Assembly (NCBI GenBank): GCA_013821605.1
Contig: JACDGP010000027.1
Coordinates: forward strand, 1 to 50,769
DNA length: 50,769 bases
Direction: 5' to 3'
DNA from: Herpetosiphonaceae bacterium
GTDB taxonomy: Bacteria > Chloroflexota > Chloroflexia > Chloroflexales > Kallotenuaceae
The stretch's first letter is position 1; each line of letters begins with the position of its first letter. Positions 1-50,769 of the stretch are shown one piece after another. The translations under genes and the position numbers were made by a program. A model generated the notes under the pieces. The model was not told the origin of the DNA. It did no database searches and saw only the letters and a program-made list of their open reading frames with translations.

Positions 1-40
1 GCAGCAGGTTGAGGAAGCGTAGCTCAAGGAGCAGCTTCAT
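1..40 (-). CDS. Possible 5' end of an unidentified gene (partial)
   Basis: On the minus strand an ATG at 38-40 opens a frame (MKLLLELRFLNLL) that leaves the window after 13 codons. An AGGA lies about 11 nt upstream. It follows the S66 peptidase gene in the same direction by 20 bp, so it may be the next gene of the moxR operon. Too little is visible for identification, and it could be a chance frame. Confidence 0.3.
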   Translation of the reverse strand, partial: MKLLLELRFLNLL

Positions 41-60
41 ACGTTATCCATTCCTGACGG

Positions 61-1110
61 TCACAAGGCACCGCAGGCCGGCTCAAGCAAACGGAAGCTC
101 TGCTGAGTACAATCGACTTCGGCCTCAACCCCTAGTGGCATGATCCATTGTGGATCAGTATGGCCAAAATCTAGATTGGCGACGAGCGGCAGATCCGGGC
201 GACCAAACTCTTGGGCAACCACCGTGACGATTATTTCTTCAAGAAGACGCTTGTGGGAGAGGCTATAGCCGCGTGCGCGACCAAACAAGATGCCAGCGAT
301 CTGCTCGTAGATGCCCTGCATGCCATAATTGCGCAGCATGTACTTGACCTGGGATGGCGTGGGCTCCTCTTCTGAGGTTTCAAAAAACAAGAGCTTGCCA
401 TGCCAGAACTCCGGTGCAGGCCAATAGCGTGTGCCCTTCAAAAACTCTAGCACCTCGATATTGCCTCCGAAGAGGCGGCCACGTGCACGCCCGCTCCCTT
501 GCAACCACCGCCAGCCCTCGGAATTCGCCTGCTGGGGGTTGGTCTGCCCGATGTGCTCGCTTGCACCCCAATCGGGATAACCTTCAGACCAACTCGTATA
601 GGGATGGTACTGGTAGGTTTGAGGCGCGTCAAACAAGATGGCACGCACATGTTCGATAAAGGCTGGGGGCAGGGCGTGAGCTTGGGCAAAGCCAGCCATG
701 ATGCTGGGCCCTTGAAAGGTGACGAGTCCAAGCTGATTGCAATAGGCCAGCAACGTGGTTGTATCCGAGAAGCCGAGCAGGATTTTGGGGTTGGCGATGA
801 TCGTGACCGGGTCCAGAAACGGCAGGATACGGACCGAGTCATCGCCACCAATGCTGGGGATGATCGCCCGGACCTCGGGATCGGCAAAGGCTGCGTTAAT
901 ATCCGCAGCCCGCACCTGCGGATGAGTATAGAGATCACCAGCGTCGGCGCGGGCGGTAGGATACTCTTTGGTGCGGAGACCGAAGACCGAGCGCAGGACG
1001 TCAAGCCCTTGCTCATAGATCACTGGGAAACGACTGGGACCACCCCATGAGGGCGATAGGATCGCTACGGTATCGCCAGCATTGAGCTTCGCCGGTTTGA
1101 TGTACTCCAT
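61..1110 (-). CDS. S66 family LD-carboxypeptidase / MccF-like serine peptidase
   Basis: The 349-aa protein matches the S66 family (LdcA muropeptide LD-carboxypeptidase, MccF microcin immunity peptidase). Visible features are an N-terminal DTVAILSPSWGG strand, SIGGDDSVRILPFLD at about 86-100, the nucleophile elbow GFSDTT with Ser115, Glu219 in FGGNIEVLEF, and His317 in DFGHTDPQ. These fit the family Ser-Glu-His triad. LdcA trims the terminal D-Ala of murein tetrapeptides in the cytosol, while MccF-like members cleave acyl-sulfamoyl or peptide-nucleotide antibiotics; the sequence alone does not decide between them. The extended insert between the Ser and Glu regions looks more MccF-like. The gene starts 15 bp after the DUF58 gene on the same strand, suggesting co-transcription with moxR-DUF58. 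The family call is secure; the substrate is inferred. Confidence 0.85.
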   Translation of the reverse strand: MEYIKPAKLNAGDTVAILSPSWGGPSRFPVIYEQGLDVLRSVFGLRTKEYPTARADAGDLYTHPQVRAADINAAFADPEVRAIIPSIGGDDSVRILPFLDPVTIIANPKILLGFSDTTTLLAYCNQLGLVTFQGPSIMAGFAQAHALPPAFIEHVRAILFDAPQTYQYHPYTSWSEGYPDWGASEHIGQTNPQQANSEGWRWLQGSGRARGRLFGGNIEVLEFLKGTRYWPAPEFWHGKLLFFETSEEEPTPSQVKYMLRNYGMQGIYEQIAGILFGRARGYSLSHKRLLEEIIVTVVAQEFGRPDLPLVANLDFGHTDPQWIMPLGVEAEVDCTQQSFRLLEPACGAL

Positions 1111-1125
1111 GGTTCAGCTCTCGTG

Positions 1126-2385
1126 CTACCTGCGACCGGCAGTGGCAACTTCTGGTACGCTGAGGGCTTGATCGAGCGGTTGATCACGGCGCTGGCGGTA
1201 GGCGGTAACGCGTAATTGAGCGAGGCGCTGCATGATACCGTTGGTGCCGGGCACGCTGCCAAAGCCCTCGGGGTCGATAAAGATCACGACCGCGCGAATA
1301 CCACGATAGAGCAGTTGCTGCAGGCCTTGCACCCAGGTTGGATCGAGCGCCGAGGTAATAATGACGGCCGTCGAGGAGCGATTGAAGACGGCACTTTCCG
1401 CGACCAGCACTTCGGCCAAGCCATGCGTGCCCTGCGCGCGCAGCATTGCCAGCGACTCAAGGATTTTGTAGAGTTGCCGGGATTCGCGCTCGGGCGGGAT
1501 GACCTCGCGGTGCTGGCCCCAGGCTAAGAGACCGACGTTACGCCCGGCGTTCAATAAATGTTGGGTGACCGAGGCAGCACAGCTGACTCCGTATTCTTCG
1601 GTTGACTCAGGTACCTGGATCTCACGACCCTCTCGTTTATCGCGGTACAAGGTGCGGAAGACGTCCGCAACGTAGTGGGAGCGCTCGTGGAGATCCAGGA
1701 CGATCCAAATGTCAGCGGTCGGATCTAGCTCGAACTCTTTGACCATCAGGTTACCGGTGCGGGCGGTCGAGCGCCAATGAATGCGGTTGAAGCTGTCACC
1801 GGTGACGTAGTCGCGGATCGTCGATACATTGGGCGTCACCTGGAAGGTTCGCGTCCGCACATCGGTGCCGCCTTGTAGCTCGGCGGCCGGCAGGCGAAAG
1901 GTGGGAATGGGTGTGGTTGCAGGATAGACGATGATTTCACTGGTGCCCGCGACAGGACGTTCTAGGCGGAAGATGCCAAACGGATCGCCGGTGTGGAGCG
2001 TGATTGGTCCCAAGGTCCATTTACCGCGCAAGGTACAGGGCGTGCGAGCGATCCAGCGGCGACGGCCATGGCCCGGCAAATAGGTCACGAAGCCCGAGCC
2101 ATGGTGCGGCATATCGGAGTGATCACGCACTTCGACCCACAGCTTTGGCAGACGTGATGTATTGGTCGTGGTCAAACGTTCGCGTGATTCTTCCCCGACC
2201 TGCGCGCGCCGGAGGCCAACTTCGCGGTTGACCTCCAGGCCTTGCAGATTAACCCAGGCCCAGATATAGGCCAATACCAGCAAGACCAGCAACACATAAA
2301 AGAGGGTGAAGAAGAGCGGAATGCTGGTGCCCTGGGCAATCACAAAACAGATCATCGCTAAGACAAGGATACCAAAAGCTTTCAA
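1126..2385 (-). CDS. DUF58 domain protein, MoxR partner
   Basis: The 419-aa protein has two N-terminal membrane segments (about residues 5-18 and 22-44) and then a soluble part with DUF58 hallmarks: GDPFGIF at 133-139 and the signature RDYVTGDSFNRIHWRSTART at 191-210. DUF58 proteins often have a von Willebrand A-like fold, and WIVLDLHERS near 227-236 fits the first strand of such a domain. They are nearly always encoded next to a MoxR ATPase, which is thought to act as a chaperone in envelope or complex assembly. Here moxR lies 7 bp upstream and the S66 peptidase 15 bp downstream. The molecular function of DUF58 proteins is not established. Confidence 0.88.
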   Translation of the reverse strand: MKAFGILVLAMICFVIAQGTSIPLFFTLFYVLLVLLVLAYIWAWVNLQGLEVNREVGLRRAQVGEESRERLTTTNTSRLPKLWVEVRDHSDMPHHGSGFVTYLPGHGRRRWIARTPCTLRGKWTLGPITLHTGDPFGIFRLERPVAGTSEIIVYPATTPIPTFRLPAAELQGGTDVRTRTFQVTPNVSTIRDYVTGDSFNRIHWRSTARTGNLMVKEFELDPTADIWIVLDLHERSHYVADVFRTLYRDKREGREIQVPESTEEYGVSCAASVTQHLLNAGRNVGLLAWGQHREVIPPERESRQLYKILESLAMLRAQGTHGLAEVLVAESAVFNRSSTAVIITSALDPTWVQGLQQLLYRGIRAVVIFIDPEGFGSVPGTNGIMQRLAQLRVTAYRQRRDQPLDQALSVPEVATAGRR

Positions 2386-2392
2386 GGTACCT

Positions 2393-3370
2393 CTAGGTCA
2401 CAATTGCTTCGCGCTCGGCGCGCCGTCCAGGGCGACCACCGGGCACGGGGACGGCACCGAGCACGTCGCTGACAATGGCAGGTGGCTGAACATTACGAAT
2501 GCGGGCGGCAGGATTAATAATCAGGCGATGACCAAGAACCGGCTCGGCGAGTGCCTTAACGTCGTCAGGAATGACATAGTCGCGGCCGTTGATTGCGGCG
2601 TAGGCTTGTGCCGTGCGATAGAGCGCGAGCGATCCGCGTGGGCTCGCCCCTAGGTACACATCCTCGTGATTACGAGTCGCGGTCGTCAAATTTACAATAT
2701 ATTCGTTAATCAACGGGTCAACGTATACATCTTTGATTTGCTCTTGCATCTCCAGAAGCTCGTCGGAGGTAAGCACCTGTGCCAGTGCTACCAAGGGGTG
2801 CTGTTTGCGCTGCCGCTCCAAGATTTGCAACTCGTCGGCGCGCGCAGGATAGCCGAGATGAATACGGAGTAAAAAGCGGTCAAGCTGAGCTTCGGGCAGG
2901 GGAAAGGTGCCTTCGTATTCAATCGGATTTTGGGTCGCCAGCACGATAAAGGGCTGGGGCAGATGATGCGTGATACCATCAACCGTGATCTGGGCTTCTT
3001 CCATCGCTTCGAGCAAGGCGGACTGAGTTTTGGGTGTCGCGCGATTAATCTCGTCGGCCAAAACGATTTGTGCCATGATTGGGCCGGCACGAAACTCGAA
3101 CTCTTGACTGCCTTGGTTATAGATCGAGACGCCTGTGACATCCGAGGGGAGCAGGTCGGGCGTGAATTGGATACGGCGAAAGACACAGCCGATAGAGCGG
3201 GCGATACTTTTAGCTAAAACCGTTTTGCCCACGCCCGGTACGTCTTCAAGCAGCACATGGCCTCGGCAAAGCAAGGCAATCAGCACAAGGTCGACGGCGC
3301 GTCGTTTCCCAACGATGACCGTTTCAACGTTGGCGGCAGTACGCTCGGCAGCCTGTTGAATAGTCTCCAA
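2393..3370 (-). CDS. MoxR family AAA+ ATPase
   Basis: The 325-aa ATPase carries Walker A GVGKT (ending at residue 50), Walker B IVLADE at 102-107, and the MoxR signature [19 protein letters not shown] that follows. Sensor-1 [19 protein letters not shown] lies at about 148-166. Length and domain order are those of a complete MoxR protein. MoxR ATPases work as chaperone-like assembly factors, usually for a partner with a vWA/DUF58 domain, and the DUF58 gene follows after 7 bp. The gene diverges from an alpha/beta hydrolase gene, and a candidate extended -10 lies about 90 bp upstream. Confidence 0.93.
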
Positions 3371-3461
3371 GCAAACAACTCCTTTGGTTACGAGCAGAAA
3401 AAGGTCAGTGGGTTTGGCAATCGCCTACACCTCACAGAACCCCTGGCACTCGCTATCCTTC

Positions 3462-3470
3462 AGTATACCA
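3462..3470 (-). promoter_or_regulatory. Candidate extended -10 promoter of moxR operon
   Basis: On the minus strand the sequence reads TGG-TATACT, an extended -10 element (TGnTATACT). No good -35 is seen, as expected for extended -10 promoters. It lies 92 bp before the moxR start in the moxR/hydrolase intergenic gap. Confidence 0.4.
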
Positions 3471-3521
3471 GAAGCGATTGGGCTGCTAGGAAGGTGGTGT
3501 AGTGCTTGCTATTACCAGAGT

Positions 3522-4301
3522 ATGCAGCGATTCATGCACCCTTTCACAGCACGGACCATTCCAGTTGATGGATTGTCCATGTACGTCCGCGTGTCGGAAC
3601 AGCAGGCTAGCACACGCATCCCTTATGTTCTCGTGCATGGCCTGCTCATCTCCAGCCTGTATATGCTCCCAACGGGGAGGTTGCTAGCGGCTGACCGAGC
3701 AGTCTATATTCCCGACCTACCGGGTTTTGGGTGGAGTGAGCATCCGGAGGAGGTGCTTGATATTCGGGGGCTTGGCTCTGCGCTGTTGGGAGCGCTTGAT
3801 GAGCTAGCGATCCCACGGGCGATCTTGCTTGGCAACTCGTTGGGCTGCCAGGTTGTCGCGGAGGTAGCAGCACGGGCTCCTGAGCGCGTCGCAGCGGCTA
3901 TTCTGACGGGACCGACGATGGACCGCGTGGCACGGACTCCTTTAGCCGAAGCGGGACGCTTAACGCTGGATATCCCCTTGGAGCGACCAACGATGTTCGG
4001 GTGCCAGTTGATGGGCTTCTTGCAAGGTGGCCCGATTGAGTTTTTGCGAACGCTTCACTATGCGTTGGTTGATCGGATCGAGGAGAAGCTGCCTGTCATG
4101 CCAATGCCGACGCTGATCGTCCGGGGAAGTCAGGATCCAATTGTGCCACAGCGTTGGATTGAAGAACTTGTTGCACTGCTGCCGGATGGATATCTCAAGG
4201 TTGTTCCCGGTGCACCACATGCGCTTAACTATAGTCGAGCGCCAGCGCTCGTCCAGCTCAGCATGGAGTTTGTTCGTCAGGTGCTGGTAGAAAGGGAGTA
4301 A
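3522..4301 (+). CDS. Alpha/beta hydrolase fold protein
   Basis: The 259-aa protein is a typical alpha/beta hydrolase: oxyanion strand VLVHG near 36-40, DLPGFGWS near 65-72, nucleophile elbow GNSLG with Ser106, then Asp205 in RGSQDPIVP and His233 in PGAPHALNY, giving a complete Ser-Asp-His triad. No signal peptide is seen, so it is probably cytosolic. The substrate cannot be told; relatives include esterases, epoxide hydrolases and C-C bond hydrolases. The ATG at 3522 was chosen because the family alignment begins near it; the frame stays open further upstream. The gene converges on the desaturase gene with a gap of 5 bp. Confidence 0.85.
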   Translation: MQRFMHPFTARTIPVDGLSMYVRVSEQQASTRIPYVLVHGLLISSLYMLPTGRLLAADRAVYIPDLPGFGWSEHPEEVLDIRGLGSALLGALDELAIPRAILLGNSLGCQVVAEVAARAPERVAAAILTGPTMDRVARTPLAEAGRLTLDIPLERPTMFGCQLMGFLQGGPIEFLRTLHYALVDRIEEKLPVMPMPTLIVRGSQDPIVPQRWIEELVALLPDGYLKVVPGAPHALNYSRAPALVQLSMEFVRQVLVERE

Positions 4302-4306
4302 GCTCG

Positions 4307-5332
4307 CTATCGTTCCTCGGTTGTGAGTATGGGCAAGGACGCACGGGTGCGGAGTGGTGCGCTCACGGTGTGGAGGTAACCGAGAATCTCACGGTAGGAT
4401 TGCGGGATCGAGGTCTCATAATATGGAACTCGACACTCAGCGCAATAGGCCTTGACAATGGCCTGTCCGGCACGCAAGTTTGGGCGTGGCATCGTCGGAA
4501 AGAGATGGTGCTCAATCTGGTAATTTAACCCACCATACCAGAAATCCGTCACCGGGTTGCCCCGAATATTGCGCGCCGTAAGAACCTGTGCCTGTAGAAA
4601 CTCGAGATCGGTTCCCGGCTCGATCAATAACATGCCTTTATGATTCGGCGCGAACGAACTAGCGAGTGCAAAACTGGTCACAAGTTGATGCACGACGACC
4701 ATAAGCAGCGTCGCCCAGGGACCTAGGAAGTACAGTGGCACCGCCAGGTAGATCGCCCAATGGATCAAGAAGAGGATCGGTTCACTCCAGCGGTAGCGGG
4801 TCTGCCTGCGCAGCATAAACAGCACACTCGAATAATACCAAATGGGTGCTGCCAAGCATAACAAGGGCACAAACCAGAAGGCCTGGTAGCGCATCAACCA
4901 GCGTGTCAGGCCGCGACTCGCGAGGGCTTGCGCGGGTGTATACGCGATAATCGGAATGTCTAGCTCAGGGTCTGCGTCTAGCTGATTCGGATTCGCGTGG
5001 TGGTCGTTGTGTTTCATCACCCACCACCCATAACTGACCCCTAACAACAGGTTGCCGTGGATCAGGCCTGCCAACGCATTCTGGCGGGACCCATTGAACA
5101 GCTGACGGTGGCCGGCATCATGCAAAATATAGGCGAGTTGTCCAAAAATAACCCCTAACATCACCGCGTTTAGGACTAGTGCCCAGGGTGCGTGAAAGAG
5201 GGCGAACAGCACTATGCTGCCTGTTAACAGGAGTAGGTTCCGGATGATGACGCGCAGGGCGTGGTGAGGCTGTTTGGTCAACAAGTCGGCCGCTAGTACC
5301 CGGCGCTTGAGTTCACGATATTGACTATCCAT
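4307..5332 (-). CDS. Membrane fatty acid desaturase
   Basis: The 341-aa integral membrane di-iron desaturase has three His boxes: HDAGH at 71-75, HNDHH at 108-112 and QIEHH at 272-276. Hydrophobic segments lie around 28-70, 150-172 and 186-222. A Gln in place of the first His of box three is typical of front-end acyl-lipid desaturases. It would introduce a double bond into membrane lipid acyl chains using O2 and a reductant; regiochemistry cannot be read from sequence. The ATG at 5332 is preferred over upstream in-frame codons because AGGAAG sits 7 nt before it. A strong hairpin lies 37 nt upstream of the start. Confidence 0.9.
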   Translation of the reverse strand: MDSQYRELKRRVLAADLLTKQPHHALRVIIRNLLLLTGSIVLFALFHAPWALVLNAVMLGVIFGQLAYILHDAGHRQLFNGSRQNALAGLIHGNLLLGVSYGWWVMKHNDHHANPNQLDADPELDIPIIAYTPAQALASRGLTRWLMRYQAFWFVPLLCLAAPIWYYSSVLFMLRRQTRYRWSEPILFLIHWAIYLAVPLYFLGPWATLLMVVVHQLVTSFALASSFAPNHKGMLLIEPGTDLEFLQAQVLTARNIRGNPVTDFWYGGLNYQIEHHLFPTMPRPNLRAGQAIVKAYCAECRVPYYETSIPQSYREILGYLHTVSAPLRTRASLPILTTEER

Positions 5333-5369
5333 GCGTGCTCTTCCTATAGTGTTGCGAAGCTCTATGCGA

Positions 5370-5403
5370 ACCGCCACAGATGCATGACAGCGTCTGTGGC
5401 GGT
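5370..5403 (-). terminator. Strong inverted repeat, candidate terminator or leader hairpin
   Basis: ACCGCCACAGA (5370-5380) pairs perfectly with TCTGTGGCGGT (5393-5403): 11 bp with a 12-nt loop. It lies between the membrane protein gene and the desaturase, both on the minus strand. No T-run follows on that strand, so it could be a weak terminator of the upstream gene or a leader structure of the desaturase mRNA. Confidence 0.5.
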
Positions 5404-5434
5404 CGGGGCTCGTCAACGAATGGTCGGATGCCGG

Positions 5435-6220
5435 TTAGACTGCCTGCGCGTCGTCACGCAGCCGTCGCGAACCGGCAAGACCACCACCGGCTGCTGCAGC
5501 TAAGCTCAATAATAGGGTACCCAACGCACCCCAAGCCGCCTTTTTAATGCCACTAGCAGCGGTAGCTTGATTATTTGGATCTGCGACCGCATTACGCACG
5601 GCCTCGGCTGTTTGCTGCACGCCAGCAATAGCCGTCGCAGCTCCCGCTTGCGCCGTTGCTTGTGCACCGGGGCTGTTAGCTGCCTGATTCGCTGCTTGAC
5701 CTGCTGCGGGGGCCACGATCTGGGCAGTCGTTCCAGCCACACGTCCGGCCGTTCCTAGAATCGAGCCAATGCCGCTGCTTAGTGCGTACAGCAACAGCGG
5801 AATGGCGACAACCCAGACCATTGTTCCGTTGATCAGGCCGCCGTTACGCGTGCCAGCTGCTGCAGTGCGCGCAGCCGTCCAGCCGCCAACCGCAAACGCC
5901 AGGAGCGCACTGATCGCACCCCAGATCCCGGCACCAAGACCAAAGCTACTGGCCCGATCGCCGGGGGTAAAGGCCGACGCACCGAGCGCGATCCCGAGTA
6001 CGGTCAATAGTGCGAGGGTCGATAGAGCGGCGAATAATCCGGCGATAATCGGCCCCCAGCGAACGCGGTCGGTGGGCATCACCATAGGACGCTCGACCTC
6101 AATGGTGGGCGAGGGCGTAAAGGTGCGAGTTTCTCGCATAGTGGTCGGTCGAGTTGCTGGCGTGGACGTTTCGTACACTTCTGCCCCGCTCTCGGCATTC
6201 TTCCCTGGGTTCTTGCTCAT
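5435..6220 (-). CDS. Multispanning membrane protein of unknown function
   Basis: I do not recognise a named family. The 261-aa protein starts with a polar Thr/Pro-rich tail (residues 1-50). Then come hydrophobic helices at about 55-80, 90-112 and 130-155, a long Ala/Gln/Thr-rich low-complexity stretch (about 160-225), and a last helix near 228-248 ending in a basic tail. The low-complexity part is probably exposed. It is encoded 39 bp downstream of a DUF2382 stress-protein gene on the same strand and is likely co-transcribed, which suggests a role in envelope or desiccation stress. That role is inferred from context only. Confidence 0.7.
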   Translation of the reverse strand: MSKNPGKNAESGAEVYETSTPATRPTTMRETRTFTPSPTIEVERPMVMPTDRVRWGPIIAGLFAALSTLALLTVLGIALGASAFTPGDRASSFGLGAGIWGAISALLAFAVGGWTAARTAAAGTRNGGLINGTMVWVVAIPLLLYALSSGIGSILGTAGRVAGTTAQIVAPAAGQAANQAANSPGAQATAQAGAATAIAGVQQTAEAVRNAVADPNNQATAASGIKKAAWGALGTLLLSLAAAAGGGLAGSRRLRDDAQAV

Positions 6221-6259
6221 AACCTTCTCTCATCTCTCAATTGGATTGACGTGACGACC

Positions 6260-7099
6260 TTAGCGCTTGTTCTTGCGTTTCTGCGACTTGCTGGTCGTCG
6301 CGCTGTCGATATGGGTGGTGTGCTGAACGTCCTTGAGTTCCTCGACGTTCACATCGGTGCGCCGCACCGTGTCCTGGATGTTCTCCGTCCGGTCATGCGC
6401 CTCTTTATTGATGACCACTTCCTCAACGACGCGTGCTTGCTTGTTGACGACGGCTCGCTCAGACATTTCGCGGACGTCAACGCTCGCGTCTTGGAACTGA
6501 TCAAGCATCGCAGCATCAACCGGCTGGTTCACCGGGCGTCGTTCAACGTGTACCTCTTCTTCATGCAGCGACACCTGAGTAGTCACCGGCTTCTCGGTGA
6601 CATGGGTCTGGACGCGCACACCGCCGCCTTCGACCTGCTCCTTGCTGACCTGGAGTTCTTCCTCGATGATCGGCACTACCATCTCGTTGCCAGCGTAGTT
6701 CCTGGTTGCACCCTTCGCACGCTGGCTGCTGGCGGCACTACTGGTAGTAGTGCTGTGGCTGCTCGTCGTCGCGGCGACGGAGCTAGTGTGCTGTGTAGTA
6801 CGCGCTCGGTTATCAAGGTCGACTACATGATGCCGATCCAAAATATCCACGACCTGCATGGCCTCAGTGTCCGGTAGCGCTTGAGCAATAATTAATGCGC
6901 CGCCGTTGCGTACACCTTCGTCAAACTGATCGGCATCGTCCTGTGGCACGCCCGCTTGAGCTAATGCCTTGTTAATGCGACCACCAGCTTTGTCAATTAG
7001 CCGCACATTATTGCCGGTGATGCTCGCATTTTTCAGCTCGTTCATCGCGGCTTGCGCATCACTCAGTTGTTCGAATAAGCCTACAACCGTTTTCGCCAT
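6260..7099 (-). CDS. General-stress / DUF2382 (YsnF/AvaK-type) protein, copy 1
   Basis: The 279-aa protein has an N-terminal general-stress-17M-like domain (about 1-95, starting AKTVVGLFEQLSDAQAAM) and a Ser/Thr-rich linker (about 100-135). A C-terminal DUF2382 domain (about 143-255) follows, with the repeated signatures VVPIIEEELQVSK, VHVERRPVN and RVVEEVVINKEA. It is highly charged and has no signal peptide or membrane segment. DUF2382 proteins occur in stress-tolerant bacteria and cyanobacteria (AvaK of akinetes); their biochemical role is unknown. GAGAGGAAG lies just upstream of the start. A close paralogue lies at 31565-32407 on the other strand. Confidence 0.88.
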   Translation of the reverse strand: MAKTVVGLFEQLSDAQAAMNELKNASITGNNVRLIDKAGGRINKALAQAGVPQDDADQFDEGVRNGGALIIAQALPDTEAMQVVDILDRHHVVDLDNRARTTQHTSSVAATTSSHSTTTSSAASSQRAKGATRNYAGNEMVVPIIEEELQVSKEQVEGGGVRVQTHVTEKPVTTQVSLHEEEVHVERRPVNQPVDAAMLDQFQDASVDVREMSERAVVNKQARVVEEVVINKEAHDRTENIQDTVRRTDVNVEELKDVQHTTHIDSATTSKSQKRKNKR

Positions 7100-7375
7100 C
7101 GTCGTTGCTTCCTCTCATCGCGGACAGCGTGGGACTCCGCCCTCACAGCGCCACTTACTGCCTCGTATCGTTTTAACCGCTGGGGTATTCGTCAGGAGGG
7201 AGTGCTTATGCACGTCGCGTCTACCAGAACAGTCGAGGGACTATAGGCAATAGTCGTGCCAGCCTATACTGGACGGCAATGGCGACGCGTTGGCGATGGG
7301 CTCGGCACGGAGAGATTAGGCACAGTATCTTGACTCCGGAGACCATTCGTTTGCAGCTTTAGCAGTTAAGTTTCC

Positions 7376-9823
7376 CTATAGCTGGCGACGTTGCCGCAGT
7401 GCAAACCCGGCCAGCACCAGCACCATCATGCCACTGATCCCCGCTCCCACAAGCACCGAGGTTGGCCGGTAGCGGAAGGTAATGGTGTGCGTACCGGGAG
7501 GGACGATCACGCCGCGTAGGACGTAGTCGGCGCGGTAGATCGTCGTGGGCTGGCCGTCGATGTCGGCCTGCCAGCCGTTGAAGAAGGGCTCGCTGACCAG
7601 CAGCAAGCGGCGATAATCGTTGGTCGTTTTGATGATTTCGGAGTCAACTCTGGGCTGGATTACCTCAACCACACTGCGGCTGGAGGCATGAGCTAATGAC
7701 GCGGTGAGGGCGGGAGCGATACCTTCGACCAATGCGACTTGCTGTGGCGCAAAGCTTGCATTGCGGAGACCTTCGAGCGCTGCTTGGGCCGTAGCCGGCA
7801 TGACTTGATCAACAAAAAAGGCACGATCCCAGGCCTTACGGTTGCGCAAGATGGTGACGGCGTTGTCGTGATAGACCGGAGTCCAGTCGGGACCGGGATG
7901 TGCTTTCGATTCCGGCTGTTGGAGCACATACTTGACGTTGAGCAAGCTTAACAACGGCTGATCGGGCTGGAGCAGACGTTCCTCGTCCAAAAAGCCATAG
8001 GAGACATCGCCAACATCGGGTCCGAACAAGAGGTCGGTATAGCGGCGCGGCTGCAGGGAGTTGAAGCCATTAATGCTGCTGATGCCATACGCCATACTCC
8101 AGCTGATGGCAAGTTGCTCCTGGGCGACGGCCGGTGCTAGGCCATCATTATGGGTATAGGTGGCGACACGGTAGAGCGAGGGGTCGCGCTGTAAGAAGCT
8201 GACACTTGCGGGGATGGTGTCGAAGACGTTGCCGGCAGCTGTGGGGTTGAAGGAGGTGGCAAAGACGCCGAGATCGAGCCCTACCAAGCCGATCAATAAC
8301 CATTGCCCATAACGACGTCGCGCTAAGGCCAAAGCGAGGGCCGAGCCTGCGACAAGGACGAGCGGTACTAGGCCGTTCGGCTGGGTCTTATCGAGGTGCC
8401 TGCGCAGTTCAGCGGGTGCCAGATTGGGCAAGATGTCGGAATGGTGCGCTAGGAGCAGAGCACTGCCGATCAGCCAAGCCACCACAACCACGACTATCCC
8501 GACGAGGGGTCGAAAACGGGCCCAGTCGCGGGGCGTGGCTACAAGGATGCGTTGAGCACCGTAGGCAGCCAGGGCACTGGCGGCGAATGAGACCAGGATA
8601 ATTGCTCGTGAGTAGGCACGCAGCTTCCCCATCGCCGGGACCAGATAAACGAGATGACCAAATGGGGTGTGGCGACCTGCAGCGATGAGGCCACCGGCAA
8701 CGAGCACTGTCACCAAGGCCCAACCCTGGATGCGACCGCCAAACGCGGGACGGGTGAGTGTGTTGCCGGGGGGGAGATCGTCAGCGGTCGTCACGACAGG
8801 TCGGAGTAGGCTGAGGATGCCCACGATGGCAAGGATCAGTGGCAGGATGCCAATATAGGCGGCACGCTCCCAGATATAGATCGCTCGGTTAATATACAAA
8901 CTCGCCGGCTCAAAGGCATTTTGCTGGACGCCACCCCAGCCGTAGGGAAATAACCACATCCACCAATCACCGGGGGCAATCGATTGGCCGGTCACAAAAT
9001 CGTAGGTGGCACCTGCAGCGCGTGGAGATAGTGCAGCAAACTCGAACCAGGGCAGCAACTGGATCGCAGCCAGGGCATAGCCCGCGAGGTACATTCCCCC
9101 TAGTTGTACGAGTGCAAGCACCGGCCGCCAACTACGTACGGACCATATACATGCAACAGCTTGGACCAAGACATACAGGCCCAGAGCGAAGGCGGTATAG
9201 ACCGGGACCTGAGGATGGCCGGCAACGGCTTGGACGGCAACGCATACTGCGGCGCTGGCGAAGCGGCGAAGCGTGCGTTGTTGGAGGAAGCGTTCGACGG
9301 CCCAGAAGAGCAGCGGAATCAGCGCTGCACCACTAATGATCGAGAGATGGACGATGCGGGTCGTCAAAAAACCACTGAACATATAGCTCAGGGCAGCCAG
9401 AAGAGCCGGCGCACGGTCTAGGCTGAGACTGCGGGTCAAGGTCCACATGCCCACGCCTGCAATCGAGAACTGGAGTAGGATCACCAGGTTTAAGGCCCAA
9501 CCGGTGGGCAAGAACAGGAAGAGCCAGTTCGGGGGATAGAAGATGGCGGTTTGGCCATCGCCTAACAGCGGAATGCCGCTAAATGCGTAGGGATTCCATA
9601 GCGGCAGTTGACCGGCGTGGATGAGATCGGCGACGAGCTTATGATAGGGGAAGAAATAATATTGGACATCGTGATAGAAAAATGAGCGAATAGCCAGTGT
9701 TTCCGCCGCGAAGAGGAGCAGCGGGAGTAAAGCCAAGATCAGCCCAATCACCCAATCACGCTGGAGCCAAGCTGGGCGAAGGCCGACAGTTGAGCGGTTT
9801 ATGTTGAGCGGCTGTGAGCGCAT
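7376..9823 (-). CDS. YfhO-like multispanning membrane protein (putative glycosyltransferase)
   Basis: The roughly 815-aa protein has about a dozen membrane helices in its first 480 residues and a large extracytoplasmic C-terminal domain. The early loop pattern HDVQYYFFPYHKL followed by GQLPLWNPYAFSGIPLLGD is typical of YfhO-family (PF09586) proteins, which have a GT-C-like architecture. The C-terminal domain closes with FFNGWQADIDGQP and PPGTHTITFRYRP, also family signatures, and a last helix. YfhO of Firmicutes takes part in glycosylating teichoic acids; here the acceptor is unknown. The ATG at 9823 is used; a GTG at 9856 is possible. It overlaps the methyltransferase gene and forms an operon with a GT2 enzyme. 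Confidence 0.85.
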   Translation of the reverse strand: MRSQPLNINRSTVGLRPAWLQRDWVIGLILALLPLLLFAAETLAIRSFFYHDVQYYFFPYHKLVADLIHAGQLPLWNPYAFSGIPLLGDGQTAIFYPPNWLFLFLPTGWALNLVILLQFSIAGVGMWTLTRSLSLDRAPALLAALSYMFSGFLTTRIVHLSIISGAALIPLLFWAVERFLQQRTLRRFASAAVCVAVQAVAGHPQVPVYTAFALGLYVLVQAVACIWSVRSWRPVLALVQLGGMYLAGYALAAIQLLPWFEFAALSPRAAGATYDFVTGQSIAPGDWWMWLFPYGWGGVQQNAFEPASLYINRAIYIWERAAYIGILPLILAIVGILSLLRPVVTTADDLPPGNTLTRPAFGGRIQGWALVTVLVAGGLIAAGRHTPFGHLVYLVPAMGKLRAYSRAIILVSFAASALAAYGAQRILVATPRDWARFRPLVGIVVVVVAWLIGSALLLAHHSDILPNLAPAELRRHLDKTQPNGLVPLVLVAGSALALALARRRYGQWLLIGLVGLDLGVFATSFNPTAAGNVFDTIPASVSFLQRDPSLYRVATYTHNDGLAPAVAQEQLAISWSMAYGISSINGFNSLQPRRYTDLLFGPDVGDVSYGFLDEERLLQPDQPLLSLLNVKYVLQQPESKAHPGPDWTPVYHDNAVTILRNRKAWDRAFFVDQVMPATAQAALEGLRNASFAPQQVALVEGIAPALTASLAHASSRSVVEVIQPRVDSEIIKTTNDYRRLLLVSEPFFNGWQADIDGQPTTIYRADYVLRGVIVPPGTHTITFRYRPTSVLVGAGISGMMVLVLAGFALRQRRQL

Positions 9824-10497
9824 GGTTGTGCGAGGGGACGAGCGACGAAGACCCACTGCCAGGCGAACAGCGTCGGCGCGGCAAGCAAGAGCAGATGCTG
9901 CAAGCGCATGAGCAGCCTAAATGGGAGCGTGTCTGCGCCTTGTTGCCAGAGCTCGTCCAAAGGAAAGCCGGTGGGCCGCACGCGCTCTACCCGCAGACCG
10001 GCCTCACGCAGCATCGCAGTCGCGGTGGCACGGGTCCAAAAATGGAGATGCGTGCGGTCCAAGATACCGCGCTCCATCTGGGGAAATTGACCGGCAAGCA
10101 GCAGTAAGCGTACAGCTACATGTGTAACATTTGGTAGCGAAATCACGAAGACGGCATCAGCGGTCGCGACCTCACGCAACTGCTTGAGCACAGTGACAGG
10201 ATCGGCGGTATGCTCCAACACATCCGCACATACCACCACCGGATAGGTCGCAGACGCAAGGTGTGCTTGCTCGATGGTTGATGCGAAGACGTGCCGGTAA
10301 TAGGGGCGCGCTCGCTCGGCCCAATACTCGTTTGGCTCGACGGCATCAATGACCCGCCCGGTCCCTTGCATCAGTTGGCCCAGGAAACCCTGGGCCGCGC
10401 CTACATCCAAGACCGGATCATGATTGAGATGGTTCAGGAGCCAGACAATTTGTTGATGACTACTTTTGGGGTCGTGATGCAGACGGTAATGAAGCAC
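9799..10497 (-). CDS. Class I SAM-dependent methyltransferase
   Basis: The roughly 232-aa protein has a Rossmann methyltransferase core. Motif I is DPVLDVGAAQGFLG, an acidic residue follows in VIDAVEPNEYWAERA, VVVCADVLEHTADP is the motif IV region, and FVISLPNVTHVAVR follows. This pattern is common in methyltransferases of glycan and lipid biosynthesis clusters. It is translated between a GT2 glycosyltransferase (overlapping upstream) and a YfhO-like protein (overlapping downstream). The GTG at 10497 has GGAG 5 nt upstream; an ATG at 10524 is an alternative that lengthens the overlap. The substrate is unknown and is probably a lipid-linked sugar or the glycan made by this operon. Confidence 0.82.
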   Translation of the reverse strand: MLHYRLHHDPKSSHQQIVWLLNHLNHDPVLDVGAAQGFLGQLMQGTGRVIDAVEPNEYWAERARPYYRHVFASTIEQAHLASATYPVVVCADVLEHTADPVTVLKQLREVATADAVFVISLPNVTHVAVRLLLLAGQFPQMERGILDRTHLHFWTRATATAMLREAGLRVERVRPTGFPLDELWQQGADTLPFRLLMRLQHLLLLAAPTLFAWQWVFVARPLAQPCAHSRST

Positions 10498-11230
10498 GCA
10501 CTCTCCAGCGATCACGTAGGGCATACAAGAAGACTTCGCGGACACAGTTCAGGGCATAGGGAATCCCATTCACATGGCAGATTTCATCGCCATAATAGGT
10601 TGGGATCGGCACCTCTGTGACGCGATAGCCGCGCTTTAAGAACTGTAAGATAATCTGGGTATCGAAGTGCCAGTTGGTGGTTAGATCAGCAAGCTCGACC
10701 TGTCGCAGGGCGGGGACTGAATAGGCACGGTAGCCGGAGTGGAATTCGCTGAAGCGTGTACCAGCCAACAGATTCTGGAGCGTGGTCAGGATGCGGTTGC
10801 CCACGAACTTATATAGGGGCATCCTGCCGCGCAAAGCAGCACCCGGCACAAGCATCCTAGAGCCCATGACCATATCGGCCTGGCCGGTTTCTAGCGGCGT
10901 CAACAAATCCTGCATGATCTCGGGCGCATATTGACCATCGCCATGTAGCAGTACGACGATATCGAGGCCGCGTTCAATGGCATACTGATAACCTCGCCGC
11001 TGGTTGCCACCATACATCAGATTAACCGGGTTGCGGTAGATCGAAAGCTTGTCTGCGCCGATACTCTGCTTGTGCTGCTCACCTACCTCGTAGGTCGCAT
11101 CCTGGCTGCAATCATCGAAAACGAAGATTTCCTCAACTTTATCCATGATCGGCTGCGGAATGCGTTGCAGTACACTGCGCAGCGTGGTTTCGGCGTTATA
11201 CGCGACGATAAGAATCCCGATGCGGGCCAT
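10460..11230 (-). CDS. Family 2 glycosyltransferase (DPM1/polyprenyl-phosphate type)
   Basis: The 256-aa GT-A enzyme opens with IGILIVAYNAETTLRSVL. It has an EEIFVFDDCSQDATYEV nucleotide-sugar strand, VVLLHGDGQY as the DxD-like metal site, and SGYRAYSVPALRQV typical of polyprenyl-phosphate hexosyltransferases and lipid-linked glycosyltransferases. No C-terminal membrane pair is present. It would move a sugar from an NDP or GDP donor to a lipid carrier or glycan at the cytoplasmic face. The ATG at 11230 is preceded by GAGG at 5 nt. It is the first gene of the GT2-methyltransferase-YfhO unit and has a good promoter upstream. Confidence 0.9.
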   Translation of the reverse strand: MARIGILIVAYNAETTLRSVLQRIPQPIMDKVEEIFVFDDCSQDATYEVGEQHKQSIGADKLSIYRNPVNLMYGGNQRRGYQYAIERGLDIVVLLHGDGQYAPEIMQDLLTPLETGQADMVMGSRMLVPGAALRGRMPLYKFVGNRILTTLQNLLAGTRFSEFHSGYRAYSVPALRQVELADLTTNWHFDTQIILQFLKRGYRVTEVPIPTYYGDEICHVNGIPYALNCVREVFLYALRDRWRVRASLPSASRPQK

Positions 11231-11246
11231 AGTATCCTCGACAGCT

Positions 11247-11259
11247 GGGGCGACGCCCC
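11247..11259 (-). other. GC-rich hairpin at the predicted 5' end of the GT2 mRNA
   Basis: GGGGC-GAC-GCCCC forms a compact 5-bp stem a few nucleotides downstream of the predicted transcription start and 17 nt before the GT2 ATG. Such 5'-terminal hairpins can protect an mRNA or tune translation; the role here is a guess. Confidence 0.35.
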
Positions 11260-11268
11260 GTCCCAAGC

Positions 11269-11296
11269 ATTATAGCCGTGATTACCCCATTGTAAA
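11269..11296 (-). promoter_or_regulatory. Sigma-70-type promoter of the GT2-methyltransferase-YfhO operon
   Basis: On the minus strand TTTACA (11291-11296) is followed after 16 nt by a perfect TATAAT (11269-11274). The expected transcription start is near 11262, about 32 nt before the GT2 start codon. Confidence 0.6.
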
Positions 11297-11333
11297 ACAC
11301 GGATTAGTCCTGTGATCTGGCCGTCTAAAGGCT

Positions 11334-11564
11334 CTATGATTGCCCACCTTGTTGGCCAAACCGCTTCAGGATCTCCTGTTGTTTGGCATACAGGCCACCC
11401 AACAGTACAACCAGCGCGGCAGGACGGAGGAGGTTGCCCAGCGTCTTCAATCCCAAGAGGCGTAGCAGGAGCGGTCCGAACAAGGCAGCTAGCCCAACAT
11501 AGCCGTAGGTCCGCGCCGGCAATCCTTCTAAGAGATCTAGCAGGTCGTCAAAATCCATTATCAT
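11334..11564 (-). CDS. Small two-helix membrane protein, unknown function
   Basis: The 76-aa protein has an acidic N-terminus (MIMDFDDLLDLLEGL), then two hydrophobic stretches (about 20-36 and 43-60), and a basic C-terminal tail. No family is recognised. Its ATG overlaps the stop of the preceding 248-aa gene in an ATGA arrangement, so the two are translationally coupled. The coupling and clean membrane pattern argue that it is a real gene. Confidence 0.6.
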   Translation of the reverse strand: MIMDFDDLLDLLEGLPARTYGYVGLAALFGPLLLRLLGLKTLGNLLRPAALVVLLGGLYAKQQEILKRFGQQGGQS

Positions 11565-12307
11565 GCTCCTTTGGTTGGCGTATCTGTTGCAAGTGGTATG
11601 CCGGGGAATAGAACAATCGCTAACTTTTCAAAGACACGCTCGGCCAGTGCCGATGTGGTGGGGCCGAACGTCCAGCGTGTCTTGCCTGCGGAGAGGAGAT
11701 CGAGCGTCTCGGCGTGGCGCGGCGGCAGGATGACGCCGTCGCCTTGCACATGGTAGTGGTCATCCACTTTGGTGAAGTGGAGACGGGCCAGTTCATGGCT
11801 GTTGCCAAGCAGCGCGTAGGCCTGAAGTAGAGCGGCTTCTTCATCAACCGCCAGCAGCCCGGCACCACCGGTACCTTGTGGCACGATCACAAAAAAATCG
11901 CCTCCACTCCGGCTTTTGCGCCGTCGTACCGGCTCGTCGACCAGCACTTCGACGCCGCGACGCCCTTCATGCGTTACGATGGGCAAGTCACGCCAGCGCA
12001 AGCGCGCCCGATCAAAGCCGGCCCACTGCTCCTTGGCCGTGCCCAGCGGTCGAAAGACTTGCGGTCCAACCGTGCGCTCGGATGGCACTGTGGGCAAGGC
12101 GTTCACGCGGTCAAGCAAGGTGCGGACGCTCAGACCCGCACTGCGAATGCGAGCAATCAGCCCATCGCGCCGCCAGGTTTCGAGCAGAAAGTGTGAGCCT
12201 GAGAGTGTACCTTCACCACGTAAGAAGGGCCGGACCCGCTCGTTACGCACAATAAAATTGTTGGGGGCCATCTCATCTAAGTCAGCACCCTGCCAGGTTG
12301 TTGACAT
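11561..12307 (-). CDS. Unknown 248-aa protein coupled to ruvC
   Basis: No family is recognised. The protein has no signal peptide or membrane segment. It contains a basic cluster PVRRRKSRSGG near residue 130 and mixed alpha/beta-looking sequence, with two recognisable halves: about 20-125, and 137-240 starting at FFVIVPQG. Its start overlaps the ruvC stop by one base (TGATG) and its stop overlaps the next small membrane gene (ATGA). The three genes therefore form a tightly coupled unit in the place where ruvA or ruvB would often follow. A role with RuvC is suggested by position only. Confidence 0.7.
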   Translation of the reverse strand: MSTTWQGADLDEMAPNNFIVRNERVRPFLRGEGTLSGSHFLLETWRRDGLIARIRSAGLSVRTLLDRVNALPTVPSERTVGPQVFRPLGTAKEQWAGFDRARLRWRDLPIVTHEGRRGVEVLVDEPVRRRKSRSGGDFFVIVPQGTGGAGLLAVDEEAALLQAYALLGNSHELARLHFTKVDDHYHVQGDGVILPPRHAETLDLLSAGKTRWTFGPTTSALAERVFEKLAIVLFPGIPLATDTPTKGA

Positions 12308-12807
12308 CAGGAACTCTCTTGGTAGCGTGAGCGAACTACGGCACTATGCGCCTGACACAGCGCGATCGCCAGGGCATCGGCGGCGTCATCGGGCTTGGGG
12401 ATGGTATCAAGGCCCAGCTGAAGGCGCACCATCTCTTGCATCTGGTGCTTGTCGGCATGGCCATAGCCGGTCATGGCCTGCTTGACGGCCATGGGGCGAT
12501 ATTCTTCGAGCGGCACATCAGCATTCGCCAGCGCCAACATAGCAACGCCCCGGGCGTGAGCTACGGCCAGGGCGGTCGTTACATTCTTGCTAAAGAAGAG
12601 CTCTTCGATGCCGGCGCTATCGGGTTTATACAAGGCGATAAGTGTCTCCAGACCGTTGTAGAGCAGCTGTAGTCGTTGTGCGAGCGGCAGCGTTTTGGGC
12701 GTGGTTAAGGCACCGTAGGCGACCAATTGCTGGCCACCCGCCCCATCATCTTCTACGACACCCCAACCCATGGTTGCTGTGCCTGGATCAATGCCAAGTG
12801 TCCGCAC
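12307..12807 (-). CDS. ruvC: Crossover junction endodeoxyribonuclease RuvC
   Basis: The 166-aa protein is a complete RuvC. The N-terminal GIDPGTATMGWGV carries Asp7, IEELFF gives Glu68, and KPDDAADALAIALC supplies Asp141 and Asp144, completing the four-acid metal site of the RNase H-like fold. RuvC resolves Holliday junctions as a dimer with RuvAB. The gene lies downstream of yebC, a common bacterial order, but ruvA and ruvB are not in this window; two unknown genes follow in coupled frames. Confidence 0.95.
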   Translation of the reverse strand: MRTLGIDPGTATMGWGVVEDDGAGGQQLVAYGALTTPKTLPLAQRLQLLYNGLETLIALYKPDSAGIEELFFSKNVTTALAVAHARGVAMLALANADVPLEEYRPMAVKQAMTGYGHADKHQMQEMVRLQLGLDTIPKPDDAADALAIALCQAHSAVVRSRYQESS

Positions 12808-12814
12808 TTCAACC

Positions 12815-12875
12815 CTTCACCCCCAACCCCTTCCCCACCTGCGCGGGTCCCTTGCCCACTTGGGGGAGAGGGGAG
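12815..12875. repeat. GC-rich imperfect palindromic intergenic element
   Basis: Between yebC and ruvC lies a C-rich arm (CCCCCAACCCC, near 12823) and a G-rich arm (TTGGGGGAGAGGGG, near 12858), with an internal CCCCACC/GGGT stretch, able to form a long imperfect hairpin. It resembles dispersed intergenic repeats seen in some Chloroflexota genomes, but no second full copy is in this window. Confidence 0.4.
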
Positions 12876-12887
12876 TTAAGAGGTTTT

Positions 12888-13652
12888 TTAGGCAGCAGCC
12901 TCAAACTTTTCGATCAGATCGTCGTTGACGTCGAGGTTCGTGTAGACCTTTTGCACATCATCCAAATCTTCTAGCTTGTCGATCAAGCGGAGTGCCGAAA
13001 GTGCCTCTTTTTCACTAGGTGTAAAAGGCGTCTTGGGTGTCATGGTGCGGTCGGCGTTCGTGACCGGTAGACCGGCCTTCATGAGCGCTTGGCGCACGTT
13101 ATTCAACTCGGTGGGATCGGTAAACACTTCGATATCGTTACCGTCGACTTGCACGTCGTCGGCACCTGCATCGATCGCTTGCAGCATGACTTCATCAGGA
13201 TCAAAGGGCTTGTTGGGCGGCATCTCAATGGTGATCTGGCCTTTGTTATCGAACATCCAAGCGACCGAGCCCGCTTCGCCGAGTGTACCGCCGCCCTTGT
13301 TGAAGGCGGTGCGCACTTCGGCGGCCGTGCGGTTGCGGTTATCGGTGGCTGCATGGACAATTACAGCGATACCGCCGGCGGCGTAGCCCTCATAAAAGAG
13401 CTCTTCAATCGCGGCCTCGTTGCCCTTGCCGGCAGCGCGGTCGATCGCTCGTTGTATATTTTCACCCGGCATGTTTGCGGCTTTCGCGCGATCAATGGCC
13501 AGCCGCAGCCGGAAGTTGCTATCAGGCTCGGCCACACCTTCACGGGCCGCGACGATAATTTCACGTGCGAGCTTGGTAAAAACCGCTCCACGTTTCTGGT
13601 CAAGGATGCCTTTTGATCGGCGAATAGAATGCCATTTACTATGCCCAGACAT
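12888..13652 (-). CDS. yebC: YebC/PmpR family transcription or translation regulator
   Basis: The 254-aa protein is a standard YebC/PmpR/TACO1 member. It begins [15 protein letters not shown], continues with [13 protein letters not shown], and has the family middle domain ([16 protein letters not shown]) and an acidic C-terminal domain. Members have been described as DNA-binding regulators and, more recently, as translation factors that relieve stalling at proline stretches. The ATG at 13652 is preceded by GGAGG at 6 nt, which decides it over an in-frame upstream codon. It lies upstream of ruvC, as in many bacteria. Confidence 0.95.
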
Positions 13653-13702
13653 GAAAGCCTCCAACACAATCACTAAGGGGTTGCTATGCTCTGTGACCTC
13701 CT

Positions 13703-13711
13703 ATTATAGCA
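13703..13711 (-). promoter_or_regulatory. Extended -10 promoter of yebC
   Basis: The minus strand reads TGC-TATAAT, a perfect extended -10 element, with no clear -35. It lies about 50 bp upstream of the yebC start codon. Confidence 0.5.
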
Positions 13712-13756
13712 GACGTGCTGGAGGTGTCCCTGGAATGGCTATCATAGGGCCGGTCG

Positions 13757-13776
13757 CTAGTAAACCCCCTGACTAG
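13757..13776 (-). repeat. Short inverted repeat at the end of the kelch gene
   Basis: CTAGT (13757-13761) and ACTAG (13772-13776) flank a C-run and overlap the stop codon. The core GCTAGTAAACCCCCT recurs almost identically in the terminator at 16480-16510. It may act as a weak terminator for the kelch gene. Confidence 0.3.
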
Positions 13777-15179
13777 TGCTGGACCAACGGCAGATAGATT
13801 GCATACTGCGGTGGAACACTGGTCGAAGTTAGCGTGGCAGTCATAGTCGGCGTGCTGGTCGGCGCGGATGTGCTTGTGATGGTTGGCGTGATGGTCGTAG
13901 TCGGAGTGCTAGTCATGGTCGGCGGCATCGGTGTGCTGGTCGTGGTCGGTGTGCTTGTAGGCAGTATGGGTGTAGCAGTCGCGGTCGGTGTGCTGGTTGG
14001 CGTACTGGTTGTCGGACTAGGTGTGGGCGTCTTGGTCCGCCGCGGGGTCCTCGTCGGTAGAAGGGGTATTCCATACAGTTCGGCACTTGCGAGGGGGGTG
14101 AGGTTGTTTATCTGGCCACCAGCGACGAGGACTTGACCATTGGACAGTAGCATCCCCGTGTGCTGGGATCGACTAGTGGACATGCTCCCGGTCAGTGTCC
14201 ACTGCCCACTGCCTAGGTCGTACAGTTCCGCACTCGCATCGATGAAGATGTCAGTAGTGCCGCCAGCGACAAGGACCTGACTATTGGGGAGTAGCGTCGC
14301 CGTGTGATTATAGCGGGACGTCGTCATACTGCCGGTTGGTGACCATGTCCTGCTGCCTGGGTCGTATAGTTCAGCACTTGCGAGGGAGTCACCGTAAATA
14401 CCACCAGTAACGAGGACTTTCCCAGATCGAAGCAGTGTTGCTGTATGACGAAGGCGGGCATCGGTCATGCTACTGGTCAATGTCCACATTCCACTGTTGG
14501 GGTCGTACAGTTCGGCGCTCGCGAGGGGGCCGAAGATGCCATCACCCCCAGCGCCGAGGACTTGACCGTTGGGCAGCAATGTCGCTGTGTGAGCAAAGCG
14601 GGCAGCGGTCATGCTACTGGTCGATGTCCACGTTCCACTGCTAGGGTCGTACAGTTCCGCGCTTGCAATAGCAGTGAAGGTGGCGTCCAAACCAGCGGCG
14701 ACGAGGACCTGGCCGTTGGGCAGCAGCGTCGCCGTGTGCAATTCCCGGCCGGTGGCCATGCTACCAGTTGGTGTCCAGATCCCGCGGTTAGGGTCGTACA
14801 GTTCAGCATTCGCGATGGGGGTGAAGCCGCTATTCTCGCCACCAACGACGAGGACTTGGCCACTAGGCAGTAGCGTTGCCGTATGCTGGTAACGGGAGGT
14901 GGTCATGCTACCAGTTGGTGTCCACGTCCCACTGACAGGGTTATACAGTTCTGCACTTGCGAGAGTGCCTGCCTCCCCACTACCACCAGCGGCGAGGACC
15001 TGGCCATTGGGTAGTAGCGTCGCCGTGTGACCGATGCGGGTGGTAGTCATGCTGCCGGTAGGACTCCAAGTGGATGAATTCGCATGCACTCCCCTGGAGC
15101 CCGTCATGACCAGCAGTAAACTGATCAGTAGCGCTAGGCCACACACGAGCCATCGTCCACCGTTTCGTTGAAGGCGCAT
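13773..15179 (-). CDS. Secreted kelch-repeat protein with Thr/Pro stalk and C-terminal YLPLVQH
   Basis: The roughly 468-aa protein has a signal peptide (basic start, hydrophobic core LVCGLALLISLLLVM, likely cut after VHA). Seven kelch-type repeats of about 48 residues follow, each with the pattern SM..R..HTATLLPNGQVL.AGG....ASAELYDP, consistent with a closed seven-bladed beta-propeller. A Thr/Pro-rich low-complexity stalk of about 85 residues comes next, and the extreme C-terminus is YAIYLPLVQH. The function is probably adhesive or carbohydrate-binding; no catalytic motif is seen. The ATG at 15179 has AAGGGA at 6 nt; 15194 is an alternative. The repeats at protein level are mirrored by DNA repeats with about 145-bp spacing. 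Confidence 0.85.
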   Translation of the reverse strand: MRLQRNGGRWLVCGLALLISLLLVMTGSRGVHANSSTWSPTGSMTTTRIGHTATLLPNGQVLAAGGSGEAGTLASAELYNPVSGTWTPTGSMTTSRYQHTATLLPSGQVLVVGGENSGFTPIANAELYDPNRGIWTPTGSMATGRELHTATLLPNGQVLVAAGLDATFTAIASAELYDPSSGTWTSTSSMTAARFAHTATLLPNGQVLGAGGDGIFGPLASAELYDPNSGMWTLTSSMTDARLRHTATLLRSGKVLVTGGIYGDSLASAELYDPGSRTWSPTGSMTTSRYNHTATLLPNSQVLVAGGTTDIFIDASAELYDLGSGQWTLTGSMSTSRSQHTGMLLSNGQVLVAGGQINNLTPLASAELYGIPLLPTRTPRRTKTPTPSPTTSTPTSTPTATATPILPTSTPTTTSTPMPPTMTSTPTTTITPTITSTSAPTSTPTMTATLTSTSVPPQYAIYLPLVQH

Positions 15180-15277
15180 ACCAGATCCCTTCATGCTTTA
15201 TCCGAGATGAGCTAGTGCCATACAATCCCCACACCGGAACAGTTCTCTGACCATGTCCCGACACTGGCCTGAGACCG

Positions 15278-15306
15278 ACCATACAGATATGGGCTTGGGT
15301 TGTCAA
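15278..15306 (-). promoter_or_regulatory. Sigma-70-type promoter of the kelch gene
   Basis: On the minus strand a perfect TTGACA (15301-15306) is followed after 17 nt by TATGGT (15278-15283). The predicted leader is about 90 nt. The rest of the 15195-15455 gap shows no gene. Confidence 0.5.
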
Positions 15307-15455
15307 GGGGCAGCGACGTATGTGAACGGGAGCGGATAGTCCTTCATGTTGCGGATCTGGAGGCATGACATACAGGGCGTACACCAAAGTTGAGGCCGAA
15401 TTACGGATGCTTGAACGTCTGGCTAGCCAACGCTTGCCACGCGCCGGCCCAAGCG

Positions 15456-16446
15456 TCATGGTGGTGAAGAGTTGCCCGTTGATGTCAGCATGGCTTCGGT
15501 GAGGCGAACGAGGTCGTCGTGGTCGAGGGAGATGTCTGCTTGCTCAACAGCAAGGAGAACGGCAGCGACGACCGGTGTGACTGGTATCGGCTGAATCACA
15601 TACCGCTGATTCATTGGTAAGGTGTTCGTACGTGCCATCGCCGCGCTGAAATAGGAGCTTTGGATCACACTACCGTGCAGGATGCGGGGTACCTGTGAGG
15701 CATGGCAACATCGGCCAACGAGGTGAATGCCCAACCAGATTTCGTCCACGGTTCGGTCGCAGATAGCACGCGCTAGTGGGCTACCCTGGACTGCCGCTGC
15801 TGTTACTAGGGGTGCCATTCCTCCCATGCGTCCGACGTAATCCGCAGGGTTAGCAAGGAAGCCGTGGCTGCCAAGTCTCCACAGCGTCTCTCGGTCGGCT
15901 ACTTCCCAGTAGTCGAGTACGGCTTGGACCAACGACTGATCCGCCGCCTGAGTTTCATCCGCGAGCACGCGAAGCACGGTGTGCATGGCGAGGACCGCCG
16001 CTGGAACACGGGGCACAAATCGAAAGTCCGTTGCCCGCACGGTCGATCCATCGGGCAGCACTGCGAGCATATTACACCCGCTACCGGCAATCACGAGGAC
16101 AGCCGGTGCTGGACGTCCGGCTGCAACGTGAACGAGGACGGCATCGTTGAGCTGTGTCCGAGGACATACGAGACCAGGGACGTTTGTGCACACTGCTGCC
16201 CAGTCGGTCGTGGTCGGACCATCGTGGCCGCAAGCCCGGCCACAACGTGTACGACCTGCCTATCTGCCCCTGTGCCTCGGCCAGGGCACGCAGAATCGCG
16301 TGGTGAACATGCATTTGGCTCTCAATAGGATGGAGAGGATGCACACCAGGACCTTCCACGTAGGCACGTAATGCGGCGCTCTGGTCAACGATCATGACAC
16401 GCGTATGTGTTCCGCCAGCATCGATGCCAAGGAAGAGATGATCCAT
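15456..16446 (-). pseudogene. BadF/BadG-type kinase (GlcNAc kinase-like), broken by two frameshifts
   Basis: The N-terminal part (from ATG 16446) reads GIDAGGTHTRVMIVD, the phosphate-1 motif of BadF/BadG/BcrA/BcrD ATPases and N-acetylglucosamine kinases. After AEAQG the sense continues in a second frame (ADRQVVHVVAGLA) and then in a third (GHDGPTTTDWAAVCTN), which runs to the end with VLVIAGSGCNMLAV, the second ATP-site motif. Adding one base in the C-run at 16267-16270 and one in the CC at 16228-16229 restores a single 330-aa frame of normal family length. An intact protein would phosphorylate an amino sugar in the cytosol. It is either a recent pseudogene or has two sequencing errors. Confidence 0.75.
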
Positions 16447-16479
16447 GGGTGATCCGTCAGCTTACACAATGTGGCTAGT

Positions 16480-16510
16480 AAAACCCCCTTCCCATCGGAG
16501 CGGGAAGAGG
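16480..16510 (-). terminator. Intrinsic terminator of the Uma2 pseudogene
   Basis: On the minus strand CCTCTTCCC pairs with GGGAAGGGG (9 bp, one G-T wobble) around an 8-nt loop, followed by TTTT. It lies 32 bp downstream of the broken Uma2 gene. Confidence 0.7.
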
Positions 16511-16541
16511 CAAATGAGTACTCACGTATACAGGCTGCCGT

Positions 16542-17091
16542 TTAGACGAAGACATCACGTACTGCTAGTATCCACCCTGGCACCACATCCTCGCCGTCAA
16601 TGGTGTCATCTTCGGTGAGGATGCTAATATCTGCCATAGCGCGATAGACCGCCGCTGTATGCCTACGTGGATTAACGACGAGGACCATGCCAGTCCCTGT
16701 CTGGAGAAATTCGATAACCTTTTCTTCAACATCAGTATATAAATCATGCGGTGAAATGACTTCGATAGCCAAATCAGGTGCGCCGGGCCAATAACCTTCC
16801 TGATCACTGACGGTTACAACCCGTTCACAGCGCACAAACGAGACATCAGGCGCGTACCGTATCAGGATCAGTAGCCAGCTTAAAGCCGGTCTCCGCTGTA
16901 TACACATCACCAAGCTGTTGGTCTCGGACATGTTGTGCTAGAGACAGGGTGATGTTGATGATGATTTTGCCGTGACGATAGCTCGCAGGCGACATGCGGC
17001 GTAGTTCTCCTTGGACTAATTCGTACCGGAAGCCATCGTCGGGCATCTGCAGGAGGGCATCAGCAGTGATAAGCTGTGCTACCGTAGTCAT
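16542..17091 (-). pseudogene. Uma2 family (PD-(D/E)XK) endonuclease gene, broken by a 2-bp deletion
   Basis: From ATG 17091 the frame reads a normal Uma2 start (MTTVAQLITADALLQMPDDG, then RYELVQGELRRM) up to TDPDTVRA and a TGA. In another frame the protein continues as PDVSFVRCERVV, PDLAIEVISPHD and YTDVEEKVIEFL. The expected junction DTVRAPDVSFV is restored by adding one CG unit to the CGCG run at 16851-16854, giving a 183-aa protein, the usual Uma2 length. Uma2 (DUF820) proteins have a restriction-endonuclease fold and unknown biological role, and are numerous in cyanobacteria and Chloroflexota. An intact homologue lies at 40284-40847. Confidence 0.75.
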
Positions 17092-17160
17092 AGGTTCACC
17101 TATAGGTAGATTTTAGCATAGCAGAGTGAGAGGGCGATGCTGCCAAACGAGGAGGCTTGA

Positions 17161-17943
17161 GTGACTAGCAGGAACAATGTGGCCTTAGCCTGCGCCTGGA
17201 AAGTGCGCGGTGAACTAGTTCGTTTTCAGCAGGCCTACCCTCAACTGGCACAGCTTTATTCACGTATCGTTGTCGTGATGCCACCCGATAGTGATCCGGA
17301 GATTGTACAAACGCTTCAAGAGTTCCCACTTGTGGCTGTTGTTCTCGCGCATAATTGGGCTTGGGGTCGGCATACAGCGATTCAGCAGGCGGGTACAACT
17401 GGCGCTGACTACGTCCACTACGTCGACTTCGAACGAATGTTAAGATGGTTTGAGACTGCAGCACATGAGGTACCACTCATTGTTACACAACTCCAGCAAA
17501 CTGACTGTTTGATTATTGGTCGTACCCGGCAAGCATTTGATACGCATGCCCAAGCCCTTCAACAAACCGAAACCATTATCAATACGATCTTCTCACATCT
17601 GCTTGGGCAATCTGTTGACCTTGGTGGCGGCTCACGCGGTTTTAGCCTGCGCGCCGTGCAATTTCTCATGCGGAACAGTCCGCCGGGGAACGCGATTGGC
17701 ACCGATGCAGAATGGCCTATGCTGCTGCACCGGGCAGGTTTTAACGTGCAGTTTATCGCGGCGGATGGTCTAGCTTGGGAAGTGCCGGATCATTATAAAT
17801 CGTACGCTGTTGATGGTGCAGCCCAACGTGCAGCAGCATATGCATACGATGCTGATGCAAGCCGTTGGGCATTACGGGTCCAGACTGCGCTAGAGATTGT
17901 CGAAGCAGGTCTCGATGCGGCTACTCGTCCTTTGAACAACTGA
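17161..17943 (+). CDS. Putative GT-A-like glycosyltransferase
   Basis: The 260-aa protein has no confident family. The layout fits a nucleotide-diphospho-sugar transferase: a strand IVVVMPPDSDPEIV, an Asn/Arg-rich segment LAHNWAWGRHTAIQQA before ADYVHYVDFERML (a possible acidic metal site), and LGGGSRGFSLRAVQFL resembling the acceptor-loop motif of polyprenyl glycosyltransferases. EWPMLLHRAGFNVQFIA follows late in the chain. No signal peptide is seen. It starts with GTG, supported by GAGGAGG at 5-6 nt. A 7-bp hairpin (CTGCATG/CATGCAG, 17947-17967) follows the stop without a T-run. It sits alone between the broken Uma2 gene and the brnTA pair. Confidence 0.6.
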   Translation: MTSRNNVALACAWKVRGELVRFQQAYPQLAQLYSRIVVVMPPDSDPEIVQTLQEFPLVAVVLAHNWAWGRHTAIQQAGTTGADYVHYVDFERMLRWFETAAHEVPLIVTQLQQTDCLIIGRTRQAFDTHAQALQQTETIINTIFSHLLGQSVDLGGGSRGFSLRAVQFLMRNSPPGNAIGTDAEWPMLLHRAGFNVQFIAADGLAWEVPDHYKSYAVDGAAQRAAAYAYDADASRWALRVQTALEIVEAGLDAATRPLNN

Positions 17944-17946
17944 CCA

Positions 17947-17967
17947 CTGCATGCTGGCTCCATGCAG
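17947..17967 (+). terminator. Weak hairpin after the GT-like gene
   Basis: CTGCATG (17947-17953) pairs with CATGCAG (17961-17967) around a 7-nt loop, 3 bp after the stop codon. There is no T-run, so terminator function is uncertain. Confidence 0.3.
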
Positions 17968-18149
17968 CAACCGGACAGGGAAGAGAGAGACGACCTTTTT
18001 CAACTAACTTTGCTACTTCCCAGCAGGAGATAGCACTGACTCCCAAGCCTTGTGATGCGTGCTGTTCGGTGATCGTGCGGTAGTCTTTTGGCAGCTCGGG
18101 ATCACTGTGAACACATTTTCAGCGCAGCCCTGACCATCATGGCACAAAC

Positions 18150-18178
18150 TTGACGTAGTTACATTTTGTCGTTACACT
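18150..18178 (+). promoter_or_regulatory. Promoter/operator of brnTA
   Basis: TTGACG (18150-18155), a 17-nt spacer and TACACT (18173-18178) form a good sigma-70 promoter. The transcription start should fall at about 18185, right at the brnT GTG (18186), suggesting a leaderless or nearly leaderless mRNA. A direct repeat GTTACA (18158-18163 and 18171-18176) overlaps spacer and -10 and is a candidate site for BrnA autorepression. Confidence 0.55.
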
Positions 18179-18185
18179 GACGGGC

Positions 18186-18461
18186 GTGGAGTTTGCATGG
18201 GATGAAGCAAAACGCCAATCCAATCTCGAGAAGCACAGGATTGATTTCGTTGACGTCGAAGCGGTTTTTGAGGGCAAGACAGTTACGATCTTTGATGATC
18301 GCTTCGACTACCCGGAAGACTGGTTCATCACATTCGGCTTGCTCAACGACCGTGTCGTGGCCATTGTCCATACGGAGACGGATGTGGTGATCCGCATTAT
18401 TTCTGTGCGAAGGGCGACTAAGTATGAAGAAAGCAACTATTTCAAAGCAATCACAAACTGA
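18186..18461 (+). CDS. brnT: BrnT family type II toxin (ribonuclease)
   Basis: The 91-aa protein matches BrnT (PF04365): FAWDEAKRQSNLEKHRIDF at the start, VEAVFEGKTV, RFDYPEDWFITFGLLNDRVV, VVIRIISVRRATKYEESNYF at the end. BrnT is a RelE-like-fold ribonuclease that arrests growth until bound by BrnA. It starts with GTG; no Shine-Dalgarno is evident, in line with the predicted leaderless transcript. The gene overlaps brnA by 38 bp, the usual toxin-first order of this system. Confidence 0.92.
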   Translation: MEFAWDEAKRQSNLEKHRIDFVDVEAVFEGKTVTIFDDRFDYPEDWFITFGLLNDRVVAIVHTETDVVIRIISVRRATKYEESNYFKAITN

Positions 18462-18702
18462 CTGGGCGCGCCTCGATGCCATGCACGATGACGACATTGA
18501 CCTCTCCGAGAGCCCGGAAGTATCCCCTGAGCTGTTTGCGCGTGCTGTTGTACGTCAGGGCTTGCAGCCTGTTGCGCCAAAGGAGCAGGTCACGTTGCGC
18601 GTGGACAAGGATGTGTTAGCGTGGTTTAGAAAGCAAGGGCGCGGCTATCAGACCACGATCAATGCGCTGCTGCGAGCCTACATGGATGCTCACGAGTCAT
18701 AA
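18424..18702 (+). CDS. brnA: BrnA family antitoxin
   Basis: The 92-aa protein has a polar, acidic N-terminal part and a C-terminal ribbon-helix-helix-like region (EQVTLRVDKDVLAWFRKQG, then YQTTINALLRAYMDAH), the BrnA antitoxin pattern (PF14384). It should neutralise BrnT and repress the shared promoter. It overlaps brnT by 38 bp, so the two are co-transcribed and probably translationally coupled. GAAG upstream of the ATG within brnT can serve as ribosome binding site. Confidence 0.92.
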   Translation: MKKATISKQSQTDWARLDAMHDDDIDLSESPEVSPELFARAVVRQGLQPVAPKEQVTLRVDKDVLAWFRKQGRGYQTTINALLRAYMDAHES

Positions 18703-18734
18703 TGATGCAGAGCGACATGTCCAACTAGAGCGCC

Positions 18735-18872
18735 GTGCATATCGAGCCGTGGGATGAGGGCGACCTAGCACTCCTGAAGCAGCTGCTGGGTGACCGGGCG
18801 ATGACCAAGCCTCAGTTGGCCATTGACTCGACCACAATGTTCTACCGACATCAAGCAACACGCATGAGATGA
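18735..18872 (+). pseudogene. N-terminal remnant of a GNAT acetyltransferase
   Basis: From GTG 18735 a 45-codon frame reads MHIEPWDEGDLALLKQLLGD followed by RAMTKP, which resembles the first helix and loop of GNAT acetyltransferases (WxExDLxLLxxLLGDxxM). It then ends at TGA 18870-18872 without the acetyl-CoA binding core. No continuation is seen in other frames before the next gene. It is probably a truncated gene left from a rearrangement; coincidence is possible given the short length. Confidence 0.45.
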
Positions 18873-18909
18873 GTGACTCCATTACGTATCCCTATGTTAG
18901 TAAGATCGG

Positions 18910-19695
18910 TCAATCTGAGAGACGAAGCACGGCCACATAGCTAGCACCTTCCGTCTCATAGTGCTCTAACCGCCAAGCTGAAGGGGCTACGAGGCCTCGC
19001 AGTTCCTCAATGCTCGTGAACAGGTAGTCGAACCAATCAGTTGTGATATTCTCGTGGCGTACCCTCATCCGGATCTGCCCCGGCATGCGTCCCAGAACTC
19101 TGTTTCGTTGATGGTAGGCGATATGGAGTGGACTCTCTGTCCGATACGGATCCGTTCCTTGACCAATGATCACCGCATTGGGAGTTGCCAATTCCGCCAG
19201 CGTCTGGAGCAAGTGGGGCGCGTTCTGTGTGTCCCGGAGCAGGCCAAGATTGTTGCCGAGCAGTAGAAACGAGGTGAAGGGTTTCACTTCCGGCACAAGG
19301 AGATTTGGAACTGTTCCGGTCACGACCTGCTCCATGCCTCGACGGCGACAAACTTCCCCGGCGAGCGGTGAAACGTCAAGCGCTACGACCTCATGACCAA
19401 CATTTTGTAGGTAGAGCGCATGTCGTCCCGCACCGCTCCCAATATCAAGGATGCGCCCATGTGCCTGAGCACAGGCCCACCTATCCAGGGTACCCCAGGC
19501 CTCCGATGGGGCGAAGTAGCGGCTTGCATCGCCCGCAGCAAGGTACCCATCATCCCGTTCAACGAACTCCAGCACGCGATTAGGCTCCCCATTGCACTCC
19601 CAACACTCCATCAAGAGCATGCCGAAAGCATCCCCGATCTCGGGTCCGATTGGGCGTGGGTGTTCTGTGGCAGTTCTGGCTTGCGAGTTGTCCAT
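18910..19695 (-). CDS. Class I SAM-dependent methyltransferase
   Basis: The 261-aa protein carries motif I ILDIGSGAGRHALYL (about residues 82-96), an acidic residue in EVVALDVSPLAGEVCRRRG, LLLGNNLGLLRD as the motif IV region, and a C-terminal strand pair ending in EGASYVAVLRLSD. The N-terminal part (GDAFGMLLMECWE, then DDGYLAAGDASRYF) matches a group of bacterial methyltransferases of unknown substrate. Its ATG overlaps the stop of the upstream small antitoxin-like gene (TAATG), indicating translational coupling. No other biosynthetic genes are adjacent. Confidence 0.82.
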   Translation of the reverse strand: MDNSQARTATEHPRPIGPEIGDAFGMLLMECWECNGEPNRVLEFVERDDGYLAAGDASRYFAPSEAWGTLDRWACAQAHGRILDIGSGAGRHALYLQNVGHEVVALDVSPLAGEVCRRRGMEQVVTGTVPNLLVPEVKPFTSFLLLGNNLGLLRDTQNAPHLLQTLAELATPNAVIIGQGTDPYRTESPLHIAYHQRNRVLGRMPGQIRMRVRHENITTDWFDYLFTSIEELRGLVAPSAWRLEHYETEGASYVAVLRLSD

Positions 19696-19901
19696 TACAC
19701 TTCCCGCGGAATATCAACTGCCTCGGTTGGGCGATCATAGTGAGTTGGTATGTTGCGGAGCGGGTAGCGAACAGATGGAAGGGTATGTGCGGGCTGCGCA
19801 AGAATGATGATTTCAACAACCTCACCTGTATGAAATGGCAAGCCGCTTAATGTGATTGTGCCGTCCTGCTTAAGCGTCGTTTCCATACGGTGTGCCAGCA
19901 T
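19695..19901 (-). CDS. Small antitoxin-like protein (orphan)
   Basis: The 68-aa protein begins MLAHRMETTLKQDGTITLSG, then LPFHTGEVVEIIIL, and ends YPLRNIPTHYDRPTEAVDIP. This is the plan of small proteins with an AbrB/DUF2281-like strand region and a C-terminal YxDPxEPV tail that usually precede a PIN-domain toxin. Here no PIN gene follows; its stop overlaps a methyltransferase start. GGAG lies 8 nt before ATG 19901, and a TATACT -10 lies at 19928-19933. The family assignment rests on pattern memory and is moderate. Confidence 0.5.
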   Translation of the reverse strand: MLAHRMETTLKQDGTITLSGLPFHTGEVVEIIILAQPAHTLPSVRYPLRNIPTHYDRPTEAVDIPREV

Positions 19902-19927
19902 CGTAGTATCTCCAATACGTTTCTCAT

Positions 19928-19933
19928 AGTATA
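19928..19933 (-). promoter_or_regulatory. Candidate -10 of the antitoxin-like/methyltransferase unit
   Basis: TATACT on the minus strand, 27 bp upstream of ATG 19901. No convincing -35; the upstream region is the ftsH terminator. Confidence 0.3.
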
Positions 19934-19948
19934 TGCCAAAAGGGAGCA

Positions 19949-19985
19949 GAAAAAAGCCCCTTCCCGCCGGAGCAGGGAGAGGCTT
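19949..19985 (-). terminator. Intrinsic terminator of the tilS-hpt-ftsH unit
   Basis: On the minus strand AAGCCTCTCCC pairs with GGGAAGGGGCTT around a GC-rich loop and is followed by TTTTTT. It lies 25 bp after the ftsH stop. Confidence 0.8.
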
Positions 19986-20009
19986 CTTACGCTTTAGAAA
20001 CGATAGGGA

Positions 20010-21980
20010 CTACGCCAGACGTTGGGTATCCGCCGGTAAAGGTTCAGTCGAATGACCATTGGTACCGTTGGTGCCCTCGGTGCCATTGACATCGAGCGGC
20101 AGGGGTTTGATGCGCGCAAGCATGTCGCGTAGCTCTTCGCCACCTAGCGTTTCGACTTCGATCAGCACCCGCGCCATGTCGTGTAACAGGTCGAGATTGT
20201 TGCGCAGGATCGCCAGAGCGCGGTGGTGCGCCGTCTCAACCAGGGTATGCACTTCGGCGTCGATGGCGCGAGCCGTATCCTCGGAGTAGTTGCGCTGCTC
20301 GCTGATTTCACGACCCAGGAAGATCATCTCCTGGACTTCACCGAGCAAGACCGGTCCTAGGCTCTTGCTCATACCGAAGCGTGTGACCATCGCACGGGCA
20401 ATACGCGTCACTTGCTGAATATCACCGCTCGCGCCAGTGGTGAAGTCGCCCAGCACAATCTCTTCCGCCGCACGTCCACCCATTGCGAAGACCATGCTGG
20501 CCTCGAACTGCAGGACGCTTTGGCCCATTTGATCTTCTTCGGGCAGGGCCAGGGTATAGCCACCGGCACGGCCACGGGGCACAATCGTGACCTTGTGCAT
20601 ACGATCGCCCTTCGGCATCGCGGCACCGGCGATGGTATGGCCCGCCTCGTGATAGGCGACTAACTCCTTCATCTTGGGCGTCATCACACGGGAGCGCCGT
20701 TCAGGACCACCCAGCATCATGCGCTCGGTCGCATCCTCAAGCTCGGGCGTGCCGATGCGCTTCTTGCCGCGGCGTGCGGCCAGGATCGCGCCTTCGTTGA
20801 TGATGTTGGCCAGGTCGGCACCCGACGAGCCGGGCGTCATCTTGGCAATCGCTTCCAGGTTCACATCTTCGGTGAGCGGCTTGCCCTTGGTGTGGACCTT
20901 GAGAATATCCAGGCGGCCACGAACATCGGGCGCATCCAGGATGACCTGGCGGTCAAAGCGGCCGGGACGAACCAGGGCCGGGTCGAGCACGTCGGGCCGG
21001 TTGGTGGCGGCGATCACAATCACGTTGGTGTTGGTATCGAAGCCGTCCATCTCGACCAGGATCTGGTTCAGCGTTTGTTCGCGCTCGTCGTGCGAACCGC
21101 CGAGACCGGCGCCACGCTGGCGACCAACCGCGTCGATCTCATCAATGAAGATAATACAGGGGGCGTTGCGCTTGGCTTGATCGAACAAATCACGCACGCG
21201 ACTGGCACCCACACCGACAAACATTTCAACGAATTCCGAACCGGAGATCGAGAAGAACGGTACGCCCGCTTCGCCGGCAACCGCCCGCGACAGCAAGGTT
21301 TTACCGGTGCCGGGAGGGCCGACCATCAGCACGCCACGCGGAATACGTGCGCCAAGTTGGGCAAACTTATCGGGAAACTTCAGGAACTCTACAACCTCGC
21401 TCAAATCCTGCTTGGCTTCTTCTTGGCCAGCTACGTCAGCGAAGGTAACCGTCGGTTTGTCGCCGGTAAACATGCGAGCCCGTGACTTACCGAAGCTCAA
21501 CGCTTGATTGTTGGAGCCCTGGGCTTGACGCATAAAGAAGACGAAGAAGCCGATCAGCAAGACCATCGGCAGGAAGATGGTAATGCCGCTCAGGATACCG
21601 CTCCAGGCTGCCGGTGGATAGACAACAACGGTCGGCAACTTAATATCGGGGATTGGACCACCTTTAGCCTGCGCTTCGGCAATGCGCCGGGCCTTTTCTT
21701 CACGCAGGAACTGGTCCATCGACAGGGTGGTTGATTTGCGGACGGTGTAGTCGGGCTTGTTGTTGTTCGTCTTGTAGACGTCAAGCACATCACTACCCTC
21801 GTGCTCACCGATCTTGGCGATCGAGCCTGACATGGCATCATTGACGACCTGGGTGAAGGTCGTCTCATCGCCACGGTTGCTGGATAAGCCGTACTGCACG
21901 AGCAATGCGACCGCCGCAACCAGAATGATTAAATACACAAAGCTGTTACGCAGCCAGCGGTTATCGCCCATACCTTTCAT
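20010..21980 (-). CDS. ftsH: ATP-dependent zinc metalloprotease FtsH
   Basis: The 656-aa protein is a complete FtsH. It has an N-terminal membrane helix (about 11-30), an extracytoplasmic domain, and a second helix (about 127-150). The AAA module has Walker A GPPGTGKT at 221-228, Walker B IIFIDE at 276-281, and second-region-of-homology [20 protein letters not shown]. The M41 protease zinc site is HEAGH at 444-448. A Thr/Asn/Gly-rich tail ends the protein. FtsH degrades unassembled membrane proteins and short-lived cytosolic regulators as a hexamer. GAGGG is placed correctly for the first ATG (21980). The upstream genes are tilS and hpt, a widely conserved cluster. Confidence 0.97.
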
Positions 21981-22088
21981 TTGCCCTCATGCTTACCTCG
22001 GGCGACAGAGCGCCCAGTACACGAAAGTATACGCACTACAGCAGTGCCATAATGTATGCCAGATTACTTTTTTGCCCGAGTTCAGCAC

Positions 22089-22652
22089 TCAGTCTGCACC
22101 TTGTTCGTAGACCTCCGGCTTTAAGACGCCGATGTAACTCAAGTTACGGTAGTGCTCGGCAAAGTCGAGGCCATAGCCAACGACGAACTCGTTGGGAATA
22201 TCAAAGCCGGTGTAGTCGACCAGTACATCGGCTTCGCGGCGACTAGGCTTGCTTAAGAGCGTACAGATTTTGAGCGACGCCGGATTGCGCCGCAGCAGCA
22301 ACGAGCGCAGGTAGGCGAGCGTCAGGCCACTGTCGATGATGTCCTCGACGATTAGGATATGGCGCCCGCTGATATCAATCTCCAGGTCTTTCAGCATACG
22401 CACCACGCCGCTGGTTTGGGTGGACTGGCCGTATGAGGAGATCGCAATAAAGTCGAGTGCCACCTTGCGCGGGATCGCACGGATCAGGTCACTCATAAAC
22501 AGCACACAGCCTTTGAGCACACCGACCAGCAGCAGATCATCTACATCCGCGTAGTCGCGACTGATCGCCTGTCCCATTTCGCGGATGCGCGCCTGAATTT
22601 GTTCCGATGTAAAGAGTACCCGTGCCATATCTTGATCTTGGTCCATTGTCAT
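22089..22652 (-). CDS. hpt: Hypoxanthine phosphoribosyltransferase
   Basis: The 187-aa purine-salvage enzyme has the PRPP-binding motif VEDIIDSGLT at 102-111, the LLLVGVLKGCVLFMSDLIR segment near 40-58, and a C-terminal VGYGLDFAEHYRNL loop that holds the metal-PRPP and base. It converts hypoxanthine or guanine to IMP or GMP. Its ATG overlaps the tilS stop (ATGA), so it is translated with tilS; ftsH follows 108 bp later. Confidence 0.95.
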   Translation of the reverse strand: MTMDQDQDMARVLFTSEQIQARIREMGQAISRDYADVDDLLLVGVLKGCVLFMSDLIRAIPRKVALDFIAISSYGQSTQTSGVVRMLKDLEIDISGRHILIVEDIIDSGLTLAYLRSLLLRRNPASLKICTLLSKPSRREADVLVDYTGFDIPNEFVVGYGLDFAEHYRNLSYIGVLKPEVYEQGAD

Positions 22653-23644
22653 TCATCCACTCCTTGCTCGATGCTCAACGTTGCCGGTCGCACTCGTAGC
22701 CAACGACCACCTGGCAGCTGCAAGCGGCCATGCTCCTGCTGAGCTAGCACCAGCATACGCTCGGTATGATCGGCCCCAACCTCGGTCAAGCCACCGAGCA
22801 GCTCCATAGCACGCCGCAAGGCGCGCCGCTGCAGAGCGCGGGGGAGGTTGCGGAAGGCCAGCCGGTCCAACACAACCTGATGGTCGCCGGCCTGGATAAC
22901 CAGTTCCGGCCACAGATGATCGAGCTGCGACCGGATATAGGCATCCTCGTCCGCGCAGACCGTAGCGGTACGACCCAGAGTTTGCACAATATGCGGATTA
23001 TACGTCTTGATAGCCGGTAGCAAGGTCGCCCGCACGCGATTGCGCACAAACAGCGGTGACGTGTTGGAAGCATCTTGGCGGGGCAACAAGCCATGGGCAG
23101 CACAATAGGCTTCGATCTCCTCCCGCGTGATGGCTAAGAGCGGGCGGAGTAGAACCAATCCGGTTGCTAGCTCGGTACGCGGGCGCATCGCCGCCAAGCC
23201 GGTGGGACCAGCACCACGCAGTAGGCGGAGCAGCACGGTTTCGGCCTGATCATCTGCGGTATGGCCCAGGGCTACGTCGTCGGTGCCCACCGCCGTCGCA
23301 ACGTCACGTAGGAAGGCATAGCGCGCCTGGCGGGCGGCAGCCTCAAACCCGCTATGCTGCTGCTGGGCCAGCGCCGCAACATCACGCTCACCGACAGTTA
23401 CGGGTAGGCCCCAATCAGCGGCTGTCGCCGCCACAAAAGCCGCATCTGCTGCTGCTTGTGGGCGTAGGCCGTGGTTGAGGTGGGCCACATGCAACTGTAG
23501 TCCATCAGCTTCAAAGCGGCGCAATAGATGCAGCAGGCACAACGAATCGGGGCCACCTGACACGGCGACCACCAGCTTCGCTCCAGAGTGCCACCAGTGC
23601 TGCTCACGGTTCGCGGCTTGCACTTTCCAAAACAAATCGGCCAT
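22649..23644 (-). CDS. tilS: tRNA(Ile)-lysidine synthase
   Basis: The 331-aa enzyme has the PP-loop SGGPDS at residues 29-34, followed by LHVAHLNHGLR and the ALGHTADDQAETVLLRLLRG signature. It attaches lysine to C34 of tRNA-Ile2 using ATP, changing decoding from AUG to AUA. The length and the short C-terminal part fit the compact TilS type. GAGGAA precedes the ATG. It is the first gene of tilS-hpt-ftsH and diverges from a VOC gene. Confidence 0.95.
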   Translation of the reverse strand: MADLFWKVQAANREQHWWHSGAKLVVAVSGGPDSLCLLHLLRRFEADGLQLHVAHLNHGLRPQAAADAAFVAATAADWGLPVTVGERDVAALAQQQHSGFEAAARQARYAFLRDVATAVGTDDVALGHTADDQAETVLLRLLRGAGPTGLAAMRPRTELATGLVLLRPLLAITREEIEAYCAAHGLLPRQDASNTSPLFVRNRVRATLLPAIKTYNPHIVQTLGRTATVCADEDAYIRSQLDHLWPELVIQAGDHQVVLDRLAFRNLPRALQRRALRRAMELLGGLTEVGADHTERMLVLAQQEHGRLQLPGGRWLRVRPATLSIEQGVDE

Positions 23645-23764
23645 GCTCGTTCCTCAACAACCGCTGCATACGAGACGGCTCAACGAGAGCGCGGTGGTAG
23701 AATGCTACTTATTAAAGCAGTTTGTGCCGGCTTGTGCGACCGAGCAGTCCCAAGGAGATGTACC

Positions 23765-24106
23765 ATGAATGTTAGTTTAGATGGTTTCGCCATCCACGTT
23801 CAAGATGTTGAGCGCTCGCTGGAGTTTTACCAACGGATACCAGGAGCAGAGGTTGTGACCCACCGGCCGGGTCATATTGCGATCATCCGGCTGGGGAAGA
23901 ACACACTCAACCTGGTCAAGTTGAATTTACAGCCGCCGTTTCATCTTGAGTTTGAAGTAGAAGATGTCGACGCATTGTATGCTGCATTCCAAGCTGCAGG
24001 CTTCCCGACTGAAGGCCAACCCGAAAATAAGCCGTGGGGTGAGCGCACGGTGTATTCGAAGGATCCAGAGGGCAACCACCTTGAATTCTCAAAAAGAGAG
24101 GATTAA
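23765..24106 (+). CDS. VOC (glyoxalase/dioxygenase fold) protein
   Basis: The 113-aa single-domain protein shows two beta-alpha-beta-beta-beta modules. The first begins GFAIHVQDVERSLEFYQRI; the second has HLEFEVEDVDALYAAFQAAG and ends SKDPEGNHLEF. His11 and the two terminal Glu positions fit metal ligands of the vicinal oxygen chelate family, which includes glyoxalase I, fosfomycin resistance enzymes and dioxygenases. The substrate cannot be assigned. The ATG at 23765 is chosen because AAGGAG lies 7 nt upstream; the long upstream extension is not protein-like. Confidence 0.88.
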   Translation: MNVSLDGFAIHVQDVERSLEFYQRIPGAEVVTHRPGHIAIIRLGKNTLNLVKLNLQPPFHLEFEVEDVDALYAAFQAAGFPTEGQPENKPWGERTVYSKDPEGNHLEFSKRED

Positions 24107-24144
24107 ACGCCTATAATTGGTGGAGCAGTACAGAATGTCGAAGG

Positions 24145-24447
24145 ATGCGCATGGGGACAACACAGCGTGGTCTGCTCAAAGGACCGAAGTTTAATGGCAA
24201 GCATACCACGCTGATTGCCGCCGCCGAGCGCATTGTTGTCGCCCTGCGCGATGATCCACGCGTCACCAAGATCATTATTGGAATGATCACCTCGCGCCGT
24301 GGTCGCACCACGACTCTCAAAGCGGTACCCATTAACGCCGGATTGCGCATTACGATCACCTCGCCACAGAACGTGCAAGAGCTGTATGTGTATACCGGCG
24401 ATGTTCAAGGGGTCCAGACAACGCTAGAGGAACTACGGGTGAGCTAA
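24145..24447 (+). CDS. Small conserved protein, DUF2103-like
   Basis: The 100-aa basic protein contains GPKFNGKHTTLIAAAERIVV, DDPRVTKIIIGMI, a basic turn RRGRTTTLKAVPINAGLRIT and QELYVYTGDVQGVQTTLEEL. This matches my recollection of DUF2103, a predicted small metal-binding or nucleic-acid-associated family. It starts at ATG 24145 (an in-frame ATG follows at 24151). It lies 38 bp after the VOC gene on the same strand, so the two may be co-transcribed. Confidence 0.6.
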   Translation: MRMGTTQRGLLKGPKFNGKHTTLIAAAERIVVALRDDPRVTKIIIGMITSRRGRTTTLKAVPINAGLRITITSPQNVQELYVYTGDVQGVQTTLEELRVS

Positions 24448-24469
24448 CGGGATTGCCGGTCTATGCTGA

Positions 24470-25915
24470 TCAAGGTCCATTCACCTCAATGATCGTCGGC
24501 TCGAAGCTTATGGTCGTCGTTGTGCCGGTGATCGGTAGCGGTTGGCCGAACTTATCGTACAGCGCACGGGTACCGGGTGGCAACGTGAGCTGGGTTATCG
24601 AGGTATTATTCGTCCAATAGATCCGGTATATGGTCCCGCTCTTCTGGAACGCATAGCCTTCAGTGTTGCCGGTGTCCAAGGAGCTGACGTAGGTTGTGCC
24701 GGCCAACTCGCCACTCAAAAACTTTAACGCAGCGTAGGACGGGTGGGGCTGGGAGGCCCGATCAAGCAAACCTGCATCTTTCCAGTCTGGATCATTGAGC
24801 GCGTACCATACAGCACCTGCTAGGCCATGTGACCATGCGCGCGAGTATAAACGGACGACATAATTGGCCTGATCGGGGTAATACCGGCTGTCGCCACAAT
24901 CCGGGGCACCCGAGTAACAGATCATTCCGCCTTCGTCCATGATGATGGGCTTATTGGTACTCCCATATTGGTTCAGAAGGCTACGCATATAGCTTAGTCG
25001 TCCGAGCGTAGAACCACCACGGGCCTGCCACTTTAGTGAGGTGAGATCCCAATCAGCGCGGTTGGAGCTCCAGTAGGAGTAGGCATGGTAGGCCAGTAGA
25101 TCGAAAGCGTTGCCGGCACCGCTGCGTAGCATTCCTTCCAAAAATTTGCCTGCAACACAAGGCTCACCGGGCAGGGGGTTGGTGGGATCACAATCAAGGA
25201 TGAGACCACCGTTCAAAACCTGCGCCCAGGGATTAGCGGCCTTGATCGCAGGATAGACCACCTTGAGCATATCACCGAATTTGCCACCGCCATAATAGGC
25301 GTCGCTCGGGTCGCCCCAACAACCGTAGGGTTGATCACCGCTCACAGTTGGCGCGTCGGGCTCGTTCCACATTTCCCAATAGCGTACGTTAAAGGGTGGT
25401 GCACTATAGCGGACGACTACATCATGGACGAAGCTGGCAAAGGCGGAATAGGCAGCAGGGGTCATAGGACCACAGGCTGAGCCAGGGGTCTGCTGAGCCC
25501 AGGCAGGGACGCTCCTGATCGTCACGATAGGCTCGGTGCCAGATGCAGCGAGAGCGGTTAATTCAGTATCCGCAAGCTTGAGTGCTGCCCAATTGCGTGC
25601 ACCAGGCGAAGGTTCGACGGTCGACCACAAGATGTTGTTGTAACGTGTCCAAGCAACATTGGCTGCCGACACATATTTAACCGTGGGGGCAACCGAACCT
25701 CCCGTAATCTCGACGCCGAAAACCGAACTGGGTGGAGCGGGAGAACGTTCTAGCCACGGGAGATAGACGGTGCTGGAGCCATGTTGGGCCGAGAGCTTGC
25801 CAGCGCTAGGTGCGGCCAGCACAACGGGTTGCTGGCGTGGAAGAACGCAGCTGATTCCGAGAAGCGCGAGCACCAACACGATGAGCGCACGGGCATGATG
25901 AAACGAACGGAGCAC
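24470..25915 (-). CDS. Secreted clan GH-A glycoside hydrolase (GH39/GH5-like)
   Basis: The 481-aa protein has a signal peptide (ARALIVLVLALLGISCVLP, probable cut near VVLAAPSAG). A (beta/alpha)8 glycosidase follows: acid/base Glu185 in YWEMWNEPD, a KAANPWAQVLNGGL strand, AYHAYSYW near 275-282, and nucleophile Glu328 in KPIIMDEGGM. This is the clan GH-A two-glutamate retaining pattern; GH39 or GH5 relatives act on xylosides or glucans, but the substrate is uncertain. A short beta-sandwich-like tail closes the protein. The mature N-terminus contains TVYLPWLERS. GTG 25915 is the start because GGGAGG lies 7 nt upstream and the signal peptide follows directly; an upstream in-frame ATG has no such support. 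Confidence 0.82.
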   Translation of the reverse strand: MLRSFHHARALIVLVLALLGISCVLPRQQPVVLAAPSAGKLSAQHGSSTVYLPWLERSPAPPSSVFGVEITGGSVAPTVKYVSAANVAWTRYNNILWSTVEPSPGARNWAALKLADTELTALAASGTEPIVTIRSVPAWAQQTPGSACGPMTPAAYSAFASFVHDVVVRYSAPPFNVRYWEMWNEPDAPTVSGDQPYGCWGDPSDAYYGGGKFGDMLKVVYPAIKAANPWAQVLNGGLILDCDPTNPLPGEPCVAGKFLEGMLRSGAGNAFDLLAYHAYSYWSSNRADWDLTSLKWQARGGSTLGRLSYMRSLLNQYGSTNKPIIMDEGGMICYSGAPDCGDSRYYPDQANYVVRLYSRAWSHGLAGAVWYALNDPDWKDAGLLDRASQPHPSYAALKFLSGELAGTTYVSSLDTGNTEGYAFQKSGTIYRIYWTNNTSITQLTLPPGTRALYDKFGQPLPITGTTTTISFEPTIIEVNGP

Positions 25916-26008
25916 GGCAAAGCCTCCCTTGTGGGTGTAGATGTGATGCTGTGACGTAGGGCGGCGCCCGAGTGGCGATACAAATGTTGCAGGATGGACG
26001 ATCGGTGG

Positions 26009-26027
26009 TCCTATAGGTCCTATAGGA
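26009..26027. promoter_or_regulatory. Palindromic operator-like repeat upstream of the glycoside hydrolase
   Basis: TCCTATAGG occurs twice in direct succession and, with the following A, makes a 19-bp palindrome with a single central mismatch. It lies in the leader of the glycoside hydrolase gene downstream of its candidate promoter, a position suited to a repressor. Confidence 0.45.
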
Positions 26028-26056
26028 TGGTAGGCCAAAAGTACTATCCTAAGTTA

Positions 26057-26085
26057 AGAGTACGAGGATATGGGTGGTTTGTCAA
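26057..26085 (-). promoter_or_regulatory. Candidate promoter of the glycoside hydrolase gene
   Basis: On the minus strand a perfect TTGACA (26080-26085) precedes TACTCT (26057-26062) by 17 nt. The -10 is poor, so the promoter would be weak or need an activator. Confidence 0.35.
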
Positions 26086-26151
26086 TGGACGAAAGTGGCG
26101 TGGGAGCAATCCATTGGGAGAGGCGACAGGTGGTAGCTGCGTAGATCAGCG

Positions 26152-26157
26152 TATAAT
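26152..26157 (+). promoter_or_regulatory. Candidate -10 of the tldD operon
   Basis: Perfect TATAAT 32 bp upstream of the tldD ATG; the -35 position (GGTGGT) is weak. Confidence 0.4.
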
Positions 26158-26189
26158 CTCACCGATATACATATACAAAGGACCGGCGC

Positions 26190-27584
26190 ATGTCAGATCA
26201 ATACTTGCCGCAGCCGATGGTGAAATTGCGGCAGCAGCTCGGCGATATCGTTGCTGTGATTGAGGCAAAAGCCAGCTATGGTGCAGCTCTGCTGTCGGCG
26301 ACACAGGGGTTGGGCATCGTGGTCGAAGATCGCGAAGAGCGAGTCATGGAACAGGAGCCGACGGCAGGCACAGTTGTTACTGCCTTTGATGGTACGACGC
26401 TGCATGAGGCGGCAGTTGGTGGCTTCGACCTGGCGAACATTAGTGAGGGTGCACGTAAGCTCGTGAGCAAGCTCAAAGCGACCGGACAACATCGTATCGA
26501 TCCGGGTCCCGAGCGTCAGGGCAACTGGCAAACTGCCATGCGCCAGTCACCTGCAGATCTGACGACCGAAGAAAAACTGGACCGTTGCCATGAACTGCAT
26601 CATCGCATACGCCGCTTGGACGAGCGCATCGTTAACGTACGAATTGGATATAGTGAGCGGGGCGAATTGACGGTCTTTCGTAACCGAACGACAGACCTTG
26701 GGCAGCGCGTCCAACGGCTGCGGATAGGCGTAGCCGTCTTCGTCAGTGGACCCAACGGCGTGCGCTATGATTACCTCAGCAAAAATGCGACGGGCGGCTG
26801 GGAAGAGCTTATCTTTACCGACGATGAACTCCAGAGTGTTGTAGACAATGCGATCGCCTTGACGCATGCCGAGCGGATTGAGCCGGGCGAGTATACGATT
26901 ATTACCTCGCCAGGTGTAACCGGCACGATTTGCCATGAGTCATTTGGTCATGGGGTCGAAACCGATATGTTTCTTAAAGAGCGCGCCCGGGCGGCGCACT
27001 TCGTTGATCAGGTCGTAGGCTCGCCACTGGTCAATATTTATGACGATCCCACCGTACCAGCTGCCTATAGCTCCTATTTCTTCGACGATGAAGGTATGCT
27101 GGCAAAACCAACCCACATTGTCGAAAATGGCATCTTCCGGCGTGGTATCACCGACCTTTACTCCGCGACCGCGCTTGGAATTCCACGCTCAGCGAATGGT
27201 CGCAGGCAGGATTTCAGTCGTAAAGCCTATGCGCGGATGAGCAATACCTTCTTTGTATCCGGAACGACAGCCGTCGCCGACATGTTTGCGCAAGTTGAGC
27301 ACGGGGTATACCTAGAGAAATGGTCCTCCGGGATGGAAGACCCGCAGGGGTGGGGCATCCAGGTTACGTGTCACTTCGGCCATGAGATTCGCAACGGCAA
27401 AGTAACGGATCGTATGTTCGCCCCGATCGGCATTAGCGGTTATGTCCCCGATGTCCTACAAAGTATTCGGGCGGTCGGCGATGATCTCCAGTTCGACGGT
27501 GGGATATGTGGCAAAGGCCATAAAGAATGGGTCACCAACGCCTCGGGCGGACCCCACCTGCTTTTGAAAGCGAGGCTCGGCTAA
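26190..27584 (+). CDS. tldD: TldD family zinc metallopeptidase
   Basis: The 464-aa protein carries the TldD motif HESFGHGVETD with His249, Glu250 and His254 (HExxxH) and a late GGICGKGHKEW whose Cys is a likely zinc ligand. In the E. coli TldD/TldE heterodimer TldD holds the zinc site and the complex degrades unfolded peptides, matures microcin B17 and cleaves CcdA. The N-terminal domain is normal length. Its stop overlaps the start of the tldE-like gene (TAATG), so the two subunits are made together. A VOC gene, a small gene and a minus-strand hydrolase precede it; four more plus-strand enzyme genes follow. Confidence 0.92.
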   Translation: MSDQYLPQPMVKLRQQLGDIVAVIEAKASYGAALLSATQGLGIVVEDREERVMEQEPTAGTVVTAFDGTTLHEAAVGGFDLANISEGARKLVSKLKATGQHRIDPGPERQGNWQTAMRQSPADLTTEEKLDRCHELHHRIRRLDERIVNVRIGYSERGELTVFRNRTTDLGQRVQRLRIGVAVFVSGPNGVRYDYLSKNATGGWEELIFTDDELQSVVDNAIALTHAERIEPGEYTIITSPGVTGTICHESFGHGVETDMFLKERARAAHFVDQVVGSPLVNIYDDPTVPAAYSSYFFDDEGMLAKPTHIVENGIFRRGITDLYSATALGIPRSANGRRQDFSRKAYARMSNTFFVSGTTAVADMFAQVEHGVYLEKWSSGMEDPQGWGIQVTCHFGHEIRNGKVTDRMFAPIGISGYVPDVLQSIRAVGDDLQFDGGICGKGHKEWVTNASGGPHLLLKARLG

Positions 27585-28897
27585 TGCTGGAAGAGATCGT
27601 AGCAGCCTTGCGAGCGCGCAGTGATATTTTTGGCTGGAGTGTACGCGAAATCAGCCGGAGCGGAGTACAAGTGTATATGGTGCCGGAGGCGGTCGAAGCA
27701 CGCCGCGATGTAGCCGACCGGCGCTATGTCATCGACGTAGTCCGGCATACGCCCGGTGCCGATGGCAGCATGACGGCGGGCAGTGGTAATGTGACCTTGT
27801 TGCCCGGCGATTCGGTTGCACCGGCCCTGGAAAGTGCCGTCATCATGGCCGGGTTAGTCCATAACCAGATCTATAGCCTACCGCTGCCGCACGAGCTGCC
27901 CGAGGTTATGAGTGCTGATCCTGCCATTTTGAGCGATGCGGATGCGACACTCGATACCCTCCTTAGCCGGTTGGAGGCAGCTGTCGCCCTCCTGCCGGCC
28001 GTACGCTTGACCGCAGCCGAGTTCGCCAGCGAAGAACAGCAGGTCCATCTTTGTAGCAGTACCGGCATTGATGCGACGCGGACCGAAACCCTCGTCACTG
28101 CCGAGTGGGTGCTCTTGTGCCGGGAAGGTGATCGTGAAACCGAGGCTTTTGTGGAAATGACGCGCCGTCGGGCTGCTGACATTCCCATCGAAGCCGAGGT
28201 CGCCCGTCGTGCGCAATATGCCCTTGACGGTCTGCATACCACATCGCCACCGCAGTGGAGCGGCCCCGTGGTCCTGCGTGACGACACGCTGGCGACCTTT
28301 CTGCACGGCGGTGTCTTGCAAACATTAGGCAGTGGGCAGGCCAAATACTCTGAGGCTTCGCCTTGGGAGCTTGGGCAATCGGTCTTTGGGGAAGCGGTGC
28401 AGGGCGAGCCACTCTTTGTCTTTGCTACGCGGCAACTGCCGTACGGCAACCACGCCGAGCGCTTCGATGACGAAGGGTTGCCGGCCCAGCGTGTGCCGCT
28501 GATCGTAGACAACGTACTCCAAACGTTCATCACCGACCAGCGCTACGCCGATTATCTCCAGCTCGCTCCAACAGGCAACTTTGGCGACATCGAAGTACCG
28601 GCGGGCACCATGTCCGCTGGCGCATTGCTGGAGGAACCGTATGTCGAAGTCGCCACCTTCTCCTGGTTTAATCCCGACGAAATTAGCGGTGACTTCACCT
28701 CCGAGATTCGGCTCGGTTACCTACATGCCGATGGTAAGCGCCTGCCCTTCAAGGGTGGTGCACTCGTTGGCAACGTGTTGCAGGCCCTGACCAATGCACA
28801 CTGGAGTGCCGAGACTGGCTTCTATGGTGATTACCAGGGGCCAACGACGGTGCGTTTCGGCCAACTTACGGTGGCAGGAGAAGGAGAGCAAGCATGA
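27584..28897 (+). CDS. tldE: TldE/PmbA family peptidase subunit
   Basis: The 437-aa protein is the TldE/PmbA partner of TldD. It shows the family middle region (FASEEQQVHLCSSTGIDATR) and the C-terminal half with RVPLIVDNVLQTFITDQRYA, PAGTMSAGALLE and FKGGALVGNVLQALTNA. It lacks the HExxxH motif, as expected for the non-catalytic subunit. The ATG at 27584 overlaps the tldD stop, and its own stop overlaps the next gene start (ATGA), making a coupled trio. The partner role is known for the family; the target peptides here are not. Confidence 0.88.
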   Translation: MLEEIVAALRARSDIFGWSVREISRSGVQVYMVPEAVEARRDVADRRYVIDVVRHTPGADGSMTAGSGNVTLLPGDSVAPALESAVIMAGLVHNQIYSLPLPHELPEVMSADPAILSDADATLDTLLSRLEAAVALLPAVRLTAAEFASEEQQVHLCSSTGIDATRTETLVTAEWVLLCREGDRETEAFVEMTRRRAADIPIEAEVARRAQYALDGLHTTSPPQWSGPVVLRDDTLATFLHGGVLQTLGSGQAKYSEASPWELGQSVFGEAVQGEPLFVFATRQLPYGNHAERFDDEGLPAQRVPLIVDNVLQTFITDQRYADYLQLAPTGNFGDIEVPAGTMSAGALLEEPYVEVATFSWFNPDEISGDFTSEIRLGYLHADGKRLPFKGGALVGNVLQALTNAHWSAETGFYGDYQGPTTVRFGQLTVAGEGEQA

Positions 28898-29850
28898 TCG
28901 TCGTTACCAGCGTGAACGGACGGGTCGGGATTGAAGCGGCCGTTGAGATTTTGCGCGCGGGTGGTACTGCCCTGGATGCGGTCGAAGCTGCGACGCGTTT
29001 GGTCGAAGACAATCCCGATGACCATACCGTAGGTTACGGCGGCTATCCCAATCTGTTGGGCCAGGTCGAGTTGGATGCCTCGATCATGGATGGTCGCACG
29101 TTGCAGGCGGGGGCCGTTGGTGCACTGCAAGGCTTTCGCAACCCGATCTCGGTGGCGCGACGCGTGATGACCGATTTACCGCATGTGCTGTTGGTCGGCG
29201 AAGGGGCGGCGCGCTTCGCGCGTGAGATCGGATTGCAGGAAGAAAACTTGCTTACGCCGACAGCCGAGGAGGTGTACCGGCAGGGGCTGAGCAACCAACT
29301 GCCCACCGACAAGCAAGATTGGCTGCAAGATGGCATTCAGAGCAACCTTGCCCGGCTCACCAACCTCGCAGCCGATCCCGAGCACGCAGCAGGAACCGTT
29401 AATTTCATCGCACAGGATCGTGACGGTAACATCGCCTGTGCAGTCAGCACCAGCGGCTGGGCCTGGAAGTATCCAGGCCGTTTGGGCGATTCGCCGATCA
29501 TTGGGGCTGGCAACTACGCCGATAACCGCTATGGAGCCTGCGGCTGCACCGGCTGGGGGGAGTTGGCGATCCGCTGCGGGACGGCCCGCTCGGTCGTACT
29601 CTACCAGCGACTCGGCTGGGGTCTCGAAACGGCCTGTTACCAAGCAATGCATGATCTGGTCGTCGCCGCGCCTGATCCCGCGAACGCCATGATGAGCTTG
29701 ATTGCCATCAACCGCGAAGGGCGACCGGTGGGCATGACTACCGTTCCCGACAAAACCTATGTGTGGATGACGCCTGACCTGCAAGAGCCGGTCGAGGAAC
29801 CACGTTTGCATGTCGAACTGCAAAAGGTCGCTGAGCGCGGCAAGGAATAG
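28894..29850 (+). CDS. Ntn-hydrolase: isoaspartyl peptidase / asparaginase / glycosylasparaginase family
   Basis: The 318-aa Ntn-hydrolase has ILRAGGTALDAVEAATRLVE near 19-38 and the autocleavage site GTVNFIAQD with Thr168 as predicted new N-terminal nucleophile. ACAVSTSGWAWKYPGRLGDS follows at 181-200, then PIIGAGNYADNRYGACGCTG. The last block resembles glycosylasparaginase (TSTxG, PGRxGDSPIxGAGxYAD). The chain would self-cleave into alpha and beta subunits. The reaction is hydrolysis of beta-aspartyl peptides, asparagine or GlcNAc-Asn; which one is not clear. It is coupled to tldE and lies in a run of peptide-processing genes. Confidence 0.88.
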   Translation: MIVVTSVNGRVGIEAAVEILRAGGTALDAVEAATRLVEDNPDDHTVGYGGYPNLLGQVELDASIMDGRTLQAGAVGALQGFRNPISVARRVMTDLPHVLLVGEGAARFAREIGLQEENLLTPTAEEVYRQGLSNQLPTDKQDWLQDGIQSNLARLTNLAADPEHAAGTVNFIAQDRDGNIACAVSTSGWAWKYPGRLGDSPIIGAGNYADNRYGACGCTGWGELAIRCGTARSVVLYQRLGWGLETACYQAMHDLVVAAPDPANAMMSLIAINREGRPVGMTTVPDKTYVWMTPDLQEPVEEPRLHVELQKVAERGKE

Positions 29851-29860
29851 GTGAGTTTGT

Positions 29861-30370
29861 ATGGCAGTACGACCGACGCTTGAACTAGGTAATCCGGCAC
29901 TGCACCAACCGGCCCAACCAGTTGCCGATGCCGTTGATCCCGCCGTGCAAGCGCTGATCGCTGATTTGCACGACACGCTGCAAGCTTGGCGGGCCGCACA
30001 CGGCTGGGCTGGGGCCTTGAGTGCTCCGGCAATTGGTGTTAACCAGCGCGTCGTGATCATCGAGCGCGCAGCGTACCAGTACATTTTAATCAACCCAGCC
30101 TTCGAGCAATGGAGCCAGGCACACACCGAAGCCTTCGAGTCGTGTATTACCTTTCCCAGCATCTGGGGCCATGTTAGCCGCCCGGCGGAGGTCATTGTGA
30201 CGGCGCTTGATGCAGCAGGCGCACCCCTTCGCATCCACGCCACAGGCGACCTTGCCCGCATCCTGCAACACGAAATCGATCATCTGGACGGCTTCGTTTG
30301 GCTCGACCGCGATCCCGACCTCACCTCGATCTGTACGACGGCAGAGTACCGGCGCCGGTACAAGATGTGA
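29861..30370 (+). CDS. Divergent peptide deformylase-like metallohydrolase
   Basis: The 169-aa protein has the peptide deformylase fold pattern with altered motifs. Motif 1 GALSAPAIG (51-59) has Ala57 where deformylases keep the catalytic Gln. Motif 2 ESCIT holds the metal ligand Cys95 but lacks the usual EGCLS. Motif 3 QHEIDHLDG keeps His137, Glu138 and His141. Metal and general base are therefore present, but the Gln that stabilises the formyl transition state is missing. It begins 10 bp after the Ntn-hydrolase gene and so is likely in the same operon. It may have taken on another peptide or amide substrate, or may be a weak deformylase. Confidence 0.75.
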   Translation: MAVRPTLELGNPALHQPAQPVADAVDPAVQALIADLHDTLQAWRAAHGWAGALSAPAIGVNQRVVIIERAAYQYILINPAFEQWSQAHTEAFESCITFPSIWGHVSRPAEVIVTALDAAGAPLRIHATGDLARILQHEIDHLDGFVWLDRDPDLTSICTTAEYRRRYKM

Positions 30371-30419
30371 AACGGTTTGGTGTACACTGCAGGCAGCCGC
30401 TATACACGAGGGATTAATC

Positions 30420-31463
30420 ATGCATACTCGCGACGAAATTCGCCTGACCGCGCTTGCCTCGTGTGCCGGTTGAGCAGCTAAAATGGGGCCGGGTGCCCTA
30501 TCTGCTGTCTTACAATCGTTGCGTTTGCCGACCCATCCCGATCTGCTGATTGGGCTGGACATTAGCGACGACGCCGCCGTTTACCGGCTGAACGATGACA
30601 TGGCGCTGGTCCAGACGGTGGACTTCTTCCCGCCGATCGTTGATGATCCGTACACCTATGGCGCGATCGCTGCCGCGAACTCGCTCAGTGACATCTACGC
30701 GATGGGCGCACGTCCGATCCTCGCACTTGCCATCGCCGCATTCCCCGAGGAGTTGCCGCAAGCCATCATTCAGGCCATTCTACAAGGTGGCGCGGATAAG
30801 GTGGCCGAAGCGGGAGCGGTCGTCGCCGGTGGACATACGGTCGTTGACAGGGAGCCAAAGTACGGGCTATGTGTCACAGGGCTAACCAGCCCACAACGGG
30901 TGACGGCCAAGGCCCATGCACAGGTGGGGGATGTGCTGCTTCTCACGAAGCCGCTGGGAACCGGCATTATTACGACTGCGATCAAGCGAGATCAGGGCGA
31001 TGCTGCTGACTTGGACACTGCCGTCACAAGTATGCTACGGCTCAACAAGCTGGCCGCCGAGCTGGCGCAGGAAGTTGAGGTCCATAGCGTCACCGATATT
31101 ACCGGCTTTGGCCTCCTTGGTCATGCTGCCGAGCTTGCGCGCAATAGTGCTGTCGGACTATGGGTAGATTCCTCCGCCATCCCACTGCTACCAGGAGCGT
31201 TACATTATGCCGAGGCAGGGCTGCTGCCGGGTGGTCTGCACCGTAATCGTGCCTACCTTGAACGCGATGGTTATGTACAGCTCGCCCCGACAGTCGATGC
31301 GAGCCGAGCGCACCTGCTGTACGATCCGCAAACCTCGGGGGGGTTGCTTCTCGTGCTACCGCCTGATGCCGCTACAGAGCTTGAAGCGCGCTATGTCAAA
31401 GCTAACCAAACGTGCTGGCGCATCGGGGAGGTAGTGGTGGGCAGTGGGATTGAAGTCGTATAA
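30420..31463 (+). CDS. selD: Selenide, water dikinase SelD (selenoprotein, in-frame TGA = Sec18)
   Basis: The full 347-aa protein starts at ATG 30420, with GAGGG 7 nt upstream. It reads IRLTALASCAG, then TGA (30471-30473), then AAKMGPGALSAVL. In SelD this position is Cys or selenocysteine, followed three residues later by an essential Lys; here they are Sec18 and Lys21. The remainder is a normal SelD, with GLDISDDAAVYRL, a VVAGGHTVVDREPKYGLCV metal/phosphate loop, and VTDITGFGLLGH. SelD makes selenophosphate from selenide and ATP, for Sec-tRNA and 2-selenouridine. A SECIS-like hairpin lies right behind the TGA. A start at 30483 would drop the active site and is rejected. The gene follows the deformylase-like gene by 49 bp. 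Confidence 0.9.
30471..30506 (+). promoter_or_regulatory. Sec UGA codon with SECIS-like hairpin
   Basis: TGA at 30471-30473 is followed by an RNA hairpin: AGCAG (30473-30477) with CTGCT (30502-30506), an internal loop, then GGGC (30486-30489) with GCCC (30495-30498), and a CGGGU apical loop. The apical loop lies 17-21 nt behind the UGA, within the spacing of bacterial SECIS elements that recruit SelB. Confidence 0.7.
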
Positions 31464-31515
31464 TGGTGTAACGTTTAGCTCGTTCGCCTTGTCTAATTTA
31501 TTGAGTACTGATCTA

Positions 31516-31540
31516 TGTAACTAGACGACGAGTCGTTACA
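31516..31540. promoter_or_regulatory. Inverted repeat in the DUF2382 copy 2 promoter region
   Basis: TGTAAC (31516-31521) and GTTACA (31535-31540) flank 13 nt, with an inner ACGAC/GTCGT palindrome. Located 25 bp before the start codon; a candidate repressor or stress-regulator site. Confidence 0.3.
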
Positions 31541-31564
31541 TCAGTGACAGGAGGACGGAAGACG

Positions 31565-32407
31565 ATGGCGAAAACCGTTGTAGGCTTGTTCGAACAGCCG
31601 AGTGATGCTCAGGCTGCGTTCCAAGAGCTTCAAAGTGGTGGTTTCAGTAGCGACAATGTACACCTAATCGACAAAGCGACCGGGCGCATGAGCAGCGCAC
31701 TAACACAAGCCGGTGTGCCACAGGATGATGCGGCGTTGTATGACGATGGTGTGCGGAGTGGCGGTGCACTGATTATTGCCCAAGCATTGCCCGACGATGA
31801 GGCCATGCGCGCCGTGGAGATCTTGGATCGGCACAAGGTGGTCGACATCAGCCGCCGGAGTCGTACAGGTCAGCAAAGCGGTGCAAGTTCCACGACCACG
31901 ACACAGCGCAGCAATGCAGCCACGACCACCTCAGGTAGTAATCGAAGTGGCAGCGGGTATACGCAGCAATATCAGGGCAACGAAATGATCGTGCCGATCA
32001 TCGAGGAGCAAATCCAGGTCGGCAAGCAGCAGGTTGAGGGGGGCGGTGTGCGTGTCCAAACGCATGTCACGGAAAAGCCGGTTAACCAGCAGGTCACACT
32101 GCACGAAGAAGAAGTGCATGTCGAGCGGCGACCGGTGAACCAACCGGTTGATGCTGCCAAGCTGGATCAGATGAAAGAAGGTGCCTTCGAAGTCCGCGAA
32201 ATGGACGAACGCGCAGTCGTGAGCAAGGAGGCACGCGTCGTCGAGGAAGTGGTTATCAATAAGGAAGCGCATGAGCGCACCGAGAACATCCAGGACACGG
32301 TGCGACGTACGGACGTGAATGTTGAGGAGCTTCCAGGTCAGACGCGCACGTCGCAGACCACGACGGAGCAAGATACCACCCAGCGTAACCAGCGGAGCAA
32401 GAACTAA
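31565..32407 (+). CDS. General-stress / DUF2382 (YsnF/AvaK-type) protein, copy 2
   Basis: The 280-aa protein is collinear with the protein at 6260-7099. The N-terminal stress domain starts AKTVVGLFEQPSDAQAAF, a Ser/Thr-rich linker occupies about 95-140, and DUF2382 has VPIIEEQIQVGKQQ, VHVERRPVN and RVVEEVVINKEA. Both termini are strongly conserved between copies, while the linker and C-terminal tail have diverged, so purifying selection holds the two domains. AGGAGG precedes the ATG at 31565. Unlike copy 1 it has no membrane-protein partner gene behind it; it stands between selD and an ECF sigma operon. The domain function is unknown. Confidence 0.88.
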   Translation: MAKTVVGLFEQPSDAQAAFQELQSGGFSSDNVHLIDKATGRMSSALTQAGVPQDDAALYDDGVRSGGALIIAQALPDDEAMRAVEILDRHKVVDISRRSRTGQQSGASSTTTTQRSNAATTTSGSNRSGSGYTQQYQGNEMIVPIIEEQIQVGKQQVEGGGVRVQTHVTEKPVNQQVTLHEEEVHVERRPVNQPVDAAKLDQMKEGAFEVREMDERAVVSKEARVVEEVVINKEAHERTENIQDTVRRTDVNVEELPGQTRTSQTTTEQDTTQRNQRSKN

Positions 32408-32814
32408 GGTCATATTGTTATTGTGCCCTTGTGACGGTTAACTCCTCGTGAATCTGGTGCGAGTGCTCCTCCAATAGGATTCGGAGGAGCACTTGTACTG
32501 TGACGCCTTAGTACATGGCAACACTTACCCGAGGCAGGAGTTATGACCAAGCCAGGCATTAGATGGTCGCTTTCTAGGTGATCAAGCGGCGCTCCTACAA
32601 ACAATGAACTGTGCGTGCATCGAGAAGCCCTCTGACGTCGATACCTTGCTTACTATGGTTGCAGGCATCATCACGCCTGACATAGAGCGAGCACCATACC
32701 AAGCCCCACAATGATCACACCGCCAACTTAATACTTCAGGAAAGGACGCCCAGTGTAGGTCCTATGCCGTGTATACTATGCCCGCCGTCAGTGGGTTGGT
32801 AACGGAGGGACACT
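32408..32814. other. Intergenic region between DUF2382 copy 2 and the sigma factor gene
   Basis: About 400 bp without a convincing gene. It holds a strong hairpin (32462-32493) and, near its end, a TATACT (32772-32777) that could be the -10 of the sigma operon, with no clear -35. A 64-codon minus-strand frame here has no recognisable features and is not called. Confidence 0.5.
32462..32493 (+). terminator. Perfect 11-bp hairpin after DUF2382 copy 2
   Basis: AGTGCTCCTCC pairs with GGAGGAGCACT around a 10-nt loop, 54 bp after the stop codon. Only a short T pair follows, so it may terminate transcription with help or in either direction. Confidence 0.55.
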
Positions 32815-33354
32815 CTGGATCTGTCTAATGAGTTAGGTGCTGAGGATCGCCAATTGGTTGCCCAGGCGCAAGATGGTGATCGCAAAGCCTTTTCTGAATT
32901 AGTCCGGCGCCACCAGACGGCGATCTACCGGGTGTGCTTCCGTATTTTGTGTGATGCCGAGGATGCCGCAGACGCTACACAGGAAGCGTTTATGCGCGCC
33001 TACGACAAGCTGAGTACCTTCCACAATCAAAGCGCATTTCGCACGTGGATGACCCGTGTGGCCGTGAACGTGAGCTTAAATGCCCGCAGTCACCAACGAG
33101 ACGGCGTGCCGTTGGATGATATGTTGGTCGCGGCTGATCCAAGTGTGGAAGATACAGTGGTGCGGGCGGAGGCCGTGCAACAACTCCATGGGGCACTCCA
33201 AGGATTGCCCTTTAATCATCGTGTAGCGGTGATTCTGCGTGACCTTGAAGGCTTGAGTTATCGCGAGGTTGCCCAAGCCCTGGGGGTTCCAGAAGGCACT
33301 GCCAAAGGCTGGGCGCATCGTGGTCGCGCCCAACTCAAAGAGTTGCTGACGTGA
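32815..33354 (+). CDS. ECF-type RNA polymerase sigma factor
   Basis: The protein has sigma region 2 (DRKAFSELVRRHQTAIYRVC, then ADATQEAFMRAYDKLSTF with RTWMTRVAVNVSLN) and region 4 (LQGLPFNHRVAVILRDLEGL, then SYREVAQALGVPEGTAKGWA). Region 3 is absent, as in ECF sigmas. The frame is open from 32803, and LDLSNELGAEDRQLVAQAQD looks like a genuine N-terminus, but no ATG or GTG is available. CTG 32815 has GGAGGG 5 nt upstream and is used here (179 aa); TTG 32854 with GAGG at 8 nt is the alternative. The gene overlaps an anti-sigma-like gene and is followed by an MscS-type channel gene. Confidence 0.88.
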   Translation: MDLSNELGAEDRQLVAQAQDGDRKAFSELVRRHQTAIYRVCFRILCDAEDAADATQEAFMRAYDKLSTFHNQSAFRTWMTRVAVNVSLNARSHQRDGVPLDDMLVAADPSVEDTVVRAEAVQQLHGALQGLPFNHRVAVILRDLEGLSYREVAQALGVPEGTAKGWAHRGRAQLKELLT

Positions 33355-33653
33355 ACCTCGAAGAGCTCTTACCAGACTACGTGGCCGGTGAACTCTCCGA
33401 TGATGAGCGGGAGCGCGTCCGTGCTGCCCTCCAAACCTCACCACAACTCTGGGCCGAGTTGGCGCGCTACCAGCAGTTGTTTCTGCTGTTAGCAGCAACG
33501 TCCGCTCAAGAGGTGAGCGCGCCGGGCGATCTGCATGCGCGGATCGCTCGACAGGTCGCGCTCCGGTCGTTTCTGAACCGCGCAGCTAGCTTGGCCAACG
33601 AGTTGCTCGGTGCATATGGGCGGGCTCTGGTGTATTACCTGGGATTACGCTAG
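33351..33653 (+). CDS. Putative anti-sigma factor
   Basis: The 100-aa protein begins MNLEELLPDYVAGELSDDER, a start typical of anti-sigma domains that bind ECF sigma factors (LLPxYxxGELxxxER). It lacks the HxxxCxxC zinc motif and has no clear transmembrane helix, although the C-terminal part (SLANELLGAYGRALVYYLGLR) is amphipathic and could touch the membrane. Its GTG start overlaps the sigma stop (GTGA), implying equal production of the pair. The family is inferred from pattern and position. Confidence 0.7.
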   Translation: MNLEELLPDYVAGELSDDERERVRAALQTSPQLWAELARYQQLFLLLAATSAQEVSAPGDLHARIARQVALRSFLNRAASLANELLGAYGRALVYYLGLR

Positions 33654-33664
33654 CAAGGAGTGTG

Positions 33665-34468
33665 ATGGTGAACAACCTCGTCCGCATCTTCGTGGGATAT
33701 CTACCGAACGTTCTGGGGGCGCTCGCGATCCTGGTCTTTGGCTTGGTGTTGGCGGTGCTGGTCCAACGGGTGGTGAGTGTCCTTTTGAAACGGCTGCAGT
33801 TCGACCAATTGTGTACGCGAACAGGGGTCACTGCGGTGTTGCGCGAAGGCGGCATCCAACGTAGCCCATCCGCTTTTGTTGGACGTGTGTTGTTTTACGC
33901 CGTGCTGATCGCCGCGAGCTTGACCGCGTTGGGCGCACTAGGTCTGCCGACCCTTGCCACAAATCTGAGCCAAGTGGTTGGGTATATACCGCATGCGCTG
34001 CTTGCCATGGTGATTCTGATCCTGGGCACCTCGGCTTCGGGATTGTTAGCGGCGTTACTCGAGCGGGTGCTCGGTGAGGTCGGCATCACCCGTACGGCCG
34101 GACTCACGACCTTTCTCCGCATTGCGATTATCTTTATCGCTGCCACGCTGGCGGCTGCCGTACTCGGGATTGACGTCACGCTCCTGATTGCAATTATCGC
34201 CATCATCCTGGGGGGTGTGGTCGTCGCGGGAGCACTGGCGCTCGGCTTAGGGTTACGCCCGTTATCACAAAACATTGCTGCCAGCCGGTATGTGAGTGAA
34301 GGCATCGCCGAGGGCGATACAATTAGTGTTGAGGGTTTTTCCGGTACTGTAGAGCGCATCGGGTATGCGCTGACGACACTACGTCACCGGGATGGGCAGA
34401 CGTATCTGATCCCCAATGCCTACTTCATGGAGCATGTCGTCCAAAAGGAAGCAGCTGATATTGATTAA
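33665..34468 (+). CDS. Small MscS-type mechanosensitive channel (TM-helix repeat family)
   Basis: The 267-aa membrane protein has about five hydrophobic helices (residues 8-35, 62-80, 100-122, 148-165 and 175-195). The last pair, VTLLIAIIAIILGG leading into LALGLGLRPLSQNIAASRYV, resembles the MscS pore helix. A short MscS beta-domain follows (GDTISVEGFSGTVERIGYAL, then GQTYLIPNAYFME), and the protein ends there, without the vestibule C-terminal domain. This is the compact CmpX/TM-helix type. ATG 33665 fits AAGGAG better than GTG 33662. It lies 11 bp behind the anti-sigma gene and is probably part of the sigma operon, which suggests osmotic or envelope stress control. Confidence 0.85.
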   Translation: MVNNLVRIFVGYLPNVLGALAILVFGLVLAVLVQRVVSVLLKRLQFDQLCTRTGVTAVLREGGIQRSPSAFVGRVLFYAVLIAASLTALGALGLPTLATNLSQVVGYIPHALLAMVILILGTSASGLLAALLERVLGEVGITRTAGLTTFLRIAIIFIAATLAAAVLGIDVTLLIAIIAIILGGVVVAGALALGLGLRPLSQNIAASRYVSEGIAEGDTISVEGFSGTVERIGYALTTLRHRDGQTYLIPNAYFMEHVVQKEAADID

Positions 34469-34492
34469 CCGGCCTCTTTTCGATTCCTTGAA

Positions 34493-34524
34493 ATGCTAGC
34501 GCTTCCAGGTGGAAGTGCTAGCAT
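34493..34524. terminator. Bidirectional hairpin between converging genes
   Basis: ATGCTAGCGCTTCC pairs with GGAAGTGCTAGCAT (14 bp including one G-T wobble) around AGGT. It lies between the mscS-type gene and the zinc-ribbon gene, which converge here. Confidence 0.65.
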
Positions 34525-34561
34525 GATACTCGATCTTCGGCCCGCATGCCTCCGTCCGCGT

Positions 34562-35104
34562 CTACGACCCAGTCTGCTTTGCACCGCAATTCGGGCAGAA
34601 GACTGCGCCCTGCGGCAAGCTATAGCCACAGTTCGGGCAAGCATAGGGCGTCGTCCCAGCAACAGGCACGCTTGAGGCAGGTGGCAAGGTGCCTAGATGC
34701 TCCACCGGAGTCGCTCCCACAGCAGGTGCGGAGCTGTGAGTCGTCTCAGAGGTAATTGGCACTTGTTGTGCTGGCATACCGGTTGCCGATGTACCAGTAT
34801 GGTGCTCGGTGCTCTCAAAGGTCGCACTCTGCGCCTCCTCGTACTCTTTCTCCTTAACACTCAACTGGTCGCGGAGCTGCGCAATGATCTGGGCCAGACT
34901 CGCCACATCTGGGGCGGTGATGGAGCCCTGCTGGTAAAGTTCTAGCGTCCGCTCGCCTAATTGCCTGAGGTTCGTATCGACCTGCGACTTTAAGTTATTG
35001 ACCTCACCACTGATCTTGTTAGTGCGCTGAAACTTCTCGGCCTCAAATTTAACGCGGTCGGTACCGGTCGACAGCGTTTTACTTAAATTGTCTAGAAAGC
35101 CCAT
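34562..35104 (-). CDS. Coiled-coil zinc-ribbon protein, unknown function
   Basis: The 180-aa protein has an N-terminal coiled-coil-like region (about 1-95, with DRVKFEAEKFQRTNKISGEV and LRDQLSVKEKEYEEAQ) and a Thr/Pro/Ala-rich linker (about 96-150). A C-terminal zinc ribbon has Cys156, Cys159, Cys170 and Cys173 (CPNC...CPNCG). The architecture is common in bacterial proteins of unknown role that bind other proteins or the membrane. No signal peptide is present. It is a single gene, convergent with the sigma-channel operon and divergent from nuoA. Confidence 0.8.
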   Translation of the reverse strand: MGFLDNLSKTLSTGTDRVKFEAEKFQRTNKISGEVNNLKSQVDTNLRQLGERTLELYQQGSITAPDVASLAQIIAQLRDQLSVKEKEYEEAQSATFESTEHHTGTSATGMPAQQVPITSETTHSSAPAVGATPVEHLGTLPPASSVPVAGTTPYACPNCGYSLPQGAVFCPNCGAKQTGS

Positions 35105-35297
35105 TTCTGCCTCCTTACGTCATCTAGCGACAGTATACCAAGACGACGCAAGCGTCCTGAAGGTTGCAGTTGTGGTTCGCTTGTTCTGGAACGCTTATCG
35201 CTCCTCACCCTACAAAAGATGCGTCCCAGCTCGATTATTCGTCAACTACAATCCTCAAATTGTCCTTTCCCACGCGCTATTTTGGAGATTGTGCAGT

Positions 35298-35325
35298 TTG
35301 ACACAAATAGGCGGGGTAGTATAAT
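35298..35325 (+). promoter_or_regulatory. Consensus sigma-70 promoter of the nuo operon
   Basis: TTGACA (35298-35303), 16 nt, TATAAT (35320-35325): both hexamers are perfect. The transcription start should be near 35332, leaving a leader of about 60 nt before nuoA. Perfect hexamers suggest strong, constitutive expression of complex I. Confidence 0.75.
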
Positions 35326-35393
35326 AAGTCTGGCAAAGAAGCTAGTCCCACATGTGGATGACGGCGTGATCACATTAGCATCAAGGATAAAGC

Positions 35394-35756
35394 ATGGACT
35401 CCCTGCAGCCTTATCTACCGATTGCCATCTTGTTTGTTTTGACGACAGTGCTTGCATTCGTCGTGATCGGTTTGTCGGCGCTGCTTGGTCCACATACTGA
35501 GTCGAAGCGCAAGCTGATGCCGTATGAGTCGGGCATGACGCCGATTGGTGGGGCGATGCGTCGCACGCCGATCCGCTTCTACCTCGTGGCCATGATCTTT
35601 ATCTTGTTCGATATTGAAGTTGTTTTTACCATCCCCTACGCACTGATCTTCCGGCGGCTTGGACTCTTTGGGCTGGGTGAGATGGGTTCATTTGTTGCTA
35701 TCTTGCTCGTCGGCTTGCTGTATGCGTGGAAGAAGGGAGCATTCACATGGGAATAG
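35394..35756 (+). CDS. nuoA: NADH-quinone oxidoreductase subunit A
   Basis: The 120-aa membrane subunit has three helices (about 8-30, 62-85, 91-110). The conserved loop [20 protein letters not shown] and [20 protein letters not shown], including the acidic residues near the membrane, are standard for NuoA. It links the hydrophilic arm to the membrane arm of complex I near the quinone channel. AAGGA lies 6 nt before the ATG. It is the first gene of the operon and overlaps nuoB by 10 bp. Confidence 0.96.
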
Positions 35757-36313
35757 AAGAAAAAGCCGGTGATCTGGGCATTATTACTACCACGCTGGAC
35801 GCAGCGGTCAATTGGGGCCGTACCAATGCGATGTGGCCGATGTTGTTTGGTCTGGCCTGCTGTGCGATCGAAATGATGGCCGCCCAGGCAGCCGATTATG
35901 ATCTGTCACGCTTTGGCATGGAGATTAACCGCGCCTCGCCTCGTCAAGCCGACCTGATGATCGTTGCCGGTCGCGTGTCGCGCAAAATGGGTCCAGTTAT
36001 ACGCCAGCTGTATGATCAAATGAGCGATCCGAAGTGGGTCATCGCGATGGGCGATTGTGCCTCCTGTGGAGGGGTGTATAACAACTATGCGATTGTCCAG
36101 GGCGTTGACGAAATTGTACCCGTCGATGTATATGTCGCCGGCTGCCCGCCACGTCCGGAAGCGTTGATCCACGGGATTATGATGCTGCACGAAAAAGTGC
36201 GCCGTGAAAAGCTGGCTCCACGCAAGAAAGAACTCGACGTGGCGTCGGGTCGCCCGGTCTTCCGCCTTGAAAGTGGTGGTACTGAGGTTCGTGAAGCTGT
36301 GGGGGTCAAATAA
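35747..36313 (+). CDS. nuoB: NADH-quinone oxidoreductase subunit B
   Basis: The 188-aa subunit carries the N2 cluster, the last iron-sulfur centre before quinone. The tandem Cys38-Cys39 ([11 protein letters not shown]) is followed by GDCASCGG and [14 protein letters not shown], which supply the remaining ligands. The ATG at 35747 lies inside the nuoA end, preceded by AAGGGAG; an upstream in-frame codon lacks support. Length and motifs are normal. Confidence 0.96.
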
Positions 36314-36837
36314 TGGCGCTGACGAACGCCACCGTGCGGGAAACACTGCAGACACGCTTCGGGGCGGGCATCCTTGAGACTAGTGAGTTTCGGGGTGACC
36401 TGACGTTGACGCTTGATCCGCAAGCGTTGGTGCCGGTCGCGCTTTTCTTGCGCGAAGCTCCTGAGTTGCAATATATTCTGCTATCGAGCGTGACCGGCGT
36501 CGACTACTATGGTCGCGAGCCACGCTTTGAGGTGGTGTATCACTTTACAGCGCTTGAGCATGGTCATCGCGTTGCACTCAAAGTTGGTGCCAACGAAATT
36601 GATCCGCATGTGCCTAGCCTCGCGCCGATGTTCCCGACGGCTAACTACCAGGAGCGCGAAATTTATGACATGTTTGGCATCATCTTCGATGGCCATCCCG
36701 ATCTCCAACGCATCTTGATGCCTGACGAATGGGATGGCTTCCCGCAGCGCAAGGACCAGCCACTGGTCTACGAAGAGGTCGCCTTTACCTTCAACCACGA
36801 TGCAATCGACGCTCAAAAACCCTATGCAGATAAGTAA
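36313..36837 (+). CDS. nuoC: NADH-quinone oxidoreductase subunit C
   Basis: The 174-aa 30-kDa-type subunit includes YILLSSVTGVDYYGREPRFE and the signature YQEREIYDMFGIIFDGHPDL with RILMPDEWDGFPQRKD. It packs against NuoD in the peripheral arm. Its ATG overlaps the nuoB stop (TAATG). It is separate from nuoD, unlike the fused nuoCD of E. coli. Confidence 0.95.
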   Translation: MALTNATVRETLQTRFGAGILETSEFRGDLTLTLDPQALVPVALFLREAPELQYILLSSVTGVDYYGREPRFEVVYHFTALEHGHRVALKVGANEIDPHVPSLAPMFPTANYQEREIYDMFGIIFDGHPDLQRILMPDEWDGFPQRKDQPLVYEEVAFTFNHDAIDAQKPYADK

Positions 36838-36854
36838 GGGATAGGGAGCTTGTT

Positions 36855-38198
36855 ATGGCTATCGCAGAACCAAGACCACACATAAGCTTGCCACCGGTTG
36901 CATCAGCGCCGGTCAGCACAGGTGCCTTTCCATCGGGTCAAGCTATTGCGGCAGCCGCGAGCGAGATGCAGGTGCCGTCGCCGCGCCAAATCGTCGCCGC
37001 AAACAAACGCCGGATTCAAAATGATCCTACTGGTGAAGGCTCGATGGTACTCAATATGGGCCCCCATCACCCCTCGACGCATGGTGTTTTACGCTTGGCC
37101 GTCGAGCTAGCGGGCGAAACGGTGCTCCAACTTGCGCCCGACGTAGGCTTTCTGCATACTGGCATCGAAAAAACGATGGAGTCGAAGACCTACCAAAAAG
37201 CGGTGGTTCTAACCGACCGGACCGACTATCTCGGACCCATGATCAACAACCTGTCTTACGCACTGGCTGTCGAAAAGCTACTAGATTGCGAAATTCCACC
37301 ACGGGCGCAGGTGGCGCGCGTTCTTTTCTCTGAGTTGACGCGGCTCAACAGCTACCTGGTCTGGCTCGGTACGCATGCCCTTGACCTTGCCGCTATGAGC
37401 GTCTTCCTGTACTGCTTCCGCGAGCGTGAATACTTGCTCGACATCTTCGAGCTCGTGTCGGGGGCGCGCATGATGACCAGCTATATTCGACCTGGTGGCT
37501 TGGCTTACGACTTGCCCGCCGAATTCAAGCCCACTGTCCAGCGCTTCCTTGATATCATGCCCGGCCATATCGACGAGTATGAAGCGCTGCTGACCGAGAA
37601 CCCGATCTGGAAAGAGCGCACCGTCGGTGTCGGTACGATCAACGCCGTCGATGCCTTAGCTGTGGGCATGACCGGCGCTAACTTGCGCGCTAGCGGTGTG
37701 GCCTATGACGTCCGTAAGTTGTTCCCCTACTCAGGCTACGAGCAATACGACTTTAAGCTCATCACCGGCACGCACGGCGACACCTATGACCGCTACCTCG
37801 TGCGCATAGCTGAAATGCGCGAAGCAGTCAAGATCGCCCAGCAGGCGCTCGACAACCTGCCGGATGGTCCCTACGCGACCTCGGATCGCAAAATCTGGCC
37901 GCCTTCGAAAGAAGAGATCACGTACTCAATGGAGTCGCTGATCCACCACTTCAAACTCTGGACCGAAGGATTTAAACCACCGGTTGGCGATGCGTATGTT
38001 GCAGTTGAGTCGGGCCGTGGCGAACTAGGTTGTTATGTTGTTAGTGACGGCTCGAATAAGCCCTGGCGGGTCCACTTCCGAGCACCATCGCTCATTAATC
38101 TGCAAGCTCTGCCACATATGGCCAAAGGGCGGATCTTTGGTGACTTGATCGCCATGATCGCTTCGCTCGATCCGGTGCTGGGAGAGGTTGACCGCTAG
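36855..38198 (+). CDS. nuoD: NADH-quinone oxidoreductase subunit D
   Basis: The 447-aa 49-kDa-type subunit has MGPHHPSTHGVLRL near residue 68, the quinone-site loop with the essential His. It also has TDRTDYLGPMINNLSYALAV and the C-terminal SDGSNKPWRVHFRAPSLINL. It forms the quinone cavity with NuoB. The first 55-60 residues are a low-complexity Ala/Ser/Pro extension that most NuoD proteins lack; the ATG at 36855 is kept, though a later start is possible. Confidence 0.96.
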   Translation: MAIAEPRPHISLPPVASAPVSTGAFPSGQAIAAAASEMQVPSPRQIVAANKRRIQNDPTGEGSMVLNMGPHHPSTHGVLRLAVELAGETVLQLAPDVGFLHTGIEKTMESKTYQKAVVLTDRTDYLGPMINNLSYALAVEKLLDCEIPPRAQVARVLFSELTRLNSYLVWLGTHALDLAAMSVFLYCFREREYLLDIFELVSGARMMTSYIRPGGLAYDLPAEFKPTVQRFLDIMPGHIDEYEALLTENPIWKERTVGVGTINAVDALAVGMTGANLRASGVAYDVRKLFPYSGYEQYDFKLITGTHGDTYDRYLVRIAEMREAVKIAQQALDNLPDGPYATSDRKIWPPSKEEITYSMESLIHHFKLWTEGFKPPVGDAYVAVESGRGELGCYVVSDGSNKPWRVHFRAPSLINLQALPHMAKGRIFGDLIAMIASLDPVLGEVDR

Positions 38199-38260
38199 CT
38201 TAGATTGAAACTGGTGGTCATGGGGTCAACCCCACGGCTCTGCGTAGATAAGAGGATTAT

Positions 38261-38776
38261 GTGCTGAAAGATAAATACGCTAGCGAGATCGCGCAAATGT
38301 TGGCGAAATATCCGGTCAAGAATTCGGCAGTTATTCCCTTGTGCTACCTCGCCCAGGATGAGTACGGTTATCTGAGCATCGACCATCTACAGGAAGTCGC
38401 CGACATTCTCCAGATGCCATATACCGATGTTTATGAGGTAGCGACGTTCTACACGTTGCTCTATACCGATCCCGTCGGCAAGTGGGTCTTGCAGGTTTGC
38501 GACGATAACCCTTGCTGCTTCACAGGTGGTGAAGAGTTGGTTGCTGAACTTGAAACACAGTTGGGCATCCAGGCGGGAGAGACTACGGCAGACAAGCAAT
38601 GGACCTTGCAGCGTGTCAAGTGCTTAGGAGGCTGCCATGGTGCACCGATGCTGCAGGCAAACCTGGACTTCTATTACGGCATAACACCCGACAAGGTACC
38701 GGCTTTGCTTGAAACGCTGCTGCAACAGGAGCAACGCGGCACAATGAGTATCTCGGGACGCTTCGCTGAACGATAA
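38261..38776 (+). CDS. nuoE: NADH-quinone oxidoreductase subunit E
   Basis: The 171-aa 24-kDa-type subunit binds a [2Fe-2S] cluster (N1a) through Cys80, Cys85 (QVCDDNPCCF), Cys121 and Cys125 (CLGGCHGAPM). It is part of the NADH dehydrogenase module with NuoF and NuoG. It starts with GTG; AGAGGA lies 5-6 nt upstream and no ATG is available in frame. The N-terminal helical domain is of normal length. Confidence 0.95.
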   Translation: MLKDKYASEIAQMLAKYPVKNSAVIPLCYLAQDEYGYLSIDHLQEVADILQMPYTDVYEVATFYTLLYTDPVGKWVLQVCDDNPCCFTGGEELVAELETQLGIQAGETTADKQWTLQRVKCLGGCHGAPMLQANLDFYYGITPDKVPALLETLLQQEQRGTMSISGRFAER

Positions 38777-38786
38777 GGATTGAGCT

Positions 38787-40268
38787 ATGGCTGGCATCTA
38801 CGAAAACGGGCAAGGCGCCGATGGGGCGAACAGCGGTACGCCGCAACTGGGTCGTATCTTTGAGCATGGTTACCCCGGCGGCCCCGCCAACGGCTTTGGC
38901 TCGGAGTATCCCAACCCTTTTTTGAAGCAACATATTGTATATGCCAACCGTGACGTACCCAACATTCGTGAGCTTGCGGTATATCGCCAGCATGGGGGGT
39001 ATGAAGTGGCGCAGCGCGTGCTGACGACGATGCAGCCGCAGGCGGTGGTAGACGAAGTCAAGAAATCGGGGCTGCGCGGGCGCGGTGGTGCTGGCTTTCC
39101 CACAGGCGTTAAATGGGGCTTTATTCCGAAAGATATTTTTCCCAAATATTTGGTCTGCAACGCCGACGAATCGGAGCCAGGCACTTTTAACAACCATGAG
39201 ATCATCGATCTTAATCCGCACCAGTTGATCGAGGGCATGATTATCTCGGGGTTTGCGTTCGGCGCGACCGCCGGCTATATCTATATTCGTGGCGAATATG
39301 CGTATGGTGCACGCGTTCTAGAGCAGGCGATTGCCGAAGCCTACGCCGCCAAGCTGCTGGGTAAGCAGTTGTGGGGCACCACCGTTGACTTCGACCTATA
39401 TGTACATCGGGGTGCTGGGGCGTATATCTGTGGCGAAGAGACAGCACTGCTGGAGTCGCTGGAAGGCAAAATCGGCCAGCCGCGGGCAAAGCCGCCCTTC
39501 CCGGCAGTCGCAGGGCTGTATGCTAAGCCAACCGTCATTAATAATGTTGAGACACTGACGAACGTGCCGCGCATTATGCAACATGGCGCGGATTGGTACC
39601 GCAGCTTCGGGACAGAAAAGTCGCCGGGGACCAAGGCTATCTCGATCAGCGGCCATGTGAAGCGGCCCGGCAATTATGAGGTGCCACTGGGCATTACCGT
39701 ACGCCAGTTCATTTATGATGTAGCAGGCGGTATCCGCGATGGCCACGAGCTCAAGTTCATCGTGCCCGGGGGTGCCTCGTCGCCCTGGCTGATCAACAAA
39801 CCTGAGCATCTTGATGTACTGCTCACCTGGGACGACATGGCAGCGGCAGGTTCGATGCTGGGCTCCGGGGCAATGATCGTGCTTGACGAGACGACTTGTG
39901 TGGTCGCAGCTTCGATGAAGATCGATGAGTTCTTTAAACACGAGTCGTGTGGCAAATGCACCCCCTGTCGTGAGGGCACGCACTTCCTCACGAAAGTATG
40001 GGAGCGGATCGAGCACGGGCACGGACGGATGAGCGATATTCCGCTGCTTGACGACCTAGGGAAGCAAATGTCGGGCGGCAAGTGCTTCTGCTTGCTCGGA
40101 CCTTCAGCAGTGGCGCCTGTTACCTCGGCGCTCAAGTTTTTTAGCGATGAGATTCGCCAGCATATCGAGCTAGGTCGCTGTCCACTGGGCTACAACCATC
40201 CGCCGGTCGCGGCCCACGCCGTCGAAGGTGGGGTGCATACAGGCGCAACCTCGGTACTGGCGCGCTAG
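38787..40268 (+). CDS. nuoF: NADH-quinone oxidoreductase subunit F
   Basis: The 493-aa subunit holds the NADH site, FMN and cluster N3. Glycine-rich GLRGRGGAGFPTGVKWGF and VCNADESEPGTF are the nucleotide/FMN signatures. Cys387, Cys390 and Cys393 (SCGKCTPCREGT) with Cys433 bind [4Fe-4S]. The first 50 residues are longer than in E. coli NuoF. AAGGA precedes the ATG. It begins 10 bp after nuoE and is followed by an inserted Uma2 gene instead of nuoG. Confidence 0.96.
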   Translation: MAGIYENGQGADGANSGTPQLGRIFEHGYPGGPANGFGSEYPNPFLKQHIVYANRDVPNIRELAVYRQHGGYEVAQRVLTTMQPQAVVDEVKKSGLRGRGGAGFPTGVKWGFIPKDIFPKYLVCNADESEPGTFNNHEIIDLNPHQLIEGMIISGFAFGATAGYIYIRGEYAYGARVLEQAIAEAYAAKLLGKQLWGTTVDFDLYVHRGAGAYICGEETALLESLEGKIGQPRAKPPFPAVAGLYAKPTVINNVETLTNVPRIMQHGADWYRSFGTEKSPGTKAISISGHVKRPGNYEVPLGITVRQFIYDVAGGIRDGHELKFIVPGGASSPWLINKPEHLDVLLTWDDMAAAGSMLGSGAMIVLDETTCVVAASMKIDEFFKHESCGKCTPCREGTHFLTKVWERIEHGHGRMSDIPLLDDLGKQMSGGKCFCLLGPSAVAPVTSALKFFSDEIRQHIELGRCPLGYNHPPVAAHAVEGGVHTGATSVLAR

Positions 40269-40283
40269 AAGCGAAGAGGGGCT

Positions 40284-40847
40284 ATGACGACGGAGCTACG
40301 TTGGACATCTGCCGATCTCGAAACGCTGCCCGATGATGGCAAGCGGTACGAGATTATCGACGGAGAGCTACAAGTGTCAAAGCAACCGCATTGGCATCAT
40401 CAATTTACTTGCGTTCGACTTGTCCGATTTCTTGACCAATGGAACGAGCAAACCAATGCGGGGGTCGTTAATATGGCTCCCGGCCTCATCTTTGCTGATG
40501 ACGAAGATGTTGTTCCTGATGTCGTGTGGATTAGCCGCGAGCGGCTAGCGAGAGTGCTTGGACCCGAGGGACGACTACACGCTGCACCTGAGTTGGCCAT
40601 CGAAGTCTTATCGCCTGGCAGTACCAACGAGCGCCGCGACCGCGAAGCAAAGCTCAAGCTATATTCACGGCATGGCGTGCAAGAATATTGGATCGTTGAC
40701 TGGCGTACCCAGCAAATCGAACTCTACCGGCGTACAGAGGCTGTACTCAAATTGAGCGTTACCCTGTATAAAGATGATATGTTGCAATCGCCGCTTCTAC
40801 CCGGATTTACATGCATTGTTGGGCAGATATTTGCAGAAGCTATGTAG
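40284..40847 (+). CDS. Uma2 family (PD-(D/E)XK fold) endonuclease-like protein inside the nuo operon
   Basis: The 187-aa protein matches Uma2 (DUF820): TTELRWTSADLETLPDDGKR at the start, then RYEIIDGELQVS. Putative active-site acids lie in FADDEDVVPDVVWI and PELAIEVLSPGS, and REAKLKLYSRHGVQEYWIVD carries the conserved Lys. No frameshift or missing core residue is visible, so it looks functional. The family has a restriction-endonuclease fold but unknown biology. It sits 15 bp after nuoF and 54 bp before nuoG in the same direction and must be transcribed with complex I. Its product has no expected part in respiration; it is probably a horizontally spread gene lodged without polar damage. Confidence 0.88.
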   Translation: MTTELRWTSADLETLPDDGKRYEIIDGELQVSKQPHWHHQFTCVRLVRFLDQWNEQTNAGVVNMAPGLIFADDEDVVPDVVWISRERLARVLGPEGRLHAAPELAIEVLSPGSTNERRDREAKLKLYSRHGVQEYWIVDWRTQQIELYRRTEAVLKLSVTLYKDDMLQSPLLPGFTCIVGQIFAEAM

Positions 40848-40901
40848 CGTACTTGGATCGTGTTTACGGCCTGACCTGCTAACCTTAACAACGGATAGTA
40901 T

Positions 40902-43676
40902 ATGCCAGATGTAACTCTGACAATAGATGGCAAAGAGATCACGGTGCCGCAGGGCACCGGGACGGTTGAAGCGGCGCGCGCTGCTGGAATCGAGATCCCC
41001 GTCTTTTGCCATCACCCTAAACTTCAGCCGGTTGGCATGTGTCGGATGTGTCTGGTTGAAGTTGGGACGCCCAAGATGGACCCGGCTACGAAAAAGCCGA
41101 TGATCGGCGAAGACGGCAAGCCCGTGATCGCGATGATGCCGAATCTTCAGGTGGCGTGTACAAACCCCGTATCGAACGGCATGGTTGTCAAAACCAACAC
41201 GGCCGAAGTCGAATTCGCACGTAAGGGTGTGCTAGAGTTCTTGCTGACTTCCCACCCGCTCGACTGCCCAGTATGCATCAAAGGTGGCGAGTGCCCACTC
41301 CAGAATTTGACGATGGGGTATGGTCCAGGTGTGTCGCGCTTTGACTACGCCGATAAAGTTCACTTTCAAAAGCCGATCTCGTTGAGCCCGCTGATCGACC
41401 TGGATCGTGAGCGGTGTATCTTGTGCTCGCGCTGTGTGCGGTTTGAAGACGAAATCGCGGGTGATGCGGTGCTGGGCTTCGCGAACCGGGGGCGGGGCTG
41501 GATGATTCAGTCGAAGTCCAATCCGTCTTTCAACTCGAAGTTTTCAGGCAACACCGTCGATATTTGCCCGGTCGGTGCCTTGATGAGCCATGACTTCCGC
41601 TTTGCCGGACGCGTATGGGAAGTCAAGCCGGTACCGTCGATCTGCCCACATTGTCCGGTCGGCTGTAATGTGACGCTCGATATGCGCTATCGAGATATCA
41701 AGCGGGTCCAGCCACGAGAAAACGATTGGGTCAACGAAATCTGGCTGTGCGACCGGGGCCGCTATGGTTATCACTTTGTCGATAGTCCCAAGCGACTGAC
41801 CAAGCCACTGGTGCGCCGCAACGGCGTACTGGTCGAAACAACCTGGGCTGCAGCACTCGAAGAGATCGCCCAACGGCTGGCGGGAATTAACCGAGGCTAT
41901 CCGGGCACCGTCGTCGGCGGTATTGCCTCGGGACGGCTGGCGAACGAGGATTTATATCTGTTCCAGAAGCTGTTCCGCGATTTGCTTAAGTCGTCCAATC
42001 TCGACTGCCGCACCGGAGCGCCCGAGGAGGCCGAGCACGACGACTTAGCGTATGCATTTGGCTTAGGCAGTGGCAGCGATTTGAGCAAGCTTGGCAAGGG
42101 CACGAGTGTGCTGGTCCTGGGCGCGGATCCCGAGGAAGAAGCACCGGTGTATGTACTGCGCTTAAGGGGCATCAAGCGGCGGGGCGGGGAATTGATCGTT
42201 GCCAATGGACGAGCTACCAAGCTCGATGCCTCGGCGACGCACACGGCTCGCTTCCGCTATGGCTTCGAAGCACTGTTTATGTTTGGGGTCTTGTCGGCGC
42301 TATTAGAGGCGGGGGCCGAAAACAAAACCTTTAGTGGTGAGCGAGTTAAGAACTTAGGGATGCTGCGGCAGGCGCTGGAACCCTACAATGTGGGCGCTGT
42401 TGCACAGCAAATCGGCGTAAGCGAAGAAACGATCCGGGGGGTCGCGACATCGGTTGCTGGAGCCGAAAATTTGATCGTAATGTACGGGCGTGAGGCAATC
42501 GCCGCCGGCACGCCCTTGCTCCAGGCGATTGGGAACCTGCTGCTCGTCACGGGGCATGTCGGCAAGGCCAACAACGGTGCGCTGCCACTTCTGCGCTATA
42601 ACAACAGCCGTGGTGCACTGGATATGGGCGTACGGCCTGATAAAGGCCCAGGCTACACACCGCTGCCACAAGCAGGCATGACGGCACGTGAGATGATCGC
42701 TGGGGCGGTGAGCGGCAAGCTTAGGGCCTTGTATCTGGTCGGCAGTGATCCGGCGGCGGCGTATCCGCAGGCTGCGGCGGCGCTCGGCAAGCTGGATCTG
42801 CTGATCGTCCAAGAGTTGTTTATGACAGCAAGCGCCGAACAGGCGCACTTTGTGCTACCGGCAGCCTCCTTTGCCGAGCGTGATGGTACGTATACGAATT
42901 CTGAGCGACGAGTACAGCGTTTCCGCCAGGCACGTGATGCCGTGGGCGAAAGCCGCCCGGACTGGCAAATCTTCGCAACGTTGGGTCGCGAACTGGCCAA
43001 GCTCCTGCCGCAGGAACAGATGACCCAGGTGGGCAAGGCCAGCGCGAAGCCTGCCGCCAAAGGGCAGGCCAAGGTGGTTACACAAGCCGCGCCGGGCCCT
43101 CGTCCATGGGTCTATCGTTCGAGCGACGACGTCCATGCCGAAATTATTCAAAACGTGGGTATTTATGCTGGACTGAGCTACAGTGCCTTGCGTGGTCAGG
43201 CCGGTGGCGTATGGGGCCGCCAGGCGACGCATGATGCCATCTTCTATGACGGTACCTCGTATGCCAATACAGAGGGCGTTGGCGCACAATGGCCCGCACT
43301 GGCGGAGCAGTCACGCCTAGCATTTGACCTCGTCTTCTCCAAGCCCACGCCGGTGGTAGCCGATGGGCAGCAGTTTACGCTGGTAGCAGCAGCACGTCTA
43401 TACGACGATGGGACCTTGATGCAGCCCTCGGAGTTGCTGCGCTTCTGGGTCGCGCAACCCTATGTGGGGTTGTCCCAACCTGATGCACAGCGACTAGGGG
43501 TTGAGTCAGGAGACAAGGTACGCTTAACCTCACAGGCTGGTCAATTAGAGCTCTTCGCGCGAGTTGATCGCGAAGTAGGAGTTGGGATTGCGCTGGTACC
43601 GGATCTCGAAACTATCCCACTGGCGGCCGTGCAAACCGGGGTCGTTACACCAGTACGCATCGAAAAGGTGGCCTGA
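40902..43676 (+). CDS. nuoG: NADH-quinone oxidoreductase subunit G
   Basis: The 924-aa subunit has an N-terminal [2Fe-2S] domain (Cys36, Cys47, Cys50, Cys86) and a His/Cys cluster (His118, Cys122, Cys125, Cys131). A [4Fe-4S] ligand set follows (Cys172, Cys175, Cys178, Cys222). Cys248, Cys251 and Cys255 form the extra N7-type cluster seen in some bacteria. A molybdopterin-oxidoreductase-like domain comes after these and normally lacks the cofactor. The C-terminal part includes a lysine/alanine-rich linker near 705-730. It carries electrons from NuoF toward NuoB. The operon resumes here after the Uma2 gene. Confidence 0.95.
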   Translation: MPDVTLTIDGKEITVPQGTGTVEAARAAGIEIPVFCHHPKLQPVGMCRMCLVEVGTPKMDPATKKPMIGEDGKPVIAMMPNLQVACTNPVSNGMVVKTNTAEVEFARKGVLEFLLTSHPLDCPVCIKGGECPLQNLTMGYGPGVSRFDYADKVHFQKPISLSPLIDLDRERCILCSRCVRFEDEIAGDAVLGFANRGRGWMIQSKSNPSFNSKFSGNTVDICPVGALMSHDFRFAGRVWEVKPVPSICPHCPVGCNVTLDMRYRDIKRVQPRENDWVNEIWLCDRGRYGYHFVDSPKRLTKPLVRRNGVLVETTWAAALEEIAQRLAGINRGYPGTVVGGIASGRLANEDLYLFQKLFRDLLKSSNLDCRTGAPEEAEHDDLAYAFGLGSGSDLSKLGKGTSVLVLGADPEEEAPVYVLRLRGIKRRGGELIVANGRATKLDASATHTARFRYGFEALFMFGVLSALLEAGAENKTFSGERVKNLGMLRQALEPYNVGAVAQQIGVSEETIRGVATSVAGAENLIVMYGREAIAAGTPLLQAIGNLLLVTGHVGKANNGALPLLRYNNSRGALDMGVRPDKGPGYTPLPQAGMTAREMIAGAVSGKLRALYLVGSDPAAAYPQAAAALGKLDLLIVQELFMTASAEQAHFVLPAASFAERDGTYTNSERRVQRFRQARDAVGESRPDWQIFATLGRELAKLLPQEQMTQVGKASAKPAAKGQAKVVTQAAPGPRPWVYRSSDDVHAEIIQNVGIYAGLSYSALRGQAGGVWGRQATHDAIFYDGTSYANTEGVGAQWPALAEQSRLAFDLVFSKPTPVVADGQQFTLVAAARLYDDGTLMQPSELLRFWVAQPYVGLSQPDAQRLGVESGDKVRLTSQAGQLELFARVDREVGVGIALVPDLETIPLAAVQTGVVTPVRIEKVA

Positions 43677-44800
43677 TGCTGAGAGTGTTAATTCTGCTGG
43701 TTCAATCCTTAGCGGTCTTTTTGATCGCGACGACGGGCTTCGCGTATCTGACGCTGTTCGAGCGGCGATTGCTAGCCCGGCTGCAACATCGTATCGGTCC
43801 AAATCGGGCCGGTCCAGGCGGTGCCTTTCAACCACTGGCAGATGCCGTCAAGCTGTTCTTTAAGGAAGACATTACACCAACCGAGGCGGATAAGGTCGTT
43901 TATACCATTGCCCCGGCGCTCGCGATGATCCCAGCCATTCTGCTGTTTGCGGTCATCCCAGTCGGTGGTCCATTCCGCTTGCTGGGCCAAGGTACGCCTC
44001 AAACCATTGGGCCGGGCCTTCAGGCAGCCGGGACACCGTTACAGCTGGCACCCGGCATCTCGGTCGGCGTACTGTTTTTGCTGGCCGTTACATCGATCGG
44101 CGTATATGGCATCACGCTAGGCGGCTGGTCATCAGCCAACAAGTACTCGATGTTGGGCGGCATTCGCTCGTCGGCACAACTCATCTCGTATGAACTGGCG
44201 CTGGGGCTCTCGGTGATGGTACCGGTGATGCTGGCCTCATCACTAAATCTAGAGAAGATCGTTGAGAACCAGGGACCACTTTGGAACGTGTTGAAGCCGG
44301 TTGGCTTTATCGCTTTTGGCGTTTTTTGGCTGGCCTCGTCAGCTGAAGTCGTGCGCGCACCCTTCGACTTGGTCGAAGCCGAACAAGAGCTAGTCGGCGG
44401 CTATAACACCGAGTATTCGTCGATGAAGTTCGCGCTCTTTTTCATGGCCGAGTATATCAAGCTGATTGCCGTCAGTGCAATCGGTGTAACATTGTTCTTT
44501 GGTGGCTGGCATGGCCCCGGTGTTGAACGACTTTATGCCGCTGCGATCCAGCAAAACAGCGGCTTGCTGTTCAATCTGGCTGCACTAGCGTCACTGGGCT
44601 ACTTCTTGATCAAATTGATCATTTTCCTGGCCTTCTCGGTGCTAGTACGGGCCACGATCCCGCGTATGAAGTACGACCAACTCATGGACCTGGGGTGGAA
44701 GCGGTTGCTGCCAATATCTTTAGCTACCGTTGCAGTGACGGCGATTGGCGCAGTCTTGATCGGGCCCAGCGTTCCATTCCTGTCGCGACTGTTTTCCTAG
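43676..44800 (+). CDS. nuoH: NADH-quinone oxidoreductase subunit H
   Basis: The 374-aa membrane subunit has about eight helices. FERRLLARLQHRIGPNRAGP near 28-47, DAVKLFFKEDITPTEADK, the acidic quinone-site loop APFDLVEAEQELVGGYNTEY, and ATIPRMKYDQLMDLGWK are NuoH signatures. It couples quinone reduction to the membrane arm. Its ATG overlaps the nuoG stop (TGATG). Confidence 0.96.
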   Translation: MLRVLILLVQSLAVFLIATTGFAYLTLFERRLLARLQHRIGPNRAGPGGAFQPLADAVKLFFKEDITPTEADKVVYTIAPALAMIPAILLFAVIPVGGPFRLLGQGTPQTIGPGLQAAGTPLQLAPGISVGVLFLLAVTSIGVYGITLGGWSSANKYSMLGGIRSSAQLISYELALGLSVMVPVMLASSLNLEKIVENQGPLWNVLKPVGFIAFGVFWLASSAEVVRAPFDLVEAEQELVGGYNTEYSSMKFALFFMAEYIKLIAVSAIGVTLFFGGWHGPGVERLYAAAIQQNSGLLFNLAALASLGYFLIKLIIFLAFSVLVRATIPRMKYDQLMDLGWKRLLPISLATVAVTAIGAVLIGPSVPFLSRLFS

Positions 44801-44851
44801 GGATGGCACGCGTTGGACGTGACAGGTGGTTTTTGGAGGAAGTAAGCTAGC

Positions 44852-45346
44852 ATGTTTGATTTTATTAAAGGTTTGGGGACCACGGCTAAGTACCTGTTTA
44901 AGAAGCCGGTAACGGTCTCGTACCCCGAAGTGAAGCGGCCGGTCCGTGAGCGCTTTCGGGGACGACACGAGCTTAAGCGCTTTGAAAGCGGTCTGGAGCG
45001 GTGCATTGGTTGCTCGCTGTGTGCGGCAGCTTGTCCGGCGGATGCAATCTACGTGCAGCCGGCTGAAAACGATCCACTGCATCCAGTCGGCGTAGGTGAA
45101 CGTTATGCCGAAAAATATGAGATCAACATGATCCGTTGTATCTTTTGCGGCTATTGTGAAGATGCCTGTCCAACCAATGCGATCGTGCTGGAGCACGATT
45201 ATGAGTTGTCGTTCTATGATCGCAAGTCGGCGGTCTACACTAAAGAGATGTTATTGGTCGCGCCGGACAAAGGGCACGGGGAGCCATCACCGCTTTTGCT
45301 TAATCTGAACCGTCCACCGAACCCACCAGCGCAAATCGATTTGTAA
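44852..45346 (+). CDS. nuoI: NADH-quinone oxidoreductase subunit I
   Basis: The 164-aa subunit carries two [4Fe-4S] clusters, N6a and N6b, in ferredoxin motifs CIGCSLCAAACPADAI and CIFCGYCEDACPTNAI. It passes electrons to NuoB. GGAGGAAG precedes the ATG. It is followed after about 20 bp by an intrinsic terminator-like hairpin, unusual inside a nuo operon. Confidence 0.96.
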   Translation: MFDFIKGLGTTAKYLFKKPVTVSYPEVKRPVRERFRGRHELKRFESGLERCIGCSLCAAACPADAIYVQPAENDPLHPVGVGERYAEKYEINMIRCIFCGYCEDACPTNAIVLEHDYELSFYDRKSAVYTKEMLLVAPDKGHGEPSPLLLNLNRPPNPPAQIDL

Positions 45347-45363
45347 TCTTCGGTTAGAATACG

Positions 45364-45410
45364 GAGACTTCGGACTGGGCCATGACCGTAGGACGAAGTC
45401 TCTTTTGTTT
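45364..45410 (+). terminator. Intrinsic terminator-like hairpin inside the nuo operon
   Basis: GAGACTTCG (45364-45372) pairs perfectly with CGAAGTCTC (45394-45402), 9 bp around a 21-nt loop, followed directly by TTTTGTTT. It lies between nuoI and nuoJ, 22 bp before the nuoJ start. Confidence 0.65.
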
Positions 45411-45431
45411 GAAAGGTAGCTGAGGTTTCGC

Positions 45432-45956
45432 ATGGAACTGGTGGTCTTTCTCATCACCGCCTTGGTTTCGGTCGCATGTGCGATCGCGATGATTCTGAGC
45501 AAGAATGCGGTGCACAGTGCCTTGTTCCTCGTGCTCAACTTCTCGGCCGTCGCGATCCTGTATCTCTTGCTCCATGCACCCTTCCTGGCCATGATCCAGA
45601 TCACGGTATATGCCGGTGCGATCATGGTGCTTTTTCTGTTCGTGATTATGTTGCTGGGAGCAGAGCAAGGCGAAGGCAACGACCCCATCAGATGGCAGCA
45701 GCCAGTGGCGATCGTGCTTGGGCTTTTGTTGTTGGCCGAGGGGGGCCTGGTGTTTTTCCGCTCGGGCAATATCATTCCCACGCCGGGAAATGGCACCGCA
45801 TTCCCGACCGATCCGGGGGCAACGGGAGGCATCGCCGAGCTGTTATTTACCAAGTATTTGCTGCCATTTGAAATGACATCGATCTTGTTGCTGGTAGCGC
45901 TGCTCGGAGCTGTGGTGCTGACGATAAAAAGCCGCGAGAAAGAAGGAGCAAGCTGA
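45432..45956 (+). CDS. nuoJ: NADH-quinone oxidoreductase subunit J
   Basis: The 174-aa membrane subunit has five helices, including [20 protein letters not shown] and [20 protein letters not shown], the conserved helix with the pi-bulge that controls quinone coupling. It starts behind the internal terminator-like hairpin; no clear new promoter is visible, so it depends on readthrough or an unseen promoter. Its stop overlaps nuoK (TGATG). Confidence 0.95.
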
Positions 45957-46258
45957 TGGTGCCCATCAATTATTATGTTCTTTTGAGCGCGCTCTTGTTC
46001 ACGACCGGTGTGATCGGCGTCCTAACGCGGCGTAACGTGATGATCATGTTTATGTCGATCGAGTTGATGCTGAATTCGGCTAATCTAGCGCTGGTTGCCT
46101 TTGCCCAGGCGCGTAACGATATTGAAGGTCAAATTCTGACATTCTTTGTGATTACGGTAGCGGCTGCCGAGGTGGCGGTCGGGCTCGCTTTGTTGGTGGG
46201 CATCTTTCGTACCAAGCGCACTATCAACGTTGACGATATCAGCACAATGAAGGGTTAA
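45956..46258 (+). CDS. nuoK: NADH-quinone oxidoreductase subunit K
   Basis: The 100-aa subunit has three helices. The membrane Glu in [15 protein letters not shown] (residue 36 region) and a second in [14 protein letters not shown] are proton-path residues of MrpC/NuoK-type proteins. Normal length; overlaps the nuoJ stop by one base. Confidence 0.95.
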
Positions 46259-46265
46259 GATACAG

Positions 46266-48206
46266 ATGGACGTGTTATATACCCTCCTGACCGTGTTGGT
46301 CGTGCTACCTCTGCTGGGCGTAGTCGTAAACACCTTCTTTATCCGGCAGGGACGCACCGCCGGCTTGATCGCCAGTGGCGTGATGGTAGCAGCCTTCGTC
46401 GTTACACTCGTCATCCTGGTGCAGTTACTCGGCCTCGCGCCGGAAAAACGAGTGGTGGACTTCACCCTGTACAACTGGATCGAAGCCGGTCCGCTGCGCG
46501 TGCCCTTCGGCTTTTTGCTCGACCCACTGTCGATGGTGATGCTGTTGTTGATCACCGGCGTCGGTACTCTAATTCATATCTACTCAATTGGCTATATGGC
46601 ACACGATGCCCGTCCGGTGCGCTATTTTGTGTACTTGAACCTGTTCGTGACGGCCATGCTGATCCTGGTGCTGGCCAACAACTACCTGGTGTTGTTCCTT
46701 GGTTGGGAAGGTGTGGGCTTGTGCTCGTTCTTGTTGATCAGCGCCAGCTTCGAGCGTAAAGTGTCGCAGGATGCCTCGCTCAAAGCGTTCATCATGAACC
46801 GCATCGGTGACTTTGGCCTGATGCTGGCCATCTTGGCGATCTATAAGCACTTCGGCACCTTGAACTTCGGGGCAGTCTTTCCACGAGCGGCACAGGTGCT
46901 GGGCGGCCAGGCAATTAATTTCGCAGGTGGACCGATCGGCCTGGCAACGGCCATCTGCTTCTTGATGTTTATTGGGGTTGCGGGTAAGTCGGCACAGATT
47001 CCACTGTTTGTATGGCTGCCGGACGCTATGGCCGGTCCAACGCCCGCATCGGCGCTGATTCACGCTGCAACAATGGTTACATCGGGCATCTATCTGATCG
47101 CCCGCAACCATGCGATCTTTGCCCTATCGCCGGCGACCAGTAACTTCGTGGCGACGATCGGGGCACTGACCGCTTTTGTGGCGGCCTCAGCGGCGATCGG
47201 TCAATATGATATCAAAAAGGTGCTCGCCTATTCGACGGTGTCACAGCTGGGCTTTATGGTAGCCGCAGCCGGTCTAGGAGCCTATACCGCCGCGATGTTC
47301 CACCTGCTGACACACGGTATCTTCAAGGCACTCTTGTTCCTAGCTGCGGGCGCGGTGATCCACGGAGCACATGACGTCCAGGATATGCGGCGGATGGGTG
47401 GCTTTAAGCGAGCAATGCCCCGGACCTATTGGACGTATGTCTTCGGTGCGCTAGCACTGTCCGGCATCTTCCCATTCGCAGGCTTCTGGTCCAAGGATGA
47501 TATTGTTGGAGCTGCCTTCCACAATTATCCGCAGACCGGCTCACATCCAATCATCGGCGTCATCCTGATCGCGAGCGCCGGGTTGACCGCCTTTTATATG
47601 GCGCGCCAGATCGCGCTGGTCTTTCATGGCTCACAGCGCGACACCACCTACCATCCGCATGAGAGTGAGCCAATTATGACGCTGCCACTAGTCATCCTTG
47701 CGATTGGCGCGCTGATCGGCGGCCTCATCAACTTGCCAACCTTTGTACCAGGCGTTGGCGAAGGGCTGGGGCGGTTTTTCGAGCCGGTCTTTGTAGGCAG
47801 TGATGCTGTGCCGTTCAGTCCCCTGCTCGCAGTCTTAACTCTGGTGATTGCACTGGGCATGGGCTATTTAGGCTGGCAAACATATGCGCATCGTACCTGG
47901 AAAGCGAAGTTCCGCGATCCGATCTCACGCTTTATCCCGGCGTTTGAGGCATTTGAAACGGCCTTCGGCTCGGATGAGTATGTGCAATTCTTTATACGCG
48001 GCTTCCGTGCCACAGCCGGCTTCTTGTCGCGCATCTTTGACCCGCTTGGCATTGATGGACTGGTCAACGGAGCAGCGCGGCTGGTTGGACTAAGCGGCAG
48101 GGAGGTGGGACGCGGAGAGTCCGGCTATCTCCGTAACTATACCATGGTCTTTTTGGTGGGCGCGGTCGCAGTCATCGGCTATTTCGGCTTCGCGGCCCTA
48201 CGTTAG
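46266..48206 (+). CDS. nuoL: NADH-quinone oxidoreductase subunit L
   Basis: The 646-aa antiporter-like subunit has some 14-16 helices. FLGWEGVGLCSFLLI carries the conserved helix-5 Glu, GKSAQIPLFVWLPDAMAGPT the helix-7 Lys, and FHLLTHGIFKALLFLAAGA the helix-12 region. The C-terminal lateral helix and last anchor (GYLRNYTMVFLVGAVAVIGY) are present. It is the distal proton pump of complex I. Confidence 0.96.
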   Translation: MDVLYTLLTVLVVLPLLGVVVNTFFIRQGRTAGLIASGVMVAAFVVTLVILVQLLGLAPEKRVVDFTLYNWIEAGPLRVPFGFLLDPLSMVMLLLITGVGTLIHIYSIGYMAHDARPVRYFVYLNLFVTAMLILVLANNYLVLFLGWEGVGLCSFLLISASFERKVSQDASLKAFIMNRIGDFGLMLAILAIYKHFGTLNFGAVFPRAAQVLGGQAINFAGGPIGLATAICFLMFIGVAGKSAQIPLFVWLPDAMAGPTPASALIHAATMVTSGIYLIARNHAIFALSPATSNFVATIGALTAFVAASAAIGQYDIKKVLAYSTVSQLGFMVAAAGLGAYTAAMFHLLTHGIFKALLFLAAGAVIHGAHDVQDMRRMGGFKRAMPRTYWTYVFGALALSGIFPFAGFWSKDDIVGAAFHNYPQTGSHPIIGVILIASAGLTAFYMARQIALVFHGSQRDTTYHPHESEPIMTLPLVILAIGALIGGLINLPTFVPGVGEGLGRFFEPVFVGSDAVPFSPLLAVLTLVIALGMGYLGWQTYAHRTWKAKFRDPISRFIPAFEAFETAFGSDEYVQFFIRGFRATAGFLSRIFDPLGIDGLVNGAARLVGLSGREVGRGESGYLRNYTMVFLVGAVAVIGYFGFAALR

Positions 48207-48214
48207 GATCAACT

Positions 48215-49744
48215 ATGACCTCTTTTCCACTCTTGTCGCTGATCCTTTGGCTGCCGGTGGTCGGCGCACTCTTGATGCTTTTGCCACTGTCAGCCCGAAC
48301 AGTCAAAGTAGTCGCCTTGGTAGCGAGCCTCGCAGTTTTTGTGGTGTCCCTGCTGCTCATCCCCGGCTTTGGCCTTTTCAATTCACGGATAGCAGGCCTA
48401 CAGCTGACAGAGAACATGGCCTGGATTCCAAGCTTCGGCATTAACTACCGCTTGGGCATCGACGGCATTTCACTTTGGCTGGTGATGTTGACGACCTTTT
48501 TGACGCCGCTCACTATTCTATCGACCTTCGAGTCGATCAGCACGCGGGTACGGGCGTTTGAAGCCTTTATGCTGATGCTGGAAACCGGGATGTTAGGCGT
48601 CTTCCTGGCCCAAGATTTGTTCTTGTTTTATATCTTTTGGGAATTCACCCTCGTACCGATGTATTTCTTGATCGGGATCTGGGGTGGGCAGCGGCGCATC
48701 TATGCGACGGTCAAATTCTTTTTGTATACCTTCACCGGCTCGGTCTTCATGCTGCTGGCGATCATTGTACTAGGCGTCGTTTATGGACGCAGTACCAATG
48801 GTCAAGTTAACTTCGACCTGCAGGCAGTGACGAAAGCGATCCAGACGAATGGCCTGGGATTGTCGCAGACGACGTTACGCTGGCTGTTCGTGGCCTTCTT
48901 TGCAGCCTTCGCGATCAAGGTGCCGATGTGGCCGTTCCATTCGTGGCTACCGGATGCGCATACCGAGGCACCGACGGCGGGCTCGGTCATCCTGGCGGGC
49001 GTCATGTTAAAGCTGGGCGCTTACGGGTTCCTGCGCTTTAACCTACCGCTGTTCCCTGAGGCAGCACGCTTTTTCGCCCCGGCGATCGGGGTGCTGGCGG
49101 TGATCGGGATTATCTACGGTGCGCTGGTGGCATTCCCGCAAAAGGATATCAAGAAGCTCGTTGCCTACTCGTCGGTGAGTCACATGGGCTTCGTGGTGCT
49201 GGGCATCTTTGCGCTCACGCCGGAAGGTGTTCACGGCGCCATTCTGCAGATGGTCAACCATGGCTTATCCACCGGCGCACTGTTCTTGATCGTCGGCTTT
49301 ATTTACGAGCGGCGGCATACGCGTGACATCGACGCCTTTGGTGGCTTATGGAAGGTGATGCCGGTGTATAGCTTTTTGTCGCTCCTGATCATCTTGTCAT
49401 CGCTGGGGTTGCCGGGGCTCAATGGCTTTGCGGGTGAAGCGACGATCATGTTCGGCACGATGAAGTCAGCGATTTTGGGTTGGCCGTTTGCAGCCTTCGG
49501 GCTGACCGGTGTGATCTTAGCGGCAGTCTACCTGCTGTGGATGTTCCGCAAGGTGATGATGGGTGACGTTAACCAAAATACGGCGGCGATGCGCGATCTT
49601 AATCGCACCGAACTTGCAATCCTGATCCCGTTGATCGTGCTGATCATAGGCATCGGGCTGTATGCGTCGCCAGTTTTCCGAACAATGGACCCGTCGATCG
49701 AGGCGCTCGTCGGGCCGGGTAGTAAGCTCGTCGCCACTCGATAG
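48215..49744 (+). CDS. nuoM: NADH-quinone oxidoreductase subunit M
   Basis: The 509-aa antiporter-like subunit shows FYIFWEFTLVPMYFLIGIWG with the conserved Glu, IKVPMWPFHSWLPDAHTEAP with the helix-7 Lys, and QMVNHGLSTGALFLIVGFIY. About 14 helices. It begins 8 bp after nuoL and ends 19 bp before nuoN. Confidence 0.96.
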   Translation: MTSFPLLSLILWLPVVGALLMLLPLSARTVKVVALVASLAVFVVSLLLIPGFGLFNSRIAGLQLTENMAWIPSFGINYRLGIDGISLWLVMLTTFLTPLTILSTFESISTRVRAFEAFMLMLETGMLGVFLAQDLFLFYIFWEFTLVPMYFLIGIWGGQRRIYATVKFFLYTFTGSVFMLLAIIVLGVVYGRSTNGQVNFDLQAVTKAIQTNGLGLSQTTLRWLFVAFFAAFAIKVPMWPFHSWLPDAHTEAPTAGSVILAGVMLKLGAYGFLRFNLPLFPEAARFFAPAIGVLAVIGIIYGALVAFPQKDIKKLVAYSSVSHMGFVVLGIFALTPEGVHGAILQMVNHGLSTGALFLIVGFIYERRHTRDIDAFGGLWKVMPVYSFLSLLIILSSLGLPGLNGFAGEATIMFGTMKSAILGWPFAAFGLTGVILAAVYLLWMFRKVMMGDVNQNTAAMRDLNRTELAILIPLIVLIIGIGLYASPVFRTMDPSIEALVGPGSKLVATR

Positions 49745-49763
49745 CACAAGCGAGGCAACATCC

Positions 49764-50769
49764 ATGAATGCGATGCAAATTCCGGCGCTCAACTGGGCGG
49801 CGATTGGCGCGCCACTGGTTCTGATCGTGTGGGCAACGGTCGTGATGGTCATTGATTTGTTTGTCGACAACAAGCGCACGATTGCTTACCTAAGCGTAGC
49901 GGGGCTGGTTGTAGCGGCAGCTGTGCTCGTGCCATATTTTGGTGGTCAGGCACTTAGTGCCTTCTCGGATATGGTCGTGCTGGATGATACGGCAATCGTG
50001 CTGCAGTGGATTTTGTTGTTGGCGACAGGAATCACGATCTTCTTCTCGATCGACCATCTGCAGCGTTTAGGCATTGAGCGCGGTGAGTATTACCCATTGA
50101 TGCTATTTACAACGTCAGCGATGTTGTTGATGGCACAAGGCAACAATTTGATCGTGCTGTTCCTGGCATTAGAATGGCTCTCGATCGGCCTCTACGTGCT
50201 GGCCGGTTTTGCGTATCCCCACATTCGCTCTGAAGAAGCGGCCATGAAATACCTGCTGTATGGTTCGTTTGCGGCAGGCTTTTTGATCTATGGCATCGCT
50301 TTATTGTATGGGGCAACGGGAACTGTGAGTCTGCCGGGAATCGCACGGGCACTGACTAACACTTCAGGGTTGGCAAGTAATCCCCTGACGTTGGTTGGAG
50401 CAGCGATGATCCTGATCGGCTTCAGCTACAAGATCTCGATTGTTCCATTTCATATGTGGACGCCAGATGTGTACGAAGGTTCACCAACACCGGTTACCGC
50501 CTATATGTCCGCCGCAACCAAGGTAGCAGGCTTCGCCGCCTTGCTCCGCGTAGTACAGATCGCGCTCCCGCCGACCCTCGTGCCGCAAGTGCAGCTAGCC
50601 CTCTCCATTCTGGCAGCGCTCACCATGATCGTTGGAAACCTAGCGGCTGTGGCCCAAAGCAATATCAAACGGATGCTCGCGTACTCTTCGGTTGCCCATG
50701 CTGGCTTTATACTCGTTGGTCTGGTCGCATTCAGCCCAGGCGGTACACAAGCCTTTCTGTATTACCTGC
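49764..50769 (+). CDS. nuoN: NADH-quinone oxidoreductase subunit N (partial, runs off the window)
   Basis: The frame opens at ATG 49764 (MNAMQIPALNWAAIGAP) and stays open to the window end, giving at least 335 residues. LFLALEWLSIGLYVLAGFAY carries the conserved Glu, ISIVPFHMWTPDVYEGSPTP is the helix-7 region with its Lys just before, and AQSNIKRMLAYSSVAHAGF is typical of NuoN. Expected full length is about 480-500 aa, so roughly a third is missing. It closes the canonical A-N order. Confidence 0.95.
   Translation, partial: MNAMQIPALNWAAIGAPLVLIVWATVVMVIDLFVDNKRTIAYLSVAGLVVAAAVLVPYFGGQALSAFSDMVVLDDTAIVLQWILLLATGITIFFSIDHLQRLGIERGEYYPLMLFTTSAMLLMAQGNNLIVLFLALEWLSIGLYVLAGFAYPHIRSEEAAMKYLLYGSFAAGFLIYGIALLYGATGTVSLPGIARALTNTSGLASNPLTLVGAAMILIGFSYKISIVPFHMWTPDVYEGSPTPVTAYMSAATKVAGFAALLRVVQIALPPTLVPQVQLALSILAALTMIVGNLAAVAQSNIKRMLAYSSVAHAGFILVGLVAFSPGGTQAFLYYL

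Follow-up and report, generated by a model that had tools for sequence, protein, structure and literature searches.

The window, a stretch of 50,769 nucleotides from a Herpetosiphonaceae bacterium (assembly GCA_013821605.1, contig JACDGP010000027.1), carries a complex I operon in which an intact 187-codon Uma2 gene with an ATG start lies between nuoF and nuoG, 15 bp behind the former and 54 bp ahead of the latter (Table 1). All three genes are on the + strand, as originally predicted, and both the coordinates and the Pfam match to PF05685 (127.7 bits vs a cut-off of 27, E 4.3e-37, profile positions 3–169 of 172) agree that the inserted gene is complete. The window genome belongs to Chloroflexales, the order of Herpetosiphon and Chloroflexus. 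The closest NuoF records belong to a MAG (78% identity) and to Herpetosiphonaceae (72–74%). The nuoF–nuoG (F|G) junction is the only nuo–nuo junction in the window that exceeds 100 bp, and the 54-bp spacer is similar in size to the empty F|G junctions of sister genus g2 (48–55 bp in four genomes). A second, broken Uma2 gene, split into two matches, is located elsewhere in the window (16488–17109, - strand).

Table 1. Features at and around the nuoF–nuoG junction, with positions in the window.
Feature	Position	Strand	Basis
Complex I operon nuoA–nuoM, followed by nuoN cut by the window end	35394..49744	+	Gene mapping
nuoF, 5' neighbour	38787..40268	+	Pfam NuoF domains as expected
15-bp spacer; SD-like AAGAGGGG ahead of the Uma2 ATG	40269..40283	+	Sequence read directly
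Uma2 (PF05685/DUF820/COG4636), PD-(D/E)XK-type protein, 187 aa	40284..40847	+	Pfam; model; D79, E107 and K123 kept
54-bp spacer between Uma2 and nuoG, without terminator-like site	40848..40901	+	Terminator scan
nuoG, 3' neighbour	40902..43676	+	Pfam NuoG domains as expected

A scan of positions 38000–43700 gave no terminator-like site in either spacer around Uma2, in line with the original prediction. Two such sites were found on the + strand, one within nuoG and a weak one within Uma2, and the total is at chance level (four found vs 4.7 expected in shuffles). No + strand promoter-like site was detected in the same interval, both sites found being on the - strand. A near-perfect sigma-70-like site (TTGACA-16-GATAAT) runs antisense within Uma2 (40353–40380, - strand), and the total count of these sites is at chance level. 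From spacing and strand it is fair to infer that Uma2 would be co-expressed with the nuo operon, and, with no promoter detected for it alone, it is probably carried on the operon transcript.

The AlphaFold model of the Uma2 protein (12 sequences; pLDDT 89, pTM 0.87) matches 6okh, 9y1l, 3ot2 and 1wdj in Foldseek with TMq values of 0.65–0.88, the best chain per structure giving E values from 2.6e-18 to 1.7e-12. These are solved Uma2-type structures, to which the listing assigns no tested function, and the window protein is accordingly predicted by the model to share the PD-(D/E)XK fold of known members. The active-site set D79, E107 and K123 is present. Of 52 aligned rows, 51 retain all three residues, the exception being the nuo copy of genome G016, which has N for the catalytic Lys; in the nuo copy of G002 several near-invariant residues are changed. 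K123 lies in the model helix 113–129, after the E strand, in agreement with the Lys migration reported for Uma2 proteins (PMC551604). The protein is a putative nuclease that would cut or nick DNA. It also matches the profile PDC-S03 (E 7e-28) of the PADLOC library, which comprises known and candidate defence proteins; 'PDC' presumably denotes a candidate. A literature search on PDC-S03 found no paper, and no tested function for Uma2, a large family, was found in the literature covered. With nuoF and nuoG as neighbours at 15 and 54 bp, the gene has no adjacent antitoxin, as a Type II toxin–antitoxin pair would, and no adjacent methyltransferase, as a restriction–modification system would.

The junction was surveyed in 74 Chloroflexales genomes with a usable NuoF, including G049 with a split hit (82 were searched and eight gave none). 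It holds an intact Uma2 gene in 12 genomes, a Uma2 remnant in five, a PDDEXK_3 gene in six and neither in 51. Intact copies occupy the junction in three families of the order, namely f1 (G000, the window genome, and G002), f3 (G016, G025, G031, G044 and G048) and f4 (G045, G047, G063, G067 and G077); the gene of G063, counted as intact, is cut at codon 130 by the contig end, and its nuoG side lies outside the contig. Decay at this site is repeated. The remnants (G010, G022, G069, G038 and G059) retain one or both gene ends, those of G010 and G022 keeping both ends around a large internal deletion with the same gap length, and one genus contains both occupied (G045, G047) and decayed (G038) alleles. 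Two genomes were counted as empty by judgement: G019 has an in-frame 43-aa ORF, possibly a further remnant, that was not significant in tblastn, and the apparent 1338-bp gap of G080 arose because the NuoF stop was misread, and this genome was also omitted from the NuoF tree. With regard to Uma2, a single recurrent site is therefore found in occupied, decayed and empty form (12, 5 and 57 of the 74, the last including the six with PDDEXK_3), the pattern expected of a homing-type element.

Nuclease genes at this junction are not confined to Uma2. All six genomes of genus g4 (Herpetosiphon; four of the six are so named) carry a GxxExxY/PDDEXK_3-like ORF between nuoF and nuoG, which belongs to a different PD-(D/E)XK family and reached about 135 bits in Pfam in the two of the six ORFs tested. 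The Herpetosiphon ORF (L063–L066) is shortened in two of the six genomes, including H. aurantiacus (L063). G077 has two extra ORFs between Uma2 and nuoG (L235:6293–7015), one with a PIN/VapC match (27.5 bits, Pfam cut-off 23.6) and the other without a family.

The nuoF–nuoG junction is used non-randomly. In 60 mapped operons (59 fetched and that of the window), gaps above 200 bp occur at F|G in 24 of 60 cases vs 29 of 501 at the other twelve junctions together, a count that overstates the case because the operons share ancestry, that leaves out 'far' distances, and that underestimates some gaps (C|D, E|F), as gene starts were set from the window's proteins. By a stricter, upper-bound measure, gaps above 400 bp are seen at F|G in 19 of 60 operons vs 10 of 501 other junctions, again with shared ancestry among the operons. 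Uma2 or a remnant of it is present in 16 of the 60 operons, always at F|G, and was found at no other nuo–nuo junction even when 'far' loci were included; a further weak match in G010 (41 bits) is some 4 kb upstream of nuoF and beyond the nuo genes that were mapped. Sixteen of the 29 large gaps at other junctions were inspected by eye and contained repeats, short ORFs and fragments, with no intact extra gene. The 676-bp nuoE–nuoF gap of G066 (L229) starts, by eye, like a frameshifted DNA methylase gene, and short G+C-rich palindromic repeats fill several nuo junctions in G034 and G049 (L203, L237) of genus g10. When insertion events were counted by hand over 13 junctions, the p values for a hotspot were 0.022 (three of four events), 0.002 (four of five) and 0.22 (two of three), all of them post hoc and varying with the way events are counted. 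The alternative originally posed for this gene was a benign insertion or a functional link. Its first half agrees with the remnants and with the 51 junctions that hold neither nuclease gene, but a benign insertion alone does not explain why one site is used non-randomly.

The Uma2 trees were built from rows of at least 45 bits with a nuo-type panel, which covers 22 of the 29 matches of the window genome and gave 74 rows, minus four shorter than 120 aa. The resulting 70-row tree unites the ten f3/f4 copies in a clade (95/92) and places both f1 copies elsewhere. In a 34-row tree rooted with four outgroup rows, the f3/f4 nuo copies are deep, without a single supported clade, and copies from other operons are nested in a 20-row clade. 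When 18 copies from other classes are added, the f1 copies fall within a 37-row clade (96/94) together with 17 of the other-class copies and 18 Chloroflexales copies located elsewhere, the G002 copy groups with copies adjoining trpS and trpE (95/97), and support for uniting the ten f3/f4 copies is weak (60/86). The arrival in f3/f4 looks old, dating to their common ancestor or earlier, while the two f1 copies may represent separate arrivals, which the trees favour without proving.

A single ancient insertion that predates the divergence of the order, followed by vertical inheritance, many losses and dispersal of copies out of nuoF–nuoG into other operons, is a possible though not a probable account of the same data. 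AU tests allow it, so that the evidence for movement at this site is indirect: a single clade of all 12 copies is not rejected in the 34-row tree (p 0.315) or with the other-class rows (p 0.17), and neither is a clade of the f1 pair (p 0.43). The deep position of the f3/f4 copies, with other-operon copies nested, would agree with such a history, and the remnants show that losses occur. The supported grouping of the f1 copies with other-operon and other-class copies and that of the G002 copy with the trpS/trpE copies speak against it, as do the at least eight changes of Uma2 presence (intact or remnant) required on the NuoF tree, which comprises 73 rows and was made by a quick method.

Kin of the window copy are found in operons of unrelated function and in other classes of Chloroflexota. 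The window genome alone has 29 Uma2 matches, 28 of them above the cut-off, some of which are parts of a single broken gene. The paralogue in this genome closest to the window copy (56%) is flanked by nuoM and nuoN of another complex I cluster (L135:2012–5950, G000:C31), at distances of 38 and 43 bp. In other genomes, with genes named by eye, related copies adjoin trpS and trpE (G036, G070, G067), a MoeA-like gene and aroB (G067), carA and a methylase-like gene (G073), or MoxR/DUF58-type genes (G048, G073), and uvrC-like genes adjoin Uma2 in two outgroup rows (G017, G069). A few copies are solitary or have divergent neighbours (G055, G063, G053). With up to eight candidates scored per genome, 18 copies from other classes are 50–65% identical to the window copy, whereas each genome's top NuoF match in one of these classes is 43–50% identical.

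A preference of Uma2 for operons was considered and rejected for the window genome, as 15 of 20 copies are co-directional with a called upstream gene, vs 38 of 52 genes of the window and 16 of 16 in L238 (20 kb). Upstream neighbours that are co-directional and within 150 bp were counted for 11 Uma2 copies, 33 window genes and 13 L238 genes; all these counts rest on simple codon-score gene calls and are rough. Of 38 non-nuo copies in other genomes, 31 point the same way as the upstream gene, an uncontrolled count. Hox-like F|G junctions within the order were likewise rejected as Uma2 sites, with Uma2 at none of 20 second F loci within the stretch examined. These loci are putatively hox-like, judged from a NuoF identity of 38–43% and, where present, a NuoG match ending near residue 245; one of them, L246, is without a NuoG match. 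Nor is the site common to other Chloroflexota classes: Uma2 was at none of 30 NuoF loci of one class within the stretch examined, although a NuoG match follows in only four of the 30. Conversely, none of 19 other-class Uma2 loci, with flanks of up to 1.5 kb, lies beside NuoF or NuoG; because candidates were scored up to eight per genome and loci inspected for part of the matches, other-class copies beside nuo genes are possible.

The intact copies are under purifying selection in two genera. Across seven pairs, dN/dS is 0.10–0.24 for Uma2 vs 0.01–0.05 for NuoF and 0.03–0.09 for part of NuoG, the pairs being non-independent since six of them come from four g7 genomes and one from g16. Uma2 is constrained, less so than complex I. 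Fourfold sites in Uma2 are less diverged than every nuo window of the same size in four of the seven pairs (overlapping windows as low as Uma2: 0/1472, 0/1131, 0/643 and 0/663) and not in the other three (111/543, 34/535 and 145/518), with nuo genes below 80% identity dropped from the comparison as misassigned. Unexpectedly, several pairs from G045/G047 and genus g7 show fewer synonymous differences in Uma2 than in the surrounding nuo genes. The low synonymous divergence hints at exchange of Uma2 between species, or may have a cause in codon usage. Against such an exchange, in the four pairs inspected the total nucleotide divergence of Uma2 is similar to that of the flanking DNA, with no sign of a co-conversion tract. 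A recent exchange between G000 and G002 was rejected, as identity does not rise locally around the junction.

The account favoured here, with reasonable confidence, is that of a solo Uma2 nuclease that is mobile and dispensable, a co-directional passenger at a recurrently used nuoF–nuoG site, kept for its own activity. Members of this Uma2 subfamily would move between Chloroflexota genomes, and one would have settled between nuoF and nuoG, where it probably rides on the operon transcript. Its upkeep would derive from selfish spread or defence, and not from complex I. The low third-position GC of Uma2 relative to the neighbouring nuo genes also speaks for its mobility. Intact, degenerate and empty alleles within one order are what a cycle of gain, decay and loss would be expected to leave.

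The opposite possibility, that Uma2 serves the NADH-dehydrogenase module in assembly, quality control or redox-coupled regulation and for this reason stays beside nuoF and nuoG, is improbable. Its restriction to one site within the operon, the purifying selection, the second copy between nuoM and nuoN of the other complex I cluster and the cyanobacterial hox operons described below (PMC4963859) would all suit such a link. An accessory protein would nevertheless be conserved with complex I, and 62 of the 74 junctions, including all four of the sister genus g2, are without an intact copy; the same Uma2 clade occurs in operons of unrelated function, and the gene is absent from the 20 hox-like F loci and the 30 other-class NuoF loci within the stretch examined. 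A complex I role is thus unlikely, and the functional link proposed initially finds little room.

The weakest idea, a recent chance insertion or a misassembly in the window genome alone, can practically be dismissed: the lower third-position GC of Uma2 (0.51 vs about 0.65 in nuoF, nuoG and nuoH) would fit it, and the direct repeats around the gene, short or imperfect and not convincingly bracketing it, leave no clear footprint either way, but the presence of Uma2 between nuoF and nuoG in 11 further genomes from three families refutes a recent insertion, and the same gene order in other assemblies (e.g., G002 with four contigs, G045, G047 and four g7 genomes) makes misassembly unlikely.

Feder and Bujnicki (2005) described COG4636/Uma2 as selfish PD-(D/E)XK elements and proposed a homing-like spread, and they also note that the family fills many cyanobacterial genomes (PMC551604). 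The genes analysed here share with their COG4636 the family itself, the migrated catalytic Lys, proliferation and, probably, horizontal transfer (PMC551604). According to that paper, insertion is virtually random and the only recurrent neighbours are other copies of the family (PMC551604), to which one recurrently used junction in Chloroflexales is an exception. Makarova et al. (2009) regarded Uma2 as a likely solo toxin (PMC2701414). A search of the literature on Uma2/DUF820/COG4636 and on Chloroflexi nuoF/nuoG, with subscription papers mostly outside its range, found no description of Uma2 between nuoF and nuoG among the papers listed.

HoxF is a homologue of NuoF, and HoxU is a homologue of the N-terminal part of NuoG. 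In Synechocystis strains 6803 and 6714, hoxF and hoxU are separated by sll1222, a DUF820 gene; seven other strains have TA modules or DUF820 genes near some of their hox genes, and the authors deem a stabilisation of the hox operon likely (PMC4963859). The hox operon including sll1222 is reported to be polycistronic and octacistronic (PMC3933540). As in the window, the genes for the NADH-binding F subunit and for the FeS subunit that follows it have a Uma2/DUF820 gene between them, but Synechocystis belongs to another phylum, the host module is a hydrogenase diaphorase instead of complex I, and the likeness is one of gene position. More speculatively, and rather doubtfully, Uma2 proteins could be free-standing homing-type nucleases with targets in the conserved coding DNA of particular operons, the F–G (HoxF–HoxU) junction being one cognate site that was filled separately in Chloroflexales and in cyanobacteria. 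If so, the order would offer natural occupied, decayed and empty alleles for tests of the mechanism. In any case, a junction with occupied and decayed alleles in one genus and empty ones in a sister genus provides a defined locus for testing the spread and activity of Uma2. The interest of the locus lies in the reuse of one site by two nuclease families and in the DUF820 gene at the homologous hydrogenase junction.
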